Source of the DNA: Spirosoma sp. SC4-14
GTDB lineage: Bacteria > Bacteroidota > Bacteroidia > Cytophagales > Spirosomataceae
Reading direction: 5' to 3'
DNA: 64,000 bases
Assembly: GCF_037201965.1 (NCBI RefSeq)
Contig: NZ_CP147518.1
Coordinates: 1,301,001-1,365,000, forward strand
Below are positions 1-64,000 of this stretch, piece after piece. The notes beneath the pieces were generated by a model. That model did not search any database. It worked only from the letters and a program-made list of their open reading frames with translations, and had not been told where the DNA came from. A program made the position numbers and the translations under genes. The number at the start of each line of letters is the position of its first letter. The first letter of the stretch is position 1.

Positions 1-746
1 TCTTTGGCAATCTGGCCGATTTCATTGGTGCGTTTGGAAAACAGATCGATGATATGTTCAGGTACACCAGCGACTTCAAAGGCTTTATCCGTACGTCGAA
101 TGCGATAGCCCAACTCAACCAGTTTATCGGCCAGTCGTTTGTGAAACCGCGCCTGATAATACGGCATGTCCTGTTTGATCGACCGGAATTGTCCTGCCTT
201 GAACTGCTGTTCAACGGCATCCCACGTCACGTTGAAAACAAACGAATGGCAGTGCAGGTGAGGGTCAGGCACCGAGCCATCGACGGGCCTTGCGGTTTGG
301 TGTATAAAATCCGCCCAGAGCAGTTCACCCGTTGGTCGGTCTTCATCCTTGCCGTTTTTACGAACGCGGGTTTGGGCATCGGCTTCAATATCTAGCATGG
401 TTTGCTGAACGCTTTCCTGAAACGCATCCAGAATATGATTGTCATCAGTCAGCGCATGAATGATGGAGACTGATTTCGGACAGTGGAAATTGACATCGTA
501 ACCAACTGTGCGATTGTCTTTTTTACGTGGCGTAAGAGCCTCGCCTGTATTAGGATTGATATGCTCGCAGAGAGCATGAAAGGTATTCTTTGTGATGGGA
601 CCTGCAATTCCCATACGGGCCGCAATCCGACCGCATAACTGACCAGGTTGTTCTTGGCCGTTCAGATAATAGTCGGAACGGCGCAGAGAGGAGTTAAAAT
701 ACTCTCTGGCTTGACCGGCGGAACTGCTTTGAATCATGCGTATCAT
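1..746 (-). CDS. MobF-family conjugative relaxase (TrwC/TraI type), N-terminal part
   Basis: The minus strand encodes an open frame of about 248 codons that runs off the left edge of the window. It starts MIRMIQSSSAGQ at an ATG at 746; an in-frame ATG lies three codons later. The family nicks one DNA strand at oriT and carries it through the conjugation channel. Visible hallmarks are the N-terminal tyrosines of the TrwC domain (Y16 in REYF, Y26-Y27 in DYY) and the metal-binding histidine triad DPHLHCHSFVFN. The C-terminal part (usually a helicase) is outside the window. A perfect 10-bp palindrome (TCATGCATGA, 743-752) overlaps the start and could be an operator. Family assignment is firm; completeness cannot be judged. 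Confidence 0.9.
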   Translation of the reverse strand, partial: MIRMIQSSSAGQAREYFNSSLRRSDYYLNGQEQPGQLCGRIAARMGIAGPITKNTFHALCEHINPNTGEALTPRKKDNRTVGYDVNFHCPKSVSIIHALTDDNHILDAFQESVQQTMLDIEADAQTRVRKNGKDEDRPTGELLWADFIHQTARPVDGSVPDPHLHCHSFVFNVTWDAVEQQFKAGQFRSIKQDMPYYQARFHKRLADKLVELGYRIRRTDKAFEVAGVPEHIIDLFSKRTNEIGQIAK

Positions 747-1222
747 GCATGATTTTATACAGGATAACTTCGGCGCTGGCAGTTAATAGGTCGATTTATT
801 AAACCTGATTAATGATCAGCAAAAGCGAATTAATAGTCTTTTGCCAGGACATAAACGACTTCATTCGTGCTTTTTTTTACTATTAGAATGGTTTTGTTGC
901 ATGACTTCTTTGCAAGAAGACCTTGGTTGCAGTTTGGTGCTAAAAGCTCTTAGGGAAGTACGTGTCAGTACTGAATTACTGTTCTTGTTTGACCAGAGTG
1001 GAGGTGGTTAAAAAGATGGGGTGTCATAGAAGGCAACATCTTTAGAGTAAAGTGTTCTGTACGTTGTGATAAGATAGGACTTCCACAGGCTAAATCTATT
1101 CGAATTATTTATGTATTATTTAATATTAATTTAATGCAAATATTGAACTAGCCTATAGACTATTTATTGTTACTATTCTTAAAAAGAAACCATTTATATG
1201 TTAATTAAATCTACTACACATC
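747..1222. other. 476-bp intergenic region, no gene seen
   Basis: This stretch separates the divergent relaxase and T9SS-type genes. It becomes AT-rich toward the right. I found no open frame with recognisable protein character, no RNA gene and no exact TAnnTTTG promoter box. It must hold the promoters of both neighbours, but I cannot place them. Confidence 0.6.
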
Positions 1223-2416
1223 ATGAAAACCTCCTTCTTCCTTATGGCTGTTTTAGCTACTTGTCTGCTTGTTGCCCAAAAGGCTTTTGCTTTTGAAATG
1301 GTGATTGAGGGCAATCACTATACTGACGGTCAAACGGCATTTATTGATTGTAGCAAATCGAGTGTCGAAATTTTTACCTACCAGGAATACCCGCAGCCTG
1401 ATTTAAATGTGGTCTGGGGAGCATCTCCCAATTTTTCCCAGACCGAGCATATAGTCGAATCCGATATTATTCTCACCTTAGACCCAAGCCACAATGATGG
1501 CTGGGTGACCATGAATGTATCGGGAAATGGCACTATCACCGTTTATATTACCCAAATACCTCCTCGTCCAACTTTAACCGCAACGCCCACTGTTTGCAGT
1601 GGCCAAAATGGGACATTTAGTGCCAGTTTATCATATGGTGGAACCTCGTCGGCAAGTCTCATCTGGCGCACCACGGGTGGCATAACTGTTAATAGTGGAA
1701 CCTCTTATACGGACAATAGCACCAATAGTAGCGTCACACTGCATAATAGTTCGTATGGTACTTATTCAGTCAGTGGCCTTATAACAGGTTGCAGTAACTT
1801 GGAAGGTCCTGCAGTAACCGGTTATATAGGTGCTCCGGGCAGTAGTAATATAACGTTCTCAGCTACCGGAGGTGCCGATCCAGGTAGTTCGCTTTGTAAT
1901 GGAAGCACCTGGAATTTTCAGGCGAATCCAAACTTACCATTGTCCCAGTATAGTTATAGCTGGTCTATTCCTACAGGCAGCAGTAATGTGAATTATTTTT
2001 ATTCGTATGGGCCGAATGCAACGATAACGGCCGGCTCATCAGGTACAGGGTTTGTACTCGAAATGGATGTAACCTATTCTGGATGCGGTTCATCGGGAGG
2101 TTCCTCTCGGACTTTTTTTATCACAAGTTGTGGAGGTGGGTATTATCGGATTGCCAATAATCCGGCTAATGATAAAGTAACAGCCTTATTCGAGCCTAGC
2201 GATGACTCGCAGGCTTTACCAATTGCTTTACAACTTTCCAGTGAAAAAAACGGAACGGTTAAAGAGATAAAAGTGCGGGGGCAATATGCTGACCAGGCTG
2301 TAAAAAACGGTCTACAGGTTGATATCGATGTGCATTCCTTACCGCGAGGAACATATTATTTACAGGGTATTTATGAGGTTGGTAAGGCTGAATCTGTTCG
2401 AATCATTCTTCAATAA
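1223..2416 (+). CDS. Secreted Ig/PKD-like protein with T9SS type A-like C-terminal domain
   Basis: The 397-aa product begins with a clear signal peptide (residues 1-23, ending AFA). The body is rich in Ser, Thr, Gly and Asn, with cysteines spaced as in PKD/Ig-like beta-sandwich domains (about residues 110-300). The last ~90 residues resemble a type A sorting domain: NNPANDKV near residue 310, then a hydrophobic stretch with LPRGTYYLQG and a short basic end. I infer export by the type IX system and attachment to, or release from, the cell surface. No enzymatic motif is visible. The next gene, an outer-membrane barrel, starts 3 nt after the stop, so the two are probably co-transcribed. Confidence 0.7.
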   Translation: MKTSFFLMAVLATCLLVAQKAFAFEMVIEGNHYTDGQTAFIDCSKSSVEIFTYQEYPQPDLNVVWGASPNFSQTEHIVESDIILTLDPSHNDGWVTMNVSGNGTITVYITQIPPRPTLTATPTVCSGQNGTFSASLSYGGTSSASLIWRTTGGITVNSGTSYTDNSTNSSVTLHNSSYGTYSVSGLITGCSNLEGPAVTGYIGAPGSSNITFSATGGADPGSSLCNGSTWNFQANPNLPLSQYSYSWSIPTGSSNVNYFYSYGPNATITAGSSGTGFVLEMDVTYSGCGSSGGSSRTFFITSCGGGYYRIANNPANDKVTALFEPSDDSQALPIALQLSSEKNGTVKEIKVRGQYADQAVKNGLQVDIDVHSLPRGTYYLQGIYEVGKAESVRIILQ

Positions 2417-2418
2417 TC

Positions 2419-3066
2419 GTGAGCAAAAAATCATTAGCAATAACTGGGTTACTAGGGTTACTAGTGACCCAGTTATATAGCCAATCACCTACGTCCTACC
2501 ATATCGGACTCAAGGCAGGATTGAATCTGGCCAATTTTATCGAGCCTAATACGAAAGAAAATCTGGTGCCTTTATATACAACGGGGATTGGTTTAGAACA
2601 ACGTTTTACGCCTAAACTGAGCGCTTTCTATGAATTACTATATTCCCGGCAGGGGAGTACGATTCCACTCTATAACGATCCCCACTACACAGAGCTTGCG
2701 ATCCGATATAATTATTTGACTTTGCCCGTTGGCGTGCGCTATCAAAGCAGGCGATTCCCTTTTTTAGTCGAAGGGGGCGTGCAGGCCGGGTATCTCTTGA
2801 ATCATCACCAGGAATTTTTGCCCGCCAACGGAACGACAACCAGTCAAGGAACAAACCTTAAAAAGGTTGATATTGGTTTTTTGGCCGGAGTTGGCTATCG
2901 CTTTTCATCAAGCTGGTTAATCGAAGGGAAGTATTATAAAAGTTTAGCGACCGTTTTTAGAGGCTATTCAGGCTATGATCCCGTCACGCAATCGTACGTA
3001 AACCGGCCGCCAACCACGCGCTATAATCAAGTTATATCTGTTACTCTATCATACTATGTAAACTAA
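2419..3066 (+). CDS. PorT-like outer-membrane beta-barrel protein
   Basis: A 215-aa protein with a signal peptide (about residues 1-21) and alternating hydrophobic/aromatic strands typical of the small Bacteroidota barrel family (PorT / outer membrane beta-barrel domain): YHIGLKAGLNLANF at the N-terminus, repeated YELLYSRQGS and VGYRF-type strands, and a final aromatic strand. The start is GTG at 2419, directly after the upstream stop; no ATG is available nearby. It is a paralogue of the next, frameshifted gene (shared QAGYLL and GVGYR segments). Function is unknown; it may anchor or assist the T9SS-type protein encoded just before it. Confidence 0.75.
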   Translation: MSKKSLAITGLLGLLVTQLYSQSPTSYHIGLKAGLNLANFIEPNTKENLVPLYTTGIGLEQRFTPKLSAFYELLYSRQGSTIPLYNDPHYTELAIRYNYLTLPVGVRYQSRRFPFLVEGGVQAGYLLNHHQEFLPANGTTTSQGTNLKKVDIGFLAGVGYRFSSSWLIEGKYYKSLATVFRGYSGYDPVTQSYVNRPPTTRYNQVISVTLSYYVN

Positions 3067-3233
3067 CCTTATTGAGTAGGAATACTCGAGTTGTATATCG
3101 GATACGTTGGCAAGGTTTCTCCGATCGGTTTTTGTGAAGGGGGTTAGCCACCTTCTGCCGTTTGAGGGCTTCATCTTTTCATGTTGACAATGAATGGCTT
3201 CTGGTAGTTAAGGCCGTAAAATGGATCTATTGA

Positions 3234-3888
3234 ATGATGCAAAAGATATTTTTGAAAAGGGCACAATGCATCGTTGCTGGCTTATTATACCTTATCCTGT
3301 TTTCGGCTTACGGACAAAATAAAGCTCGATTGGGCATAACTGGTGGGTTGAATGCCGGTCAGGTGCAAACCAGTTTGACGCTTACAAATCTTTTGTGGCG
3401 CTATAATGCGGGTGTTGCCGTTGAACAGCAACTGACGAGTAACGTGGCTTTAGCCGGTGAATTAATTTACACCCGACAGGGAAGTCGGTTAATCGCTACC
3501 AATGGGTATGTGTCGGATCGATATATTACGGCTTTTGACTATATAGGGCTTCCGGTCATGCTCCGGTTCCGACCCAAAGGGGAACGAGGGTTCTTTGAAG
3601 TGGGGGCAGGCTGGTTATTTACTGAGCGCTAACAGCTATCATAGCTCTGATAAAGAGAAAACATTTACAGCCTTTCAGCATACCAATAAAATCGATGCGG
3701 GCTTAACCGGTGGAGTAGGGTATCGATTGGGAACGCATTTGGTGGCTGATCTACGCTATTATTATGGCATGAGACCCTTAAGAGAGAATTATACGGCGGC
3801 TGATCCGCAAACAGGAGTCCCCACTTATTTTCGCGTTGAAAAATGGTATAACCGGGTCTGGTTGGTAAACCTAACGTACTATTGCTGA
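3234..3888 (+). pseudogene. Second PorT-like beta-barrel gene, frameshifted in a G run
   Basis: Two overlapping frames together encode one barrel protein homologous to its upstream neighbour. Frame one (3234-3632) has a signal peptide and strands up to GFFEVGAGW, then stops. Frame two carries on from about 3600 with QAGYLLSANS and GVGYRLGTH to the final aromatic strand at 3888. The switch falls at five consecutive G residues near 3602-3606: one G too many (or two too few) breaks a frame that would read EVG then QAGYLL, matching the intact paralogue. This is either a real inactivation, a slippage site or a sequencing error. Gene identity is firm; its state is uncertain. Confidence 0.75.
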
Positions 3889-3999
3889 TTGAACCGCATC
3901 GTTCATGGAGTAATTAGAGTACCTCCATGGCACGGGTTTATAAACTTACCTGGTCTTAAAGGGCAGGTTTTAATTATCATGTAAGCTGATAAGAATGGA

Positions 4000-4034
4000 A
4001 AGGGGTATTCCGCGAACGTAGCGGAATACCCCTT
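4000..4034. terminator. Perfect 14-bp inverted repeat, probable bidirectional terminator
   Basis: Arms 4000-4013 and 4021-4034 are exact reverse complements with a 7-nt loop. No long T tract follows on the plus strand (only GGTTT); on the minus strand TTT follows. It lies between the frameshifted barrel gene and the SprB-repeat gene, so it fits a transcription stop or boundary element. Confidence 0.45.
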
Positions 4035-4167
4035 CGGTTTGATTGATTGCATAGATAAAGCTAGCTGCAACAATTGCCTGTAAGAAGTAAAATAGAACAA
4101 TGTTCGCGTTTTAAGGCTATTATTCGTGCTTAGAGAAAGTAGTAACTGATAAAACGCTTTTCAAGAG

Positions 4168-5949
4168 ATGAAGAGATTAACCTGTTTTATCCTGTTGTTC
4201 ACTTCTCTTTTAGCAAAGACTGAGGTTGTGTGTGGGAAGGCTCAATGGCCAGCAAATGGTTTAGTCCACCTGGCTCAGCAGATGCATATACAGACAAGTG
4301 TAAAGGGGGGCTTACTGACCAGGCAAGCGTTCGATCTGGAGCGGTGCTGCTCAATGGCTACTGTAGCCCCAAGGAGCTCATCAACAGGAGAATTGTTTCG
4401 CACACCGATTCTGGTACGCACGCTCCACAACCATAAAACGCCATCATTTAAGCTGTTTAACGCGTCATTTGCTAAGGAAGCATGGGCTCATCAAACGGTT
4501 GAGGTCACCAGCGATAGTATCGCTTTGCAATCACCTGATAGCTATTGTAAAGGGAGTAACCCTACTTTGACGGTTACAGGCAAAAACGTCAAATGGTACG
4601 CTGACGCAGCAAAACAAATCCTGCTACATGAAGGGAATACCTACTCAGCGCCCAGCCTGGAACAAACGACAGTTTTCTATGTCACTCAAACCATAGAAGC
4701 GATCGAATCGGCACCCGTTCCCATCCAGATTACGATTGTTGAATTGATTTTCGTTAGCGTTGTTGCCACACCTGCCCATTGTGGGAAAAACGACGGGGTT
4801 ATCTCGGTAAGTGCAACCGGCGGCAGTCAGGTCCGCTATCGGTTAAATGATGGACCTTTCCAAAGCTCCTCCTTTTTTACTAACCTAGCCCCAGGTACGT
4901 ACACTGTGCATGATAGCATTGCGAATTGTCATGGCTCAAAAGAAGTAACCGTCAGTCAACCGGAAACACCAACGATTAGCCAAGTTACCTCAGTCGATCC
5001 TAAATGTGGCAACAAGGATGGGGCGCTTACCATATCGGCTTACGGTGGAGAGGGCGGGTTAAGTTATTCGCTCAACGGTATTGATTTTCAAGCCGACAAT
5101 CAGTTCAATAACCTTGACGGTGGGGAGTATACCGTACGCGTCAAAGACAAAAACCAATGTACATCCACTCAATTGGTGTCCCTGAAGAAATCAACGCAAC
5201 TTCGGTTTCAGGCAATGGATGTGTTTCCAACCACATGCGGTAAAGATAATGGTCGCCTAGTCTTAACTAGTGAAGGCGGGAATGGAGCCAGTTTTTATTC
5301 CCTTGATGGCTTGACTTATCAACTGTCAGGTTCGTTCGATAGTCTTAAGACAGGCCAATATACCGTATCGGTAAAGGATGAGTTAGGGTGCTCCGATACT
5401 AAAACTGTTACGATCGCGGGCAGTGAAGGGCCTCGTATCATCCATGTCAGTAGAGGCATACCCGAATGTGGTACCAATGATGGCTCTTTAAAGATTAATG
5501 CGACAGGTTTGGGGCCTCTTGCCTACAGCCTGAATGGGAGAGACTTCCAAGGCGACTCCTCGTTTAGTTATTTGGTTTCTGGCGCGTATGAAGTTACCAT
5601 CAGAGATGGTCTCAATTGCACGGCCAGCCAACTAGTCCAACTCGGTCAGCCCTGCGAAGAAGCCATCTATTTGCCCGATTCATTTACCCCCAATGGGGAT
5701 GGGATTAATGATGGCTGGGCTATTTTTTTCCCTTTCCCGAGCCTGCAATTGGAAGAGTTAACCATCTATAACCGATGGGGGGAGGTTGTATATTATATCG
5801 GTTCCAGAGCCGTTAGCAGTGGGGATTTCTTATGGCTCGGAACGTATAAAAATACCACCCAGCCGGGTGTTTACACCTACCAATTAACAGTACAACTTGC
5901 CAGCGGCAAAACTCATATCTATAGGGGACGACTAATAGTGATTTTGTGA
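4168..5949 (+). CDS. SprB-repeat surface protein with T9SS type B (gliding-type) C-terminal domain
   Basis: The 593-aa product has an N-terminal signal peptide (about residues 1-19), an Ig-like segment around residues 115-190, and about four tandem repeats of ~75 residues with the SprB-repeat pattern (CGKNDG, then YSLNG or similar, then GxYTV and a second Cys). The last ~95 residues are a classic gliding-motility-associated C-terminal domain: DSFTPNGDGINDGW, then LTIYNRWGEVVY, TQPGVYTYQLTV and a basic terminal strand. The family is exported by the type IX system and often mediates adhesion or gliding. It lies inside the putative mobile element, just left of the AT-rich cluster. Confidence 0.85.
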   Translation: MKRLTCFILLFTSLLAKTEVVCGKAQWPANGLVHLAQQMHIQTSVKGGLLTRQAFDLERCCSMATVAPRSSSTGELFRTPILVRTLHNHKTPSFKLFNASFAKEAWAHQTVEVTSDSIALQSPDSYCKGSNPTLTVTGKNVKWYADAAKQILLHEGNTYSAPSLEQTTVFYVTQTIEAIESAPVPIQITIVELIFVSVVATPAHCGKNDGVISVSATGGSQVRYRLNDGPFQSSSFFTNLAPGTYTVHDSIANCHGSKEVTVSQPETPTISQVTSVDPKCGNKDGALTISAYGGEGGLSYSLNGIDFQADNQFNNLDGGEYTVRVKDKNQCTSTQLVSLKKSTQLRFQAMDVFPTTCGKDNGRLVLTSEGGNGASFYSLDGLTYQLSGSFDSLKTGQYTVSVKDELGCSDTKTVTIAGSEGPRIIHVSRGIPECGTNDGSLKINATGLGPLAYSLNGRDFQGDSSFSYLVSGAYEVTIRDGLNCTASQLVQLGQPCEEAIYLPDSFTPNGDGINDGWAIFFPFPSLQLEELTIYNRWGEVVYYIGSRAVSSGDFLWLGTYKNTTQPGVYTYQLTVQLASGKTHIYRGRLIVIL

Positions 5950-6200
5950 TGCTTACATTTTTGTAGGTAACTACACTAGTTGTGCATTGTATAAGTAACG
6001 GTACGTTAAGCGGCTAGCCAGCTAGTATTAATCTACGAGCCTTCGTGAACGATACGGAACCAGTAAACCAATCAAACCTGTCAGACATCTTCCCTAATCA
6101 AGTTATGATTTCTAGTATACTCAATACTTTGCTAAACTGATGTAGGCAATTACTCTATTAATTGTAGAATTTGCTCATACATTCACTATTTTAATTGCTG

Positions 6201-7031
6201 TTAATTGGACATATCATCTAATTTAGACAAAGCTCTATTTATTTTTTTATATAAAAATGAAATTTCAATCATATTATTAGTGTCATGGCTAGTAAAAAAA
6301 TTTATAAAGAAAATAGGTATATCAGTTTTGAAAACTTTTTGTACAAATTCTTGACCCTCAATCCAACTTTCTATTAATTTCAATCTAAAGCTATGTAGTG
6401 CTAGACGACAAGCACGTTGAATAGTAGAATTAGGCTTTCCATAAATTGTATCTCCAAATAGTTGGTAACCTATCCATGATAGATGAACTCGTATTTGATG
6501 AGTTCTACCAGTGATAGGTTTTACGACTAACAATGAATAATAACCATTAGATAAAACAGTTTCATAAAAAGTTACACTTGGGTACGAGTTATGTAGTGAC
6601 TGGGAGCCGGATTCTCTTAATTTCCAAGTAGGATAGTTTTCTGAATTATCTACAAAAATTTCTTTTCTATTTCCGGCTACTCTAAAGCGATTTTTCCGAC
6701 CTGGACTAAGAGGTAAATCAATCTTTCCACTTGGAGGATAAGGTTGCCCAATACAGATAACTAAATAATATTTTTCTATTTTTCGATAGCAAAATTGCCT
6801 GTTTAATTGAGCTTGTACATTTTTAGAAAAAGCGATAAGTATTAAACCACTTGTACCTTTGTCTAAACGATGCACTTGGAAAATTTTTTTATTATTAAAT
6901 TGTCTTTCTAATAAATCCCAGAATGATTTAGAACAAGTTTTATCATTAAACATAGATAAACCTGTTGGCTTGTTAATCACTGCAAAGTTATTATCTTCAT
7001 ATATTATATCAAGGGTAAATTCTTCTAACAT
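6201..7031 (-). CDS. RluA-family pseudouridine synthase, cargo-cluster copy
   Basis: A 276-aa protein with the RluA-type catalytic motif HRLDKGTSG (residues 54-62, catalytic Asp57) and the later KPITGRTHQIRVHL signature near residue 170. The family isomerises uridine to pseudouridine in rRNA or tRNA. There is no N-terminal S4 domain; the C-terminal ~40 residues are unfamiliar. It is as AT-rich as the six genes upstream on the same strand and is separated from the ATP-grasp gene by 169 bp, so it may be the last gene of that operon or have its own promoter. A housekeeping role is possible. An accessory rRNA-modifying or self-protection role is my inference from context only. Confidence 0.85.
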   Translation of the reverse strand: MLEEFTLDIIYEDNNFAVINKPTGLSMFNDKTCSKSFWDLLERQFNNKKIFQVHRLDKGTSGLILIAFSKNVQAQLNRQFCYRKIEKYYLVICIGQPYPPSGKIDLPLSPGRKNRFRVAGNRKEIFVDNSENYPTWKLRESGSQSLHNSYPSVTFYETVLSNGYYSLLVVKPITGRTHQIRVHLSWIGYQLFGDTIYGKPNSTIQRACRLALHSFRLKLIESWIEGQEFVQKVFKTDIPIFFINFFTSHDTNNMIEISFLYKKINRALSKLDDMSN

Positions 7032-7200
7032 TAATTAAGCTATTGCAATGAGGTTTAAGGTACCAATATAATAGCTTATTTAGACTTAATTTGCAATAAT
7101 TATCTACTATATAAAATTTTTTACATAAAAATAAGTTGTACAAAAGTTAACATGTATTCTTTCCTAGGAAGAATACAGCAACTACCTATATAATATTTGA

Positions 7201-8205
7201 TTAAAAACTTTTAAATAAACCACTCGGAATGATTCTATTATCTAGAATCATTCTAAAAATTTCACCAACTTCTAAGTTAATTAAAGATGCAGAGACAGCG
7301 AAAGATGCTTTATCGAGCCCTAATTGTGGATTAGAATTCATCTCCAAAAAATAACACTGACCATTAGATGATAGGCGTAAATCAAGTCGTGCATAATCCC
7401 GTTGATGAGTAATGTAAAAAGCATCCTTAGCCATCTTATATATATTTTTTTTTATTTTCTCAGGATAACCGTCCATACTTTCATATTTTAAACCAGATTT
7501 TGTAGCTTTTGAAGCAGCTTCGAATAAAAAAGGTTGAGAGGATTTTTTTTCATGCTTAAGTACAACAGCAGGTAGTAAGAAAGCTTCTTCATACCCAATA
7601 ATTGGTATTGTAACATCCTCCCCGTCAATATATTCCTGAAGTAAAAGGGGTGCTTTTATGTTTGCATATACTTCATTGACTGTATTAAAAATATTATCTG
7701 GTTCATTTTCAATTAGCCTTAATCCTAAGCTAGACTCTTCATAGGCAGGTTTTAGAACAAGGAAACTTGAGGAAGAAAAATAAGAATTTAAAATCTGAGC
7801 TTCTTCTTTCTTTATTTCGCTAACTAAAAGATATTCTTTGGGTACTAAGTATCCTAAAGCCTTCATAAGTGAGTTACTATGAGGTTTATTCGACGAAAGT
7901 AATATTCCCAAAGGAGTTGCGCCAAAATATCTATTCCCACTTGCCTCTAGAAGATAAGAAGGGTGGATACAATCTATAAGCCTTCCAAAACCGTATGTAT
8001 AATTAAATATTGGGTATTTATCTATGTATTTAAACCAATTATTATTTGCAATATTAAGAAGCTCAATATCTGGAATATATTTTCGGAGGTGTGATATCAA
8101 CTTATTAATACTAATATCTGTCTCAAAATTAGCATATATTTCTTTCTGAAACCAGCTTTTCTCAAGCTGCACAGACGCAGGTACATTATAAAGGAAATAG
8201 ATCAT
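7201..8205 (-). CDS. ATP-grasp ligase, D-Ala-D-Ala-ligase-like
   Basis: A 334-aa ATP-grasp enzyme. Visible signatures are the ATP-binding strand-loop FLVLKPAYEESSLGL (about 147-162), QEYIDGEDVTIPIIG (about 196-210) and the metal-binding end YARLDLRLS...YFLEMNSNPQL (about 271-297). Such enzymes activate a carboxylate as acyl phosphate and join it to an amine, usually another amino acid. Sequence between motifs is not that of housekeeping Ddl. The ATG overlaps the stop of the radical SAM gene (ATGA), indicating translational coupling. I infer that it forms an amide between products of this cluster; substrates cannot be read from sequence. Confidence 0.85.
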   Translation of the reverse strand: MIYFLYNVPASVQLEKSWFQKEIYANFETDISINKLISHLRKYIPDIELLNIANNNWFKYIDKYPIFNYTYGFGRLIDCIHPSYLLEASGNRYFGATPLGILLSSNKPHSNSLMKALGYLVPKEYLLVSEIKKEEAQILNSYFSSSSFLVLKPAYEESSLGLRLIENEPDNIFNTVNEVYANIKAPLLLQEYIDGEDVTIPIIGYEEAFLLPAVVLKHEKKSSQPFLFEAASKATKSGLKYESMDGYPEKIKKNIYKMAKDAFYITHQRDYARLDLRLSSNGQCYFLEMNSNPQLGLDKASFAVSASLINLEVGEIFRMILDNRIIPSGLFKSF

Positions 8206-9170
8206 ATACTTTCATTTTTCGCCCAATTGTTTGTATTTATCTTTTGCCCTGTAAAATCTTTAACTATAGAAGTATCTGTATTCCAATGGTTTGACGGAAC
8301 AATAACTTTCCCAGAAGCATCAGGTATATCAATTACATGTTGTGGGAATGCAAGCCCTGAAAGTTCATTCCTTAATTTGGTCATTATAAAAATCTCATCA
8401 GCAAGAGACATTACAAATCTTTTTGTAGTTGGTATCTCTTGGCAATGGTATATATAATAAGGTCGTACGCCAAGCTCAAAAAGTCTCAAAAACATGGTTT
8501 TTAAAATAATTACATCATCATTGACACCTTTCAAAAATACACTTTGAGAGAGAAGAATAAATCCTGCTGCTCGAAATTTTTTTATAAGCTCAATACATTC
8601 TGGCTGAAGTTCATCTGGATGGTCAATATGCAAGCTTAGATAGATTGTATCTTTTGCTTTTACTAAGTGTTCCATCAACTCAAGGTTTACTTTATTTGGG
8701 AATTGTAAGGGAAACCTTGTATGAATTCGGAGTACTTTAACATGGTCAATCAAACTGAGACGATCAAATAAATATTTTAGACCTTTAGGATGTGTCAGAG
8801 GATCACCACCGCTTGCAATTACTTCATATATTGTAGGATCTTTTTTGATACTATCAACTACAGTGTCGATCTGTTTTTCTGTCAATCTACCGATTGAATC
8901 TAAACCAACTCCAACTCTATCCTGACGCTCACAGTAACGACAATTAGCAGCACAAGTATATGATAATAGAACCAATACTTGACCTTCATATTTTTTTACT
9001 ACACCAAAAACCGCTGAAGTATTTTTTTCGTTTAATAGATCTCTTTCAATATCTGCTGGTATATTTTCGTATTTTGAGTTAAATACGTACATTTTTTCCA
9101 CTGCTTTACTCCTTTGAGCTAACTCTTGTAGATAGGGAGTTAATTTTTCTGCAAATCTTGCTTCATTCAT
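8202..9170 (-). CDS. Radical SAM enzyme of the lysine 2,3-aminomutase (KamA/EpmB) family
   Basis: A 322-aa protein from ATG at 9170 (a GTG at 9179 would add three residues). The [4Fe-4S] cluster motif is CAANCRYC (Cys73, 77, 80), preceded by KYEGQVLVLL as in the family. Further family marks are ASGGDPLTHP, LRIHTRFPLQFPN, LSLHIDHPDEL, SVFLKGVNDD, RPYYIYHC and IDIPDASGK, the last holding the expected PLP lysine (Lys288). The family moves an alpha-amino group to the beta carbon. The Asp that follows PYYxYxC in lysine 2,3-aminomutase is Gln (Q244) here, while the second substrate Asp (D281) is kept, so the substrate may not be lysine. Length is closer to EpmB, but no EpmA is nearby. Confidence 0.87.
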   Translation of the reverse strand: MNEARFAEKLTPYLQELAQRSKAVEKMYVFNSKYENIPADIERDLLNEKNTSAVFGVVKKYEGQVLVLLSYTCAANCRYCERQDRVGVGLDSIGRLTEKQIDTVVDSIKKDPTIYEVIASGGDPLTHPKGLKYLFDRLSLIDHVKVLRIHTRFPLQFPNKVNLELMEHLVKAKDTIYLSLHIDHPDELQPECIELIKKFRAAGFILLSQSVFLKGVNDDVIILKTMFLRLFELGVRPYYIYHCQEIPTTKRFVMSLADEIFIMTKLRNELSGLAFPQHVIDIPDASGKVIVPSNHWNTDTSIVKDFTGQKINTNNWAKNESI

Positions 9171-9204
9171 AAAATTCACTGTTTAAGGATTGTACAAAGA
9201 CTTG

Positions 9205-10647
9205 CTAATCTATTTTTACAATATGAATTATTTCTTCATAAAATGACAAATCATCTAATCGCATTTTCAATAAACTATCGCCAATATTTTTTGCGATCAA
9301 TTTAATATTATAGTGTAAAAATTTTTGATCAAAATCTATTTCATCCAAAGTGATTGATAAATACTCAATACAGCTACCTTCAATTTCTATTCCTCTCACT
9401 TTCTGATTTACAGCAAAACGAATATTGAGAATAAGCCCGCTATTAGATAATGTACTTGTTTCAACAAATGGTGGATATGGAACTTGAACTCCTATTGAAG
9501 GAATCGACACGGCTTGTTCCACACTAAAAGGTCCCCAATGCAAATAAGTCGAATATGAGGTTATGGAGGGAATAATTAACAGGTTTTTTTTTAAGATTTC
9601 CGCGAAATTTAGCCCAACATTATAAAATCCACAAACGGAATTGGCTTGATTAACTAAAATAGATGTATCTCGTTTAGAATTGAAAGCTTGTAATAAGCAT
9701 TTCTCTAAGTGATTTATATTTCCTATTACAGCAAAAAATGCCAAGTTACCTAAAGTTTCACATAAGACGGGTAAATCATAACATACTACCTCTGTACCAA
9801 CGGCAAATGCCTCAATGGGTGGATAACCAAATCCTTCAAAATAGCTTGGAAACAAAAGAACTTGAGCCTTTCTTAATAAAATATACTTTTCTGCAACAGA
9901 AATACAAGTATGTGTAAGTATTGTTACATTATTGTTACTATAATGAGATTTCACCTTTTCAATAAACTCATCATTCTGTTGACCACCAAATACAATATTT
10001 AAAATACGACCTGAAAATATTTTAGGAGATAGTTTAAGTAAATCTTCCCCTCCTTTGTAATCATGGAATGGACGTACAAAAATTACAACACTAGCGTCCT
10101 TAGATAGATTTTTTGATAGTACTTTATTAGCTTCATTTGAATTGATAGGTGGCCTAGAGACGTCAAAATGAAGTTTTGATAAAGGTGTTCTATAGAAATT
10201 CCTTGCATATTCCTGGGCTTCGAAGGTACTTGAAATTACCAAGCCTCCATAGCATAAGACTCGTCGCCAATAATCCCATACTCTAGGATCATCTTTTGTT
10301 GGAGCTAAGTTGTTGAACCAATTCTCGCTTTCATAATTTAATAAACATATTCGCGCATTTGATAATCCAGCAAGCTGAAGAGCAGATTCATAATAAGTAG
10401 GAACATAAAACCCCGATGGAGCAACTATTACATAGTCATAATTCTTATTAGCTTGATACTCAACTTCCTCTGTAGTAAAGCTAAACGTCTGTATATCCGA
10501 GAACTCTGAGGCAAAGACTGGTGAGATATTCCAAAAAAAATTCACATTGTGACCACAAGCAGCTATTGCTTTACCTAATGAGAATGCGTGATATTGTCCA
10601 CCAGAATACATGTGAATTCTATTGTATATAAAAATGGCAATATTCAT
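9205..10647 (-). CDS. GT4-like glycosyltransferase with extra C-terminal domain
   Basis: A 480-aa protein. The N-terminal half starts MNIAIFIYNRIHMYSGGQYH with the GGxxxH-type loop of GT-B enzymes; the C-terminal Rossmann half has VFVRPFHDYKGGEDLL and the nucleotide-sugar motif LFPSYFEGFGYPPIEAFAVG with paired Glu residues (about 268-287). About 120 further residues after position 360 look like a beta-rich add-on with no family I recognise. It lies in the middle of the AT-rich cluster, between the unknown 546-aa gene and the radical SAM gene with 25-64 bp gaps, so it probably glycosylates the cluster product or a carrier. Donor and acceptor are unknown. Confidence 0.75.
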   Translation of the reverse strand: MNIAIFIYNRIHMYSGGQYHAFSLGKAIAACGHNVNFFWNISPVFASEFSDIQTFSFTTEEVEYQANKNYDYVIVAPSGFYVPTYYESALQLAGLSNARICLLNYESENWFNNLAPTKDDPRVWDYWRRVLCYGGLVISSTFEAQEYARNFYRTPLSKLHFDVSRPPINSNEANKVLSKNLSKDASVVIFVRPFHDYKGGEDLLKLSPKIFSGRILNIVFGGQQNDEFIEKVKSHYSNNNVTILTHTCISVAEKYILLRKAQVLLFPSYFEGFGYPPIEAFAVGTEVVCYDLPVLCETLGNLAFFAVIGNINHLEKCLLQAFNSKRDTSILVNQANSVCGFYNVGLNFAEILKKNLLIIPSITSYSTYLHWGPFSVEQAVSIPSIGVQVPYPPFVETSTLSNSGLILNIRFAVNQKVRGIEIEGSCIEYLSITLDEIDFDQKFLHYNIKLIAKNIGDSLLKMRLDDLSFYEEIIHIVKID

Positions 10648-10711
10648 TGTTTAAGTTATTTAGTCAAACATTAAACTTCCTTCATATTTTCTGTTATAAT
10701 TAATTTGCTTC

Positions 10712-12352
10712 TCACCTTAAAACTATGTCTACTATAATAGATTGGCGACGTTTTAAAGTTGAAAATTGATAGAAAGAGTCAGCTATCGCAGACCTATGCA
10801 ATACTTCACTTGGTGGACATAGCCTTACTAAATGCCTCATATTTTTAGGAATTTCAATAGATTCAGAAACAGATACTGGAAATAATTGTATCCAGGGTAG
10901 TTGATGCTCGTTAAAATCAAATGCAATTGGATAATTAAAATTATTCTGTGGACAATTTTTAGACCTATTAATTATATGTATTTGGTCTGCTGTAGTAAAA
11001 TCTGGGATAGCTATATTAAGGTCTGAGAAACCAGAACTCCGCTTTTCAAGTCGATATAATTTCGTATTACTTAGATCTCCACCGAGAAGTTCATAAAGAA
11101 ATTTTTCATTACCCTGAATGGAAAGTTCAATTATTGTGATTTCTTCACCTTGATCATCTACTAAACACCCTTGTGAGTTTTCTATGTCCTGTACTTTATT
11201 ATGAAATATTTTAGTGCCATCTCTGTATATACGTGAGTTCCCATTTTCTATACTCAATTCATTGATAGGTATATTAGAAGATTTTTCTGTTAGTTTAGCT
11301 AAACTCTCTAAATTTACAAGACCTCTTAGAACAGTACTTAAACGCTTACCTTTAGCAATCCCTATTGTATTTCTAGCGGAGTTATCTATTACTGGAAGAG
11401 CACAATGATAAGGCATCATCATTGGACCAATTGGTTTAACGTTCTCTGCAAATAGTAAGCTTATCGTTTCTCCTGGGAATAAGCAAAAAATATATCTGTC
11501 ACCATTGGGATGATCGAATATAATACCTGACATAGTGTTTTCTTGCATGTCCCAGTCGATAAGGGTTAAACACTGGGATACACTAAAGGAGTTTCTATTA
11601 GCTCCTAGTTTATCAAGGAATGCATATTGGTTCACTAAACGGTCTTTGTGAAATCGAAGAGCATCTCCATTTGTGATAATGCCCATTTCAGTAGAAACTT
11701 CATGAAATGATATCCCTATATTTTCTGATAATGATCGTTCTATAATCGAAAAGTATTGTTCAATTTGATGATGGTTTGAACCGTCTATATAATACTCGCT
11801 TACATTTAGGCTTCTATCCTTTAACCAAAGTGGAATAAATTCAGCTATAGCACAAGGAGGTGAAGTTCTATCTGTTGTAATAATTGTATTTTGAGAAATA
11901 GTATTTAACAACTCTTTTACCGCTAGCCGATGGGTTCCATTTGTGACAAAAAAAATTTTTGTTTCGCCAAAGTCTATTTTTGAGATACCTTGATTATCAG
12001 CTTTACTACTAATAGTTTTAATGTTATTTTTAGTCTGAATTTTAGATTGTTCCCAATGCAAATCAATTTTAATATTGAACCATTTGTTCAATAAAGCGGA
12101 AACTTTATTATAATCAAATTCTGTTTGATGGCTCCCTTTTTGAGTATGCTGGAAGAATTGTTGGATAATTAGTATCTTTATATCATCTGAAAGTTCAGAT
12201 AGCATAAAAAGTACATCTTCATCGTCAAAATATTCTTTAAGATGTACAACAATTTTTTCAAAAGCTTTGTTTATGCCTTTGGCTTTTTCAATATTATACT
12301 GGTTTCTAGTTAGATATGCTATTGATTCCTGTATTTCTGTATTAGCATCCAT
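10712..12352 (-). CDS. Unrecognised 546-aa protein of the EctB/EctC-like cluster
   Basis: I do not recognise this protein. It has no signal peptide and no membrane segment, so it is probably cytosolic. The first ~110 residues are helical and charged. A segment FFVTNGTHRLAVKELL (about 133-148) vaguely recalls ParB/Srx-like nucleotide-binding folds, but this is too weak to name. The middle (about 215-320) is mixed alpha/beta with several His and Cys residues (FHKDR, MMPYHCALP) and the last third is beta-rich. It sits between the EctC-like and glycosyltransferase genes on the same strand with 64-99 bp gaps. Equal AT-richness and orientation tie it to the pathway. It could be a catalytic or carrier component. 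Confidence 0.7.
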   Translation of the reverse strand: MDANTEIQESIAYLTRNQYNIEKAKGINKAFEKIVVHLKEYFDDEDVLFMLSELSDDIKILIIQQFFQHTQKGSHQTEFDYNKVSALLNKWFNIKIDLHWEQSKIQTKNNIKTISSKADNQGISKIDFGETKIFFVTNGTHRLAVKELLNTISQNTIITTDRTSPPCAIAEFIPLWLKDRSLNVSEYYIDGSNHHQIEQYFSIIERSLSENIGISFHEVSTEMGIITNGDALRFHKDRLVNQYAFLDKLGANRNSFSVSQCLTLIDWDMQENTMSGIIFDHPNGDRYIFCLFPGETISLLFAENVKPIGPMMMPYHCALPVIDNSARNTIGIAKGKRLSTVLRGLVNLESLAKLTEKSSNIPINELSIENGNSRIYRDGTKIFHNKVQDIENSQGCLVDDQGEEITIIELSIQGNEKFLYELLGGDLSNTKLYRLEKRSSGFSDLNIAIPDFTTADQIHIINRSKNCPQNNFNYPIAFDFNEHQLPWIQLFPVSVSESIEIPKNMRHLVRLCPPSEVLHRSAIADSFYQFSTLKRRQSIIVDIVLR

Positions 12353-12451
12353 ACGAAGAAAGTTTTATTAGTTTACTTATTCAGGGGTATATTAAGCAAA
12401 ATCACAAAACTCATTATAGAGCAATTTTACGAACATCCAGAAATTTATATA

Positions 12452-12844
12452 TTATTCTTTGGGAAGATCGTAATATCCTTCTTCTGTGTGTACTTCATTT
12501 CCAACAATTGGCGGGTTGAATACGCATATTAGCCTCATAGTTTCATATGCTCTAAGGTAATGCCTTTCATGAAGATTTAATACGTATATTGTTCCATCTG
12601 AGATATTGTGTATTTCACCAGTCTCCAAATTCTCAATTTCTCCTTTTCCAGAGACACAATAAACTGCCTCTACATGGTATTTATACCAAATGTATGTCTC
12701 AGTTCCTGCATGTATTAATGTATCATGCATAGAGAAACCTACATTATCTCCTTTAAGGAGAAATCGTCGGCTTACCCAATTCCCATTGGGCGCTTTTACC
12801 TCACGATCAGTTTCGTTTAAATCAATTAGACGCCGTACTATCAT
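12452..12844 (-). CDS. EctC-like ectoine synthase (cupin)
   Basis: A 130-aa protein, the normal EctC length, with nearly all signature blocks: MIVRRLIDLNETDREV, WVSRRFLLKGDNVGFSMHDT, AGTETYIWYKYHVEAVYCV, GTIYVLNLHERHYLRA and MRLICVFNPPIVGNEVH. Residues matching the described metal ligands (Glu59, Tyr87, His95, aligned from memory) are present. EctC closes N-gamma-acetyl-diaminobutyrate into ectoine by cyclodehydration, and the enzyme can also act on related substrates such as glutamine. It follows the EctB-like gene by 84 bp. No EctA acetyltransferase or EctD hydroxylase is in the window, so the acyl donor for ring closure must differ or be supplied elsewhere. Confidence 0.92.
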   Translation of the reverse strand: MIVRRLIDLNETDREVKAPNGNWVSRRFLLKGDNVGFSMHDTLIHAGTETYIWYKYHVEAVYCVSGKGEIENLETGEIHNISDGTIYVLNLHERHYLRAYETMRLICVFNPPIVGNEVHTEEGYYDLPKE

Positions 12845-12928
12845 ATCATTAGCTGGTTTACTTAAGGAGTATATAAATTTTGAAGTTCAGTTCTAGCGCG
12901 AGCTTAAAGAAGTTTTTATTGTTAAAAA

Positions 12929-14185
12929 TCACCCTTCATCTTTGCTTAATCCATGTATGACATCTCTAAATATATCCAATCCCTCCTTTAGTAACTCTCT
13001 TTTGATGATTAATGGAGGTATCAATTTTATAGTATGATTATTTATCCCACATGTTTCTATAATAAGCTTCCGCTTAAAGGCATGTGATATCACTTTATTT
13101 GGAAAGCCAAGTTTTGGGATTTCTAATCCCCAAATCATACCTCTTCCTTTAACTTTCATATTGAGCTCAGGTATTTCTTGAGAAATTAGATCAAGATAAG
13201 TACGAATTATTTTCGAGTTTTTATCTATAGATTCAATTAAACTATTCGTTTGCCAGTAAGAATTTAGGATTTCTGTAGATGCGACCATAGCTAAATTATT
13301 TCCTCTAAAAGTCCCTGTGTGCTTCCCTGGTTGCCATTGATCTAATTCTGGTTTTATTAATAGTAATGCCATAGGGTGCCCACCGCCGATTGACTTAGAG
13401 ATACAAACTAAGTCAGGATACAGACCTGCTTCTTCAAAACTAAAAAAACGACCAGTACGCCCATTACCAATTTGTATATCATCTACAATTAATAAAATAT
13501 CTAATTCTTTACAGAGCAACTCTAATTCTTTTAACCACGATATACTAGCAATATTTACTCCGCCCTCGCATTGTATAATTTCTACAATTATAGCAGCAGG
13601 TAATTCTATACCACTACCTTTATCTTCTAAAAATCTTCTCATATAACTTAGAGTATTAAAGCCTTCACCAAAATACCCATCATAAGGCATATGAGCTACA
13701 TTAGATCTATGACTATAAAATTGGTTATGGTAGAACGAATTACCCGTTATTGCGAGTGCGCCTAAAGACAATCCATGATAAGCATTTGTGAACGATATAA
13801 TATTTTGTCTTTTTTTTATAAGGCGCGCTAATTTTAGAGCCGCTTCCACAGAGTTGGCCCCAGTAGGACCGGTAAACTGAATTTTATAATCAAGGTTTCT
13901 GGGTAATAATATTATTTCATTAAATCTCTTTAAGAATTCCCTTTTTGCAACAGTTGCTTTATCTAACGATAGCGTTATTCCATCACTTTTTAAATATTTT
14001 ATAAGAGCTTTATTTACAATAGGGTTATTATGGCCATAGTTGAGAGAACCTGCCCCAGCAAAAAAATCAATGAACGCGTTTCCGTACTCGTCGTAAATTT
14101 TAGAACCTTTAGCTTTATCAAATATGACAGGGAAATGACGAATATAACTTCTGACATTTGATTCAATAGATTCAAAAATTTCCAT
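12929..14185 (-). CDS. EctB-like diaminobutyrate--2-oxoglutarate aminotransferase
   Basis: A 418-aa class III PLP aminotransferase that matches EctB closely: ESNVRSYIRHFPVIFDKAKG at the start, FIDFFAGAGSLNYGHNNP (about 38-55), QFTGPTGANSVEAALKLAR (103-121), YHGLSLGALAITGN, DDIQIGNGRTGRFFSFEEAG (235-254), Schiff-base Lys264 in ISKSIGGGHPMA, and TGTFRGNNLA. EctB makes L-2,4-diaminobutyrate from aspartate semialdehyde. The loop after the lysine is shorter than the SISGYGLPM form I recall for typical EctB, and GEG reads CEG (206-208). It is the first gene of the AT-rich operon, 53 bp downstream of the coupling-protein gene on the same strand. Confidence 0.88.
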   Translation of the reverse strand: MEIFESIESNVRSYIRHFPVIFDKAKGSKIYDEYGNAFIDFFAGAGSLNYGHNNPIVNKALIKYLKSDGITLSLDKATVAKREFLKRFNEIILLPRNLDYKIQFTGPTGANSVEAALKLARLIKKRQNIISFTNAYHGLSLGALAITGNSFYHNQFYSHRSNVAHMPYDGYFGEGFNTLSYMRRFLEDKGSGIELPAAIIVEIIQCEGGVNIASISWLKELELLCKELDILLIVDDIQIGNGRTGRFFSFEEAGLYPDLVCISKSIGGGHPMALLLIKPELDQWQPGKHTGTFRGNNLAMVASTEILNSYWQTNSLIESIDKNSKIIRTYLDLISQEIPELNMKVKGRGMIWGLEIPKLGFPNKVISHAFKRKLIIETCGINNHTIKLIPPLIIKRELLKEGLDIFRDVIHGLSKDEG

Positions 14186-14238
14186 TATTATATAGCAGGC
14201 TTATGCTTTAAAATTTATTATAGATGAGGTCTATAATG

Positions 14239-16026
14239 TTATTTATGATATGGATTATTACTAAACTTCCCTTTTAATTCTGGTAAATGAAAGTATGGTA
14301 TTTTTGCAAAAGTCGTTGACGGGCTACCTCCGAAAAACGCGAAAATATTATCTGACGATCCACGTCGCACTTCATCGGGCGTTACCAAGGGTCTTTGATT
14401 TGCATTAGCGTCCTGTACACCAAACCAGCTTCGTGTTGTAATCACATGAGAAGTTTGACCAATGGCCGCACTCACATAGTTGGCTGTAAAATTATCGTTG
14501 ATGGTAAAGAACTGCCGTATTGCCGTGTTTGCCGTGAAAGTTTCCCAGTTCTCACCATACAATCCCTGCAATTGAATCAGTGATTGCAGGATCGGCCAGA
14601 CCGTGATTTCAAATCCGGCATAGGTACTTAAAGCTGTTTCGATTTCAGGTAAATAACCCAAAGCTGCAAATTCATCGAGTAAAAATGTAACGCGCTTGTT
14701 GGGGTTTCTGACAACAGCCCGTAAGGTCGTTGTCGCCATGAGCCGCAGCCAACGCGCATGGCTTTGCAGTTTGTCGGCGGGAATGATGATATAGAGTGCC
14801 GTATCACCATCCGATAAGGTGGCCGGGTCATAGCCGGACCGTAATGCTTTTTGCAGGGATGGGCTTTTTAGAAAGTCAGTTGCTTGTAAAATGGAGGAGA
14901 GGATACTGCCAAACGTTTCCTCACCGGCTTCCATCAATTTGACGATTTCGTTACCGGCATTGCGAATGATTTCTCCGTTCACCGGATCATTGTTGAGCCG
15001 CATACGGGCAATCAATTCATCCCAATCATCACCGGCAAGCCGTGCCCATCGCCAGAGCGTAGTAAGAGTTCGATCATTACCTTCCTGCGTTGTTGCAATC
15101 TGCATGATGAGGCCAGTGACGACAGAACGCGCGGTATCGGTAAAGAAGCGGTTCTTATCGTCACGCTCAACGGGCACGAGCATTTCCGCGATCATGTGCG
15201 CATCATCAACTAAATGAATGCTGCTAGTATCAGCTAGAATATCGAGTGGGTTATAGGATTCTGCTTCGCCAATATGCTCTTCCAGCAATCCCCACGGATT
15301 AAGAATGACAACCTGCCGTCCGCTTTCGCGTTGATACCGCGCTGTGATTGCAGCATTCTCGCCTTTGGGATCGATCACTACCCAGGAACCTGTATAACCA
15401 CCTAAACCAAGCAGGTTGGGGATAATCAAATTCGTGCCTTTGCCACCCCGTGTACCAGCAACTGTTAGGATATGGCCTTTGTCCTTGAAGACATACCCGC
15501 CACCGATATACAGGCCTGGCCCTTGCCGGTAGGAGTTCAGTTCATCAGGCCGGGCAAACCGCGCCGAGCCAAAGCGGTCGCTTTCGACCAGTGAATTGTT
15601 AATGCCTATTTGCCAGCGCCGGAAAACAAAAAAGACAATGAGCGAAAAAAACAGGTTGGAACCCAGGAACACTAGAAACGCATAGCCTTGCAACCCTATA
15701 ATTTCCGCGAGCAGCCTGAGCATGAATACGAGGCCAAACAGCACCAACCAGCCCAGGATCGCCCAGGCAAACATGGCAAACCGCACGATGGGATTTAAGG
15801 GATAGAGCAGGGGATATACGGCGAACGGCTTCATGAAGCGCAGATACGCCTGCGTATAGCCGAACAGGGCGCCCGCCAAGGTAATAGGCGTCAGAATGAG
15901 GCCGACCAGAAACAGAATGAGCCGGTTGCGGAACGAAGCACTTGGCTTGATCCGAAAAAGCTCTTCGATTTCGGCAGAGGTCACCCCAAGCCACCGTTTT
16001 GTCGAGTTACTGTCCAGCAGATTCAT
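14239..16026 (-). CDS. VirD4/TraG-type type IV coupling protein
   Basis: A 595-aa protein from ATG at 16026; a TTG at 16044 would add six residues. N-terminal membrane segments (about residues 35-60, 80-105, 115-137) are followed by a cytosolic ATPase. Walker A is AGTRGGKGTN (about 190-199), followed by WVVIDPKGENAA; Walker B is VTFLLDEFAALG (about 430). The protein docks the relaxase-DNA complex to the conjugation channel and pumps DNA. Base composition is close to the relaxases and far from the AT-rich genes downstream. The MobF relaxase in the same orientation lies 13.5 kb away, so the cargo sits between these two transfer genes. No other type IV secretion gene is visible. Confidence 0.9.
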   Translation of the reverse strand: MNLLDSNSTKRWLGVTSAEIEELFRIKPSASFRNRLILFLVGLILTPITLAGALFGYTQAYLRFMKPFAVYPLLYPLNPIVRFAMFAWAILGWLVLFGLVFMLRLLAEIIGLQGYAFLVFLGSNLFFSLIVFFVFRRWQIGINNSLVESDRFGSARFARPDELNSYRQGPGLYIGGGYVFKDKGHILTVAGTRGGKGTNLIIPNLLGLGGYTGSWVVIDPKGENAAITARYQRESGRQVVILNPWGLLEEHIGEAESYNPLDILADTSSIHLVDDAHMIAEMLVPVERDDKNRFFTDTARSVVTGLIMQIATTQEGNDRTLTTLWRWARLAGDDWDELIARMRLNNDPVNGEIIRNAGNEIVKLMEAGEETFGSILSSILQATDFLKSPSLQKALRSGYDPATLSDGDTALYIIIPADKLQSHARWLRLMATTTLRAVVRNPNKRVTFLLDEFAALGYLPEIETALSTYAGFEITVWPILQSLIQLQGLYGENWETFTANTAIRQFFTINDNFTANYVSAAIGQTSHVITTRSWFGVQDANANQRPLVTPDEVRRGSSDNIFAFFGGSPSTTFAKIPYFHLPELKGKFSNNPYHK

Positions 16027-16138
16027 AGGGGAATAAAAAATCAATTCAAAATGCGCTATTTATCAATGCCATGCCTCGGCTGTTTCACGAATGCCGGAAA
16101 CGGGTTGATGAAACGCGGTTTTTGCCACATGAAATTGC

Positions 16139-16198
16139 TAGGCAAAGCCATCGGTAGTATCCAGGACAGTATTTTTGGTTAAAATGAGCCTTTGCCTA
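16139..16198. repeat. 9-bp inverted repeat flanking a promoter box
   Basis: Arms 16139-16147 (TAGGCAAAG) and 16190-16198 are exact reverse complements about 42 nt apart and bracket the candidate promoter of the histidine kinase gene. This may be an operator or chance. Confidence 0.3.
16170..16177 (+). promoter_or_regulatory. Candidate -7 box for kinase/regulator pair
   Basis: TATTTTTG matches the Bacteroidota TAnnTTTG consensus and lies 52 nt before the kinase ATG, a normal distance. I see no well-spaced TTG box upstream. Confidence 0.45.
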
Positions 16199-16229
16199 AA
16201 TTGGTTAGCTATCTCCACCCTTCAATCAC

Positions 16230-17987
16230 ATGGCCCCCATCCTGATCTTTTTACAAAAGATAAGGCGTTCTTATAGGCTGTTCCTCATTCTGACAGCAGG
16301 AGTTTTAAACGCCTTTCCCTTGGAAGCGCAAAAAGCGTCCGATCCGCCTAAAGTGATAGGGCGTTCCCTCTATGACAAGCTGGTAAAAGCCCAAAAAGAA
16401 TACGAGGACGCGATGGTGAAAGGTGACTCTTTAGAGGTAGCCGAAATGTGCTATCGGTTAGGAAAACGCTATACAGGCCTGGGTGATTTTGAAACGGCCC
16501 AGAAATACTTTATCCGTTCCTTGCGGATACGTGAGCCACTGGGTTCCTCAGAAGCAGAAGCGGTTGGCAAAACGTATTTATTCATGTCACACTCTCTGGT
16601 GGAGCAGAAAAAGTATATTGAGGTCATGCAGACCATACGGAAGGCAATGGCGAATTTCAAAGCCGCTGGTTCCAAACACGGTCTAATAAGTGGATACACC
16701 TCAATGGCCGGTGCCCATACATTAGGGTATGAGTTGAATCGAGAAACGCCAGGAGTCTATCCTCCTTACTCGCTGGATAGTGCAATCTACTATTTTAATC
16801 AGGCTGAAAAATTGGCGTTGATGTTAAACGTGCCCATTGATATCGCCAACATTTACCTTATCAAAGGAACGCTCCTCTTGAAGGTCACCCCTCAGCTTGG
16901 GCTTGCTTACCTGAAGAAAGCGGATTCCATCTTTACAAAAGAAAAAACACCCTATCCCATTATCAATACGTCATTAAACCTGGCGGATGCCTGTCTGATT
17001 TTACAACAGCCTGTTGGTGCAAAAAAATGGCTAAGTCGGGCACAGTATGTCATGGACACGGCCAGGCAGGGTGATTTCCAACAACGAGGAAAACTCTTTC
17101 AAATTTATACCCGACTCTATGAACAAACCGGACACTGGCAAGAGGCATTAAAGACACAAAAGACGTATTATGATTTAACCGTAGAGGCACTACAAGCAGA
17201 TCGAGAAGGGGCCATAACGCGTTTGAATATAGAGTATGAAACCCAGAAAAAAGAAGCCCAACTGAACTGGCAACGACGATTGAACGGGATCGTGATTGGG
17301 GTATGCATTCTAGCCATTATCGCGAGCATATTTTTTTACCGGTTTTTTCGGCGCTACCAGCGGCTTAGCCAGGAGAATGAGGCTTTGGTGATGGAGCAGA
17401 GCCATCGGGTGAAGAATAATTTTCAGCAACTCGCCAATCTGATGACATTACAGTCCAATCGTCTGACGAATGAAGACGCTCAAAAAGCCATCACTGAAGG
17501 ATTGCTTCGCGTAGAAGTGATGGCCTTGGTACATCAACGGCTTTATTATAGGAACCAGCAATTGGTTAAAATCAACTTGGAGAATTTTATCCCTGAACTG
17601 GTCGAAGGTGTCTTGTATGGCTATAGCTATGCGCACATTCAGCCAATTTATACATTGGAACCTGTTTGGCTCCATCCCGATAAAGCGATGTCTTTGGGAT
17701 TGATCATCAATGAACTGGTGACCAATTCCTGTAAATATGCATTCCCGGTCCAGCCTGCTTCTCGTCTCATAGTGACTTGCCAGCGTAGCGATCATACGAT
17801 CAACGTGGAAATAGAGGATAATGGTCCCGGTTTTGACGCCGGGAAAAGCTATGAGAGCTTCGGCCTGAAATTAATTCAGGCCTTCACACAACGCTTACAT
17901 GGTAAGGCTTGCCATGCAGCAGGTGGCAAGATATTCCGATTGTCATTCCCTGTTTATGATTCTCCATCTATCCATTTACACTCATGA
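16230..17987 (+). CDS. Sensor histidine kinase, TPR-type sensor with HisKA_2 core
   Basis: A 585-aa protein: N-terminal signal/anchor segment (about 15-33), a periplasmic helical region of tetratricopeptide-like repeats (about 65-330), one membrane span (about 350-372, VIGVCILAIIASIFF), then the cytosolic kinase. The phosphoacceptor His (about 392) lies in EQSHRVKNNFQQLANLMTLQ, typical of HisKA_2. The ATP-binding part has the N box INELVTNSCKYAF, the G1 box EIEDNGPGFD and SFGLKLIQAF. The gene overlaps the next one by ATGA, so the pair forms one two-component system. TPR-sensor/LytTR pairs of this type are common in Cytophagales. The signal is unknown. Confidence 0.88.
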   Translation: MAPILIFLQKIRRSYRLFLILTAGVLNAFPLEAQKASDPPKVIGRSLYDKLVKAQKEYEDAMVKGDSLEVAEMCYRLGKRYTGLGDFETAQKYFIRSLRIREPLGSSEAEAVGKTYLFMSHSLVEQKKYIEVMQTIRKAMANFKAAGSKHGLISGYTSMAGAHTLGYELNRETPGVYPPYSLDSAIYYFNQAEKLALMLNVPIDIANIYLIKGTLLLKVTPQLGLAYLKKADSIFTKEKTPYPIINTSLNLADACLILQQPVGAKKWLSRAQYVMDTARQGDFQQRGKLFQIYTRLYEQTGHWQEALKTQKTYYDLTVEALQADREGAITRLNIEYETQKKEAQLNWQRRLNGIVIGVCILAIIASIFFYRFFRRYQRLSQENEALVMEQSHRVKNNFQQLANLMTLQSNRLTNEDAQKAITEGLLRVEVMALVHQRLYYRNQQLVKINLENFIPELVEGVLYGYSYAHIQPIYTLEPVWLHPDKAMSLGLIINELVTNSCKYAFPVQPASRLIVTCQRSDHTINVEIEDNGPGFDAGKSYESFGLKLIQAFTQRLHGKACHAAGGKIFRLSFPVYDSPSIHLHS

Positions 17988-18787
17988 AAACACCCGTACG
18001 CATTTTGATCGTAGAGGATGAGTCTCTAGCCGTTATGGCGATCAAAGAAAGTCTTGAACGGACCAGTTATAAAATCTGTGGAGAGGCTGCTGATCATGAC
18101 TCCGCGATTGCCTTGATGAAGACAGAGTCGCCGGATTTAGTCCTCCTCGATATTGGCCTTAAGGGTAAACCCGATGGGGTTACAACAGCACAGAGTTTGA
18201 AAAAAATCAAACCGGTTCTGATCTTTTATATAACGGGCCGTATGGAAGATGAGACCTATGAAAGAGCTAAAAAAACAAACCCTATAGGATTTCTTTATAA
18301 GCCATTCCGGCCTTGGGACCTTGTCAGGCAGATCGACTTAGCCCTGCATAATTATCACGAAGGCAACCCTTCAGAAAACAGGCTCAAGTCTTATGATGAT
18401 GACGAGCAAAAAACAGACTTGATCAGTACGTCCGATTATCTTTATCTACCGGATAGGACCGCTAGGTTCCGTATTTATATAAAGAATATAATCTATTTAG
18501 AGGCTGATAAGGGGTATACTGAATTATTCCTAACGTCAGAGGAATTAGACCGATTAAAGCGTAAGATAAGGCGTGTGGTTGTTGCGAAGGGCTTGAGCAA
18601 TATACTCGATTATTTGCCAAATACGTTCTACAAATTATCGCGTTCGGTTGCCATTAATATGGATCATTTGGATCGGATCGAAACCAGTTACCTCGTTCTG
18701 GGTAGCTATGAAGTTGCATTACCGGAAGGAACTCGCCAGCCACTTTTAGAGCGTCTCAATGCAATTCGTTCGCGGAAACGGACTTGA
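17984..18787 (+). CDS. LytTR-family response regulator
   Basis: A 267-aa protein. The receiver domain (1-120) has acidic pocket E11/D12, phosphoacceptor D56 in LVLLDIGLKG, T84 and K106 in FLYKPFRP. After a charged linker comes a LytTR DNA-binding domain (about 150-262) with RIYIKNIIYLEADKGYTEL and FYKLSRSVAINMDHLDRI. Phosphorylation by the overlapping upstream kinase is expected, with binding to promoter repeats as in other LytTR regulators. Targets are not identifiable from the window; neighbouring mobile-element cargo is possible. Confidence 0.88.
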   Translation: MKTPVRILIVEDESLAVMAIKESLERTSYKICGEAADHDSAIALMKTESPDLVLLDIGLKGKPDGVTTAQSLKKIKPVLIFYITGRMEDETYERAKKTNPIGFLYKPFRPWDLVRQIDLALHNYHEGNPSENRLKSYDDDEQKTDLISTSDYLYLPDRTARFRIYIKNIIYLEADKGYTELFLTSEELDRLKRKIRRVVVAKGLSNILDYLPNTFYKLSRSVAINMDHLDRIETSYLVLGSYEVALPEGTRQPLLERLNAIRSRKRT

Positions 18788-19358
18788 TGAAAAGGGCGAT
18801 AAGAATTAGTCAATGAGGCATGTGATCGTATTTACCAAAGCGATTTGCCGGATTTGTAAAGGTCGAGGAGTGAGCTGTGTTCTTGATGGGCTGGTATCGT
18901 GTTTATCGCATCATTGCCCTTGAGCTGGCTCGGTACGGCGAGCATGAAAACGTATTCTGGGGTCTTTGCCAGAAGTTCCTGCGTGATTTGGAAGTCCCTT
19001 TGCATGCTGGGAAAATGGCTGCTTTGCCAGGGCAGATGGTTCGGCACGCCATCCCCACAGCCACATCTGCTTTTGCCGCACCGGAGACAGAAAAAAGCGC
19101 CAACGGGCAAAAATCAGTTGCCGCCTTGCATCCAAACCAGCAAATCCCAAACCAGAGATTTTCACTATTAGAAAAGCCATTGCCCAGAAAAAAGAAAAAG
19201 CAGTTCACCCAGAAACCCCGTGGTTTCCTTATCTTCGTGGGTAGGTGTTGCAAGACGTGGTTTGTAGCTACAAAAACTCCTTAATTGTAGCTCTCAAACC
19301 GATCTTGTAAGGGCGGGGATACTCCCTCCCTTAACCCTCCCTGTAAACGCTACCGCGT
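18788..19358. other. 571-bp region without a convincing gene; possible oriT side of MobC/relaxase pair
   Basis: Several short frames overlap here on both strands and none shows a recognisable family. A minus-strand piece near 18832-19030 has protein-like composition (TQELLAKTPEYVFML) but would need a TTG start and is in a different frame from its neighbours, so a decayed gene is possible. Just upstream of the MobC-like gene there is a perfect 12-bp palindrome (TTGTAGCTACAA, 19262-19273), a partial second copy (TTGTAGCT, about 19285) and a GGG/CCC-rich tract at 19310-19340. That layout is what I would expect of an oriT/relaxosome binding region, but no known oriT sequence is recognised. Confidence 0.35.
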
Positions 19359-19727
19359 ATGGCACGACCCCCAAAGGACGATGCGGACAAACGCGAATTC
19401 ACTATTCGCGTTCGCGTGACTGCATCTGAGAAACTGCGTATCTGGCAGATGGCAGCCGAGAACGGCTATACGCCCAGCGACTTCATGCGCTTGCGGACAA
19501 TGGCGGCCACACAACCCCTGCGGCATAAGCCCACACCAGAACGTGAATTGCTGCTCCATGTGATGGCCGAACTTGGCAAGGTCGGCAGCAATGTCAATCA
19601 GATTGCACGTGCCCTCAACAGCCGTGATGAGACGGGGCAACTGGCCGACATCGATACGGATGAGATCAACCAGGCCATGCAAGGTTTGGATAATCTCACA
19701 GCACAGGTTCTCAAACTGCTTAGCTAA
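19359..19727 (+). CDS. MobC-like mobilisation (relaxosome accessory) protein
   Basis: A 122-aa basic protein with an N-terminal ribbon-helix-helix-like segment (EFTIRVRVTASEKLRIWQMA, about 12-31) and the MobC-family helix ELGKVGSNVNQIARALN (about 71-87). Such proteins bind oriT and help the relaxase open the DNA. Its stop overlaps the start of the relaxase gene, which is the usual mob operon order. Confidence in the role is good; the name MobC is by family resemblance. Confidence 0.8.
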   Translation: MARPPKDDADKREFTIRVRVTASEKLRIWQMAAENGYTPSDFMRLRTMAATQPLRHKPTPERELLLHVMAELGKVGSNVNQIARALNSRDETGQLADIDTDEINQAMQGLDNLTAQVLKLLS

Positions 19728-21151
19728 TGGTCATCCGGGGAGCGATACGGGGCAATGGCAAACAGCTAGCACATTACCTTCTCTCTGGAGAAGCCAATGA
19801 ACGTGTCCAGGTTGTGGACGTTGCCGGACGCTCAAACGCAACCGACGCTTATTTGCATCAGACCTTGCAAAGCATGTCGCTGACCAGCGAGCCAACCAAA
19901 AGTCAGAAAGGGCTGTACCACGCCCAGATCAATCCGGCTTATAGCGAAGACCGGAAAATGAGCGAAAAGGACTGGCTCAAGGCGGCTGATATTTTGGGCA
20001 ACGAGTTAGGGTTGCAGGAGCAACGGCGCGTGATTGTCCTACACACCAAAAAGGGCAGGACACATGCGCATGTGGTCTGGGAGCGCTACGACCATAAAAC
20101 CGGCAAAGTGATTGCCAACAAGTTTAGCCGACTGGCTCAAGATCGTGCTCGTAAAGAAATGGAGCGAGTGTTTGAGCAGCAACCTACGCCCCACCGCAAT
20201 CAGCATCGGCCTGAACTCAAGGAAGCGCTGACCAATCTATGGAACGACACTGAAACGGGGAAAGAGTTTGTCAAAGCCGTCCATGACAATGGGTATCTGT
20301 TGGCCGAAGGTGTGCCACGTCATCCGTTCATGGTGGTAGATGAGAATGGGCGGTCGTTTGATCTAGTACGCCAGCTAAAAGGTGTGTGGATCAAAGAAGT
20401 TCGTCAGCGTTTGCGCCATGAAAAGCTGATACCGGAGAAAGAAGCCATCGAATTGATGCGTCAAAAGCAGGAAGGTAGTAGTAACGCGAATAAGGCCGAA
20501 CAGCAGCGCGATTTGGATAAAGCGAAAAAAACGGCCATTGCCTTCTGGGATAATAAGCAGGATACAACACAGGAAGTCGAAGAGACTGAGAGCCGCAAGC
20601 GAATGAAAGATTTGGCTGAAAGCTTTATTCAATCAGGCCAAGAACTGACGGAAGCAGAAGCAACAGATCAAACCGATAGCCTTGAAAAGAAAAAGAAACG
20701 AGCAGGAGAGTATTTTTTGAATTCGGATGAATTGACGGGCAAAGCCGAAGAATCTGCAACGCAGTTAGTGAATGATTACACAGAGGCACAAGAGGAGATA
20801 ACTACGAAGTCACAGAGCATTGAGAGCCGACAGAGACAGCAAAGGATAGCGCAGCAATTTGCAGCTAACGAAGAAGACACAAGCCAACCGAGTACAAAGC
20901 CAGATAGTAAACGGCATCAAGACATCCTGAAAGAGTTTATGCAAGCCGAGGACGAATTGGTTGATCAAAATGACAAACCACAGGAAGAAACCGTGCAGCG
21001 ACAACAGACAACAGCACGGCAATTTTTGGAAAATGAAGACCTAACGACAGCCGAAGTTGCCAACAATGAAAACGAGCTTCAACGACTGATGCAGGAGCAG
21101 AGGGCAATCCGAGAGCGCAACCAGCAGAAGGTAAAAAAGAGAGTTCGCTAA
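19727..21151 (+). CDS. Relaxase/mobilisation nuclease (MobA/VirD2-like)
   Basis: A 474-aa protein. The N-terminal ~170 residues form a relaxase domain: MVIRGAIRGNGKQLAHYLLSG at the start and the metal-binding histidines in LHTKKGRTHAHVVW (His106, 113, 115). The rest is a long, charged, helical tail with repeated segments of the type KxRAxxFL/F and ExxED, likely coiled coil. It would nick an oriT near the upstream MobC-like gene. It is the last gene before tRNA-Asn, and it is a different family from the MobF relaxase at the left edge, so the region has two relaxases. Confidence 0.85.
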   Translation: MVIRGAIRGNGKQLAHYLLSGEANERVQVVDVAGRSNATDAYLHQTLQSMSLTSEPTKSQKGLYHAQINPAYSEDRKMSEKDWLKAADILGNELGLQEQRRVIVLHTKKGRTHAHVVWERYDHKTGKVIANKFSRLAQDRARKEMERVFEQQPTPHRNQHRPELKEALTNLWNDTETGKEFVKAVHDNGYLLAEGVPRHPFMVVDENGRSFDLVRQLKGVWIKEVRQRLRHEKLIPEKEAIELMRQKQEGSSNANKAEQQRDLDKAKKTAIAFWDNKQDTTQEVEETESRKRMKDLAESFIQSGQELTEAEATDQTDSLEKKKKRAGEYFLNSDELTGKAEESATQLVNDYTEAQEEITTKSQSIESRQRQQRIAQQFAANEEDTSQPSTKPDSKRHQDILKEFMQAEDELVDQNDKPQEETVQRQQTTARQFLENEDLTTAEVANNENELQRLMQEQRAIRERNQQKVKKRVR

Positions 21152-21241
21152 AAATATTCGTGAAAAATATGGTTACGCTGGAATAGATGAACCCCAATAG
21201 CGCATCTGTTGTACACTACCTGTTCCGAGCCAACCTAAATT

Positions 21242-21263
21242 TCTTGTGCAAATCTTGTGCAAA
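21242..21263 (+). repeat. 11-bp tandem direct repeat beside tRNA-Asn
   Basis: TCTTGTGCAAA occurs twice head-to-tail (21242-21252, 21253-21263) between the relaxase gene and the tRNA terminator. Possible recombinase arm-type site; this is inferred from position only. Confidence 0.4.
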
Positions 21264-21268
21264 TAAAA

Positions 21269-21300
21269 AAGCACTTACAAGTTTTATCTCGTAAGTGCTT
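21269..21300 (-). terminator. Rho-independent terminator of tRNA-Asn
   Basis: A perfect 10-bp stem (21269-21278 with 21291-21300), read on the minus strand, is followed by a run of T residues. It begins 10 nt after the tRNA 3' end. Confidence 0.85.
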
Positions 21301-21310
21301 GATTTTCAGG

Positions 21311-21384
21311 CTCCCGAAGCTGGGCTCGAACCAGCGACCCTCTGATTAACAGTCAGATGCTCTAACCGACTGAGCTATTCGGGA
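21311..21384 (-). tRNA. tRNA-Asn (GTT)
   Basis: The minus strand folds as a 74-nt tRNA: 7-bp acceptor (TCCCGAA with TTCGGGA, discriminator G), D arm AGCTCAGTCGGTTAGAGC, anticodon arm with GTT in CTGACTGTTAATCAG, and T arm with GGTTCGAGCC. CCA is not encoded. It has its own promoter and terminator. The mobile-element genes lie on its 3' side, the usual side for integration. Confidence 0.96.
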
Positions 21385-21393
21385 ATCGTGGTG

Positions 21394-21424
21394 CAAAAGT
21401 AGTGCAGAGAATGACACCACGCAA
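21394..21424 (-). promoter_or_regulatory. tRNA-Asn promoter
   Basis: On the minus strand, TTG (21424-21422) is followed after 20 nt by TACTTTTG (21401-21394), ten bases before the tRNA 5' end. This fits the Bacteroidota consensus exactly. Confidence 0.8.
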
Positions 21425-21526
21425 GCGTTTGTCTAAGAAAAATTGGTGTCGCTATCGAAAAAAGATGCTCTTGCCGATACAACCGCGTGATAGTCAACCT
21501 CAAGATTCGGCAAAAATTTTTTCTGA

Positions 21527-21865
21527 CTAGCGGGTTGGGTAGCCGCCCTGCGTTGTAGGACCACCGAATACGTCGGGCCGATGGCTGGGCACATTCTGCA
21601 GGATCAGCTCTTTTACGCGCCGGGCATCGCCTTTCGTAAAGTTCTGGATCACAATTTCAGGGCGAGCCCGTGGAATCACCCGAATGGTGGCAAAAAACAG
21701 GCCGTTGTCGATTTCTACACCCGAAATGTCGGAGTAGAAAACAAAGTTGTCGGTTCCTCCAATCAGCTTGCGGATTCGGAAGGTCACCCCTTTGTCGTCG
21801 AAAAGAATCTCGTCGTGCCGAATGGGGTCTTTAAAACTACTGCTGCGAAATCGTTCGTTTGGCAT
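21527..21865 (-). CDS. Small PH-domain-like protein of unknown function
   Basis: A 112-aa soluble protein. Residues about 18-95 have the strand pattern of a bacterial pleckstrin-homology-like fold (DEILFDDKGVTFRIRKLIGG, VFYSDISGVEIDNG, PEIVIQNFTKGDARRVKELI, ending in an amphipathic helix). The C-terminus is Gly/Pro/Thr-rich. It lies 101 bp downstream of rsmG on the same strand and may be co-transcribed. Function is unknown. Confidence 0.6.
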   Translation of the reverse strand: MPNERFRSSSFKDPIRHDEILFDDKGVTFRIRKLIGGTDNFVFYSDISGVEIDNGLFFATIRVIPRARPEIVIQNFTKGDARRVKELILQNVPSHRPDVFGGPTTQGGYPTR

Positions 21866-21966
21866 AAAGAAATGAGCGAGTTAGTGAATGAGCGGATTAG
21901 TGAATAAGTGACTGAATTTCAGTGAATTGATTTTTTTAATTGGTCCAGGCTAATTTGCTCATTCAC

Positions 21967-22599
21967 CTATTTAGTTTTAGGTAAATAAATTACTTTTTTT
22001 GTTTCAAAGAAAGGCTCGTCGAAATAGTCGGAGAGATCATAAACCCGGTAACGGTCAGGCACTTCGGCCAGCTCTTCGGTCAGATCGCCACCTTTCAGGT
22101 ACAGAACACCATTGGGGCGGTCGTTGTTGCCTGCTTTGTGGATTTTATAGCGCATCCAGCCCATAAATGGCTTCAGGCGTGTTACGGCCCGACTCACTAC
22201 AAAGTCGTAGGTGGTGTTTAGCTGCTCCACGCGGGTCTGCTGGGCTTTTACGTTGGTTAGCCCTAGCGCGTTGGCTACCTCTTCGACAACCTTTATTTTT
22301 TTGCCAATGCTATCGACCAGGTGGAAGTCGGCCAGTGGAAACAGAATGGCCAGTGGAATCCCCGGAAAACCTCCGCCCGTTCCTACGTCCAGGATTTCGG
22401 TACCGGGTTTAAACTGCACCACTTTGGCAATACCGAGCGAATGCAGGACGTGCTTTTCGTAGAGCGAGTCGATGTCTTGCCGGGATATAACATTGATGCG
22501 GGCATTCCAGTCGCGATAGAGCTCATCCAAGGCCGCAAAGCGCTCTTTTTGCTGGGCGGTAAGGTCTGGAAAATACTTGAGCAGAAGGTCGATGTTCAT
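21967..22599 (-). CDS. rsmG: 16S rRNA (guanine-527-N7)-methyltransferase RsmG
   Basis: A 210-aa protein of normal RsmG length. The N-terminal helix pattern LDELYRDWNARINVISRQDIDSLYEKHVLHSL is diagnostic, followed by SAM motif ILDVGTGGGFPGIPLAILFP (about 68-87) and VVSRAV near 134. It methylates N7 of G527 in 16S rRNA; its loss gives low-level streptomycin resistance in other bacteria. It starts 14 bp after the membrane glycosyltransferase gene, with which it probably shares an operon. Confidence 0.95.
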   Translation of the reverse strand: MNIDLLLKYFPDLTAQQKERFAALDELYRDWNARINVISRQDIDSLYEKHVLHSLGIAKVVQFKPGTEILDVGTGGGFPGIPLAILFPLADFHLVDSIGKKIKVVEEVANALGLTNVKAQQTRVEQLNTTYDFVVSRAVTRLKPFMGWMRYKIHKAGNNDRPNGVLYLKGGDLTEELAEVPDRYRVYDLSDYFDEPFFETKKVIYLPKTK

Positions 22600-22613
22600 T
22601 AGTCAATAGAAGG

Positions 22614-23792
22614 CTACCGCCAGTAAATTCGCTTTTGGCGTCGGGTAAACAGCATTCGGAGGCCACTCAGGCCATAGTAAATAGCCAGCAGCAGATCGAC
22701 GGCTGGCATAATGGCCCAATGAACTGTATGGGCCAGTTTATAACTGATTTGCCCCACAATGCCCCAAAAGGCCACTATCCGAAACAAAAATGCACCCGAA
22801 GCGATCAGCAAAAGTAGCCATTCGCTGGCTGTAAACGTATAATAGCCGATGGCATACCCTAAAATTATCAGTCCGACGAGCAGGCCCAGCACCCATGTAA
22901 GCACGTGCGTGCTTGTTTGTAGCCCTAACCGAATCTTATTCCCGGTTTTATAATAGTTGCCAACGTTCAGATGCCGACGTTTCTGTTGCTGCCATTCGGC
23001 CCAGGATTCTTTAGGTCTCGACCAGACGAACGTATCGGGATCGAGGCAAATCGCCGTATTTTGACCCGTAGCGACTTCGTTGACAAACAGGTCGTCGTCG
23101 CCCCCCACAATGTTCTTGTGGGTGTAGAAACCGCGATTATCAAAGAAAAGCTGTGTGCGGTAGGCCAGGTTGCGGCCAACGCCCATATAGGGGCGACCCA
23201 CCAGCGCCAGCGAAAAATACTGAACCGCCGTAAAAAGTGTTTCGGCCCGAATGAGCAGATTGAGAAAGCCGGGCTGCTGCTGGTAGGGCGAAAAACCCAG
23301 CACCAGTTTTTTGTCCTGATCCGTTAATGGGGCTACCATTTGGGCAAGCCATTCGGTTGTTGCTGGCCGGCAATCGGCATCGGTCAACAAAACGATGGGG
23401 TAAACGGCTTTTTTGAGGGCAATGGTGATAGCATATTTTTTGGGAGTAACGTGCTCATGTTCCCGGTCGATACGGATAAACCGAACATGGGTCAGACCGG
23501 TGATTTCGTTTTCCAGAAAGGTAAGCGTGCCGTCGCTCGAACGGTCGTCCATCACCAGCACTTCGAACGTTGGATAGTTCTGCTGGTCTAGTAATGGGAG
23601 CAGATCGGTCAGGTTATCGAGTTCATTGCGGGCGCAGACTATGATTGTTACGCCCGGTTGCGGGGCCGCTGTAGATACCGCACTAGCCGAATGGCTGGCA
23701 TTCCAAAAAGCCGTTCGGGAGAAGATAAAGAGAATATAAATAAGCTGAATGCCGACCATAAGCAGCCAGAATATCAGCAGGACAGTAATCAC
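22614..23792 (-). CDS. Membrane-anchored family 2 glycosyltransferase
   Basis: A GT2 enzyme with an N-terminal membrane segment (VITVLLIFWLLMVGIQLIYILFI), a cytosolic GT-A domain with GVTIIVCARNELDNL, VLVMDDRSSDGT, LLTDADCRPA (DxD-like) and the QQKRRHLNVG motif, then two or three C-terminal membrane spans. It resembles processive or polyprenyl-linked transferases. The open frame extends to a TTG at 23846, but that codon lies inside the -7 promoter box, so a downstream start is needed; I chose GTG at 23792 (about 392 aa). Substrate is unknown. rsmG follows on the same strand. Confidence 0.8.
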   Translation of the reverse strand: MITVLLIFWLLMVGIQLIYILFIFSRTAFWNASHSASAVSTAAPQPGVTIIVCARNELDNLTDLLPLLDQQNYPTFEVLVMDDRSSDGTLTFLENEITGLTHVRFIRIDREHEHVTPKKYAITIALKKAVYPIVLLTDADCRPATTEWLAQMVAPLTDQDKKLVLGFSPYQQQPGFLNLLIRAETLFTAVQYFSLALVGRPYMGVGRNLAYRTQLFFDNRGFYTHKNIVGGDDDLFVNEVATGQNTAICLDPDTFVWSRPKESWAEWQQQKRRHLNVGNYYKTGNKIRLGLQTSTHVLTWVLGLLVGLIILGYAIGYYTFTASEWLLLLIASGAFLFRIVAFWGIVGQISYKLAHTVHWAIMPAVDLLLAIYYGLSGLRMLFTRRQKRIYWR

Positions 23793-23843
23793 AAAGAAAG
23801 GAGAGATTGACTCGTTAAGTGAATGGTTTTCTGAATGAAAACG

Positions 23844-23874
23844 CAAAGATAGCGAAGCAAGGGGTGAGGGGCAA
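23844..23874 (-). promoter_or_regulatory. Promoter of the GT2-rsmG operon
   Basis: On the minus strand TTG (23874-23872) is followed after 20 nt by TATCTTTG (23851-23844), an exact Bacteroidota promoter. It forbids the TTG at 23846 as start codon. Confidence 0.7.
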
Positions 23875-23950
23875 GGGGCTTAGGGCGCGGGGAATAGCGG
23901 GGTGTGGCGTGGAGGGCAAGGGGCGGGGAAGTCCAGACTAACCTCACCCC

Positions 23951-23980
23951 TTGCCCCTTGCCCCGCGCCCCGTATCTTTG
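23951..23980 (+). promoter_or_regulatory. tgt promoter in a C-rich repeat tract
   Basis: TTG (23951-23953), 19 nt, then TATCTTTG (23973-23980). The tgt ATG starts only 5 nt downstream of the box, so the mRNA should be leaderless or nearly so. The -33 TTG lies within CCCCTTGCCCC repeats. Confidence 0.75.
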
Positions 23981-23984
23981 TCGT

Positions 23985-25115
23985 ATGACTTTTTCAATTT
24001 CTGCTCAGGATGTGCAGTCGAAAGCGCGCACGGGTACGCTGACGACCGATCATGGGCCTATTCAGACGCCAATTTTTATGCCGGTTGGTACGGCAGGAAC
24101 GGTAAAGACTGTTCATCAACGGGAACTGGAAACCGATATAAATGCCGAAATTATTTTGGGTAATACTTATCACTTATACCTGCGTCCGGGTCTCGATGTG
24201 TTGAAACAGGCGGGTGGGCTCCATGCATTCAATGGCTGGCGTCGGCCAATTCTTACCGATTCGGGAGGCTATCAGGTATATTCTCTCTCTAATACGAGGA
24301 AAATTAAGGAAGAAGGCGTAACCTTCAAATCGCATATCGACGGCTCGAACCATCGGTTTACACCCGAAGGGGTCATGGATATCCAGCGAACAATTGGTGC
24401 CGATATTATCATGGCTTTTGATGAGTGTACACCCTACCCCTGCGAATACAGCTATGCCCGTCAGTCGATGGACATGACCCACCGCTGGCTGGATCGGTGC
24501 ATTAATCGTTTCGACGAAACTGAAGGGCTGTATGGGTATCGTCAGACACTGTTCCCCATTGTTCAGGGAAGCACCTATCCCGATCTGCGCCGACAATCGG
24601 CCGAAGTGATAGCCTCTAAAGAGCGGGAAGGCAATGCAATTGGGGGGTTGGCGGTAGGCGAGCCCGCCGAAGAGATGTATGCAATGATTGAGTTAGTGAA
24701 TGGTATTCTACCGGCCGATAAACCCCGCTATCTGATGGGCGTTGGAACGCCCGCTAACATTCTGGAAGCAATTGCACTTGGTGTCGATATGTTCGATTGT
24801 GTAATGCCGACCCGTAATGCCCGGCATGGTATTCTGTTTACGACGGAAGGAGTTATAAATATTAAAAATGAAAAATGGAGCCGCGATTTTAACCCAATCG
24901 ATCCGGGATTGGGTGGCTACGCCAGCACGTTTTATTCGAAAGCCTACTTACGCCATCTGTTCAAGGCAGAAGAGCTATTGGCCGGGCAAATTGCTACTTT
25001 ACAAAATCTGACCTTCTATTTATGGCTGGTACGGCAAGCCCGAAGTCATATCGAAACGGGAAATTACGTGTCCTGGAAAAACGACGTAATCGGTCAATTT
25101 ATGCAGCGATTGTAA
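23985..25115 (+). CDS. tgt: tRNA-guanine transglycosylase (queuine/preQ1)
   Basis: A 376-aa protein from ATG 23985; an in-frame upstream extension to 23904 would cross the promoter and is rejected. It exchanges guanine-34 for preQ1 in GUN-anticodon tRNAs. Motifs: MPVGTAGTVKTVHQREL, ILTDSGGYQVYSL (catalytic Asp), GGLAVGEP, and nucleophile region VDMFDCVMPTRNARHG. The C-terminal zinc site of most bacterial Tgt (CxCxxC then His) is absent: the segment reads DPGLGGYASTFYSKAYLRHL and the later His is replaced. As I recall, other Bacteroidota Tgt proteins also lack it. Confidence 0.93.
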   Translation: MTFSISAQDVQSKARTGTLTTDHGPIQTPIFMPVGTAGTVKTVHQRELETDINAEIILGNTYHLYLRPGLDVLKQAGGLHAFNGWRRPILTDSGGYQVYSLSNTRKIKEEGVTFKSHIDGSNHRFTPEGVMDIQRTIGADIIMAFDECTPYPCEYSYARQSMDMTHRWLDRCINRFDETEGLYGYRQTLFPIVQGSTYPDLRRQSAEVIASKEREGNAIGGLAVGEPAEEMYAMIELVNGILPADKPRYLMGVGTPANILEAIALGVDMFDCVMPTRNARHGILFTTEGVINIKNEKWSRDFNPIDPGLGGYASTFYSKAYLRHLFKAEELLAGQIATLQNLTFYLWLVRQARSHIETGNYVSWKNDVIGQFMQRL

Positions 25116-25224
25116 GCTGGTTGAGCGAGTTAATCGGTCAGGATGGGTCAGGAAAGATACCTGGATGTTACAGGCTCAATAGGTAGTATTGTGTCTCCTT
25201 TTATGTATTATTTGAGTTGAATAG

Positions 25225-25232
25225 TATATTTG
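25225..25232 (+). promoter_or_regulatory. Candidate -7 box of the exopolysaccharide operon
   Basis: TATATTTG fits TAnnTTTG within the 334-bp gap (25116-25449) before the first operon gene. A start here would give a leader of about 210 nt. No properly spaced TTG box is seen, and I see no other gene or RNA in the gap. Confidence 0.4.
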
Positions 25233-25449
25233 TTGACTGCCCAAACATTGCGTTCGGCATCCGTAACTTGCTTTATCTATAAGAATTGTACTATGCCCCG
25301 CTTGTGTGTTGGGTTGTAGAGCGATGCTGATCGCCCTGATTTAGAAGCAGTATTGGCCAAGTCATACGATAAACCACTACGGTTGCCGGTTGTGTTTGGA
25401 TAGAGTTATTGGTAACTATCCGATAAATTCAGTAATACAACGGGTACAC

Positions 25450-26730
25450 ATGCATTCATCAGAAACAAAAACCAATGTAAGGGTTGGCATTATTGGCTTA
25501 GGCTATGTGGGATTACCGCTTGCCCTTGAATTTGGTAAACAGTATCAAACAGTAGGCTTTGACATTGATAGTCGGCGGGTTGAGGAGTTGCAGGGATGCT
25601 ATGACCGGACCCGCGAAGCTAGTACCGATGATTTCAGAGCCAGCCGACATATCCGGTTTACAACCGACCCAGCAGAACTGCAACCCTGCACCGTTTTTAT
25701 TATAACGGTTCCTACCCCCGTTGATTCCTACAAAAATCCTGATCTGACATTTCTGTTAAGAGCGTCGAAGACGGTTGGCAAACTTTTGAAAAAAGGTGAT
25801 GTTGTGGTCTATGAATCAACAGTTTATCCCGGTTGTACGGAAGAAGAATGTGTTCCGGTGCTGGAAAAAGCTAGCGGACTGGTTTTTAATACTGATTTTT
25901 TCTGTGGCTATTCGCCCGAGCGGATCAATCCTGGCGACAAGGAACGGACGTTGACGAAAATTCTCAAAATTACATCTGGTTCAACGCCAGAAACAGCCGA
26001 TTTTGTTAATCGACTCTACAGCTCCATCATTGAAGCAGGAACCTATCTGGCACCTACAATTAAAGTGGCCGAAGCTGCCAAAGCCATCGAGAATGCTCAG
26101 CGCGATGTGAATATCTCGTTTGTTAACGAGCTGGCGCTGATTTTCGACCGAATGGGTATCGACACCCTCGATGTGCTGGAAGCGGCCCGAACCAAGTGGA
26201 ATTTTCTGAATTTTCGACCCGGTCTGGTTGGTGGCCACTGCATCAGCGTAGATCCTTATTATCTGGCTCATAAAGCGCAGAGCCTGGGCTACCACCCACA
26301 GGTGATTTTGTCGGGTAGGCGCGTCAACGACGATATGCCGCTGTATGTGGCCAATAAGCTGGTAAAGAAAATGAGCCAGCACGGTATTTATCTGGCAGGT
26401 AGTCGGGTATTGGTGATGGGAGTAACGTTTAAAGAAAATTGCCCTGATATCCGTAATGCTAAAGTGCCGGATATAATCAGTGAACTGAGCAGCTTTGGAA
26501 TTGAGGTAGACGTCTACGATCCGTGGGCTGTAGCTGACGAGGTGGACCATGAATTTGGAATTCAGCTCATCGAAAAACCGACGGAACAGGCATACGATGG
26601 TATTGTGGTAGCAGTGGCCCATCAGGAATTTCGAATGATGGACATGCATAGTCTGACAAAAGATAGCAACAGCGTCATTTTTGATCTAAAGGCCGTGCTG
26701 GACCGGTCTGTTGCTACCTTACGCATCTGA
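25450..26730 (+). CDS. UDP-N-acetyl-hexosamine 6-dehydrogenase (TviB/WbpA-like)
   Basis: A 426-aa protein from ATG 25450; the upstream frame extension starts at TTG and lacks family sequence. NAD-binding [19 protein letters not shown] (11-29) and catalytic Cys in [13 protein letters not shown] (about 260) identify the UDP-glucose/GDP-mannose dehydrogenase family. [31 protein letters not shown] and [18 protein letters not shown] match the TviB/WbpA/Cap5L branch, which oxidises UDP-GlcNAc (or its epimer) to the uronic acid. With the WecB-like epimerase in the same operon it could supply UDP-GlcNAcA or UDP-ManNAcA. It is the first gene of the polysaccharide operon. Confidence 0.9.
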
Positions 26731-26819
26731 TTTTGTCACTAAACTGTGACTCGCCGTCAACTTTTCAGTCTATTAATCCTCACACAGCCAACAAATTTAC
26801 CGGATTGCCTGTCGCCTGG

Positions 26820-27635
26820 ATGAACCGTACTTGTACTTACTGGAATACTTTTTTTGCTTGTCTTAGTGGCTGGGCGTTGAGCGCAGGTTGCTTTGCGCAA
26901 CAACCCGTTAAGCAAAAAAGAGATGCGATTGCCTACTTTCAGGCCATGCCCGGCGATAGTGGCACTATGGCCGTCGATAGCATACCTCCTTTTCGGATTC
27001 AGCCAGGTACTGAACTGACTATCAATGTGGCCACGCTCAATGAAGAACTGGATGCACTCCTCAATCCGCACCTTCAGACAACGGTTGCAAACATGACCAA
27101 TAACCCTGATACAAAGCAACTTGCCGGTTATCTGGTCGATGCCAAAGGCTATATTAATTTTCCGGTTTTGGGTCGTGTGCAACTCCGAAACCTGACCACC
27201 TTCGAGGCCGCCGACTTGCTGGCTAGTCAGTTGAGCAAACAGGCTAACAATCCGTTTGTGCGGGTGCGGGTTATCAATTTTCAGGTAACTGTAATGGGAG
27301 AAGTTAACCGGCCCGTTGTGCTGAATGTTAGCCGGGAACAGATGACAATTCCCGAAGCTATCAGCCTGGCGGGCGATCTGACTATTTACGGGAAACGCGA
27401 AAATGTACTGGTAATCAGGCAGCGTGCTGGCAAGCGGGAGTTTGGGCAAGTGAATTTACAGGATCGGAGCGTGTTTCGGTCGCCCTATTACTATCTGCAA
27501 CCCAACGATATGATCTACATCGAGCCTAAAAAATCGAAGAAGGCACAGGCGGGTCGGGTATTTCCATTTTTGCCCACCATTTTCTCCGGTACATCGCTGC
27601 TGGTAACCATCGCTGTACTGTTTTTTCGTCGATAG
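26820..27635 (+). CDS. Wza-like polysaccharide export protein
   Basis: A 271-aa protein from ATG 26820; an upstream in-frame TTG at 26733 is unlikely. An N-terminal export signal (FFACLSGWALSAGCFAQ) could be cleaved by signal peptidase I or II. The export domain follows (FRIQPGTELTINVATL, GYLVDAKGYINFPVLGRV), then a SLBB-like segment (VTVMGEVNRPVVLNV, ITIPEAISLAG) and YYLQPNDMIYIEP. A hydrophobic segment ends the protein (TSLLVTIAVLFF). It forms the outer-membrane exit pore with the kinase encoded next. Confidence 0.88.
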   Translation: MNRTCTYWNTFFACLSGWALSAGCFAQQPVKQKRDAIAYFQAMPGDSGTMAVDSIPPFRIQPGTELTINVATLNEELDALLNPHLQTTVANMTNNPDTKQLAGYLVDAKGYINFPVLGRVQLRNLTTFEAADLLASQLSKQANNPFVRVRVINFQVTVMGEVNRPVVLNVSREQMTIPEAISLAGDLTIYGKRENVLVIRQRAGKREFGQVNLQDRSVFRSPYYYLQPNDMIYIEPKKSKKAQAGRVFPFLPTIFSGTSLLVTIAVLFFRR

Positions 27636-27682
27636 AAAAATAACAAATGCATGTGCCGAAGCCTAGTTATAGATAAACAACC

Positions 27683-30055
27683 ATGAAGACCGGTTTACAG
27701 GGAAAAGGGCAGTTTGGGCAGGAATATATTAAGTTTTTGATTGTCAAATACCTGAAGAACTGGTATTGGTTTGTGTTGGCCATACTACTCAGTATTGGAA
27801 CGACATACCTGATTCTGACAAGCATTAAGCCTGTTTATAGCATTCAGTCGAGCCTGTTGATCAATATGGAAGATAACAGTGGCTCGCCAGCGAAAGAAGA
27901 CATTCTGCGTGAACTCGATATCTTTTCACCCTCAAAAAATATTGAAGATGAAATAGAAATACTGAAGTCATACACACTGGCCGAAAAAGTTGTGAATGAC
28001 CTGAATCTGGATGTTAACTATGCGATTAAAGAACGACTTCATACGCGCGACATCTATAAGCGTTCGCCTGTGCTGATCACATTGCTGGCTCCGAACGAAC
28101 AGGAGTTTGGTAAAGAAGCCGAAGCTGAACTAGTGCCGGGAGGACTGAAAATTAACGACGTAACCTATCCATTCAACCGGCCCGTCAGCACCGTATTAGG
28201 ACGTATTCTGATTCGCCGGAATTCGGCGGCTGTGCATCCTTATGCGCATATTTTGCTGACAACTACCAGCAAAGAGGAGGCCATTAAATCCTATATCGGC
28301 CGACTTAAAATTACGCAGGCCAGCCGGTCGTCGTTTGTGTTGCGGATCAACCTCGAAGATACCTCCCCCGAACGGGGAGTCGCGTTCATCAATCGGCTCA
28401 TTCACTGGTACGATCTGTCATCGCTGGAATACAAGAATCGAACGGCCTCAAATACGCTGCGATTTATCAATGATCGACTGACTATTATTTCACGGGAACT
28501 GACCGACGTCGAAAAAAATATACAGAATTATAAAACCCGTTCGGGCATTGTCGACCTGAGCGCCGAATCGACCGTTTTTCTGAACAAAGTCCATGAGAAC
28601 GATACACAGCTTAGTCAGGTAACGATTCAGTTGGGCGCATTAGACGAGATTGAACGATACATTGCCAGCAAGTCGGACAAGGGTAATCTGGCACCTGCTA
28701 CATTAGGCCTCGAAAATCCGGTTCTGACCGGGCTGCTGGGGAATTTGCTGGATCTGGAAATTCAGCGCGAAAAACTGATTCGGTCTGCACCTGAGGGGAG
28801 TGCGGCTGTACAGGTGATCGACAATCAGATTCGGTTAGTGAAAGCCAATATTTCTGATAATACGCAGTCGCTTCGCCAGATTCTGCTCAATACACGCAGC
28901 AAAATTCTGGCTTCGACGCGGAAGGTTGAAGCCGTTATTCAGACGATTCCGCTGAAAGAGCGCGTATTGCTCGACATATCGCGGCAACAGGGAATAAAAG
29001 GGGAATTGTATACCTATTTGCTGCAGAAGCGCGAAGAAACGGCTCTTTCGCTGGCGGCTGCTGTGTCTGATTTGCGGATTGTTGATGCACCTAAAAGCAA
29101 TCTGGAGCCAATTAAACCTCGTAAAAGCGCATATTATCTGTTTGCGCTGGTAGTTGGAATTTTGGTTCCGATTGGCTTGCTGTGGCTGCTGGATTTTCTG
29201 AATAACAAAGTAACGCGCAAAGCTGAGATAGAAGAAATAACCCAGATTCCTATTATTGGGGAGGTGGTTCTGGCCGATATAAAATCACCTCTGGAGGTAA
29301 GCCCATCGAGCCGTTCGATGTTGTCTGAACAGATACGGGCATTACGGGCTAATATTCATTTTCTGGCACCCGATGATGATGAAAACCATCAGGTACTGTT
29401 GATTACATCGAGTGTAAGTGGCGAAGGAAAATCGTTTATTTCGCTGAATCTGGGAGCCAGTATGGCCATAACAGGACGGCGTACTATCCTGCTTGAGCTT
29501 GATTTACGAAGGCCTAAACTACATAAATACCTGGGGGTAAAGTCGGCAATAGGGCTGTCGAATTTTTTGATTGGTCAGGCAACGCTGGAGCAGATTATAC
29601 AGCCGATAGCCAACTACCCCGATCTGTTTTTTATTCCCTGCGGCTTGTTACCACCTAACCCCTCCGAACTACTCGGCAGTAAGCGTATGGCCGAGTTGTT
29701 TGCGGCACTGCGCGAAGGGTTCGATGTCGTCATTGCCGATACGCCACCGGTTGGCTTGCTTAGCGATGCATATAGTGTTGCTCCTTATACCACGTCTACA
29801 ATTTATATTCTCCGGCACCTGTATACGAACAAGGCCTACCTGAAAACCATTGAGACGCTGTATCAGGAAAAGCGCTTCCGTAACATGAGTCTGCTCATCA
29901 ATGGTATTGTGACGAAGAAAGATTATGAATACAACTATGGCTATGGTTCAGAATATGGCTATGGCTATCAGACTGGCTACTACGATGAAGAGAAAAAAAC
30001 CGTAAAGACCGTAGTAAGAAAAGGAGTGGGCGTTTTGTCGAGATTCTGGAAATAG
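27683..30055 (+). CDS. Wzc-like polysaccharide co-polymerase / tyrosine autokinase
   Basis: A 790-aa protein with two membrane segments (about 27-49 and 485-506) around a large coiled periplasmic part, typical of Wzz/Wzc. The cytosolic BY-kinase domain has Walker A SSVSGEGKSFISLNLG (about 575-590), LLELDLRRPKLHKYLG and VVIADTPPVG (about 682-691). The C-terminus holds the tyrosine cluster (DYEYNYGYGSEYGYG and following) that is autophosphorylated. It controls chain length and export together with the Wza-like protein. No matching low-molecular-weight tyrosine phosphatase gene is in the operon. Confidence 0.92.
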   Translation: MKTGLQGKGQFGQEYIKFLIVKYLKNWYWFVLAILLSIGTTYLILTSIKPVYSIQSSLLINMEDNSGSPAKEDILRELDIFSPSKNIEDEIEILKSYTLAEKVVNDLNLDVNYAIKERLHTRDIYKRSPVLITLLAPNEQEFGKEAEAELVPGGLKINDVTYPFNRPVSTVLGRILIRRNSAAVHPYAHILLTTTSKEEAIKSYIGRLKITQASRSSFVLRINLEDTSPERGVAFINRLIHWYDLSSLEYKNRTASNTLRFINDRLTIISRELTDVEKNIQNYKTRSGIVDLSAESTVFLNKVHENDTQLSQVTIQLGALDEIERYIASKSDKGNLAPATLGLENPVLTGLLGNLLDLEIQREKLIRSAPEGSAAVQVIDNQIRLVKANISDNTQSLRQILLNTRSKILASTRKVEAVIQTIPLKERVLLDISRQQGIKGELYTYLLQKREETALSLAAAVSDLRIVDAPKSNLEPIKPRKSAYYLFALVVGILVPIGLLWLLDFLNNKVTRKAEIEEITQIPIIGEVVLADIKSPLEVSPSSRSMLSEQIRALRANIHFLAPDDDENHQVLLITSSVSGEGKSFISLNLGASMAITGRRTILLELDLRRPKLHKYLGVKSAIGLSNFLIGQATLEQIIQPIANYPDLFFIPCGLLPPNPSELLGSKRMAELFAALREGFDVVIADTPPVGLLSDAYSVAPYTTSTIYILRHLYTNKAYLKTIETLYQEKRFRNMSLLINGIVTKKDYEYNYGYGSEYGYGYQTGYYDEEKKTVKTVVRKGVGVLSRFWK

Positions 30056-30074
30056 TAATAGCCACAAAAAACCT

Positions 30075-31376
30075 ATGTTACCCTCCGGTTCAATTTCCTG
30101 GCGTCATCAGTTCGACCAGCATCGTGGTCGGGTCGGATTGGTGTATAAATATGTAACTGGCCAAGGGTTGTTGCAGCTATTGAATGTGTTAAATGGATTT
30201 TTTCTGTTACGCTGGTTAAGTATTGACGAGCAGGCAAAATTTAGTCTGGCAATGGGTTTACAGGCAACCTTAGGTATTTTAGGAGACCTTGGCTTAGGAG
30301 GCAGTTTGTTAGGCTTGATTGGTGACAGGGTTGACGATAGAAAGTTAATTGGGCAATATGTGGCCGGAATACAGAGATTTAAAGACCGGTTTTTTATTGT
30401 TAGTGCATTTATCGGCTCTATTGCTGTAGCTATATTTTATCAAAAGCAAAACTGGGGTTCTGATTTATGGATTATTTATGGACTTGTTCTTCTTGGTATT
30501 TATGCGCAAAGTATGATAGGCTATTATTCGGCAATCTTACAAATGAAAAAAGATCTGCTTTCCTATTATCGCACGCAAGTAACAGCTGCATTTATTAGAT
30601 TAATTGCTGCCTTTTTGTTGTATTATTCTCTTGAATTAAACGCAATTCAGGCAGTCTTTATCGCTACAATAGCTTTTATGGTAAATGCCATTTGGGTACG
30701 ACAGTATGCACTTGCTTATTTTGAGCCTGTCCGGAAAGCCAATCCCGATAAAATTAGAGAAATTTTCAAAACAGTGTGGCCTGTTATGCCTATGGTAGCT
30801 TTTTATGCTATACAAGGACAAATGACTATTTTCTTATCAGGCTATTTTGGTAAAGCTACTAATGTGGCTGAGATAGGAGCACTTGGTAGATTGTCGCAAA
30901 TTTTTTCGCTATTTACTCCTTTTACTTCAATTGTGTTATTGCCTTATTTTGCTCGTAGTAATACTGAAGAAGTGTTGAAACGTGCTATCTTAATAGTTAT
31001 TGTATCTACTTCTTTGGTTTTCCCTCTTGTAGTAATTGCCTATTATAAGGAAGATTTTTTTATATGGATGCTAGGTTCTAAATTCTTTTCTGTTAAAGAC
31101 GAGATACTCTTATTTATTTGTGTTGCTGCTATTAATTATGTGGCCGGAATTCTATGGGCTATTATTATTGCTAGAAAATTTAATAGAGGGTATCTGGCAC
31201 TGATAAACATTTTTGTTTTACTAACTGTTCAACTGATTTATATACGTAACGCAGATTTAAGCACCACTCATAGCGTTGTAGTATTATCTGTCTATTTGTC
31301 GACTGTCTCTTTGTTAAGTAATATATTTATTCTCATGGTTGGGATAAGAGGTAATAATACTAGCCTTTACTTCTAA
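30075..31376 (+). CDS. Wzx-like polysaccharide flippase
   Basis: A 433-aa integral membrane protein with about 12 hydrophobic segments and the polysaccharide-synthesis/MATE-like pattern (NVLNGFFLLRWLSIDEQAKFSLAMG at the start, VWPVMPMVAFYAIQGQMTIFLSGYFG in the middle). It would flip lipid-linked repeat units across the inner membrane. Base composition is strongly AT-rich compared with the kinase gene before it, as are the next two genes. This is typical of exchanged specificity genes. Confidence 0.8.
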   Translation: MLPSGSISWRHQFDQHRGRVGLVYKYVTGQGLLQLLNVLNGFFLLRWLSIDEQAKFSLAMGLQATLGILGDLGLGGSLLGLIGDRVDDRKLIGQYVAGIQRFKDRFFIVSAFIGSIAVAIFYQKQNWGSDLWIIYGLVLLGIYAQSMIGYYSAILQMKKDLLSYYRTQVTAAFIRLIAAFLLYYSLELNAIQAVFIATIAFMVNAIWVRQYALAYFEPVRKANPDKIREIFKTVWPVMPMVAFYAIQGQMTIFLSGYFGKATNVAEIGALGRLSQIFSLFTPFTSIVLLPYFARSNTEEVLKRAILIVIVSTSLVFPLVVIAYYKEDFFIWMLGSKFFSVKDEILLFICVAAINYVAGILWAIIIARKFNRGYLALINIFVLLTVQLIYIRNADLSTTHSVVVLSVYLSTVSLLSNIFILMVGIRGNNTSLYF

Positions 31377-31384
31377 TTTGATTT

Positions 31385-32239
31385 ATGATCTTCTCCGTAA
31401 TTATTCCCACCTATAATCGAAGTGATTTTTTGATAAAATGTTTGGACAGTTTAACGCCTTGCATCCAAATGTTAGATACATCGCAATACGAAGTAATTGT
31501 TTCTGATGATGGAGAAGATGGACTCACTAAACAATTAGTAAATGAAGCTTATCCGTGGGTACGTTGGGTTAAGGGGCCTGGCCGTGGCCCCGCATCTAAT
31601 AGGAATAACGGAGCTCGATTAGCAAAGGGCGAATGGCTGGTTTTTATAGATGATGATTGTATTTCTACGCCAGATTTGTTAATAGGTTATAAGAATGTAA
31701 TTGATGGTCAAGAAAATGTGCGGGCTTTGGAAGGTAAGATTGTTCCTGATTCATGGGAGAAACTAGATGAGGATATGGCAGAATGCCCAATAAATATTAC
31801 CGGTGGATGTTTCTGGTCTGCCAATATTTGTTTACAAAAGAGCTTGTTCGAAAGTATATCAGGTTTTGATGAGGATTTTTTTTTAGCCGCTCGCGAAGAT
31901 CAGGATTTATATCTAAGAATTAAACGAGTATGTGAGGTTGTTTTCGTTTCCGAAGCCGTCGTTATACACCCAGTTAGAATAGCAACTTTTAATCATAAAG
32001 TAAAAAATATTTTTAAATCTATTGATAACTGGTTTGTATATGTAAGTAAACATAACTATTTATATGTAAATAAAAATTTGATAAAATTTGCTTTTCATCC
32101 TTATACCTACCAGATGCTGGTTAGCGCTAGAAATATGAAATTGAAATCATTTTTTTATAATTTTTTGTATGTCTCTTTAGGTATTCCTTATTTTATCAAG
32201 AAAACTATGTTCGAAGGTGAAAAATTAGTTAAGAGATGA
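31385..32239 (+). CDS. Family 2 glycosyltransferase
   Basis: A 284-aa GT-A enzyme: FSVIIPTYNRSDFLIKCLDSL at the N-terminus, VIVSDDGEDG, SNRNNGARLAKGEWLVFIDDDC with the DDD metal site, and FDEDFFLAAREDQDLYLRIK as the acceptor-side motif. No membrane segment is evident. It is AT-rich like the flippase 8 bp upstream, and its stop overlaps the next start (ATGA). Sugar specificity is unknown. Confidence 0.85.
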   Translation: MIFSVIIPTYNRSDFLIKCLDSLTPCIQMLDTSQYEVIVSDDGEDGLTKQLVNEAYPWVRWVKGPGRGPASNRNNGARLAKGEWLVFIDDDCISTPDLLIGYKNVIDGQENVRALEGKIVPDSWEKLDEDMAECPINITGGCFWSANICLQKSLFESISGFDEDFFLAAREDQDLYLRIKRVCEVVFVSEAVVIHPVRIATFNHKVKNIFKSIDNWFVYVSKHNYLYVNKNLIKFAFHPYTYQMLVSARNMKLKSFFYNFLYVSLGIPYFIKKTMFEGEKLVKR

Positions 32240-33357
32240 AAGTCGCTATATTAACAAATAATTTTCCGCCCGCAGTAGATGGCGTAGGAGACTATTCATT
32301 TAATCTGGCTACTGAGTTTAAAAAAAATGGGCATGATGTGTTGGTTATTTGCAAGAAGAATACACATCTATATGAAAATCAATCGGAGGTTTATCCATTT
32401 ATCAATACATGGAACTTTCAATCCTGCCTGACTCTTAATAAATTTCTTTCTATACATAAACCAGATTGGCTGTTCTTACAATATGTTCCTAACTCCTTTA
32501 GTAAGTGGGCAATGCCAATTTGGATACCGTTACTGTTGTTGATGTGTAAGCGATATGGAGTCAAAATCAGTATTACTTTCCATGAGGTATATGTGCGTAT
32601 GACTTATTGGCCAATTAAATATTGGATAATGGCCTTTATACAGCGAGTCATTTGTTTCTTTTTGTTACAGATAGCAGACGTTATTATTACCAGTATCGAT
32701 TTCTATAAGTTATTGCTGGAAAAATATTCACGTAAATCTATTCATTTAATTCCTATAGGGTCTAACATTTTACCTGTTCAGGTATCTGATGAAGATATTA
32801 TTGCAATCCGAAAAGTTATAGCTCCGAAAGATGAAGACATACTAAGCACGTTTGGAATTCGTAATCATAATTTACTAATTAAGGTATATTATGAAGTATG
32901 TAAACGTCATCCAGAAACAAAATTGCTGATTTGTGGAAAGTTGCAAATTTCAAAAGAACTGGAACCTATTTACAACCAGATTCGGGATAATGTTTATGAA
33001 ACAGGTTATTTGCCTAATGCGGAGGTCTACCGGATGTTACGGGCCAGTGATATTTTCTTTTTACCCGATCCCGTAACTAACGTTTTTGAAGGAGGAACCA
33101 GTAATAAAAGTACATCGCTGGCTGCGGCTTTGCTGGCCCGGCTACCTGTAGTAGGCACCAGAGGGGATATGAATAACGCCTTGTTGAAACAAACACCAGG
33201 GGTGTTTCTGGAAGATGCTTCGCAGCCTGTTCAGATTGCAGAACGCTTACTTAGCATACTTAATAGCCAGCAACAGCCTGAAGCCATTAGCCAGTTTTTT
33301 TACCGACATCTGAGCTGGGAAGCCACATACCAACGCTATGTGGATCTATGTTCTTGA
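32236..33357 (+). CDS. GT4-type glycosyltransferase
   Basis: A 373-aa GT-B enzyme: VAILTNNFPPAVDGVGDYSFNLA at the N-terminus and ILSTFGIRN, LLICGKLQ, ETGYLPNAEVYRMLRASDIFFLPDP and SLAAALLARLPVVGTRG in the C-terminal half. The Glu pair is less typical (FEGGTSNKSTS). The first two thirds of the gene are AT-rich; the last ~350 bp (from about 33000) return to the composition of the rest of the operon, so a recombination junction may lie inside the gene. Confidence 0.8.
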   Translation: MKVAILTNNFPPAVDGVGDYSFNLATEFKKNGHDVLVICKKNTHLYENQSEVYPFINTWNFQSCLTLNKFLSIHKPDWLFLQYVPNSFSKWAMPIWIPLLLLMCKRYGVKISITFHEVYVRMTYWPIKYWIMAFIQRVICFFLLQIADVIITSIDFYKLLLEKYSRKSIHLIPIGSNILPVQVSDEDIIAIRKVIAPKDEDILSTFGIRNHNLLIKVYYEVCKRHPETKLLICGKLQISKELEPIYNQIRDNVYETGYLPNAEVYRMLRASDIFFLPDPVTNVFEGGTSNKSTSLAAALLARLPVVGTRGDMNNALLKQTPGVFLEDASQPVQIAERLLSILNSQQQPEAISQFFYRHLSWEATYQRYVDLCS

Positions 33358-33384
33358 AAATCAATTTGAAATGCTCGCTAAGCT

Positions 33385-34143
33385 ATGAATATTTTCAGGC
33401 GGATCATCAGATATGGAATATATAGAATCCGCTACATGGCCAATATCACAGTGCCTCAGACCATACTGGCTGCATTACTGCCTAAGCATGTGTTGACCGG
33501 ACCTTTTTCTGGTATGCATTACATCGCACAAAGCACCGGTAGCGTAATCGTTCCTAAGCTGACTGGTTCTTATGAGAGTGAATTATGGCCAGTACTTCAG
33601 GCAGTGCATTATTCAGATTACGATCTCTTTGTGGACATTGGAGCCGCCGAAGGCTATTATGCAGTTGGCGTAACAAAGTATATTTTTCAGAATGCTATCC
33701 CGACTGTTGCGTTCGAAGCAACTCCTCGTGGACAAAAGCAAATCCATATGCTGGCCCAACGCAATGGTGTGCAGAATATAACTATTAAAGGATTTTGCGA
33801 CTGCACTGACCTGCTTGAGGTGCTGTCCAAGAAACGAGGTTTTCTGATTGTAGATATTGAAGGGGGAGAGGCTAGTTTACTTGATCCAGTGGCTCTGCCC
33901 GACCTGCTCAATTGTGATATGTTGGTCGAGCTTCATCCTGAACAAGTGGAAGGCGTTAGGTCATTGCTGATGAATCGCTTCAAAAACTCGCATACAGTAG
34001 AAGAGATCAATCCAGATACAAAAAAACAACTGAACAACACTGCGCTGCCCCGCTGGACACAACGATTTAGGACTTACATGCTCAACGAATTTAGAGGCAA
34101 TCAATCCTGGCTGTTTTTTCGGGCTAATAAACGTGTGGCATGA
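33385..34143 (+). CDS. FkbM-like SAM-dependent methyltransferase
   Basis: A 252-aa protein with SAM motif LFVDIGAAEGYYAVGV (about 90-105), VAFEATPRGQKQIHMLAQRNG for the ribose-binding acidic loop, and FLIVDIEGGEASLLDP (about 153-168) as the FkbM-type catalytic region. It probably O-methylates a sugar of the repeat unit. The stop overlaps the next start by ATGA. Confidence 0.7.
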   Translation: MNIFRRIIRYGIYRIRYMANITVPQTILAALLPKHVLTGPFSGMHYIAQSTGSVIVPKLTGSYESELWPVLQAVHYSDYDLFVDIGAAEGYYAVGVTKYIFQNAIPTVAFEATPRGQKQIHMLAQRNGVQNITIKGFCDCTDLLEVLSKKRGFLIVDIEGGEASLLDPVALPDLLNCDMLVELHPEQVEGVRSLLMNRFKNSHTVEEINPDTKKQLNNTALPRWTQRFRTYMLNEFRGNQSWLFFRANKRVA

Positions 34144-35156
34144 AGTTGGTTTTTTACGCGCCCAATTTTTACCCTATGGTTGGCGGACTAGAGAATGTGG
34201 TTATGGATTTAGCTACCGAACTAAGCCAACTGGGCCATTCTATACGTGTGTTAACACTAACCCCTGCCAGAGAGCCTGACGCTTTTTCGTTCGAGGTAGT
34301 CAGAAAGCCCGGATTTTGGCAAACTGTTCGACATATACGGTGGGCTGATGCATTTGTGCAATTCAACATTAGTTTGAAAGGCATACTGCCCTATTTATTC
34401 GTACAAAATCCTTTAGTATTAACGCACCATAATCTTTATCCAGCCACATCGCTAACTGGTCGCTTAAAATGGGCTGTATCCCGAAGGGCTACTGTGAATA
34501 TGGGTTGTAGTAAATTTATTGCCCAACACTACAGAAACTGTTATACACTGAGTAATCCATATAACGATACCGTTTTTATCGGCCAAACTAATAAGCAACG
34601 ATCTAAAGAACTGGTGTTTTTAGGGCGTTTAGTCTCCGATAAAGGAGTGTCTGTTTTGCTACAATCGCTGGCCAAATTACGCCAGCGAACAGATCTTATG
34701 CCCACATTGACCATTATTGGCGATGGACCTGAACGCTCATTACTCGAAAAACAAGTACATGATTTGGGGCTGCATCAACAGGTGCAGTTTGCTGGTGTTT
34801 TGCAGGGGAAAACATTGGTAGAGGAGTTAAACCAATCCCAGATATTGCTAATTCCGTCCGTGTATGAAGAACCGTTTGGTATTGTTGCGCTGGAAGGTAT
34901 TGCCTGCGGCTGTTTTGTAATTGGCTCAAAGGCGGGGGGGCTTCCCGAAGCGATTGGGCCTTGTGGTGTTACGTTTCCCATGGAAGATAGCGATGCATTA
35001 GCAGACCTGTTGGCTAAGGCTTTACAAGAGCCAGAATGGGTAGAAATGTATCGACAGCAGGCGAGGCACCATCTTGAGCAGCATACCCGACCAATTGTTG
35101 CCGCTCGTTTTTTAACAATCATCGAAGAAGCCGTATGGAAGAAGAAGAACTACTGA
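34140..35156 (+). CDS. GT4-type glycosyltransferase
   Basis: A 338-aa GT-B enzyme: YAPNFYPMVGGLENVVMDLA at the N-terminus, LVFLGRLVSDKGVSVLLQSL, LTIIGDGPERSLLE and the donor-binding motif LIPSVYEEPFGIVALEGIACG (about 237-257; Glu pair present). It retains the GGxE loop near the start, typical of GT4 (WaaG/PimA-like). Its end overlaps the polymerase-like gene by 22 nt. Confidence 0.9.
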   Translation: MKLVFYAPNFYPMVGGLENVVMDLATELSQLGHSIRVLTLTPAREPDAFSFEVVRKPGFWQTVRHIRWADAFVQFNISLKGILPYLFVQNPLVLTHHNLYPATSLTGRLKWAVSRRATVNMGCSKFIAQHYRNCYTLSNPYNDTVFIGQTNKQRSKELVFLGRLVSDKGVSVLLQSLAKLRQRTDLMPTLTIIGDGPERSLLEKQVHDLGLHQQVQFAGVLQGKTLVEELNQSQILLIPSVYEEPFGIVALEGIACGCFVIGSKAGGLPEAIGPCGVTFPMEDSDALADLLAKALQEPEWVEMYRQQARHHLEQHTRPIVAARFLTIIEEAVWKKKNY

Positions 35157-36391
35157 AGCAGCGGCAAACCTATAACATTCGGTTGCTAACCATTTTCTTT
35201 CTCTATGTTACCTTCAATGGGGCTATTCGGAAATGGATATTGACAGACGGTCTGACGGCAAATTTACTACTGGGAATTCAGATCGGGATGCCTGTTCTGT
35301 TTGCTCTGCTAGCCAAAACGAAACCTGCCAGCTACTTCACCAGAGTGGTAATGGGGGGCTATAGTCTGCTGTTAATTGCTATGGCATTTAATCCATTAGC
35401 TCAAACGCCATTTCATGGGCTAATAGGCTATTTTCTTCATATAGGTGTATACCTCCCATTGCTTGTGTACATGGACGACCGGGAGGCATTCCCGGTAGAG
35501 CGGATGAATCGGCTTTTTCTGATCATTATTCTGATAGAACTAGGATTAGGTGTTATTCAGTTTATGTCGCCCGCCAACAGTTTTATCAACAAGTACGTGC
35601 GCGATACATCGGAGTCGGGCGGAGTGGCTACGTTATATGCTGTGCAACGGGTGCGTATCACTGGTACTTATAGCTATATCGGCGGCCTTACGGCGCTATT
35701 TACATTTTTTGGCTTCTGGGTGTGGGGGTTACGGCTGATGAAAGCATCTGTACTACTTATAGTTACCATTCTGATTGCCTGCGCCGTTATAGCCCCCATG
35801 ACAGGGTCGCGGGGCTTATTGGCTATGCTCGTCATTCTGGTCGGTTGTTCGTTTCTTTCCACGATTACTGATGTGCGTACTGTTATAGGACTAGCTGGTT
35901 TGGGTGGTCTTTTTCTGTTGATAAGTCAGTATATCGATGTTTCGTTGGTGGAGGAAGCTTATGCTGGCATTAACCACCGGATTGTAGCGCATTTAGAAGA
36001 TGGAGAAACTGAAGATCGGGTTTTTGGTCAGATTCTGGAAATCATTGATTTCCGGGGCGCATATCCACTGTTTGGGACAGGCCTGGGCGGGACCTATCAG
36101 GGAGCTAAGGCCCTGTTTGGCGAGTCGATTTATTTGCAGGAGTATGGCTATTATGAAGAAGAACCTGAGCGGATTGTTCTGGAAGGGGGCTTTCTATTAT
36201 TCTTTGTACGGCTGTTCTTATGGGGGCTATTGGCACGCCGGTCAACAATCCCGGCCTTGTTCGGTGCAATACTGGTATATCTACTGGTCTTTAATTCGGC
36301 GACGGTCTATAACGTAAATGTAGTTTTTTACTCCGTGATGGGGTGGATCTATCTGGACCGTAGCTACTACCTACGCCAAAACGATTTGTGA
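35135..36391 (+). CDS. O-antigen/EPS polymerase-like membrane protein (Wzy candidate)
   Basis: A 418-aa protein with roughly 10-12 hydrophobic segments. A large loop between late segments contains RIVAHLEDGETEDRVFGQILEI and the glycine-rich FGTGLGGTYQGAK; TGSRGLLAML in the middle resembles Wzy/O-antigen ligase proteins. Sequence conservation in this family is low, so the call rests mainly on topology and on being the only multi-spanning protein in the operon besides the flippase and initiating transferase. Confidence 0.7.
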   Translation: MEEEELLKQRQTYNIRLLTIFFLYVTFNGAIRKWILTDGLTANLLLGIQIGMPVLFALLAKTKPASYFTRVVMGGYSLLLIAMAFNPLAQTPFHGLIGYFLHIGVYLPLLVYMDDREAFPVERMNRLFLIIILIELGLGVIQFMSPANSFINKYVRDTSESGGVATLYAVQRVRITGTYSYIGGLTALFTFFGFWVWGLRLMKASVLLIVTILIACAVIAPMTGSRGLLAMLVILVGCSFLSTITDVRTVIGLAGLGGLFLLISQYIDVSLVEEAYAGINHRIVAHLEDGETEDRVFGQILEIIDFRGAYPLFGTGLGGTYQGAKALFGESIYLQEYGYYEEEPERIVLEGGFLLFFVRLFLWGLLARRSTIPALFGAILVYLLVFNSATVYNVNVVFYSVMGWIYLDRSYYLRQNDL

Positions 36392-36394
36392 TAA

Positions 36395-37585
36395 ATGAGG
36401 ATAATAGTTACTCATGTAAAAAAACAACATGTAAATCGATTACTGATTGCCTTAGTAAAGCAGGGTTGGCTGACTCAGTTTTATACCGGGTTTGCGGCTA
36501 ATGCTTATTTACGGCTGAGCCGCCCCTGGCCCAGGTTATTTCATCAGCTGCGGAAGCATGAGTTCATCGGAATTCCTTTAGAACAAATTCGATCATATCC
36601 GTTTGCATTTGCAATGGCTAAACTACTTCGTCATGAGTTTGGAATTATGCGTATCGCTTTTCCACTTTTTGACCGTTGGGTTGCCCGGCAGATACGTAGA
36701 ACTGAGTCGTTTGACATGATTATTGGTTACGAAAATTCTAATCTGATCACGTTTCAGACCGCAAAGCAGTTAGGAAAGGTTACTATACTGGATCTGGCTC
36801 AGGTGCATCATAACTTAATCGACAGTATAGGAACGAACTTCAGAATTAATGGCCTTACCAGGGAGCAAACCGAATATATTAATCAACGAAAACAGGCTGC
36901 ACTGGATGCCACAGACTACATACTAACCCTCTCCAGTTTTGCAACCCAAAGCCTGACCGAAAATGGCATCTGTCGTTCCCGCATTCACGAAGTTAACCTG
37001 GGCATTGATGTGCAGAAATTCACACCTGTAGAAAAACCATTGGGTGGCCCATTCAGGGTCCTTTTTGTTGGTGAAGTGTGCTATCGGAAGGGCATCGATT
37101 TAGTACTGAAAGTCTTTCGTCAACTAGCTTTACCTGATGCCGAGCTGATACTAATTGGCCCCGTTAGCGATGGTAAGGATTTATTGATGCAATGTACTGG
37201 TGCCGTTCGCCATCTTCCATTCCTGCACCACGACGAATTGGTTCGTTATTATCAGCAGGCCGATGTCTTCGTTTTTCCTTCGTATCTGGATAGTTGGGGG
37301 CAAGTCGTGCTGGAAGCAATGGCTTGCGGAACACCGGTAATTGTTAGCGAAAATACCGGCTCTAAAGATGCTGTTCTGAAAGGGGGCGGTTTTGTTATTC
37401 CTGCGGGCGATGAATCGGCAATGGCCACTAAAATTCTCCATTTCTATACTAACCGCTCGGAAGTTAATCGGCTGGGAGCAGTGGCTCGGCGCGTAGCTGA
37501 ACAGTATACGTGGGAGAACTACTACCAACAGGTTACAACGGCTTTAGAGGATATTGCCCGTAAAGAAAATATATCGACAGAATGA
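36395..37585 (+). CDS. GT4-type glycosyltransferase
   Basis: A 396-aa GT-B enzyme. The C-terminal half carries FRVLFVGEVCYRKGIDLVLKV, AELILIGPVSDG and the donor-binding motif FPSYLDSWGQVVLEAMACGTP (about 296-316) with Glu in LEAMACG. The N-terminal half (MRIIVTHVKKQHVNRLLIALVKQGW) lacks the usual GG loop. It overlaps the next gene by ATGA. Specificity is unknown. Confidence 0.87.
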   Translation: MRIIVTHVKKQHVNRLLIALVKQGWLTQFYTGFAANAYLRLSRPWPRLFHQLRKHEFIGIPLEQIRSYPFAFAMAKLLRHEFGIMRIAFPLFDRWVARQIRRTESFDMIIGYENSNLITFQTAKQLGKVTILDLAQVHHNLIDSIGTNFRINGLTREQTEYINQRKQAALDATDYILTLSSFATQSLTENGICRSRIHEVNLGIDVQKFTPVEKPLGGPFRVLFVGEVCYRKGIDLVLKVFRQLALPDAELILIGPVSDGKDLLMQCTGAVRHLPFLHHDELVRYYQQADVFVFPSYLDSWGQVVLEAMACGTPVIVSENTGSKDAVLKGGGFVIPAGDESAMATKILHFYTNRSEVNRLGAVARRVAEQYTWENYYQQVTTALEDIARKENISTE

Positions 37586-38580
37586 GAATAACGTATGTTT
37601 TCAGGGCTTCCGGTACAGGGCATAGCATTGAAACATTATTCAATGCCATTTATGATGAAGTGAACCAACTTCCATCTTTAACGGCTACGGCTGTTCAGTT
37701 GCCGCATATCAGTCGGGGTTTGCGTTCGGTCTGGCAAAATCTTCGGTTTCTGGCGAAGCAAAACGTTGGCGGCTTGGTTCATATTACTGGTGATGTTTAT
37801 TATGCCGCTCTGGCATTGCCACGGTCGCGCACTATTCTTACCTTTCACGACTGCGTATTACTAGATAAGCATAAAGGCAATCCAGTGCGCTATGCGTTAT
37901 TCTGGCTACTTTGGTATTACATCCCCATTCGTCGGGCTGCAGTTATAACCGCTATCTCAGAAAAGACACGGCAGGAGCTTATTCATTATGTGGGGAAAGT
38001 GGGCAGGAAAATAATGGTAGTGCCTAATGCCTACGCGCCATTTTTTACGTACCAGCCCCGCCGTTTCAATCAGGAAGGCCCGGTGCTGTTGCAGATAGGT
38101 ACGGCTCCGCACAAAAACATATTACGCCTTATCGAAGCCATAGAGCATTTCCCCTGCCGACTAATTATTGTTGGATCATTGTCAGATAAAATGACAAACA
38201 GGCTTCGGGCTCGTCATATAGCGTATGAAAATTATTTGAATCTGAACCAGACAGCTATTATGCAGCTCTACTCAGTCTGTGACATGGTCACATTCGTGTC
38301 TCTCTACGAAGGGTTTGGGATGCCTATTCTGGAAGCTAATGCCGTTGGGCGACCTGTTGTTACCAGTAATCGTAGTCCAATGACTGAAGTAGGGGGAAAA
38401 GCCGCCTGTTACGTCGATCCTACTGATGTTAGCGCCATTCGTGAAGGTATATTGAAGGTTTGGCACAATTCGGAATATCGCGCTGAGTTGATCCGATATG
38501 GACTGGAGAATGCTCAGTCGTACACGGTCGAAAAGGTGGCTGCTCAGTATGAAGTATTGTATGCTAAACTCAGTTCTTAA
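37582..38580 (+). CDS. GT4-type glycosyltransferase
   Basis: A 332-aa GT-B enzyme with an N-terminal acceptor domain (HFDC-like segment ILTFHDCVLLD, then ITAISEKTRQELI) and a C-terminal domain with VLLQIGTAPHKNILRLIEAI and TFVSLYEGFGMPILEANAVGRP (about 233-254; Glu pair). The pattern resembles mannosyl/rhamnosyl transferases of O-antigen loci. Specificity is unknown. Confidence 0.88.
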   Translation: MRITYVFRASGTGHSIETLFNAIYDEVNQLPSLTATAVQLPHISRGLRSVWQNLRFLAKQNVGGLVHITGDVYYAALALPRSRTILTFHDCVLLDKHKGNPVRYALFWLLWYYIPIRRAAVITAISEKTRQELIHYVGKVGRKIMVVPNAYAPFFTYQPRRFNQEGPVLLQIGTAPHKNILRLIEAIEHFPCRLIIVGSLSDKMTNRLRARHIAYENYLNLNQTAIMQLYSVCDMVTFVSLYEGFGMPILEANAVGRPVVTSNRSPMTEVGGKAACYVDPTDVSAIREGILKVWHNSEYRAELIRYGLENAQSYTVEKVAAQYEVLYAKLSS

Positions 38581-38595
38581 TAGGCGACCCTAAAC

Positions 38596-39735
38596 GTGAT
38601 AACAAAACCCAAGCTGTTGATTTTTATTGAATACTTTCTCCCCGGTTTCAAGTCGGGAGGACCCGTTCAGTCCGTAAAAAACCTAATTATAATTCTCCAG
38701 CCCTACTATTCCATTTTTGTCGTAACACGCGATCGGGATTTTCTGGATACGCAGCCTTATGATGGTATTGCACCGGATACATGGTTATGTAAAGACGGCT
38801 ATCAGATTATGTATTGCTCGCCAGCGAAACTAACGATGCGTTCGATTTATCGTCTGGTACAGGAACCGTCGTTCGATTTCATTTATGCTAACAGCCTGTT
38901 CGGACAGTTTTCGATAAAGCTGCTTTCTATGGCCTGGATAACCGGAAAACGATTTATAATTGCTCCGCGTGGCGAATTACATAAAGGTGCCTTACGGCTA
39001 AAGTATTACAAAAAATATCCCTTTTTGCAGCTGATAAAAAGGGTATTTAAGAGCCAGATTAAATGGCATGCTACTGATGAAAATGAGCTAAAAGCAATCC
39101 GTTCTTTTTTTCCAAAGTCTCAAATAGGCTTAGTACCGGTCGTGCTTGCCCCTGATACGCCGGAGCAGTTAACACAACGAACCGTAGCCCTTAAGCAAAA
39201 AGGTAAAGCCCGGTTCATTTTCGTGTCGCGCATAACGCCTAAAAAAGGACTCGATTTTCTGGCTAATGTACTGAAATTACAAACCGCTGAAGGAATTGAA
39301 CTGGATATTTATGGACCTATCGACGATCTGAACTATTGGCAGATATGCCAAAAAGAATTTAGCCTTGTTGCTGATTCCTGCACTGTGCGCTATAAAGGGG
39401 TTGCTGAGCACAGTCAGATCAGCCGGGTGCTGGCCGATTACGATTATTTTATTCTGCCAACGCGGGGCGAAAACTTTGGCCATGCCATTTTTGAAGCGTT
39501 CTCGGTCGGTTTGCCTGTGTTGATCAGCGATCAAACCCAGTGGCGAAATTTAGAGCAGCAACAGGCTGGCTGGGATATACCATTAACCGATCGGCACTGG
39601 CTCGATACTATAAAGAAGGCAATGGAGATTGATACGGAAACGTATTCTGTAATGTCTCAAGCTGCTCGTACAGTTGCCGATACATACATGAATTCAGAAT
39701 CGTTTGCCGAAAAATACCGCCTTCTTTTTTCCTGA
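38596..39735 (+). CDS. GT4-type glycosyltransferase
   Basis: A 379-aa GT-B enzyme with a GTG start at 38596. N-terminal LIFIEYFLPGFKSGGPVQSV has the GG loop of the family. FIIAPRGELHKGALRLKYYKK is a common element of EPS transferases. The C-terminal half has RFIFVSRITPKKGLDFLANV and ILPTRGENFGHAIFEAFSVG (about 287-306) with the Glu pair. Specificity is unknown. Confidence 0.88.
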   Translation: MITKPKLLIFIEYFLPGFKSGGPVQSVKNLIIILQPYYSIFVVTRDRDFLDTQPYDGIAPDTWLCKDGYQIMYCSPAKLTMRSIYRLVQEPSFDFIYANSLFGQFSIKLLSMAWITGKRFIIAPRGELHKGALRLKYYKKYPFLQLIKRVFKSQIKWHATDENELKAIRSFFPKSQIGLVPVVLAPDTPEQLTQRTVALKQKGKARFIFVSRITPKKGLDFLANVLKLQTAEGIELDIYGPIDDLNYWQICQKEFSLVADSCTVRYKGVAEHSQISRVLADYDYFILPTRGENFGHAIFEAFSVGLPVLISDQTQWRNLEQQQAGWDIPLTDRHWLDTIKKAMEIDTETYSVMSQAARTVADTYMNSESFAEKYRLLFS

Positions 39736-39746
39736 TTGATACAATC

Positions 39747-40439
39747 GTGAATAAAGCTACCACGAATGCCATTGATTTTCATACTGAAATTGCCACTGAA
39801 TTTGATCAGCGATATGCTGTGTCGAAGGCTTTTTCGGAGCGGTTTGCCGTCTGGACTCGTCTCTTTGAGCGGTACATCAGCCCCACCGACAATGTGCTGG
39901 ATATTGGATGTGGATCGGGCATTTTTAGTCATTATCTGGCCCGTAAAGGATGCTCTGTAACTGGAATCGATGGCTCTCCGGAAATGATTCGGTTAGCCAC
40001 CCAGAAACAACCACTGACAACCGCTCGCTTTGAGGTTCAGGCGCTGCCACTGACCAATACTACTGGCTACGCTGGGCAGGATGTAGTGATTGCTTCCAGT
40101 CTGTTCGAATATATAGCCAATATGCCTGCATTGTTGCAGCAGGTTCGTTTGGTGCTGAAAACCAATGGTTTATTTATCGTTTCGATGCCTAATCAGACCA
40201 GCTTTTATCGGCATCTTGAACGATTTATGTTCAGGCTGACTGGCTTCCCACGATACTTTTCCTACATACATAACGTCTCAACGGTGACAAATTTTAATCA
40301 GCAGCTTGGTGCATTGGGTTTTGATCTTGTCGAAACGGAGTATTTCGCTGGTCATGATCCGGTATCGCGTGTATTAAAATTCGCATTGCCCAAAAAATAC
40401 GTCAACAATCTGTTTGTTGGGGTTTACCGGAAACGGTAG
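39747..40439 (+). CDS. Class I SAM-dependent methyltransferase
   Basis: A 230-aa protein (GTG start, 39747). The SAM motif I VLDIGCGSGIFSHYLARKG is at about 50-68, followed by VTGIDGSPEMIRLA (motif II) and VVIASSLFEYI. It belongs to the Methyltransf_11/25 group. It probably methylates a sugar or the chain end. Position between a glycosyltransferase and the epimerase gene places it in polysaccharide synthesis. Confidence 0.82.
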   Translation: MNKATTNAIDFHTEIATEFDQRYAVSKAFSERFAVWTRLFERYISPTDNVLDIGCGSGIFSHYLARKGCSVTGIDGSPEMIRLATQKQPLTTARFEVQALPLTNTTGYAGQDVVIASSLFEYIANMPALLQQVRLVLKTNGLFIVSMPNQTSFYRHLERFMFRLTGFPRYFSYIHNVSTVTNFNQQLGALGFDLVETEYFAGHDPVSRVLKFALPKKYVNNLFVGVYRKR

Positions 40440-40467
40440 ACCATTAGCAATGAAGTAGGTACCCACC

Positions 40468-41565
40468 GTGAAAATTCTGACAATTGTTGGAGCGCGGCCC
40501 AATTTTATGAAGGCTGCTCCACTACATCGTGCCTTTTTGCAGCAAGTCACCGTTGAATCGAAAATTGTTCATACAGGGCAGCATTACGATGCGCGTATGA
40601 GCGATATCTTCTTCAATCAACTGGAATTGCCCAATCCCGACTACTATCTGGGCGTAGCTACGGGAACGCAGACGGAGCAAATGGCCGAAATCATGCTCAA
40701 GTTTGAGCGAACTCTATCTATCGAAAAGCCCGATTGGGTAGTTGTGGTAGGTGATGTGACCAGTACCATTGCCTGTGCGCTGGTTGCCGTCAGGATGGGC
40801 GTTCGAGTGGCGCACGTAGAAGCCGGACTGCGCTCCGGCGACCGGCGAATGCCCGAAGAAATCAACCGGATTCTGACCGATTCCATTGCCGATTTATTGT
40901 TTGTGACTGAACAGGCGGGGCTCGATAATCTGAAACGGGAAGGCGTGCCCAATGAGAAAATTCACTTTGTTGGCAATGCCATGATCGATTCGCTGGTGTA
41001 TTATCGTCAAAAAGCGCATGACCTGAATACTGTTTGCCGGTTAGGGCTTACTCCGGGTAGTTATGGACTCATGACCATGCACCGTCCGGCTAATGTTGAT
41101 ACAGAAACGGGCTTGCTGGCTATTGTTGAGATTGCAGAAAAAATAGCCGATCAGCTACCCCTACTGTTCCCTATTCATCCCCGAACCGAGGCCAACTTAA
41201 CAAAACTGGGCTTAATGGACCGCCTGCGAGCTAGTTCGACCGTGCGCCTGCTTGAGCCTCAAGGCTATCTGGAATTTTTGAATTTGATGGAATATGCGGC
41301 TGTTGTCATTACCGACTCGGGCGGTATTCAGGAAGAAACAACCTACTTGCAGGTTCCTTGCCTGACATTTCGTGACTCTACCGAACGGCCCGTTACTGTT
41401 GAGTTAGGAACAAATCAATTGCTGGCCGATCTGAACCCTAAAACTGTATCGGAAACAGTCAAAACCATTCTGGCCGGAACCGTCAGAACTGGTTCCATAC
41501 CGCCCTTATGGGATGGGCAGGCTGCTGGTCGGATTGCTAACATACTCCTGCAAACCGAGCGATAA
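40468..41565 (+). CDS. wecB: UDP-N-acetylglucosamine 2-epimerase (non-hydrolysing)
   Basis: A 365-aa protein (GTG start) with the family marks ILTIVGARPNFMKAAPLHRA, HTGQHYDARMSDIFF, VVGDVTSTIACALVAVRMG, HVEAGLRSGDRRMPEEINR, MTMHRPANVD and ITDSGGIQEETTYLQVPCLT. It interconverts UDP-GlcNAc and UDP-ManNAc. Together with the dehydrogenase at the start of the operon it could make a ManNAc-uronate donor. Confidence 0.93.
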   Translation: MKILTIVGARPNFMKAAPLHRAFLQQVTVESKIVHTGQHYDARMSDIFFNQLELPNPDYYLGVATGTQTEQMAEIMLKFERTLSIEKPDWVVVVGDVTSTIACALVAVRMGVRVAHVEAGLRSGDRRMPEEINRILTDSIADLLFVTEQAGLDNLKREGVPNEKIHFVGNAMIDSLVYYRQKAHDLNTVCRLGLTPGSYGLMTMHRPANVDTETGLLAIVEIAEKIADQLPLLFPIHPRTEANLTKLGLMDRLRASSTVRLLEPQGYLEFLNLMEYAAVVITDSGGIQEETTYLQVPCLTFRDSTERPVTVELGTNQLLADLNPKTVSETVKTILAGTVRTGSIPPLWDGQAAGRIANILLQTER

Positions 41566-41610
41566 TAAGAAGGCAATCTACCTGTTATCACTCTGTTTAT
41601 TTCCACCGTA

Positions 41611-43794
41611 ATGAAACAATTGATACAAAACCTGAAAACGGGCGAAACCCTGCTCGAAGATGTGCCGATACCACAGGTTGGCCGGGGGCAGGTGCTGATT
41701 CGGACCTGCCGATCGTTGGTATCGTTGGGAACTGAGCGGATGCTGGTTGAATTTGGCCGGGCCAGCCTACTTGCGAAAGCACGGCAGCAACCCGACAAAG
41801 TGAGGCAGGTTCTCGACAAAATAAAAAGCGACGGATTGATGCCAACGCTCGAAGCCGTGTTTCGGAAGCTCGATCAGCCACTCCCGCTTGGGTACTGCAA
41901 TGTTGGAACCGTAATGGCAGTAGGAGAGGCTATAACGGATTTACGCATTGGCGATCGGGTTGTATCAAATGGAGCCCATGCCGAAGTGGTTTGTGTACCC
42001 CGAAATCTGGTTGCGCCCATACCCGCCGAAGTTAGCGACGACGATGCTGCTTTTACCGTCATTAGTGCCATTGGCCTCCAAGGCATTCGCTTAATAAACC
42101 CTACTCTGGGCGAGACAATTGTTGTGATCGGATTAGGCTTAATTGGCTTGTTAACGGTCGAACTATTGCGATTGAATGGTTGCCGGGTTATTGGGCTGGA
42201 TGTCGATGAGCCTAAACTCGAACTGGCCCGGCAACTGGGTATCACGGCATTTAATTCGGCGCTGGGAACCGATCCGGTGAAAGCCGTACTTGCCAGTACG
42301 AACGGGGTTGGTGCCGATGGTGTCCTGATTACGGCTTCGGCCAAAACAGATGAGCTGGTTGCGCAGGCTGCCCAAATGAGCCGAAAACGCGGGCGTATTG
42401 TGCTCGTTGGGGTGGTAGGGCTCAATCTTAGCCGGGCAGAGTTCTACGAAAAGGAATTGTCTCTACAGGTTTCCTGCTCATATGGCCCTGGCCGATACGA
42501 TGATTTGTATGAACGACAGGGCCACGACTATCCGCTGCCATTCGTGCGGTGGACCGAAAATCGCAATTTTCAAACAATTTTGCAGTTAATGGCCGACGGT
42601 CGGCTGAACGTCAAACCGTTTATTACTGAAACAGTACCGTTTGCCGAATTCAATACGATCTACAGCACAATCGATCAGAGGCAATCGTCGCGAATTGCGT
42701 CGTTGATGCATTATACCGATTCGGGTCATGTTGCTCCAATAGTTATCCTGAAGGAAACGAGTTATGGCGAATCCAGTGGTACGGTTGGCCTTATCGGTGC
42801 GGGTAACTTTACCAATGCAATGCTACTGCCAGCGCTGAAAGCATCGGGTGCCAACTTAAAAACGATTGCAAGTGCAGGAGGGTTGAATGCGACCTTACTG
42901 GCAAAAAAATATGGAATAGGCCAAAGTACAACCGATTACCGCCAGATTCTGAACGATCCTGAAATTGACTTGTGCATTATCGCAACCCGGCATAATAGTC
43001 ATGCCCAGCTAACGATAGAGGCACTGGAGGCACAAAAGCATGTTTTTGTTGAGAAACCACTGGCAATTTATGACGAAGAAATTCAGCCAATAATTCAGGC
43101 TCAACAGAAATCGGGCCGCTTCATACTGGTTGGATTTAATCGCCGGTTTTCGCCTTATGTGTTGAAAATGAAGGCGCTATTGGGTGGGCAATGTTCTGGT
43201 CAGGTTCCAATGAATGTTGTAGCAACAATGAATGCCGGCACTATTGCGGATAACTCGTGGGTGCATGACCGGGCAGTGGGTGGCGGCAGAATTCTGGGCG
43301 AAGCCTGCCACCTGATCGATCTGATTACGTTCCTGACCGGAAGTCGTGTGGTTCGTGTATGCATGAACGCAATGGGCCAACATCCGGCTGAAACCACAGA
43401 TTCGGCTTCGTTACTCTTACGGTATGCAAACGGAGCAACTGGGGTTGTCAACTATTTTGCCAATGGCCATAAAACCTATGCCAAAGAGCGTGTAGAAGTC
43501 TATTCGCAGGAGCGCACGCTGGTTCTTGATAACTTCCGTAAACTGACCGGCTATGGATTTCGGGGGTTTTCGGGCCTGTCGGGACAGCAGGACAAAGGCC
43601 ATAAAGAACAAATGAAACGCTTGATTGGCCACCTGCGAAGTCGAAATTCGGAAGAAGCACTAATTCCATTTACCGAGCTAATTAATACTACCCAAACAAC
43701 ACTGGGCGCTTTGCATAGCCTGCGCGAAGGTTGTTGGGTAGATGTTGGGGCAATAGGTGTTCTACCCAATCTGGTTTTAGCCCCGACTACATGA
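41611..43794 (+). CDS. Two-domain protein: zinc-type dehydrogenase fused to Gfo/Idh/MocA oxidoreductase
   Basis: A 727-aa fusion. Residues 1-~370 are a medium-chain dehydrogenase: GYCNVGTVMAVGEAI, GDRVVSNGAHAEVV, nucleotide loop VVIGLGLIGLLTVELL (about 171-186). Residues ~390-700 are a Gfo/Idh/MocA oxidoreductase: GTVGLIGAGNFTNAMLLPAL, CIIATRHNSHAQLTIEAL, HVFVEKPLAI (the EKP signature). Such fusions recur in EPS/capsule loci directly before a heparinase II/III-like gene, as here. They presumably modify a nucleotide sugar; the reaction is not known to me. Confidence 0.87.
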   Translation: MKQLIQNLKTGETLLEDVPIPQVGRGQVLIRTCRSLVSLGTERMLVEFGRASLLAKARQQPDKVRQVLDKIKSDGLMPTLEAVFRKLDQPLPLGYCNVGTVMAVGEAITDLRIGDRVVSNGAHAEVVCVPRNLVAPIPAEVSDDDAAFTVISAIGLQGIRLINPTLGETIVVIGLGLIGLLTVELLRLNGCRVIGLDVDEPKLELARQLGITAFNSALGTDPVKAVLASTNGVGADGVLITASAKTDELVAQAAQMSRKRGRIVLVGVVGLNLSRAEFYEKELSLQVSCSYGPGRYDDLYERQGHDYPLPFVRWTENRNFQTILQLMADGRLNVKPFITETVPFAEFNTIYSTIDQRQSSRIASLMHYTDSGHVAPIVILKETSYGESSGTVGLIGAGNFTNAMLLPALKASGANLKTIASAGGLNATLLAKKYGIGQSTTDYRQILNDPEIDLCIIATRHNSHAQLTIEALEAQKHVFVEKPLAIYDEEIQPIIQAQQKSGRFILVGFNRRFSPYVLKMKALLGGQCSGQVPMNVVATMNAGTIADNSWVHDRAVGGGRILGEACHLIDLITFLTGSRVVRVCMNAMGQHPAETTDSASLLLRYANGATGVVNYFANGHKTYAKERVEVYSQERTLVLDNFRKLTGYGFRGFSGLSGQQDKGHKEQMKRLIGHLRSRNSEEALIPFTELINTTQTTLGALHSLREGCWVDVGAIGVLPNLVLAPTT

Positions 43795-45383
43795 GCAGAC
43801 TAGGGCTTATTTGGCGAACGGTCCGGCATTTGCGTTTCCAGCAGCTATATTATCAGGTAGTTAAGCAATTTCGCGGTCGGGCAAAACTACGCTTTCCAAA
43901 ACGTGTACCTGCTGGTTATTTTCTGCAGGTGCCTCAGGCCGATAAGCCTGTTTCCTATGCCGGCCGACGATTTACGTTCCTGAACCAGCCCATCGAATTT
44001 GATGAGGCCATCGACTGGAACTGTGGGTTGAAAGGAAAGCTCTGGACCTATAACCTGACGTATTTCGATTTCCTCAATCAGCCCACCATAACGATTGAAG
44101 AGGGCCTATCCTTAATTCGGGAGTTTATTGCACAGACCAATTCGATCAACGATGGGCTGGAACCTTATCCAACATCGTTACGGATTATCAACTGGATACA
44201 ATTTCTGAGTAGACATGAGATTACGGATGAACCCATAAACAGACATTTAGCTGCTCAGATTGACCTGGTAAACCGACGTCTGGAGTATCATCTGGCGGGC
44301 AATCATTTGCTGGAGAACGGGTTTGCTTTATTAACCGGCGGACTTTTTTTTCGGGATCAGAACTGGTTTTACCGGGCCACCAAGCTGATTCGGCAGGAGC
44401 TGACTGTACAAATTCTGGCCGATGGCGCTCATCATGAGCGTAGTCCAATGTATCATCAGATTGTTCTGGATCGATTGCTCGATGCCATACTGGCTTTGCG
44501 CGGAAATAACTGGTATGATGATGATACGCTGGTCAGTTTTATGTCGGAAAAGGCAGTCAGAATGCTTTGCTGGTTAAACTCGATAACGTTTTCGAATGGC
44601 GATGTTCCATTGGTCAATGACGCATCGCAGAATATTGCGCCGACTACTGCGCAAATTCGGAAAAAGGCTTTACAACTGTTGCCCAGTTATTCAGTGCCAA
44701 CCCCTGGCAAGGGTATCGATAGTGGCTACCGGATGTTTCGTCGTCAATTTTATGAGCTTTTTATCGACGTTGGCGCTGTTGGACCTGATCATCAGCCGGG
44801 ACACGCGCACGCAGATACGTTTTCATTTGTGCTGTATGTAAACGGGCAGCCGGTTATAATTGATCCTGGTGTAACAACGTATGAAATTGGTGTACGCCGG
44901 AGCTGGGAACGAAGTACGGCCGCTCACAATACTGTTAGCGTAATGGGTGAGAATTCATCGGAGGTATGGAGCGGGTTTCGCGTGGGACGCCGGGCTCATG
45001 TAATGCTACAGGATGACACAGTTGATCGGCTATCGGCCTGCCACGATGGATACGGTTTTATTGGTATCAGCCATGAACGATCCTGGTATATAAATTCTAA
45101 CCGGATTAGTGTATTCGATCGACTTGTAAGTGACCGAAAAAGACACGGAGCATCGATCTCGGGTATTGCCCGACTGTATTTCCATCCGGCTATAGCAGTT
45201 ACGAAAACCAACGATTCGGTTAGGGCGGGGCCGGTAGAAGTAACGTTCATTTCCGAAAACGTACCCACTTTGTCATTGACATCGTATCCGATGTCGGAAG
45301 GGTTTAATCAAGTTCGAATAGGCCACTGCCTTGAAATTGCATTCGAAAAATACCTGAATACTACCGTAACCATTGATGAATGA
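43791..45383 (+). CDS. Heparinase II/III-like protein (polysaccharide lyase family)
   Basis: A 530-aa protein from ATG 43791, overlapping the preceding stop (ATGA). An N-terminal all-helical toroid-like part contains WTYNLTYFDFLNQP, NDGLEPYPTSLRIINWI and HLAGNHLLENGFALLTGGLFF. The C-terminal beta-rich heparinase II/III domain contains GAVGPDHQPGHAHADTFSFVLYV and HNTVSVMGENSSEVW with likely catalytic His/Tyr/Asn residues. No signal peptide is visible, which is odd for a lyase. It may act in the cytosol or be exported by other means. Confidence 0.87.
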   Translation: MSRLGLIWRTVRHLRFQQLYYQVVKQFRGRAKLRFPKRVPAGYFLQVPQADKPVSYAGRRFTFLNQPIEFDEAIDWNCGLKGKLWTYNLTYFDFLNQPTITIEEGLSLIREFIAQTNSINDGLEPYPTSLRIINWIQFLSRHEITDEPINRHLAAQIDLVNRRLEYHLAGNHLLENGFALLTGGLFFRDQNWFYRATKLIRQELTVQILADGAHHERSPMYHQIVLDRLLDAILALRGNNWYDDDTLVSFMSEKAVRMLCWLNSITFSNGDVPLVNDASQNIAPTTAQIRKKALQLLPSYSVPTPGKGIDSGYRMFRRQFYELFIDVGAVGPDHQPGHAHADTFSFVLYVNGQPVIIDPGVTTYEIGVRRSWERSTAAHNTVSVMGENSSEVWSGFRVGRRAHVMLQDDTVDRLSACHDGYGFIGISHERSWYINSNRISVFDRLVSDRKRHGASISGIARLYFHPAIAVTKTNDSVRAGPVEVTFISENVPTLSLTSYPMSEGFNQVRIGHCLEIAFEKYLNTTVTIDE

Positions 45384-46594
45384 ACGTACTATATTTAACG
45401 TTTTACTACGAACCCGATTTATGTGCAGGTTCGTTTCGTAATACTCCTTTAATTCGGGAACTGGCCAGCCAGCTTCAGATGAACGACACGATTCATGTGG
45501 TGACAACGCAGCCCAATCGCTATCAGTCGTTCAAACAAATTGCATTACCCTATCAGGAATGGCAATGTGAATCGGGGGCTCGGGTTCGTATTGATCGTGT
45601 TGCCGTTCCTGCTCATGCCAGTGGCCTTACCGATCAGATAAGGTCGTTCTGGAGCTACTATCGGGCAGCCCGGCAACTGACAAAAACGGAGTCGTATGAT
45701 CTGGTGGTGGCCTCGTCGTCGCGATTGTTTACGGCATTTGTTGGAGCGCAACTGGCGCGTCGGCAGAAAAGGCCGTTATTCCTCGATATTCGGGACTTAT
45801 TCCGCGAAACAATTCTGGAGATGTTCGGCAAGTCTGTTCTGCCGATTGTCCTAAACCCTGCCCTCCGGTTGGTAGAGCAGTATACGTTTGGCTATGCAAC
45901 GCATATCAATCTGGTTTCGGAAGGCTTTCGGTCGTATTTTGACCCCTATCGGCAGGCGACGTTCAGTTATTTTACCAATGGTATTGACGAGGAGTTTTTA
46001 AATCTGCCAGTGTCGGCTCCTCGAAACTCAGGGCGCAAAACAATTCTCTATGCCGGAAATATTGGCGAAGGACAAGGGTTACACAAACTCATTCCCGAAG
46101 CCGCCCGATTGCTGGCCGACCAGTATCGGTTTGTGATTATTGGCGATGGAGGGGCAAAGAAAAAGCTGGAGGAAGCCATTCGGTCAAACAAAGTAACGAA
46201 TGTGGAATTACGGACACCCGTAAACCGGACCACACTCCTGGATGCCTATCAATCGGCTGATTACCTATTGGTTCATTTGAATGACCTTGAGGCATTTCGG
46301 CGTGTTTTGCCCTCTAAGCTGTTTGAGTATGGAGCCACTGATAAACCCATTCTGGCGGGCGTAGCAGGCTATGCCGCTCAGTTTGTCCGCACCTATATCG
46401 ACAACCATATTCTGTTCGACCCCGGCGATGTAACGAGTCTGGTTGTACAATTGAACACTACGCCTTACCGAACCTGTTGCCGCACCCGTTTTGTGGAGCA
46501 GTTTCAGCGAAAAACCATTGTGAAGGCTCTGGCAAAGCAGATGCTTAAGACCGCAGCTTATCCTATAAATCACGCTGACGCACCTGCTTTATGA
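45380..46594 (+). CDS. GT4-type glycosyltransferase (WbuB-like)
   Basis: A 404-aa GT-B enzyme. NVLYLTFYYEPDLCAGSFRN at the N-terminus, LFLDIRDLFRETILEMFG (a WbuB-type element), TILYAGNIGEGQGLHKLI, FVIIGDGGAKKKLE and LPSKLFEYGATDKPILAGVAG match the branch that adds sugars to lipid-linked FucNAc/GlcNAc-type acceptors. It overlaps both neighbours by ATGA and precedes the epimerase and initiating transferase genes, a usual order for the first steps of repeat-unit assembly. Confidence 0.87.
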   Translation: MNVLYLTFYYEPDLCAGSFRNTPLIRELASQLQMNDTIHVVTTQPNRYQSFKQIALPYQEWQCESGARVRIDRVAVPAHASGLTDQIRSFWSYYRAARQLTKTESYDLVVASSSRLFTAFVGAQLARRQKRPLFLDIRDLFRETILEMFGKSVLPIVLNPALRLVEQYTFGYATHINLVSEGFRSYFDPYRQATFSYFTNGIDEEFLNLPVSAPRNSGRKTILYAGNIGEGQGLHKLIPEAARLLADQYRFVIIGDGGAKKKLEEAIRSNKVTNVELRTPVNRTTLLDAYQSADYLLVHLNDLEAFRRVLPSKLFEYGATDKPILAGVAGYAAQFVRTYIDNHILFDPGDVTSLVVQLNTTPYRTCCRTRFVEQFQRKTIVKALAKQMLKTAAYPINHADAPAL

Positions 46595-47505
46595 CTATTC
46601 TGCTGACGGGGGCTTCTGGGTTTCTGGGAAGCCGAATTCGAAAAGAATTACTGGCCAGGCATGTTCTTACAACCCTTGGGCGGCAACCTGTGGGTGAACG
46701 GCATATCTATTGCGATTTGGCTGAGCAGGTTCCGAATCTGCAAAATCAGACGTTCGATTATGTAATCAATGCAGCAGGCAAAGCGCATTCGATTCCGAAG
46801 AATCGACAGGAAATGGCCGACTACGATCGGGTAAATGTGCAGGGAACAGCCCGACTCTTAACGGCACTGGAACAGATGCCCACATTACCAAAAGCAGTGG
46901 TGCACCTAAGCACAGTGTTGGTATACGGTCGGCAGGAAGGCCACCTGCTGGATGAAAGCACAGCCTTACTGGCCAAAGATGCCTATGGACCCAGCAAGGT
47001 AAGAGCCGAACAGCTTGTGCGTGAGTGGGGAATGCAACGAAACGTACGAACGGCCATTCTGCGTTTGCCACTTGTGGTGGCCGACCAACCCAATGGCAAT
47101 CTGGCAGCTATGATGACGGCCATTCGGCGCGGTTATTATGTGCGAATTGGCAATGGCTCGGCACGCCGGAGTATGGTTCGGGCCGACGATGTGGCTGCTG
47201 TTGTCGTTCGGGCGGCCGAAGTAGGGGGAGTCTATAATCTTACCGATGGGCGCCATCCAAGCATTCACGATCTCGAAGAGGCTATTGCCCGGTGCGTTGG
47301 TCGAACTCATATCCGTACTGTTCCGTTCGGAATGGCTAAACATGTTGCTCGCCTGGGCGATGGCATTAATGCGGTTATTGGCAGAAAATTTCCTCTTGAC
47401 TCAATTGCGCTGCAAAAGCTGACAAACTCGCTGACCTTTTCCGACCAGGCCGCTCGTCGGTATCTCAACTGGAAGCCCCGCGCTGTACTCGATTGTTTTC
47501 AATGA
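46591..47505 (+). CDS. NAD-dependent sugar epimerase/dehydratase (SDR)
   Basis: A 304-aa extended SDR with Rossmann loop ILLTGASGFLGSRI (3-16), VVHLSTVLVYG and the active-site DAYGPSKVRAEQ (Tyr/Lys pair, about 129-140). It resembles WbpV/WbuB-neighbour 4-epimerase/reductase proteins that prepare UDP-QuiNAc/FucNAc-type donors for the polyprenyl-phosphate transferase encoded next. The two genes overlap by ATGA. Exact substrate is inferred only from this pairing. Confidence 0.83.
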   Translation: MTILLTGASGFLGSRIRKELLARHVLTTLGRQPVGERHIYCDLAEQVPNLQNQTFDYVINAAGKAHSIPKNRQEMADYDRVNVQGTARLLTALEQMPTLPKAVVHLSTVLVYGRQEGHLLDESTALLAKDAYGPSKVRAEQLVREWGMQRNVRTAILRLPLVVADQPNGNLAAMMTAIRRGYYVRIGNGSARRSMVRADDVAAVVVRAAEVGGVYNLTDGRHPSIHDLEEAIARCVGRTHIRTVPFGMAKHVARLGDGINAVIGRKFPLDSIALQKLTNSLTFSDQAARRYLNWKPRAVLDCFQ

Positions 47506-48467
47506 CTGTTTCCGACTATATTCTGCTGCTGATTCTATTGGCTGCAATCGAGAGGGGTTATCTGCTTATTGCCCGTCGGGCTGGTATTATCGACAAACCC
47601 AACGAGCGAAGTTCGCATACTGAACAAACCATTGTGCGGGGTGGTGGCATTCTGTTTTTGGTTGCGGCCATGCTGGCCTGGGGCTACTACAAAGCCAATG
47701 TGCCCTACTTCCTGCTGGGGCTAGGGCTGCTGGCTGCGATAAGTTTCTTCGACGATCTGGTGTCCGTACCAAATCGATATCGGATTGGTATTCAATTTGT
47801 CGCTATTGGCCTGTTACTCTATCAGACCAATGTCGTGCCCGATCGGGTTTGGCCAACGTTGTTGGTCGTAATCATTGGCGTTGGAATCCTGAACGCCTAC
47901 AATTTTATGGATGGTATAAACGGGATTACGGCATTTTACAGCCTTGTTACGGTTGGATCAATCTGGTATGGATTGCGCCAGTTGGTATCGGCTTCGTTCT
48001 TAACAGAAGCACTTTTGCCCTTCACGGTTGTAGCCTTAGTTGTGTTTAGCTATTTCAATGCCCGCAGGCAGGCCATTTGCTTTGCCGGAGATGTGGGCAG
48101 CATGACACTGGCTTTTATCGTGTTGTTCGCACTGGTCCAGTTCATGCAGGCTGTCCAAACTGGTTTGCCCATTCTGTTTCTGGCCGTGTATGGCGTGGAT
48201 AGTGTACTGACCATTCTTCATCGTATGCTTCTAAAGCAGAATATTTTTCGGGCTCATCGACTGCACCTGTTTCAGCAACTGGTGCATCGGCTTCGGTGGC
48301 CGCACCTGTCCGTATCGGCCTTGTATGCGTTGGTTCAATTGCTAATAAACGGATGTGTTCTCAATGCGCTGGACTGGTTCTGGCCGAACCAGCTTTTGCT
48401 GGCTGCCACAATTTTAGGCCTGCTTGGAATCACGTATTTGTTTAGTACGATTAAACTTCGTGATTGA
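47502..48467 (+). CDS. WecA/MraY-family polyprenyl-phosphate sugar-1-phosphate transferase
   Basis: A 321-aa membrane protein (ATG 47502) with about 9-10 spans. Family motifs are FFDDLVSVPNRYRIGIQF, LNAYNFMDGINGI (Asp-rich catalytic loop), FAGDVGSMTLAF and the cytosolic HRLHLFQQLVHR loop. It starts repeat-unit synthesis by moving a HexNAc-1-phosphate to undecaprenyl phosphate. It is the last gene of the operon; the next gene is convergent. Confidence 0.93.
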   Translation: MTVSDYILLLILLAAIERGYLLIARRAGIIDKPNERSSHTEQTIVRGGGILFLVAAMLAWGYYKANVPYFLLGLGLLAAISFFDDLVSVPNRYRIGIQFVAIGLLLYQTNVVPDRVWPTLLVVIIGVGILNAYNFMDGINGITAFYSLVTVGSIWYGLRQLVSASFLTEALLPFTVVALVVFSYFNARRQAICFAGDVGSMTLAFIVLFALVQFMQAVQTGLPILFLAVYGVDSVLTILHRMLLKQNIFRAHRLHLFQQLVHRLRWPHLSVSALYALVQLLINGCVLNALDWFWPNQLLLAATILGLLGITYLFSTIKLRD

Positions 48468-48552
48468 TGGCCAGACTGCTGGGATGAATAATGAAAAAGA
48501 GTCGACCTTTCCGGGCCGACTCTCACAAATCGTAGGTAAAACCCACCCGAAA

Positions 48553-49005
48553 TTATTTGATGCTTTTGCCGATAGCAATCAGGTTTTCAGGGGTTTGAAG
48601 GCCAATGACCTTCTTGATAACTTTGCCATTTCCGTCAATATACAGCAGAGTAGGATACGCTTCGAGCGGATACACCTGCGATAAGGCTGGGCCTTCGCCT
48701 TTTTCCATGTCTATTTTTACGTTAATGAACTTGGCATTATAGAAATCGCCAACCGCTTTTTTCGTAAAAACATTTTTTTGCAGCAGCTTACAGGGGCCAC
48801 ACCAACTGGCATAGGCATCCAGAAAAATTACTTTCTTTTCGGCCTTGGCTTTTTTCAGAATATCTTTCCAGGATGCTTCGGTAAACTGAATACCTTCAGG
48901 ATCTTCTTTAGGAGCTGGTTTGTGATCACCGTACGGAATGGCCTGTGTGGCAGAATAGCCAAATCCGACGAATAGGATGGTTAAGAACCAAATTACTTTT
49001 TTCAT
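48553..49005 (-). CDS. Secreted thioredoxin-family protein
   Basis: A 150-aa protein from ATG 49005 (MKKVIWFLTILFVGFGYSATQA signal peptide); the open frame runs further upstream but without conserved sequence. The thioredoxin fold has FLDAYASWCGPCKLL with CxxC, INVKIDMEKGEG and cis-Pro in EAYPTLLYIDGNG. It probably acts in the periplasm as a disulfide reductase/isomerase or cytochrome-maturation helper. It converges with the polysaccharide operon. Confidence 0.88.
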   Translation of the reverse strand: MKKVIWFLTILFVGFGYSATQAIPYGDHKPAPKEDPEGIQFTEASWKDILKKAKAEKKVIFLDAYASWCGPCKLLQKNVFTKKAVGDFYNAKFINVKIDMEKGEGPALSQVYPLEAYPTLLYIDGNGKVIKKVIGLQTPENLIAIGKSIK

Positions 49006-49184
49006 GCGCTCGAACCGATCTACGGTTATTTTCTGAGTTTCGGATGAATAACGTTTGGGTAGCCTATTTTCGTTTCTACCGGCGTTTTGAATATCCAAAT
49101 TAATAGGCACTTTCTCAAAAGACAAACTATGTGCCATTTTCCTTAATCTTTCCGACCTTTGCAACCGTTTCAGCCATTATTGTT

Positions 49185-49787
49185 ATGCCCGTTAAACAAG
49201 CCGAATTTTTTGTTAGCAACTCCGATCCGGCAAAATGCCCTAAACCCGACCGGCCCGAATATGCATTTATTGGCCGCTCAAACGTGGGTAAATCGTCGTT
49301 GATCAATATGTTGACAAGCCGTTCGTCGCTCGCCAAAATCTCTGGCAAACCCGGCAAAACGCAGCTTATCAACCATTTTCTGATCGATAATGAGTGGTAT
49401 CTGGTCGATTTGCCCGGATATGGCTATGCCCAGGTTAGCAAAACCGAGCGGGAAAAATTTGCGGCTCTCATCGACGGTTATCTGACCAGCCGCCCCAATC
49501 TATTGTGTATTTTTGTGCTGGTCGATTCGCGCATTGAGCCCCAGAAACTCGATCTCGATTTTATGTATAACCTGGGAGAGCGTGGGTTGCCATTCGTAAT
49601 CGTATTCACAAAAACCGAGAAATTAAGCCAGGTGAAACTGAACGCTGCGCTGGAAACCTACCGCGCCAGATTGCTGGAGGTGTGGGAAGAAGCACCCCAG
49701 TTTTTTGTTACATCAGCGGTGAAGGCCACCGGTCGCGAAGAGCTCCTGGCGTTTATTCGGCCGCTGAATCAGGAATTTAAAAAATGA
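49185..49787 (+). CDS. engB: Ribosome biogenesis GTPase EngB (YihA/YsxC)
   Basis: A 200-aa protein from ATG 49185 (upstream in-frame ATG at 49131 adds non-conserved residues). GTPase motifs: G1 GRSNVGKSSLIN, G2/G3 KPGKTQLINHF and DLPGYGYAQVSK, G4 VIVFTKTEKLS and G5 TSAVKATG. The protein is needed for 50S subunit assembly. A long perfect inverted repeat follows 4 nt after the stop codon. Confidence 0.95.
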   Translation: MPVKQAEFFVSNSDPAKCPKPDRPEYAFIGRSNVGKSSLINMLTSRSSLAKISGKPGKTQLINHFLIDNEWYLVDLPGYGYAQVSKTEREKFAALIDGYLTSRPNLLCIFVLVDSRIEPQKLDLDFMYNLGERGLPFVIVFTKTEKLSQVKLNAALETYRARLLEVWEEAPQFFVTSAVKATGREELLAFIRPLNQEFKK

Positions 49788-49790
49788 TTG

Positions 49791-49853
49791 AATGATTGAA
49801 TTGTCGAATGATTGAATAGAACTACAATTCAATCATTCGACAATTCAATCATT
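49791..49853. repeat. 27-bp perfect inverted repeat after engB, probable terminator or intergenic element
   Basis: Arms 49791-49817 and 49827-49853 are exact reverse complements around a 9-nt loop. Each arm itself contains GAATGATTGAAT-type repeats. No U-tract follows. It is longer and more perfect than a usual terminator. Confidence 0.7.
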
Positions 49854-49930
49854 TAACAACTCTCCATTAATCATTCATTAAAAGGGCAATACGTCGGCCA
49901 AAACGGGCGTTACCATTTCAATAAGTCTCT

Positions 49931-50404
49931 ATGGAAGCATTAAAACAAATTGCCAACATTGCTGGTCACAGCGGTCTGTTTCGGATTCTTAAACCAAGCC
50001 GAAATGGCGTTATTGTTGAGTCTTTAGATGATAAAAAGGCGAAAACAATGATGGGACCAACGGCACGCGTTTCGGTTCTGAACGATATTTCTATTTATGT
50101 CGACACACCCGAACAGTCGGTTCCGCTCGCTACGGTGTTGCTGGCAATTAATGATAAATACGGCAAAACAGTGACCGCCGATCCCAAAGGATCGAATAAC
50201 GAACTGGCCGATTTTATGGCGTCGGTAGTGCCCGATTATGACCGCGAACGGGTTCGGCCAACCGACATTAAGAAGTTAATTGTGTGGTATGGTATTCTGA
50301 GTCAGTATGCGCCTGAGCTATTTGAAAAAACCGCCGACGAAGTCTCGGAACCAGAGTCGACAGAAACAGGAACGGCTGAGACCGAAACCGAAGAAAAAGC
50401 TTAA
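49931..50404 (+). CDS. DUF5606 family protein
   Basis: A 157-aa soluble protein. The N-terminal ~130 residues (LKQIANIAGHSGLFRILKPS, GPTARVSVLNDISIYVDTPE, LLAINDKYGKTV, VPDYDRERVRPTDIKKLIVWY) match the DUF5606 family, which as I recall is widespread in Bacteroidota. The C-terminal tail is a low-complexity Glu/Thr run. It has its own upstream gap and no obvious operon partner. Function is unknown. Confidence 0.75.
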   Translation: MEALKQIANIAGHSGLFRILKPSRNGVIVESLDDKKAKTMMGPTARVSVLNDISIYVDTPEQSVPLATVLLAINDKYGKTVTADPKGSNNELADFMASVVPDYDRERVRPTDIKKLIVWYGILSQYAPELFEKTADEVSEPESTETGTAETETEEKA

Positions 50405-50634
50405 TGAGGGTTTTTAATAGCGAGGTAACAGCAAAGCTGGCTGTAGCCTCCAACGTGTAAACCCGGAAAATCTCCATTTTCAGTGAGAACAGAAAAGCCG
50501 CGATGACCCTTGGTTTCGCGGCTTTTTAGTCTTTGTGCTGAATTGCCTTCTTGTGAGGTACAGAGGACACAGAACGACTAATTTACAAATTGAACTTCAC
50601 CCCTGTGTCTGTGTCGACAACAGGTTTTGCCCCA

Positions 50635-51498
50635 TCAAATGGGTATCACATCGACCTCAACCCTGAAGGTATGTTTGCCCGTGCTGAAAATAATCCCTTT
50701 CAAAGGCGAAACATCGCCAAAATCGCGCCCCCAGGCTGTTGTAATATGGCGTTCCTGCGGAATGAGGTCGTTGGTTGGGTCGAAATCGCACCAGCCCATT
50801 CCAGGAACATAGACCGACACCCAGGCGTGAGTGGCATCGGAACCTTGTAATTTGGGCTTGCCGGGAAGAGGCTGCGTTTCGAGGTAACCGCTGATGTAAC
50901 GGGCTGCAAAGCCCATGCTGCGCAGGCAGGCGATAAACAGATGGGAGAAATCCTGACATACGCCTTTTCGTTCCCGCAATACCGTTTTTAGCGGAGTATG
51001 AATCGTTGTGAAACCCGGCACATACGTAAATTCTGTATAAATTTTATGGCATAGTCGTTTCGCACTTTCATAAAAGGATACCGTATCGGCAAAACAATCG
51101 GCTCCAAACCGTTTGATTTCGTCGTCCCACTGAACAAACGGGCTCGGTAGCATATAGTCGAGAAGCATATTTTTCAGGGTACCATCGCTTCGAATTCCTT
51201 CTCTGACTTCTTTGTTGGTAATGGGCACAACAGCACTGGCTGACGAATGAGTTTCGAGGGTGCTTTTGGCTAAAATGACGAGTTTGTTATGAGGTTTATG
51301 AATGGAGAAATAATGAATTGTATTGTCAAAATAATCTGTGTGAGTATAAATTTCATCAGGAGTTGGATAAATCGACAGCGAAAAATCGGTGCGGGTCTGA
51401 CGAGACAGATTTTTTGGGGTTACACAAGCCAGACCATGATAGTTATTCACATTCTCGCTATAATCGTACTGGGTTTTATGCAGCAATCTATAATTCAT
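50635..51498 (-). CDS. Transglutaminase-like protein of the amidoligase cluster
   Basis: A 287-aa protein: an N-terminal beta domain (MNYRLLHKTQYDYSENVNNY, typical of the family) and a transglutaminase-like core with RKGVCQDFSHLFIACLRSMG (Cys), DATHAWVSVYVPGMGWCDFDPTN (His and Asp). It probably acts as a cysteine peptidase or transferase in the cytosol (no signal peptide). It overlaps the ATP-grasp/alpha-E gene upstream by 11 nt, so they form one operon. Confidence 0.9.
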   Translation of the reverse strand: MNYRLLHKTQYDYSENVNNYHGLACVTPKNLSRQTRTDFSLSIYPTPDEIYTHTDYFDNTIHYFSIHKPHNKLVILAKSTLETHSSASAVVPITNKEVREGIRSDGTLKNMLLDYMLPSPFVQWDDEIKRFGADCFADTVSFYESAKRLCHKIYTEFTYVPGFTTIHTPLKTVLRERKGVCQDFSHLFIACLRSMGFAARYISGYLETQPLPGKPKLQGSDATHAWVSVYVPGMGWCDFDPTNDLIPQERHITTAWGRDFGDVSPLKGIIFSTGKHTFRVEVDVIPI

Positions 51499-54046
51499 TT
51501 TCCAGATCTACGATGGTTTCTGTGATCGAGTGTTGCGTAGCTGTATGATTAAAATACTGGTTGGTTGTATAGTCGGATACCAATAAAATCAAGTTGTACA
51601 CACGCGATAAAACGATACTTAATTTCTCATAAGCCTGTGTGCTGGGCTCAACGGTTGCAATGTCTGATACGTCAATGAGCTTAATCTGCGTAACGGCTTC
51701 CAGAATAGCCTTTCGGGATTTGCTTAGCCGTTCCGACGATTGAGGCAACTGGCTAAGGCTATAGTCGAGCGAATCCAGCAAATAGGATAGCGAAGACGGA
51801 ATTTGCCGGTCCAGCAGAATCATATCCAGCACATATTCTTTTTCGAAATTGGTCTTGTAGGTAGATCGATAGTGCGATAAGGCAACATGATTCATCAGCA
51901 CAATCTCCATCAATTCATTCTCAATAAAGGGCTCAGTTTTAATGCTAAAGATAGACCGAAGGATGGTAATCTTCGACAAAATTCGTTCAATCAACTTCCC
52001 CGTTTCAAACAGATAGTATCCGTGGTTTCGGGGGATCGATTCGCTAACGATTCCGTAGAACGTGAACAAACTGCTCTGCAAATCATTCAGGAGGTTATGA
52101 GTGTCGTTTGGGTTTTGATTGGGGCGAATCTGCTGAAGCTTCTGGTTTATATGCTCAATAACATCAATGGCGCGCCAGGTTACGTTATTCCACCGTTCGC
52201 GCACCGAAAGCATGGCTCGCAGAAACGATTGAACGGATGAGGTGATGCTGCCAGCCTGGGTGCTGCTCGCTATATTTTCGGCAATGATTGGATAAGGATT
52301 TTTGAAAAACTCTTTATGCTCGTCCGAAAAATGAGGTTCTACCTGAATAAGGCTCGATACCGTTTTCAGCAATATATCGATATGCTGCGTTTTGGTCTGA
52401 ATGCCAAAATTGCGCTGAAAGCTTAGGGCATTGAGCGTAATCATCAGAAAGCTGGTGGCACTCATGCTCCGCTCGCTGTAGCGAGCGGCCCAATATAGGT
52501 TTTCGGCGCTTCGGCTCGGTAGCGACGAATGGGCTTGCTGATAAACAATAGCCGGAACTTTAACCCGTTCCCGAATTATCTCGGCCTCGTTCGACACAAT
52601 CCAGGTGTCTTTTGAAATGCTGCCGTATTGATTGGAAAACGAAAACCTGTCTTTCTGGATCGAACTGCGCGTTAAGCCACCTTCCATTACCTGATAGCCC
52701 GTTGGCGTTGCGGTCAGAAAAGCCCGTATGGCCGCGTAACGTGGCTCAATCCTGCCATCGACAAAAGCCGGTGTTGTTGAGAAACTGACTTCTTCCTGAG
52801 CGACATATTCCGTTGGGTTTTGCAAAATCTGAGCGCGAAGCTCCTCCAGTTGCTGAGCTGAGAGCTGTTTGCCATAGACCGAGCGAAAAACCTGTTTTCT
52901 GTTGGCCTTTTTTATAATCAGGTTGCCCAGATTGTCCAGCGTGTTCTGGAGTTCCCTGGGCTGGCCACACCACCAGGTTGCCACCGAAGGCAGAATTAGC
53001 TCTTCGCTCAGAAAATACCGGCACAACGATGGCAAAAAGGCATTGAAGGCCGAATTTTCGACCGCACTGGTTCCCGGCGGGTTAATAACCATCACATTGC
53101 CATTGCGAATAACCTGCAACAGACCCGGTACTCCCAATTTCGAATCGATGCGAAGCTCAAGCGGGTCACACCATTCGTCGTCGATGCGCCGGATAATGAT
53201 GTCGACCCGTTGTAGACTATCAATAGCTTTAATCCAGACAAACCCGTTTTTAACGATCAGATCGTCGCCCTGAACGAGCGTATAGCCCAGGTAGGAAGCC
53301 AGATAAGCCTGTTCAAAATAGGTTTCGTTGTTGGGGCCGGGAGTGAGGTAAACCACATTCAGGTTTTCCGATTTTTCGCGGAAGACTTTAAATATGGATT
53401 GCTGCGCCTGGGTGAAAAAAGGCGAAAGCCGACGTACGTGCATATCCTGTGCCAGCTCGGGCATAATTTTGCTGATGAGCACTCGGTTCTCCAGCGCGTA
53501 GCCCGACCCCGACGGAGCCTGCGTTCGATTATCAACCACCCACATACGGCCATCGGGACCACGAGCCATATCAGCAGCATACATGATCAACTGGTTTTGG
53601 GTAGGGAGTTTTACATCGTGGCAGGATCGGAAAAATCCCGTATTGTTAAAGACCAGTTCGGCCGGGAGTATTCGGTCTTTAATCATCCGGCGCTCACCAT
53701 AGATGTCGCGGAGAATCAAATCCAGCAATATCGCCCGTTGCTGCAACCCCTTCGATATGGCCTGCCATTCTTTCTGTTCGATCAGGAACGGAATCAGATC
53801 CAGTTTCCACGGGCTGTTCAAGCCACCTGGGCGTTGGTAAATATTGTAGGTGACACCGTTTTCCCGAATCTTATTTTTTATTTCCTGCGCACGATTTTCC
53901 AGTTCGTTACTGCCAATTTTTTCTAATGCAGAAAATAACTTTCGCCAATGCGGCTTTAAGGTGCCATCGGGTGCTAATACCTCATCATACGAGCTAAGTT
54001 TAGTTTGGTATAGGTCTAGCAAACTACGGGTAGGTTCTGAAACCAT
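51488..54046 (-). CDS. Circularly permuted ATP-grasp type 2 fused to alpha-E domain
   Basis: An 852-aa fusion. Residues ~1-480 match the circularly permuted ATP-grasp family: YNIYQRPGGLNSPWKLDLIPFLI, QRAILLDLILRDIYGE, MYAADMARGPDGRMWVVDNRTQAPSGSGYALENR, DLIVKNGFVWIKAI, VINPPGTSAVENSAFNAFLP. Residues ~525-840 match the helical alpha-E domain (SAENLYWAARYSERS at its start). In other bacteria these are often two separate neighbouring genes. The family is predicted, not shown, to make amide bonds, with the transglutaminase-like neighbours cleaving or transferring them. Confidence 0.9.
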   Translation of the reverse strand: MVSEPTRSLLDLYQTKLSSYDEVLAPDGTLKPHWRKLFSALEKIGSNELENRAQEIKNKIRENGVTYNIYQRPGGLNSPWKLDLIPFLIEQKEWQAISKGLQQRAILLDLILRDIYGERRMIKDRILPAELVFNNTGFFRSCHDVKLPTQNQLIMYAADMARGPDGRMWVVDNRTQAPSGSGYALENRVLISKIMPELAQDMHVRRLSPFFTQAQQSIFKVFREKSENLNVVYLTPGPNNETYFEQAYLASYLGYTLVQGDDLIVKNGFVWIKAIDSLQRVDIIIRRIDDEWCDPLELRIDSKLGVPGLLQVIRNGNVMVINPPGTSAVENSAFNAFLPSLCRYFLSEELILPSVATWWCGQPRELQNTLDNLGNLIIKKANRKQVFRSVYGKQLSAQQLEELRAQILQNPTEYVAQEEVSFSTTPAFVDGRIEPRYAAIRAFLTATPTGYQVMEGGLTRSSIQKDRFSFSNQYGSISKDTWIVSNEAEIIRERVKVPAIVYQQAHSSLPSRSAENLYWAARYSERSMSATSFLMITLNALSFQRNFGIQTKTQHIDILLKTVSSLIQVEPHFSDEHKEFFKNPYPIIAENIASSTQAGSITSSVQSFLRAMLSVRERWNNVTWRAIDVIEHINQKLQQIRPNQNPNDTHNLLNDLQSSLFTFYGIVSESIPRNHGYYLFETGKLIERILSKITILRSIFSIKTEPFIENELMEIVLMNHVALSHYRSTYKTNFEKEYVLDMILLDRQIPSSLSYLLDSLDYSLSQLPQSSERLSKSRKAILEAVTQIKLIDVSDIATVEPSTQAYEKLSIVLSRVYNLILLVSDYTTNQYFNHTATQHSITETIVDLENEL

Positions 54047-54178
54047 ATTTCTGTTAAATGAGCAGTCTGAAGTCTGTAGTCAGCAGTAGACGCTTATACA
54101 AAACCTCTGGATAAAAGTCATACTCCATACTATAAACTTCAGACTATTTTTGATCAGATTGGCAGTGAATGGCCAATT

Positions 54179-57100
54179 TTATTTTGCCCGCCAGAACCGA
54201 CGCAGATCGAGCGTATGCGGATAATCCTGGTTGACCAGTTCCAAAGGAGTATCGACCCGAAGGTCTTTCTTATGCTCGGCTACAAATCGGGAGATGGTTG
54301 GGGAGAATTTTACCGGCACCGGAATCGCATCTGTTTGCGAAGGTGTATGCCCAAAGCCCCAGAACCGGCTGATTCGGCGCGATTCGGCTTCGTAACTGTT
54401 GATTGGATACGTATCGAAGCTGCGCCCGCCCGGATGCGACACAAAATACGTACAGCCACCCAATACCCGGTTGTTCCAGGTGTCGATAATATCCAGTATC
54501 AGCGGTGCATCGACACCAATGGTGGGGTGCAATGCCGAGGGCGGATTCCAGGCTTTGTAGCGGATGCCTGCCACATATTCGCCCTTGATGCCCGTACTGC
54601 GCAGCGGAACCCGGCAGCCGTTACACAGCAAAATGTGTCGGCCATCCACAAAGCCGCTTACTTTTACCTGTAAACGTTCCAGCGACGAATCGACGAAACG
54701 GGCGGTTCCGGCGTTCGACAGCTCTTCGCCCAGCACGTGCCAGGGCTCAATGCCCAGCCGCAATTGCATCTGAATATTATCTACCGTGATGGTGCCGTGA
54801 TGTGGAAAACGGAACTCGAAAAATGGATCGAACCACGATATATCGAACGGATAACCGGCTGCTTTCAAATCGGTGACCACATCAACCATATCGAGGTAAA
54901 CAAAATGCGGCAACAGAAACTGATCGTGGAGTTCGGTGCCCCAGCGGATGAGTTTTTTCTTGTAAGGCTGTTTCCAGAACATAGATACCAGCGCCCGCAC
55001 CAGCAGCGTTTGAACCAGGTTCATGTGTTTATGCGGAGGCATATCGAACGCCCGAAATTCCAGAATGCCGAGCCTGCCCGTCGACGAATCGGGTGAATAC
55101 AGCTTGTCGATACAGAACTCCGTTCGGTGCGTATTGCCGGTAATATCGACCAGCAGATTCCGGAAAATCCGGTCGACCATCCAGAACGGTACTTCCCGGT
55201 CTTCAGGAATCTGATCGAACGCAATTTCAACCTCATACAAACGCTCGTCGCGGCCTTCGTCGATGCGGGGTGCCTGACTGGTAGGGCCAATAAATGGCCC
55301 GGCAAACAAATAGCTAAGCGCCGGATGGTGTTGCCAATATGTGATCAGGCTTCGCAATAAGTCGGGCCGTCGGAGTATGGGGCTATCGGCGGGTTTGGCA
55401 CCACCAATGGTCACGTGGTTACCTCCGCCCGTTCCCGTATGCCGACCATCGACCATGAATTTTTCGGTGCCCAGTCGCGCTAAAAACGCTTCTTCATAGA
55501 GGGCTGTTGTATTGTCGACCAGTTCCTGCCAGGAAGCAGCCGGATGCACATTTACTTCAATTACACCCGGATCGGGCGACACCACCAATTTCTGGATACG
55601 ATAGTCGGAAGGGGGTGTATAGCCTTCTACCCGAATTGGCATCTGGAGCGTTTCGGCGGTAGCTTCCAGCGACGCGATTAAATCCAGATAGTGTTCCAGA
55701 TAATCGACTGGAGGCAGAAAAACATAGATAATACCATCGCGGGCTTCCAGGCTAATGGCTGTTCGGATCGTATCGACCTCAAATAAAGGTGTCTTCTCGG
55801 TTGTGGCCTTTTCGGCCGGTTTCTCGTCGGCTTTGGGTTTTGGCTCCTGCCCAACGGGGGCTCTGTAGGGCGATGTTTCGCTACCATAGCGGCTTTCGAC
55901 AACCGACTGGTAGGAACCCAGAACGGGTAGCTCTTCGAACAGACTTCGCTCAACGGGCTGTTTTCGGCGATTTTTTGTGACGTGGGGTAACGAAGAGAGT
56001 GGAAGCCGCAAACCAATTGGCGAATTGCCTGGTACAAGAAAACAGCTTTTTCGGCGGAATTCCCAGACGCAGCTTACCCACGAATTAGTGTTGCTATCCC
56101 ATTCTACCGGCAGTACAAAACCGGCCGGATTATTGAGGCCCTTTTCCAGAATACTGGCCAGCGTCCGGCGCTCAATGGAGTCGCTCAGATCAATGTCCAG
56201 TGGATCGAGATTAACGGGAATCTTGTTTTCTTCCAGCGCCCAGTAAATAGGATCTTCGTAGGCTGGAGTGATATTATTGACACTAAGTCCCAGGCATCGG
56301 GCTAATTCGTTAATAAAAGTTTCGGCTTCTCTGAACGTAAATGAAGTTTGCGCTTCTTTGGCAATGAGATCGTCGTTTTTCCAGATGGGTAGCCCATCTT
56401 TGCGCCAGTATAACCCATATTGCCATCGGGGAAAGGGTTCGCCAGGATACCATTTCCCCTGTCCGAAGTGGAGCAGGCCACCGTGCGCAAACCGATTTTT
56501 GAGCCGCAAAGCCAGATCGTAGGAGAGTTTGCGTTTTAGGGGGCCATCGGCAGCCGAATTCCACTCGGGCGATTCGTTATCATCAATGGAAACAAATGTA
56601 GGTTCGCCCCCCATTGTCATCCGCACATCGCCCGCCTGTAAATCTTTTTCGACATCATCACCTACTTTCAGAATCTGTTGCCACTGATCTTCGGTATAGG
56701 GCTTGGTAACGCGCGGATCTTCGAAAATTCGAAAAACCTGGTTTTCATACGCAAACGTTACTTCGCATACATCTGTAGCGCCCGTAACGGGAGCCGCACT
56801 TTTGTAGTGGGGAGTGCAGCAGAGCGGAATATGCCCTTCTCCGGCAAACAAACCCGATGTCGGATCGAGGCCAATCCAGCCCGCTCCCGGAATATAGGCT
56901 TCGGCCCAGGCGTGTAAGTCGGTAAAATCAGCTTCGGGTCCCGACGGCCCATCCAGCGACTTGACGTCGGCGGTGAGTTGAACCAGATAACCCGATACAA
57001 AGCGGGAAGCAATGCCTAAATGCCGCAGAATCTGCACCAGCAACCAGGCCGAATCGCGGCAGGAACCGCTTCGTATGGTCAGCGATTCTTCGCACGATTG

Positions 57101-57601
57101 CACTCCTGGCTCCATTCTGATGTTATAGGCAAGCGTCTGATTTAGCCGTTGGTTAAGATGAACCAGATAATCGACCGTTGGTGTAGCTTCGGCAATGGTG
57201 TTCTGCACGAGCCATTCGTTAAGTAACGGGCCGTTCTCTTTGATTTCCAGGTAGGGCGTTAGCTCTGTTTGCAGGTGTTCGTCGTAGCGGAAAGGAACCG
57301 TTTCGGCATATTCTTCAATGAAGAAATCGAACGGGTTAATAACCTCCATCCGGGCTAATACTTCTACCTCGATCCGTAATTCCTTCGTTTTTTCGGGAAA
57401 TACAACCCGGGCCTGGTAGTTGCCAAACGGATCTTGCTGCCAGTTTATAAAATGATTTTGGGGGAAGATTTTAAACGAATAACTCTCTATGGCTGTGCGT
57501 GAGTGAGGAGCCGGACGAAGACGAAACACATGAGGAGAAAGCCCAACCAGACGATCAAATTTGTAGGTTGTTTTATGGGAAATTGCAACTTTAATAGCCA
57601 T
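54179..57601 (-). CDS. Large transglutaminase-DUF2126 protein
   Basis: A 1140-aa protein. The N-terminal ~290 residues are a transglutaminase-like protein with beta domain (ISHKTTYKFDRLVGLSPHVFRLRPAP) and core (RSGSCRDSAWLLVQILRHLG with Cys, DLHAWAEAYIPGAGWIGLDPTS with His/Asp). The rest is DUF2126: RMTMGGEPTFVSIDD, LHFGQGKWYPGEPFPRW, DGRHTGTGGGNHVTIGG, LEFRAFDMPPHKHMN and GGCTYFVSHPGGRSFD. It is the first gene of the three-gene minus-strand operon. Likely cytosolic, no signal peptide. Function in the cluster is predicted only. Confidence 0.9.
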   Translation of the reverse strand: MAIKVAISHKTTYKFDRLVGLSPHVFRLRPAPHSRTAIESYSFKIFPQNHFINWQQDPFGNYQARVVFPEKTKELRIEVEVLARMEVINPFDFFIEEYAETVPFRYDEHLQTELTPYLEIKENGPLLNEWLVQNTIAEATPTVDYLVHLNQRLNQTLAYNIRMEPGVQSCEESLTIRSGSCRDSAWLLVQILRHLGIASRFVSGYLVQLTADVKSLDGPSGPEADFTDLHAWAEAYIPGAGWIGLDPTSGLFAGEGHIPLCCTPHYKSAAPVTGATDVCEVTFAYENQVFRIFEDPRVTKPYTEDQWQQILKVGDDVEKDLQAGDVRMTMGGEPTFVSIDDNESPEWNSAADGPLKRKLSYDLALRLKNRFAHGGLLHFGQGKWYPGEPFPRWQYGLYWRKDGLPIWKNDDLIAKEAQTSFTFREAETFINELARCLGLSVNNITPAYEDPIYWALEENKIPVNLDPLDIDLSDSIERRTLASILEKGLNNPAGFVLPVEWDSNTNSWVSCVWEFRRKSCFLVPGNSPIGLRLPLSSLPHVTKNRRKQPVERSLFEELPVLGSYQSVVESRYGSETSPYRAPVGQEPKPKADEKPAEKATTEKTPLFEVDTIRTAISLEARDGIIYVFLPPVDYLEHYLDLIASLEATAETLQMPIRVEGYTPPSDYRIQKLVVSPDPGVIEVNVHPAASWQELVDNTTALYEEAFLARLGTEKFMVDGRHTGTGGGNHVTIGGAKPADSPILRRPDLLRSLITYWQHHPALSYLFAGPFIGPTSQAPRIDEGRDERLYEVEIAFDQIPEDREVPFWMVDRIFRNLLVDITGNTHRTEFCIDKLYSPDSSTGRLGILEFRAFDMPPHKHMNLVQTLLVRALVSMFWKQPYKKKLIRWGTELHDQFLLPHFVYLDMVDVVTDLKAAGYPFDISWFDPFFEFRFPHHGTITVDNIQMQLRLGIEPWHVLGEELSNAGTARFVDSSLERLQVKVSGFVDGRHILLCNGCRVPLRSTGIKGEYVAGIRYKAWNPPSALHPTIGVDAPLILDIIDTWNNRVLGGCTYFVSHPGGRSFDTYPINSYEAESRRISRFWGFGHTPSQTDAIPVPVKFSPTISRFVAEHKKDLRVDTPLELVNQDYPHTLDLRRFWRAK

Positions 57602-57933
57602 ACTGAAGAGTGATACGGAAGGACCTTTTATGAAAGGAGATTAGCAGGTTAAAGTTATCTCTATATTGTATTTTGCCAACTTTTTTTGGGTTTTTATTGG
57701 ATTAAGTAAAATATTATTTGTTATAATGCAATTGTTGCAGCATGTGGGCTTTCGGCTGGAGATTGTATTGAAATGGATAATATTTATAGGAATAGTAGAA
57801 TAAAGCACTACCGCGGTAGGGAAGTTGCAGACCCCTGGTGTCTCCAGATTATAAAACTTACAGAAGCTGTGCTAACAACTTGCTGATGGGGTGGTTATAG
57901 ATAAGCTTACTAATGTTACGAAGAACTAAACTA
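57602..57933. other. 332-bp divergent intergenic region
   Basis: This AT-rich region separates the DUF2126 gene (minus) and metallopeptidase gene (plus). It should contain both promoters. I saw near matches to TAnnTTTG but none exact, and no gene or RNA. Confidence 0.5.
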
Positions 57934-59034
57934 ATGAATATATATCCGTGTCAGTGCGGGAATACGCTGCATTTTGAGAATTCATCCTGTGTCAATTGCC
58001 ATCGGGAAGTAGGTTGGTGCCCGTCGTGCGAGGGTATCCGATCGCTTAATCCGCTCGATGAACATACCTATAGCTGCGGCAATTGCCAGGCAACCTTAAC
58101 AAAATGCGCCAACTATCGAGACTATCAGGTCTGTAATCGTTGTGTTGTGGTAACTACAACCTGGCAGCAGGCCGACGCATATTGCGACTGCTGTAGTCTG
58201 AATCGTATTGTGCCCGATATGTCGGTACCGGGTAATCAGGAGAAATGGTATAAACTTGAAGCAGCAAAACGACGTCTTCTTTATACCCTGGATATTCTTG
58301 GGCTACCCTACGGATCGGTCTATTCCGGTTTTTCGTTACCCCTGATTTTTGATTTCAAAGGCGATGTAGTGCTAACTACGCAGGCCGGAACCGACGCTAT
58401 CATTGCCGAAAAAGTGTTCACTGGCCATGCCGATGGCACCATTACGATCAATATTGAAGAGGCCGACCCGGTGGAGCGGGAAAAACTTCGGGTCGATTTT
58501 GGCGAATCGCACCGTACGCTGATCGGGCATTTTCATCATGAGATCGGGCATTATTACTGGCAGTTGTTGGTTCAGTATCGTTGCGAAGAAGAATGTAAAG
58601 CCGTATTTGGCGATCATACGGCTGTCGATTACGTAATAGCCATGAATCAGTATTATCAGCAGGGACCTAAACCCGACTGGGCGCTCAGGTACATCAGTGC
58701 TTACGCCAGTATGCACCCGTGGGAAGATTTTGCCGAAACATTTAGGGCCTATCTGGAAATGATTACTATTCTGGATACTGCCGAGAATGTGAACCTATTG
58801 CTCGAAGAAGAGGAATCGGTTGATTTTCGGGGAACCCCCTTCGATAAACTACTGCTTAACTATGAGCAACTAGGCATAAAACTTAACGAAATGAACCGCA
58901 CAATGGGATTGCTGGATGTGGTTCCCGAAGTGTTCAATGCGGCCATTGTTCAAAAAATGAAATTCATCCATAAGCTGGTGAAACAAGGCCGATCGATGAA
59001 AAAAGAAGTGAAGCGGGCAACGGTGCTGGCATAA
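57934..59034 (+). CDS. Zinc-ribbon metallopeptidase (HEIGH type)
   Basis: A 366-aa protein from ATG 57934 (an ATG at 57913 would add seven residues; the conserved part begins IYPCQCGNTLHFENSSC). The N-terminus holds a Cys-rich multi-zinc-ribbon region (about 1-95, many CxxC pairs). The peptidase part has HFHHEIGHYYWQLL (HExxH with following His) and HPWEDFAETFRAYLEMI, which matches the putative zinc-binding metallopeptidase family (Peptidase_Mx). It is divergent to the transglutaminase/ATP-grasp cluster and may be part of that system. No signal peptide. Confidence 0.85.
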   Translation: MNIYPCQCGNTLHFENSSCVNCHREVGWCPSCEGIRSLNPLDEHTYSCGNCQATLTKCANYRDYQVCNRCVVVTTTWQQADAYCDCCSLNRIVPDMSVPGNQEKWYKLEAAKRRLLYTLDILGLPYGSVYSGFSLPLIFDFKGDVVLTTQAGTDAIIAEKVFTGHADGTITINIEEADPVEREKLRVDFGESHRTLIGHFHHEIGHYYWQLLVQYRCEEECKAVFGDHTAVDYVIAMNQYYQQGPKPDWALRYISAYASMHPWEDFAETFRAYLEMITILDTAENVNLLLEEEESVDFRGTPFDKLLLNYEQLGIKLNEMNRTMGLLDVVPEVFNAAIVQKMKFIHKLVKQGRSMKKEVKRATVLA

Positions 59035-59138
59035 ATACGTGACCGTAGGGCGCGTTAGCCAGTGACGAATAACCAAATCCCCCAACGGCACGTCTTCAGG
59101 ATATGCCATTGGGGGATTTGATTTGGGAGTAAAAACAC

Positions 59139-60575
59139 TTAATCGACCGTGCTCAGCTTTACCGTATTGGTCCGACGGCTTTGCGTAAGCGGCATACTGA
59201 GTGTATTGATAAAAATATCGCCAGAGGCCAGTTTGCCCTGACCAATCAGCGTTTGTTTAATACCCTCTACCGTCTGATCGACATTCAGATCGTGGTTTGG
59301 TTCATAAGGCATTACCTGAACCCCCCAATACAGACCTAAGGTGTTCCGGAGCCGGGCATCATTACAGAAGACAAACAAATCGGCTTTGGGCCGGTGGTGC
59401 GAGAGCCGCACGGCCGTATAGCCCGAATTTGTAATGCCAATAACGGCCTTCGCTTTTGTGTCGCGTGCCAGCCGGCAGGCGCTCATCACCACGTTGTCGT
59501 TAATGACATTTTCGCTCGGATGTTCATTCACATAAGCATGGTAGCGATAATAAATTGTGTCGCTGGTGGCTTCGACCTGCCGAATGGTATTGGCCATACT
59601 TTCGACGGCCAGAATTGGGTATTTGCCCGACGCCGTTTCGGCACTCAGCATTACGGCATCGGCACCATCCAACACCGAGTTGGCAATATCGTTGATTTCG
59701 GCGCGGGTTGGGCGAGGAGCGTCGATCATGCTTTCGAGCATCTGGGTAGCCACAATAACCGGCTTGGCGGCTTTGTTACACTTCTCAACCAGCATTTTCT
59801 GAATCATCGGTACTTGCTCGGCCGGTAATTCAACGCCCAGGTCGCCACGGGCAACCATCAGACCATCGGTCGCTTCAATAATGGCGTCGATGTTCTGGAT
59901 CGCTTCCGGTTTTTCAATTTTGGCAATAACACGGCTACTCTTGCCTTGTGCTTTAATGTATTCTTTGATTTCAATAATTTCTGAAGCTTCACGGACAAAC
60001 GAGAGCGCAATCCATTCGGCGTTGTGCTCCAGGCCAAACTTAAGATCTTCCCAGTCTTTTTCGGTAACAGCGGGCATCGACACTTTGGTGTTTGGCAGGT
60101 TCACTCCTTTTTTGGATTTCATCGGACCGCCATAAACGACTTCCGTCACCACATCGGTACCATCGGTACCAATCACACGAACTTCCAGTTTGCCATCGTC
60201 CATCAGGATGCGCTCCCCCGGATGAACGTCCTGATACATGCCTTTATAAGGTGTACTGACCCGTTCAGCCGTTCCAATGATGTCGTCGTTTGTAAATACG
60301 AGCTGGCTACCAGGAAGCAGCATGACGCCATCTTTATTTTCGACATTACCAATACGGATCTTAGGCCCTTGTAAATCCTGCAACACGCACAGATTCAGAT
60401 TGTATTCTGCATTGATCTCACGAATGCGATTTAATCGCTGAAGGTGGTCTTCGTGGGTACCGTGGGAGAAGTTGAGCCGGAATACGTTGACACCGGCTTT
60501 GGCTAATGCCAGCAATTGTTCTTTCGTTTCGGAAGCCGGGCCAATAGTGGCCACAATCTTGGTTTTCTTAGACAT
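59139..60575 (-). CDS. pyk: Pyruvate kinase
   Basis: A 478-aa protein from ATG 60575; the open frame extends upstream past the promoter box. KTKIVATIGPASETKEQL, VNVFRLNFSHGTHEDH, LQDLQGPKIRIG, VIAKIEKPEAIQNID (catalytic Lys region), DGLMVARGDLGVELP and TQMLESMIDAPRPTRAEINDIANSV are all present. It converts phosphoenolpyruvate and ADP to pyruvate and ATP in glycolysis. It is divergent from the transketolase gene. Confidence 0.97.
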   Translation of the reverse strand: MSKKTKIVATIGPASETKEQLLALAKAGVNVFRLNFSHGTHEDHLQRLNRIREINAEYNLNLCVLQDLQGPKIRIGNVENKDGVMLLPGSQLVFTNDDIIGTAERVSTPYKGMYQDVHPGERILMDDGKLEVRVIGTDGTDVVTEVVYGGPMKSKKGVNLPNTKVSMPAVTEKDWEDLKFGLEHNAEWIALSFVREASEIIEIKEYIKAQGKSSRVIAKIEKPEAIQNIDAIIEATDGLMVARGDLGVELPAEQVPMIQKMLVEKCNKAAKPVIVATQMLESMIDAPRPTRAEINDIANSVLDGADAVMLSAETASGKYPILAVESMANTIRQVEATSDTIYYRYHAYVNEHPSENVINDNVVMSACRLARDTKAKAVIGITNSGYTAVRLSHHRPKADLFVFCNDARLRNTLGLYWGVQVMPYEPNHDLNVDQTVEGIKQTLIGQGKLASGDIFINTLSMPLTQSRRTNTVKLSTVD

Positions 60576-60616
60576 GAGGTACGGGAAAATTGGGCAAAAA
60601 TGGCCAAAAGCCGGTG

Positions 60617-60624
60617 CAAAAATA
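60617..60624 (-). promoter_or_regulatory. Candidate -7 box of pyk
   Basis: Minus strand TATTTTTG fits TAnnTTTG and lies about 42 nt before the pyk ATG. No well-spaced TTG was found. Confidence 0.45.
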
Positions 60625-60933
60625 ACCGGTAGGTACAATAAACAGTTGACTTAATCGAAATTTTACGGATATAACGAAAACCAACGGGCTTTAAAACTAA
60701 CAAACTCCATAAAAACAAGCCCGCTGAAACGGCCTCAGGCATGAATTGGGTAAGTAATTGCCGGTTCAAAAAAATAAGCGCGTCCGCAATCAGGAATCAA
60801 TAAGACCCTTGACTAACGCGCTATATGTATTCATTATGAACAATGCCCAACGCTTGCGAACCAGAGCGATTTTGCAGGAATTTTCTCTTTTTTCAATCTT
60901 CTTTCGATTTTGCGAGTTAGCTATTAGAAACCT

Positions 60934-60955
60934 GCTCTTACTGATGAGTAAGAGC
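60934..60955 (+). promoter_or_regulatory. Hairpin in the transketolase leader
   Basis: Arms 60934-60942 and 60947-60955 pair perfectly around a GATG loop, 35 nt before the transketolase ATG. No T tract follows, so it is not a typical terminator; it may shape the leader or be an operator. Confidence 0.4.
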
Positions 60956-60990
60956 TAAAAGCTATCTTTTCAACTTCGTTCAATTCCGCT

Positions 60991-63045
60991 ATGGCAAACA
61001 AGAACGTTGATCTTGACCAACTTAGCATCAATACCATCCGGCTACTGTCGGTCGATGCTGTTCAGAAAGCCAATTCTGGCCATCCGGGTTTGCCGCTGGG
61101 CGCTGCGCCCATGGCTTATGTGCTCTGGTCTCGTTTTTTGCGATTCAATCCTAAAGATCCTCAATGGCCCGACCGCGACCGATTTGTGCTGTCGGCAGGA
61201 CATGGGTCGGCACTGCTCTACAGTATGCTGCATTTGTATGGCTATGATTTGAGTCTCGACGATCTGAAAAACTTCCGGCAAATTCACTCCAGAACACCGG
61301 GCCACCCCGAGTCGAATCTGACGCCGGGTGTTGAGGTAACTACCGGGCCGTTAGGGCAGGGGTTTGCGAATGGGGTCGGTATGGCAATGGCAGAGGCCTT
61401 TCTGGCAGCTACCTATAACCGCGATGGGCATACGGTGGTTGATCATTACACGTATTCCATTGTCAGCGATGGCGATCTGATGGAAGGTATCGCATCAGAG
61501 GCTGCTTCGCTGGCTGGCCACCTGAAGCTAGGGAAGCTGATTTATCTCTACGACGATAATCTTATTTCGCTCGACGGCCCAACCAATCTGGCTTTTACGG
61601 AAGATCGGATGGCGCGTTTTGATGCCTATGGCTGGCATACACAACACGTTGCGGATGGCAATGATCTGGATGCCATTGAAGCGGCTATCCGGGCAGCACA
61701 GGCCGAAACCGACCGACCGTCGATTATTGCCGTTCGCACAATTATTGGCTATGGCAGTCCGCAGGAAGGCACCAGCAAAGTACACGGCAGTGCGCTGGGC
61801 GAAGAAAACGTTCGGAAAACCAAAGAGTTTTTTGGGTGGGACCCCAACAAAACCTTTTTTGTTCCTGAAGACGTGAAAGCCTATTTGCTCGAACCAGGCA
61901 AAAAAGGAGCTGATTTGCAAACCGATTGGCAAAACCGATTTGAAGATTATAAGGCACAGTTTCCGGCCGAAGCGGATCTGTTTAGCGTATCGTTTGCTGG
62001 TAAATTGCCCGAAGGCTGGGATGCAGATTTGCCGCAATTTAAGCCCGACGATGGACCACTGGCAACGCGACAGGCGTCGGGCAAAGCGCTAACGGCGCTG
62101 AAGCAACACGTGCCGTATTTGTTTGGGGGCTCGGCCGATCTGGCATCGTCGAACGAAATGCCAACCAAAGGTGATGTGAGTTTTCAGCCGGGGCATTATG
62201 GCAACTCGAACATCTGGTTTGGTGTACGTGAACACGCTATGGGGGCAGCCCTCAACGGTATGGCGCAGCACGGTGGCGTGCATCCTTACGGCGGCACCTT
62301 CCTGAACTTTTCCGATTATATGCGGGGAGCAATCCGGCTAACGGCGCTGGCCGAATCGGCGGTGACGTTTGTGTTTACGCACGACAGTATTGGTCTGGGA
62401 GAAGATGGCCCTACGCACCAGCCAATCGAGCAGTTTGTGTCCTTGCGAACTATTCCAAATAGTATTGTGATTCGACCGGCCGATGCCAACGAAACGGTTG
62501 AAGCCTGGCGAGTGGCTATGATGCAGCACAAAACGCCCGTTGCTCTGATTCTGTCTCGGCAGAAGTTACCGGTAATCGACCAGAGTAAATATGGGTCGGC
62601 TCGCGGATTGGAGAAAGGGGCTTATATTCTGAGTGACGCCGAAGGAACGCCCGAGCTGATCTTAATCGGTACTGGCTCGGAAGTATCGCTGGTGTTGGAC
62701 GCACAGGAGGAGTTAAAGAAACAGGGTATTCAGGCTCGGGTAGTTAGTATGCCTTCGTGGGAACTGTTTGAAAAGCAGGATCGGGCTTATCAGCATGAAG
62801 TGCTGCCACCAACCGTCCGTAAGCGACTGGCTGTAGAAGTGGGTTCGCCCATAGGCTGGCATAAATACGTGACCGACGAAGGAACGTCGCTGAGTATGAA
62901 TCGTTTCGGCTTGTCTGGTCCGGGCGAAGAAGTGATGGCCTATTTCGGCTTTACGGTTGAAAATGTCGTCAAAAAGGCATTGAGTGTACTTAAAGGCGAA
63001 CCCGAAGGCATGGAAGAAAAAGAAGTGTTATCGCATGAGAAGTAG
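60991..63045 (+). CDS. tkt: Transketolase
   Basis: A 684-aa single-chain transketolase of usual length. Thiamine-diphosphate and substrate motifs: [126 protein letters not shown] and SRQKLPV. It moves two-carbon units in the pentose phosphate pathway. Confidence 0.97.
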
Positions 63046-63054
63046 TGTTAAGTT

Positions 63055-63130
63055 AGACCTAAAAGGTTTTAAAAACCTTTTAGGTCTGTTCTGATGCTCA
63101 TCCGCGATTGCATCGTGGACGAGCATCAGA
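63055..63130. repeat. Two adjacent inverted repeats after transketolase
   Basis: A 33-nt palindrome (arms 63055-63070 and 63072-63087, one central base) is followed by a second hairpin with exact 10-bp arms 63090-63099 and 63121-63130. Position fits transcript termination or 3'-end protection. Confidence 0.55.
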
Positions 63131-63159
63131 AAGTGGCTAATAACAATTGCCCAATAACA

Positions 63160-63195
63160 AAAAAGAGGTTAGCCCGCCTGGACTAACCTCTTTTT
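63160..63195. terminator. Bidirectional rho-independent terminator
   Basis: A 13-bp perfect stem (63160-63172 with 63183-63195) with an A tract on one side and a T tract on the other, placed between two converging genes. Confidence 0.8.
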
Positions 63196-63215
63196 AATGA
63201 GAACAAAAGACAGAA

Positions 63216-64000
63216 TTAGTTGTCCGTCGCCAGTTTGTTCAGTGCCAGTTCCGATGCCGAAATTGGCCAGATATAGCCATTGTCCGATGGCGCTTTTGAC
63301 TGAGCTGTTCCTTTTGCAGGAATCGTTTGCAGCAGACGCATCAGATCGTTATTGCGCAGCCCTTCGCCCAGGAACTCAATACGACGTTCGGTCAGAATGG
63401 CGTTGATGAGGTCGGTAGAAGCGGCAAAGCTATCAGCCGTAAACGTTGTTGAGGCATCCGAACGATTTCGTACGGCATTCAGCAGCGCTACTGCCTGTGC
63501 ATCGACTGTGTTGGTGCTACGAACTTTTGCTTCGGCCAGGTTCAGAAGCACTTCGGCATACCGAATTACAGGAACATAATCTGTATAGGGGCTTGGTGCC
63601 TTGTACTTAACAAGCCAGTTTTTAACGGTTGTCGTACCCGACTGCTTAATGAACGAACGACGCTTATCGGTTGCTTTCCAATCCGGGTTAGCAATGATTC
63701 CATTCGGATTCAGCGAAAACTCGCCATTTCCTACACCACCATTAGCCGTAGTTGGCGAAAAGTAATACGCCAACTGGTTTTGCGTGCCCGGATAGTCTCC
63801 TGTGGTACTGGTCATTGGCATCGAGAAAATGGATTCCGATGTTGTATAGTTCGTGAAAACCGTTGTGATATCTGGCTGCAATGCATTGGCAACGTTCGAA
63901 GGCGACGAGAAGGGAGCCGTAGCACTCACGATCTTGTTAGCTTCCGTAATTACGTTGGCATAGTTCTGCATGCTCAGATACACGCGTGTTTTCAGGGCAA
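63216..64000 (-). CDS. SusD/RagB-family nutrient-uptake lipoprotein, C-terminal part
   Basis: The minus-strand frame is open to the right edge of the window, so this is the 3' part (about 261 codons). The SusD C-terminal region is clear: DYVPVIRYAEVLLNLAEAKVR, ALLNAVRNRSDAS, DLINAILTERRIEFLGEGLRNNDLMRL and the final YIWPISASELALN. SusD-type lipoproteins cap a SusC TonB-dependent transporter on the outer membrane and bind glycans or other large substrates. The susC partner would lie to the right. The final residues are of the usual family end. Confidence 0.93.
   Translation of the reverse strand, partial: ALKTRVYLSMQNYANVITEANKIVSATAPFSSPSNVANALQPDITTVFTNYTTSESIFSMPMTSTTGDYPGTQNQLAYYFSPTTANGGVGNGEFSLNPNGIIANPDWKATDKRRSFIKQSGTTTVKNWLVKYKAPSPYTDYVPVIRYAEVLLNLAEAKVRSTNTVDAQAVALLNAVRNRSDASTTFTADSFAASTDLINAILTERRIEFLGEGLRNNDLMRLLQTIPAKGTAQSKAPSDNGYIWPISASELALNKLATDN

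Follow-up and report, generated by a model that had tools for sequence, protein, structure and literature searches.

EctC, the ectoine synthase of ectABC operons, also occurs as an orphan protein, and passages in two papers call its role outside ectABC unclear (PMC6344544, PMC5924519). For 145 orphan EctC proteins, an identity of 37–42% with EctC of P. lautus is given there. In Rhizobium gallicum and on two Streptomyces plasmids, EctC is encoded in a cluster that also contains an EctA-type gene and codes for an AMP-binding enzyme, a carrier protein, and a protein homologous to 3-aminobutyryl-CoA ammonia lyase. Literature searches for ectoine synthase combined with ATP-grasp, with nonribosomal peptide and tetrahydropyrimidine together, or for ectC without ectA found no such report. 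Papers that pair ectC with radical SAM or aminomutase dealt, according to their titles and abstracts, with salt or acid tolerance, osmolytes, and natural products.

The window examined here is a stretch of 64,000 nucleotides from Spirosoma sp. SC4-14. It contains seven intact open reading frames on the minus strand, at positions 6201–14185, where a sequence-only reading had placed a cluster of seven same-strand, AT-rich genes; ORF positions, family profiles, and GC content confirmed this. Listed from the first gene, the encoded proteins are: EctB, diaminobutyrate–2-oxoglutarate transaminase (12929–14185); EctC (12452–12844); a 546-aa protein (10712–12352); a GT4 glycosyltransferase (9205–10647); a KamA-type radical SAM/PLP 2,3-aminomutase-like protein (8202–9179); a D-Ala-D-Ala-ligase (Ddl)-type ATP-grasp ligase (7201–8205); and an RluA-type pseudouridine synthase-like protein with an HRLD motif (6201–7031). 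The gaps between the genes, from ectB on, are 84, 99, 64, and 25 bp, followed by a 4-bp overlap of the KamA and ligase genes and a gap of 169 bp, so that the RluA-like gene may lie outside the set. The GC content of each gene is 0.29–0.37 and GC3 is 0.18–0.27. The corresponding values for the adjoining TraG gene are 0.489 and 0.518, and 1-kb windows within bases 1–30000 have a GC content of 0.40–0.47 to the left of the cluster and 0.44–0.53 to the right, from position 14501 on.

The seven genes are cargo of an island of ~63 kb flanked by tRNA-Asn repeats. One island end is the tRNA-Asn gene at 21309–21384 (minus strand), of which positions 21310–21356 recur exactly as a 47-bp direct repeat at G000:C1:1259196–1259242, with a tyrosine integrase at C1:1259386. 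The cluster adjoins a TraG/VirD4-type coupling protein (14239–16044, minus strand; PF02534, 224 bits). Further on, a histidine kinase (HisKA_2) and, by eye, a response-regulator-like ORF (16230–18787, plus strand) separate TraG from the mob genes of the island, which comprise an ORF resembling MobC by eye and a MobA/VirD2-like relaxase (19359–21151, plus strand). The tRNA direct repeat, end integrase, MobA relaxase, and TraG together predict an integrative mobilisable island. Its cargo context and a slot beside TraG that is shared with five congeners are new in this analysis. In the congeners this slot holds different cargo with a GC content of mostly 25–37%, and AT-richness was accordingly rejected as a special mark of the seven-gene set.

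The other cargo bears on the idea of a defence or competition operon, whose product would hit phages or rival bacteria. The slot of congener G643 contains a trypsin-like protein whose NACHT match stays below the threshold, a CAP12/TIR protein is encoded in the other gap of G650, between the mob genes and TraG, and the island itself carries Cas genes. Yet none of the seven proteins was matched by PADLOC models at E 0.001, and the other proteins encoded in the slot are of metabolic types (HMGL-like, TauD, ATP-grasp, and SDR). We consider a defensive role very improbable.

Both ectoine enzymes were recognised by profile searches. EctB scored 615.9 bits with TIGR02407 (cut-off 552.2), which classifies it as canonical EctB; EctC scored 185.8 bits with PF06339 and 187 with NF009806 (cut-off 128). 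Neither EctA nor EctD was detected over the cut-off in the Spirosoma genome, the best matches being 22.2 bits (vs 120.6) for EctA and 57.5 bits (vs 336.5) for EctD. These searches bear out the claim of EctB and EctC without EctA; ectA or ectD elsewhere in the genome had been named beforehand as an observation that would speak against the proposed pathway. A tblastn survey for an ectA remnant, which covered the window and three regions left of it, returned chance-level matches only. One of the EctA matches, to the left of the window (E 0.066), was taken as chance; it lies inside a 444-aa ORF that is radical SAM-like by eye. Twelve other loci encode both EctB and EctC: ten contain EctA, one contains a different GNAT, and one is truncated where its contig stops. 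The window is therefore devoid of a nearly constant part of such loci.

Both enzymes have their sister sequences in a complete, Moorena-type ectABC-D set, locus L035 of genome G759, in which EctA (178 bits) and EctD (343 bits) are both over the cut-off and ectA lies directly upstream of ectB. The window EctB is 63% identical to L035 EctB and is its sister in an 11-row tree (support 100/99). The window EctC shares 75–76% identity with EctC of L035 and of the Moorena locus L010, which are 97% identical to each other, and is again a sister (100/99). Values of dS relative to L035 were 3.9 for EctB and undefined for EctC, and dN/dS is uninformative. The sister relationship to L035 is in line with the view that EctB and EctC are the remnant of an ectABC operon that lost ectA on island capture, with the other five genes as separate cargo. 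This is a tentative explanation, well short of an even chance; it would yield ectoine only if another host acetyltransferase acts on diaminobutyrate, and otherwise no product. It agrees with the distance of 53 bp between ectB and the TraG stop, a place that the gene order in L035 would assign to ectA, with the varied cargo of the congener slots, and with the existence of orphan EctC proteins whose role the cited passages leave unexplained. Less compatible with ectA loss are the absence of an ectA remnant, the 22-bit best EctA match of the genome, and the GC3 range and strand common to all seven genes. In addition, the last ~20 codons of TraG are AT-rich and differ between copies (six tails compared), and the boundary of recent exchange seems to lie inside this tail rather than between TraG and ectB.

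Conservation of the two enzymes was assessed by position. None of 34 invariant positions is broken in EctC, as expected if EctC is in use; a decaying EctC was therefore rejected, which is a further point against ectA loss. In EctB, 5 of the 108 positions that are invariant in nine other EctB proteins (two partial rows left out) are changed, G206C and L270H among them; one of the five lies in the QGEGG stretch. This is within the range of 1 to 9 found for the other nine rows. The window EctC is the same as the canonical EctC compared at 11 of 11 checked sites and displays no visible pocket remodelling. It is identical to P. lautus EctC at 10 of the 11 positions listed for metal and substrate binding and scores 143 bits to 5ONM; the one difference, His in place of N38, also occurs in the canonical EctC used for comparison. 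On these grounds EctC looks functional, with an intact site. An ordinary active site fits ectA loss; however, the 11-site comparison does not discriminate, because EctC of the carrier-protein clusters is likewise unremodelled at these sites.

The KamA-type protein matched six NCBIfam models, none of them over the cut-off; the closest was TIGR00238 (194.2 bits, cut-off 199.2), and TIGR03822 gave 225.6 bits (cut-off 396). It shares 31–36% identity with six KamA proteins in a comparison set of EpmB/AblA_like_2 KamA-type proteins and lysine 2,3-aminomutase (2A5H). The CxxxCxxC motif (C76, C80, and C83) and the PLP lysine K291 are invariant in a 7-row alignment and aligned to 2A5H, which supports the aminomutase scaffold claimed earlier. 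As in these relatives, the Asp330 position of lysine 2,3-aminomutase is kept (D284), and so is the Lys337 position. Unlike them, the window protein has Gln247 at the Asp293 position, which is Asp in the seven other sequences compared, 2A5H included (n = 8 in total). The Asp293 and Asp330 positions presumably contact the lysine side chain; with Gln at the former, lysine is a doubtful substrate. The genes efp/epmA adjoin KamA in three rhizobial relatives, but not in the window or in a Deinococcus relative. A role of the window KamA in EF-P modification was rejected, since efp/epmA were not among the ORFs beside its gene.

Ddl-type ligases join amino acids. The window ligase scored 52.4 bits with PF07478 (Dala_Dala_lig_C; gathering score 24), could be aligned with 1iov over residues 85–295, and remained below the NCBIfam Ddl cut-offs (best 66.5 vs 243). 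The ATP-grasp protein of the sequence-only reading is thus present, and it is the only acyl-joining enzyme recognised in the seven-gene set.

We propose, with a probability of about 35%, that the seven genes form a horizontally acquired small-molecule operon on the predicted mobilisable island, in which the ligase replaces EctA and an ectoine relative is made. EctB would convert aspartate semialdehyde to L-2,4-diaminobutyrate, and the KamA-type enzyme would convert a non-lysine substrate to a beta-amino acid, probably the amino-acid partner of the ligase. The ligase would join an amino acid, probably this beta type, to diaminobutyrate instead of the acetyl transfer by EctA, and EctC would close the N-acyl-diaminobutyrate to a tetrahydropyrimidine with an aminoalkyl group where ectoine has a methyl group. 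GT4 may glycosylate the product. The common strand, intact frames, similar GC3, short gaps, and KamA/ligase overlap argue for one pathway; that the genes work together, which substrates they use, and how the steps follow one another are inferred. The idea that the ligase stands in for EctA is further suggested by Gln247 alongside the conserved Asp330, Lys337, and FeS cysteine positions, and by the slot of congener G659, where a Ddl-type ATP-grasp protein belongs to another set that looks biosynthetic. Against it stand the occurrence of the set in one genome, the unremodelled EctC together with the retention of an EctA-type gene in the R. gallicum and Streptomyces precedents, and the altered invariant positions of EctB. 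Moreover, a cargo slot can unite unrelated genes, and the 546-aa protein, GT4, and RluA-like gene lack a place in the replacement of EctA. The replacement is plausible; the data agree just as well with an ectoine operon that is missing ectA and sits next to unrelated genes. The pathway postulated earlier is upheld in part: EctB and EctC over their cut-offs, the lack of EctA and EctD matches over theirs, the aminomutase scaffold, and the ligase agree with it. Against it speaks that EctC is like the canonical one at all sites checked and is sister to EctC of a complete ectABC-D set. That a non-lysine 2,3-aminomutase, the ligase, and an unmodified EctC make a new aminoalkyl-ectoine class spread by a mobilisable island appears unlikely.

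The remaining proteins give few hints. GT4 (PF00534, 59.9 bits) has its nearest relative among eight plasmid records in Sinorhizobium fredii, with 34% identity over residues 1–324 to the start of a 1361-aa ORF; by eye, the region around it resembles a polysaccharide locus. The RluA-type protein scored 103.5 bits with PseudoU_synth_2 (PF00849) and was below the subfamily cut-off of TIGR00005 (146.8 vs 192.7). A pseudouridine nucleoside product built around RluA, after the example of pseudouridimycin, was considered and dropped. At E 0.001, the 546-aa protein could be assigned to none of the Pfam, NCBIfam, and PADLOC families, and PDB sequences gave nothing at E 10; its best Pfam match, TBPIP_N (E 0.073), was taken as chance. 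Among 395 genomes of the class only its own copy was found, and none was found in 339 genomes of the phylum of G640 (a search flagged as uninformative) or, at the sensitivities used, in plasmids, phages, and viral contigs. Its single-sequence fold had a mean pLDDT of 37 and was uninformative.

The polysaccharide-like surroundings of the GT4 relative and the activity of Ddl-type ligases also accord with another scheme, in which EctB serves only as the source of diaminobutyrate. KamA and the ligase would build this into a short peptide or an amide, EctC would close the amidine on the finished peptide, and GT4 would either produce a glycan or link the product to one. On a plasmid of S. mexicanum, EctC adjoins a PurD-type protein among PKS/NRPS genes. 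However, according to a passage of PMC6344544, the EctC core lies at the base of a deep tunnel, a location that disfavours a large peptide, and neither an NRPS nor an export gene was recognised in the set by Pfam or NCBIfam. We regard this scheme as decidedly unlikely.

EctC beside KamA or a ligase of the window type was found nowhere else among 90 compared loci (102 entries minus six loci of the window itself and six alignment rows; some stretches overlap in one genome). The complete seven-gene set was present in no other genome of the limited sets searched, and no conserved neighbourhood was found there, which the sequence-only reading had itself listed as a result that would count against it. 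Scans of viral contigs found no relative of the ligase, KamA, EctC, or EctB.

The window combines an ectABC-type EctC and its own EctB, without the acetyltransferase, with an enzyme pair able to supply another acyl group. With this gene content, the question of what EctC does outside ectABC can be put to the test through expression of a small number of genes. If the proposed pathway is true, the outcome would be a new class of cyclic amidines and an ATP-grasp route to it; if only ectoine or nothing is made, the locus would be a clean case of an operon broken by transfer.

Compared with known systems, the window shares homologous, sister-group EctB and EctC with canonical ectABC(D) operons such as L035, but has no ectA or ectD over the cut-off, and its five genes after EctB and EctC are absent from the ectoine operons examined. 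With the orphan or solitary EctC described in passages of PMC6344544 and PMC5924519 it has in common an EctC without the full pathway; it differs in that its EctC groups with the ectABC type and keeps its EctB. The clusters of R. gallicum and the Streptomyces plasmids are similar in placing EctC beside amino-acid-loading and beta-amino-acid-related enzymes, but they contain an EctA-type gene and have no EctB match, KamA, or Ddl-type ligase. These plasmid clusters are a partial precedent for the gene set of the window.

ORF calling placed seven minus-strand genes at positions 6201–14185 of the window, encoding, in order, EctB, EctC, a 546-aa orphan protein, a GT4 protein, a KamA-type protein, an ATP-grasp ligase and an RluA-type protein. 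The family names assigned in the sequence-only reading agreed with the family scans, and its description of an AT-rich, same-strand set held: GC content was ~29–35% in this stretch and 0.40–0.47 and 0.44–0.53 in the left and right flanks (1-kb windows, bases 1–30000), and GC3 per gene was 0.18–0.27 versus 0.52 in TraG. None of the NCBIfam models matched by the KamA-type, ATP-grasp and RluA-type proteins reached its cut-off. Intergenic gaps were, in order, 84, 99, 64 and 25 bp, followed by a 4-bp overlap of the KamA-type and ligase genes and by 169 bp before the RluA-type gene. Promoter-like matches numbered 59 (expected 42.2, sd 6.7) and terminator-like matches 3 (expected 3.4), counts that carry little information on such an AT-rich background.

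The crux of interpretation is the missing acyl step. The sequence-only reading noted the absence of EctA and proposed that the ligase may join a KamA-made beta-amino acid to diaminobutyrate, which EctC may then cyclise; ectA or ectD elsewhere in the genome would count against this. Neither was found over its cut-off in the genome of strain SC4-14. The best EctA match was 22.2 bits, with sub-cut-off signals also present in 7 of 14 control genomes, and the best EctD match was 57.5 of 336.5. A tblastn survey for an EctA remnant, covering the window and three regions left of it, gave chance-level matches only (best E 0.066, within another protein). Twelve other loci contained both EctB and EctC (L011, L012, L035, L036, L080, L082, L083, L084, L086, L089, L090, and L096); EctA was present in 10, L090 had another GNAT protein, and L036 is truncated by a contig end.

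The EctC search of genome contigs revealed three loci, the best (76%) in Moorena sp. (L010), where the start of EctA (30.6 bits) is interrupted by a contig end. Genome G759, from the same taxonomic order, has an EctC 97% identical to that of Moorena sp.; its locus (L035), labelled Moorena-type, is complete: EctA (178 bits) and EctB are followed by an insertion-like ORF and EctC, and EctD (343 bits) is encoded in the opposite sense. Window EctC (27-row tree) and EctB (11-row tree) each grouped with the Moorena-type lineage (100/99). Cyanobacterial solitary EctC proteins (10 rows; L026–L034, L037) formed a separate clade; they have Gly aligned with Trp21 and a Trp a few residues earlier, a pattern described for some orphan EctC proteins in excerpts of PMC6344544. 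In L037, the solitary EctC is followed by an ORF that is desaturase-like by eye. Window EctB differed at 5 of 108 invariant positions (1 to 9 in other rows). Window EctC was identical to the canonical rows at all 11 sites taken from the same excerpts and showed no change at any of the 34 positions that are invariant across nine other canonical EctC proteins; it therefore looks to be in use. These 11 sites do not separate acetyl from other acyl groups, because EctC proteins of carrier-protein clusters also keep them.

Since the ligase and aminomutase genes lie beside an intact EctC, they may stand in for the acyl step, a route to which we assign a probability of roughly 35%. Alternatively, an ectoine operon may have been broken and simply lie beside other cargo; this equally tentative explanation needs fewer assumptions to cover these facts, but it does not account for the good preservation of EctC. 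Replacement of the acyl step was chosen as the main reading because its predictions are sharper.

The best NCBIfam model for the KamA-type protein was TIGR03822. Part of this branch looks like EpmB, because three rhizobial relatives adjoin efp and epmA/genX; a Deinococcus relative does not. In a seven-row alignment plus lysine 2,3-aminomutase (2A5H), the window protein alone had Gln at the position of Asp293 and kept Asp330, Lys337 and the three cysteines. We take Asp293 and Asp330 to contact the lysine side chain and Lys337 to be the PLP lysine. The Gln argues modestly for a substrate other than lysine. In L045:7499–9995, from a genome of the same class, an ORF desaturase-like by eye, one of 209 aa and a third encoding a KamA-type protein stand in a row; the first two had no NCBIfam match at E 1e-10. 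The Ddl match of the window ligase spans residues 85 to 295. Seventeen plasmid records matched this ligase (25.7–30.0% identity among the 15 listed), and at the four loci examined the neighbours differed from those in the window.

A conserved seven-gene neighbourhood, whose lack in other genomes would count against the sequence-only reading, did not emerge from the overlapping genome samples searched. The 546-aa protein occurred in 1 of 395 genomes of the class, as the strain's own copy, and in none of 339 genomes from the phylum of G640, a sample in which an empty result is uninformative. The numbers of genomes with EctC were 1 of 296 for the phylum (own copy), 12 of 243 for the order of G640 and 2 of 194 for the strain's own order; the second of these two (G1359) has an ordinary set with EctA (156 bits) and EctD (368 bits) above cut-off. 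KamA was found in 3 of 247 genomes of the class (E<=1e-30) and 1 of 200 of the family (E<=1e-20), and the ligase in 2 of 36 of the genus, the second (24% identity) beside TraG in G659. Among 90 loci compared, neither the 546-aa protein nor a KamA or ligase gene beside EctC was found outside the window.

The set is flanked on one side by TraG (14239–16044, minus strand), a histidine kinase and regulator-like ORF, mob genes and tRNA-Asn. A 47-bp part of this tRNA gene is repeated exactly at G000:C1:1259196–1259242 of the same contig, adjoining a tyrosine integrase. The ~63-kb interval between the repeats, which includes Cas6, Cas3, Cas4 and Cas1 genes, is called here a putative integrated mobilisable island. 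The DNA behind TraG was different in each of five congeners (G659, G643, G650, G663 and G664; loci L071, L072, L073, L075 and L076, respectively) and mostly of 25–37% GC. Proteins tested there were HMGL-like, TauD and ATP-grasp (G659); a trypsin-like protein with a NACHT match below threshold, an SDR, a cupin and an ORF with no family match (G643); two ORFs with no family match (G650); an AAA ATPase match below threshold (G663); and a GNAT-containing protein plus two with no family match (G664). G650 also encodes a CAP12/TIR protein, located not behind TraG but in the gap that separates it from the mob genes. The TraG C-terminus (~20 codons, 14239–14302) is AT-rich, with NPY near the end, and has a sequence of its own in each of the six copies compared (the window and the five congeners). 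Of seven TraG matches listed, five stop between 14301 and 14325, and two extend to 14276 and 14245. Since the tails differ and matches mostly stop at 14301–14325, cargo exchange is read as extending into the TraG end.

The G659 genes (L071:1440–4659; HMGL-like, TauD-like, and Ddl-type ATP-grasp) form a different small-molecule-looking set. In the window, a TPR histidine kinase and the regulator-like ORF (16230–18787) separate TraG from the mob genes; TraG and mob matches are <=300 bp apart in 5 of 7 congener pairs. The strain's own island also contains a CRISPR-Cas set (L078, G000:C1:1262916–1270517) with three ORFs without Pfam family among the four matched cas genes, and a 444-aa ORF of radical SAM/SPASM peptide-maturase type by eye (L092:1156–2490, G000:C1:1276056–1277390).

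Plasmids yielded 120 records with EctC matches, 11 of which were examined. On an R. gallicum plasmid, EctC comes after the genes for an AMP-binding enzyme and a carrier protein; the EctA-like GNAT scored 105.4 bits against a cut-off of 120.6, and the end of a decarboxylase-like protein is similar to 3-aminobutyryl-CoA ammonia lyase (104.8 of 160). Annotation shows the same parts on two Streptomyces plasmids; in the one tested, EctA (139.4 bits) was above cut-off and the lyase homolog reached 144.7 of 160. Together, these clusters (L085/L091, L087, and L088), with EctC, an EctA-type gene, AMP-binding enzyme, carrier protein, decarboxylase and lyase homolog, possibly represent an unstudied ectoine-like pathway. 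The S. mexicanum plasmid has EctC behind a full-length ATP-grasp protein of PurD type; a GNAT and EctB are nearby, and PKS and NRPS/PKS genes lie around them. The neighbours of EctC can therefore include amino-acid-loading and ATP-grasp genes; no publication on such an arrangement was found within a limited literature collection. The R. gallicum and Streptomyces clusters place EctC beside amino-acid-loading genes, as the window places it beside a ligase, but they possess an EctA-type gene.
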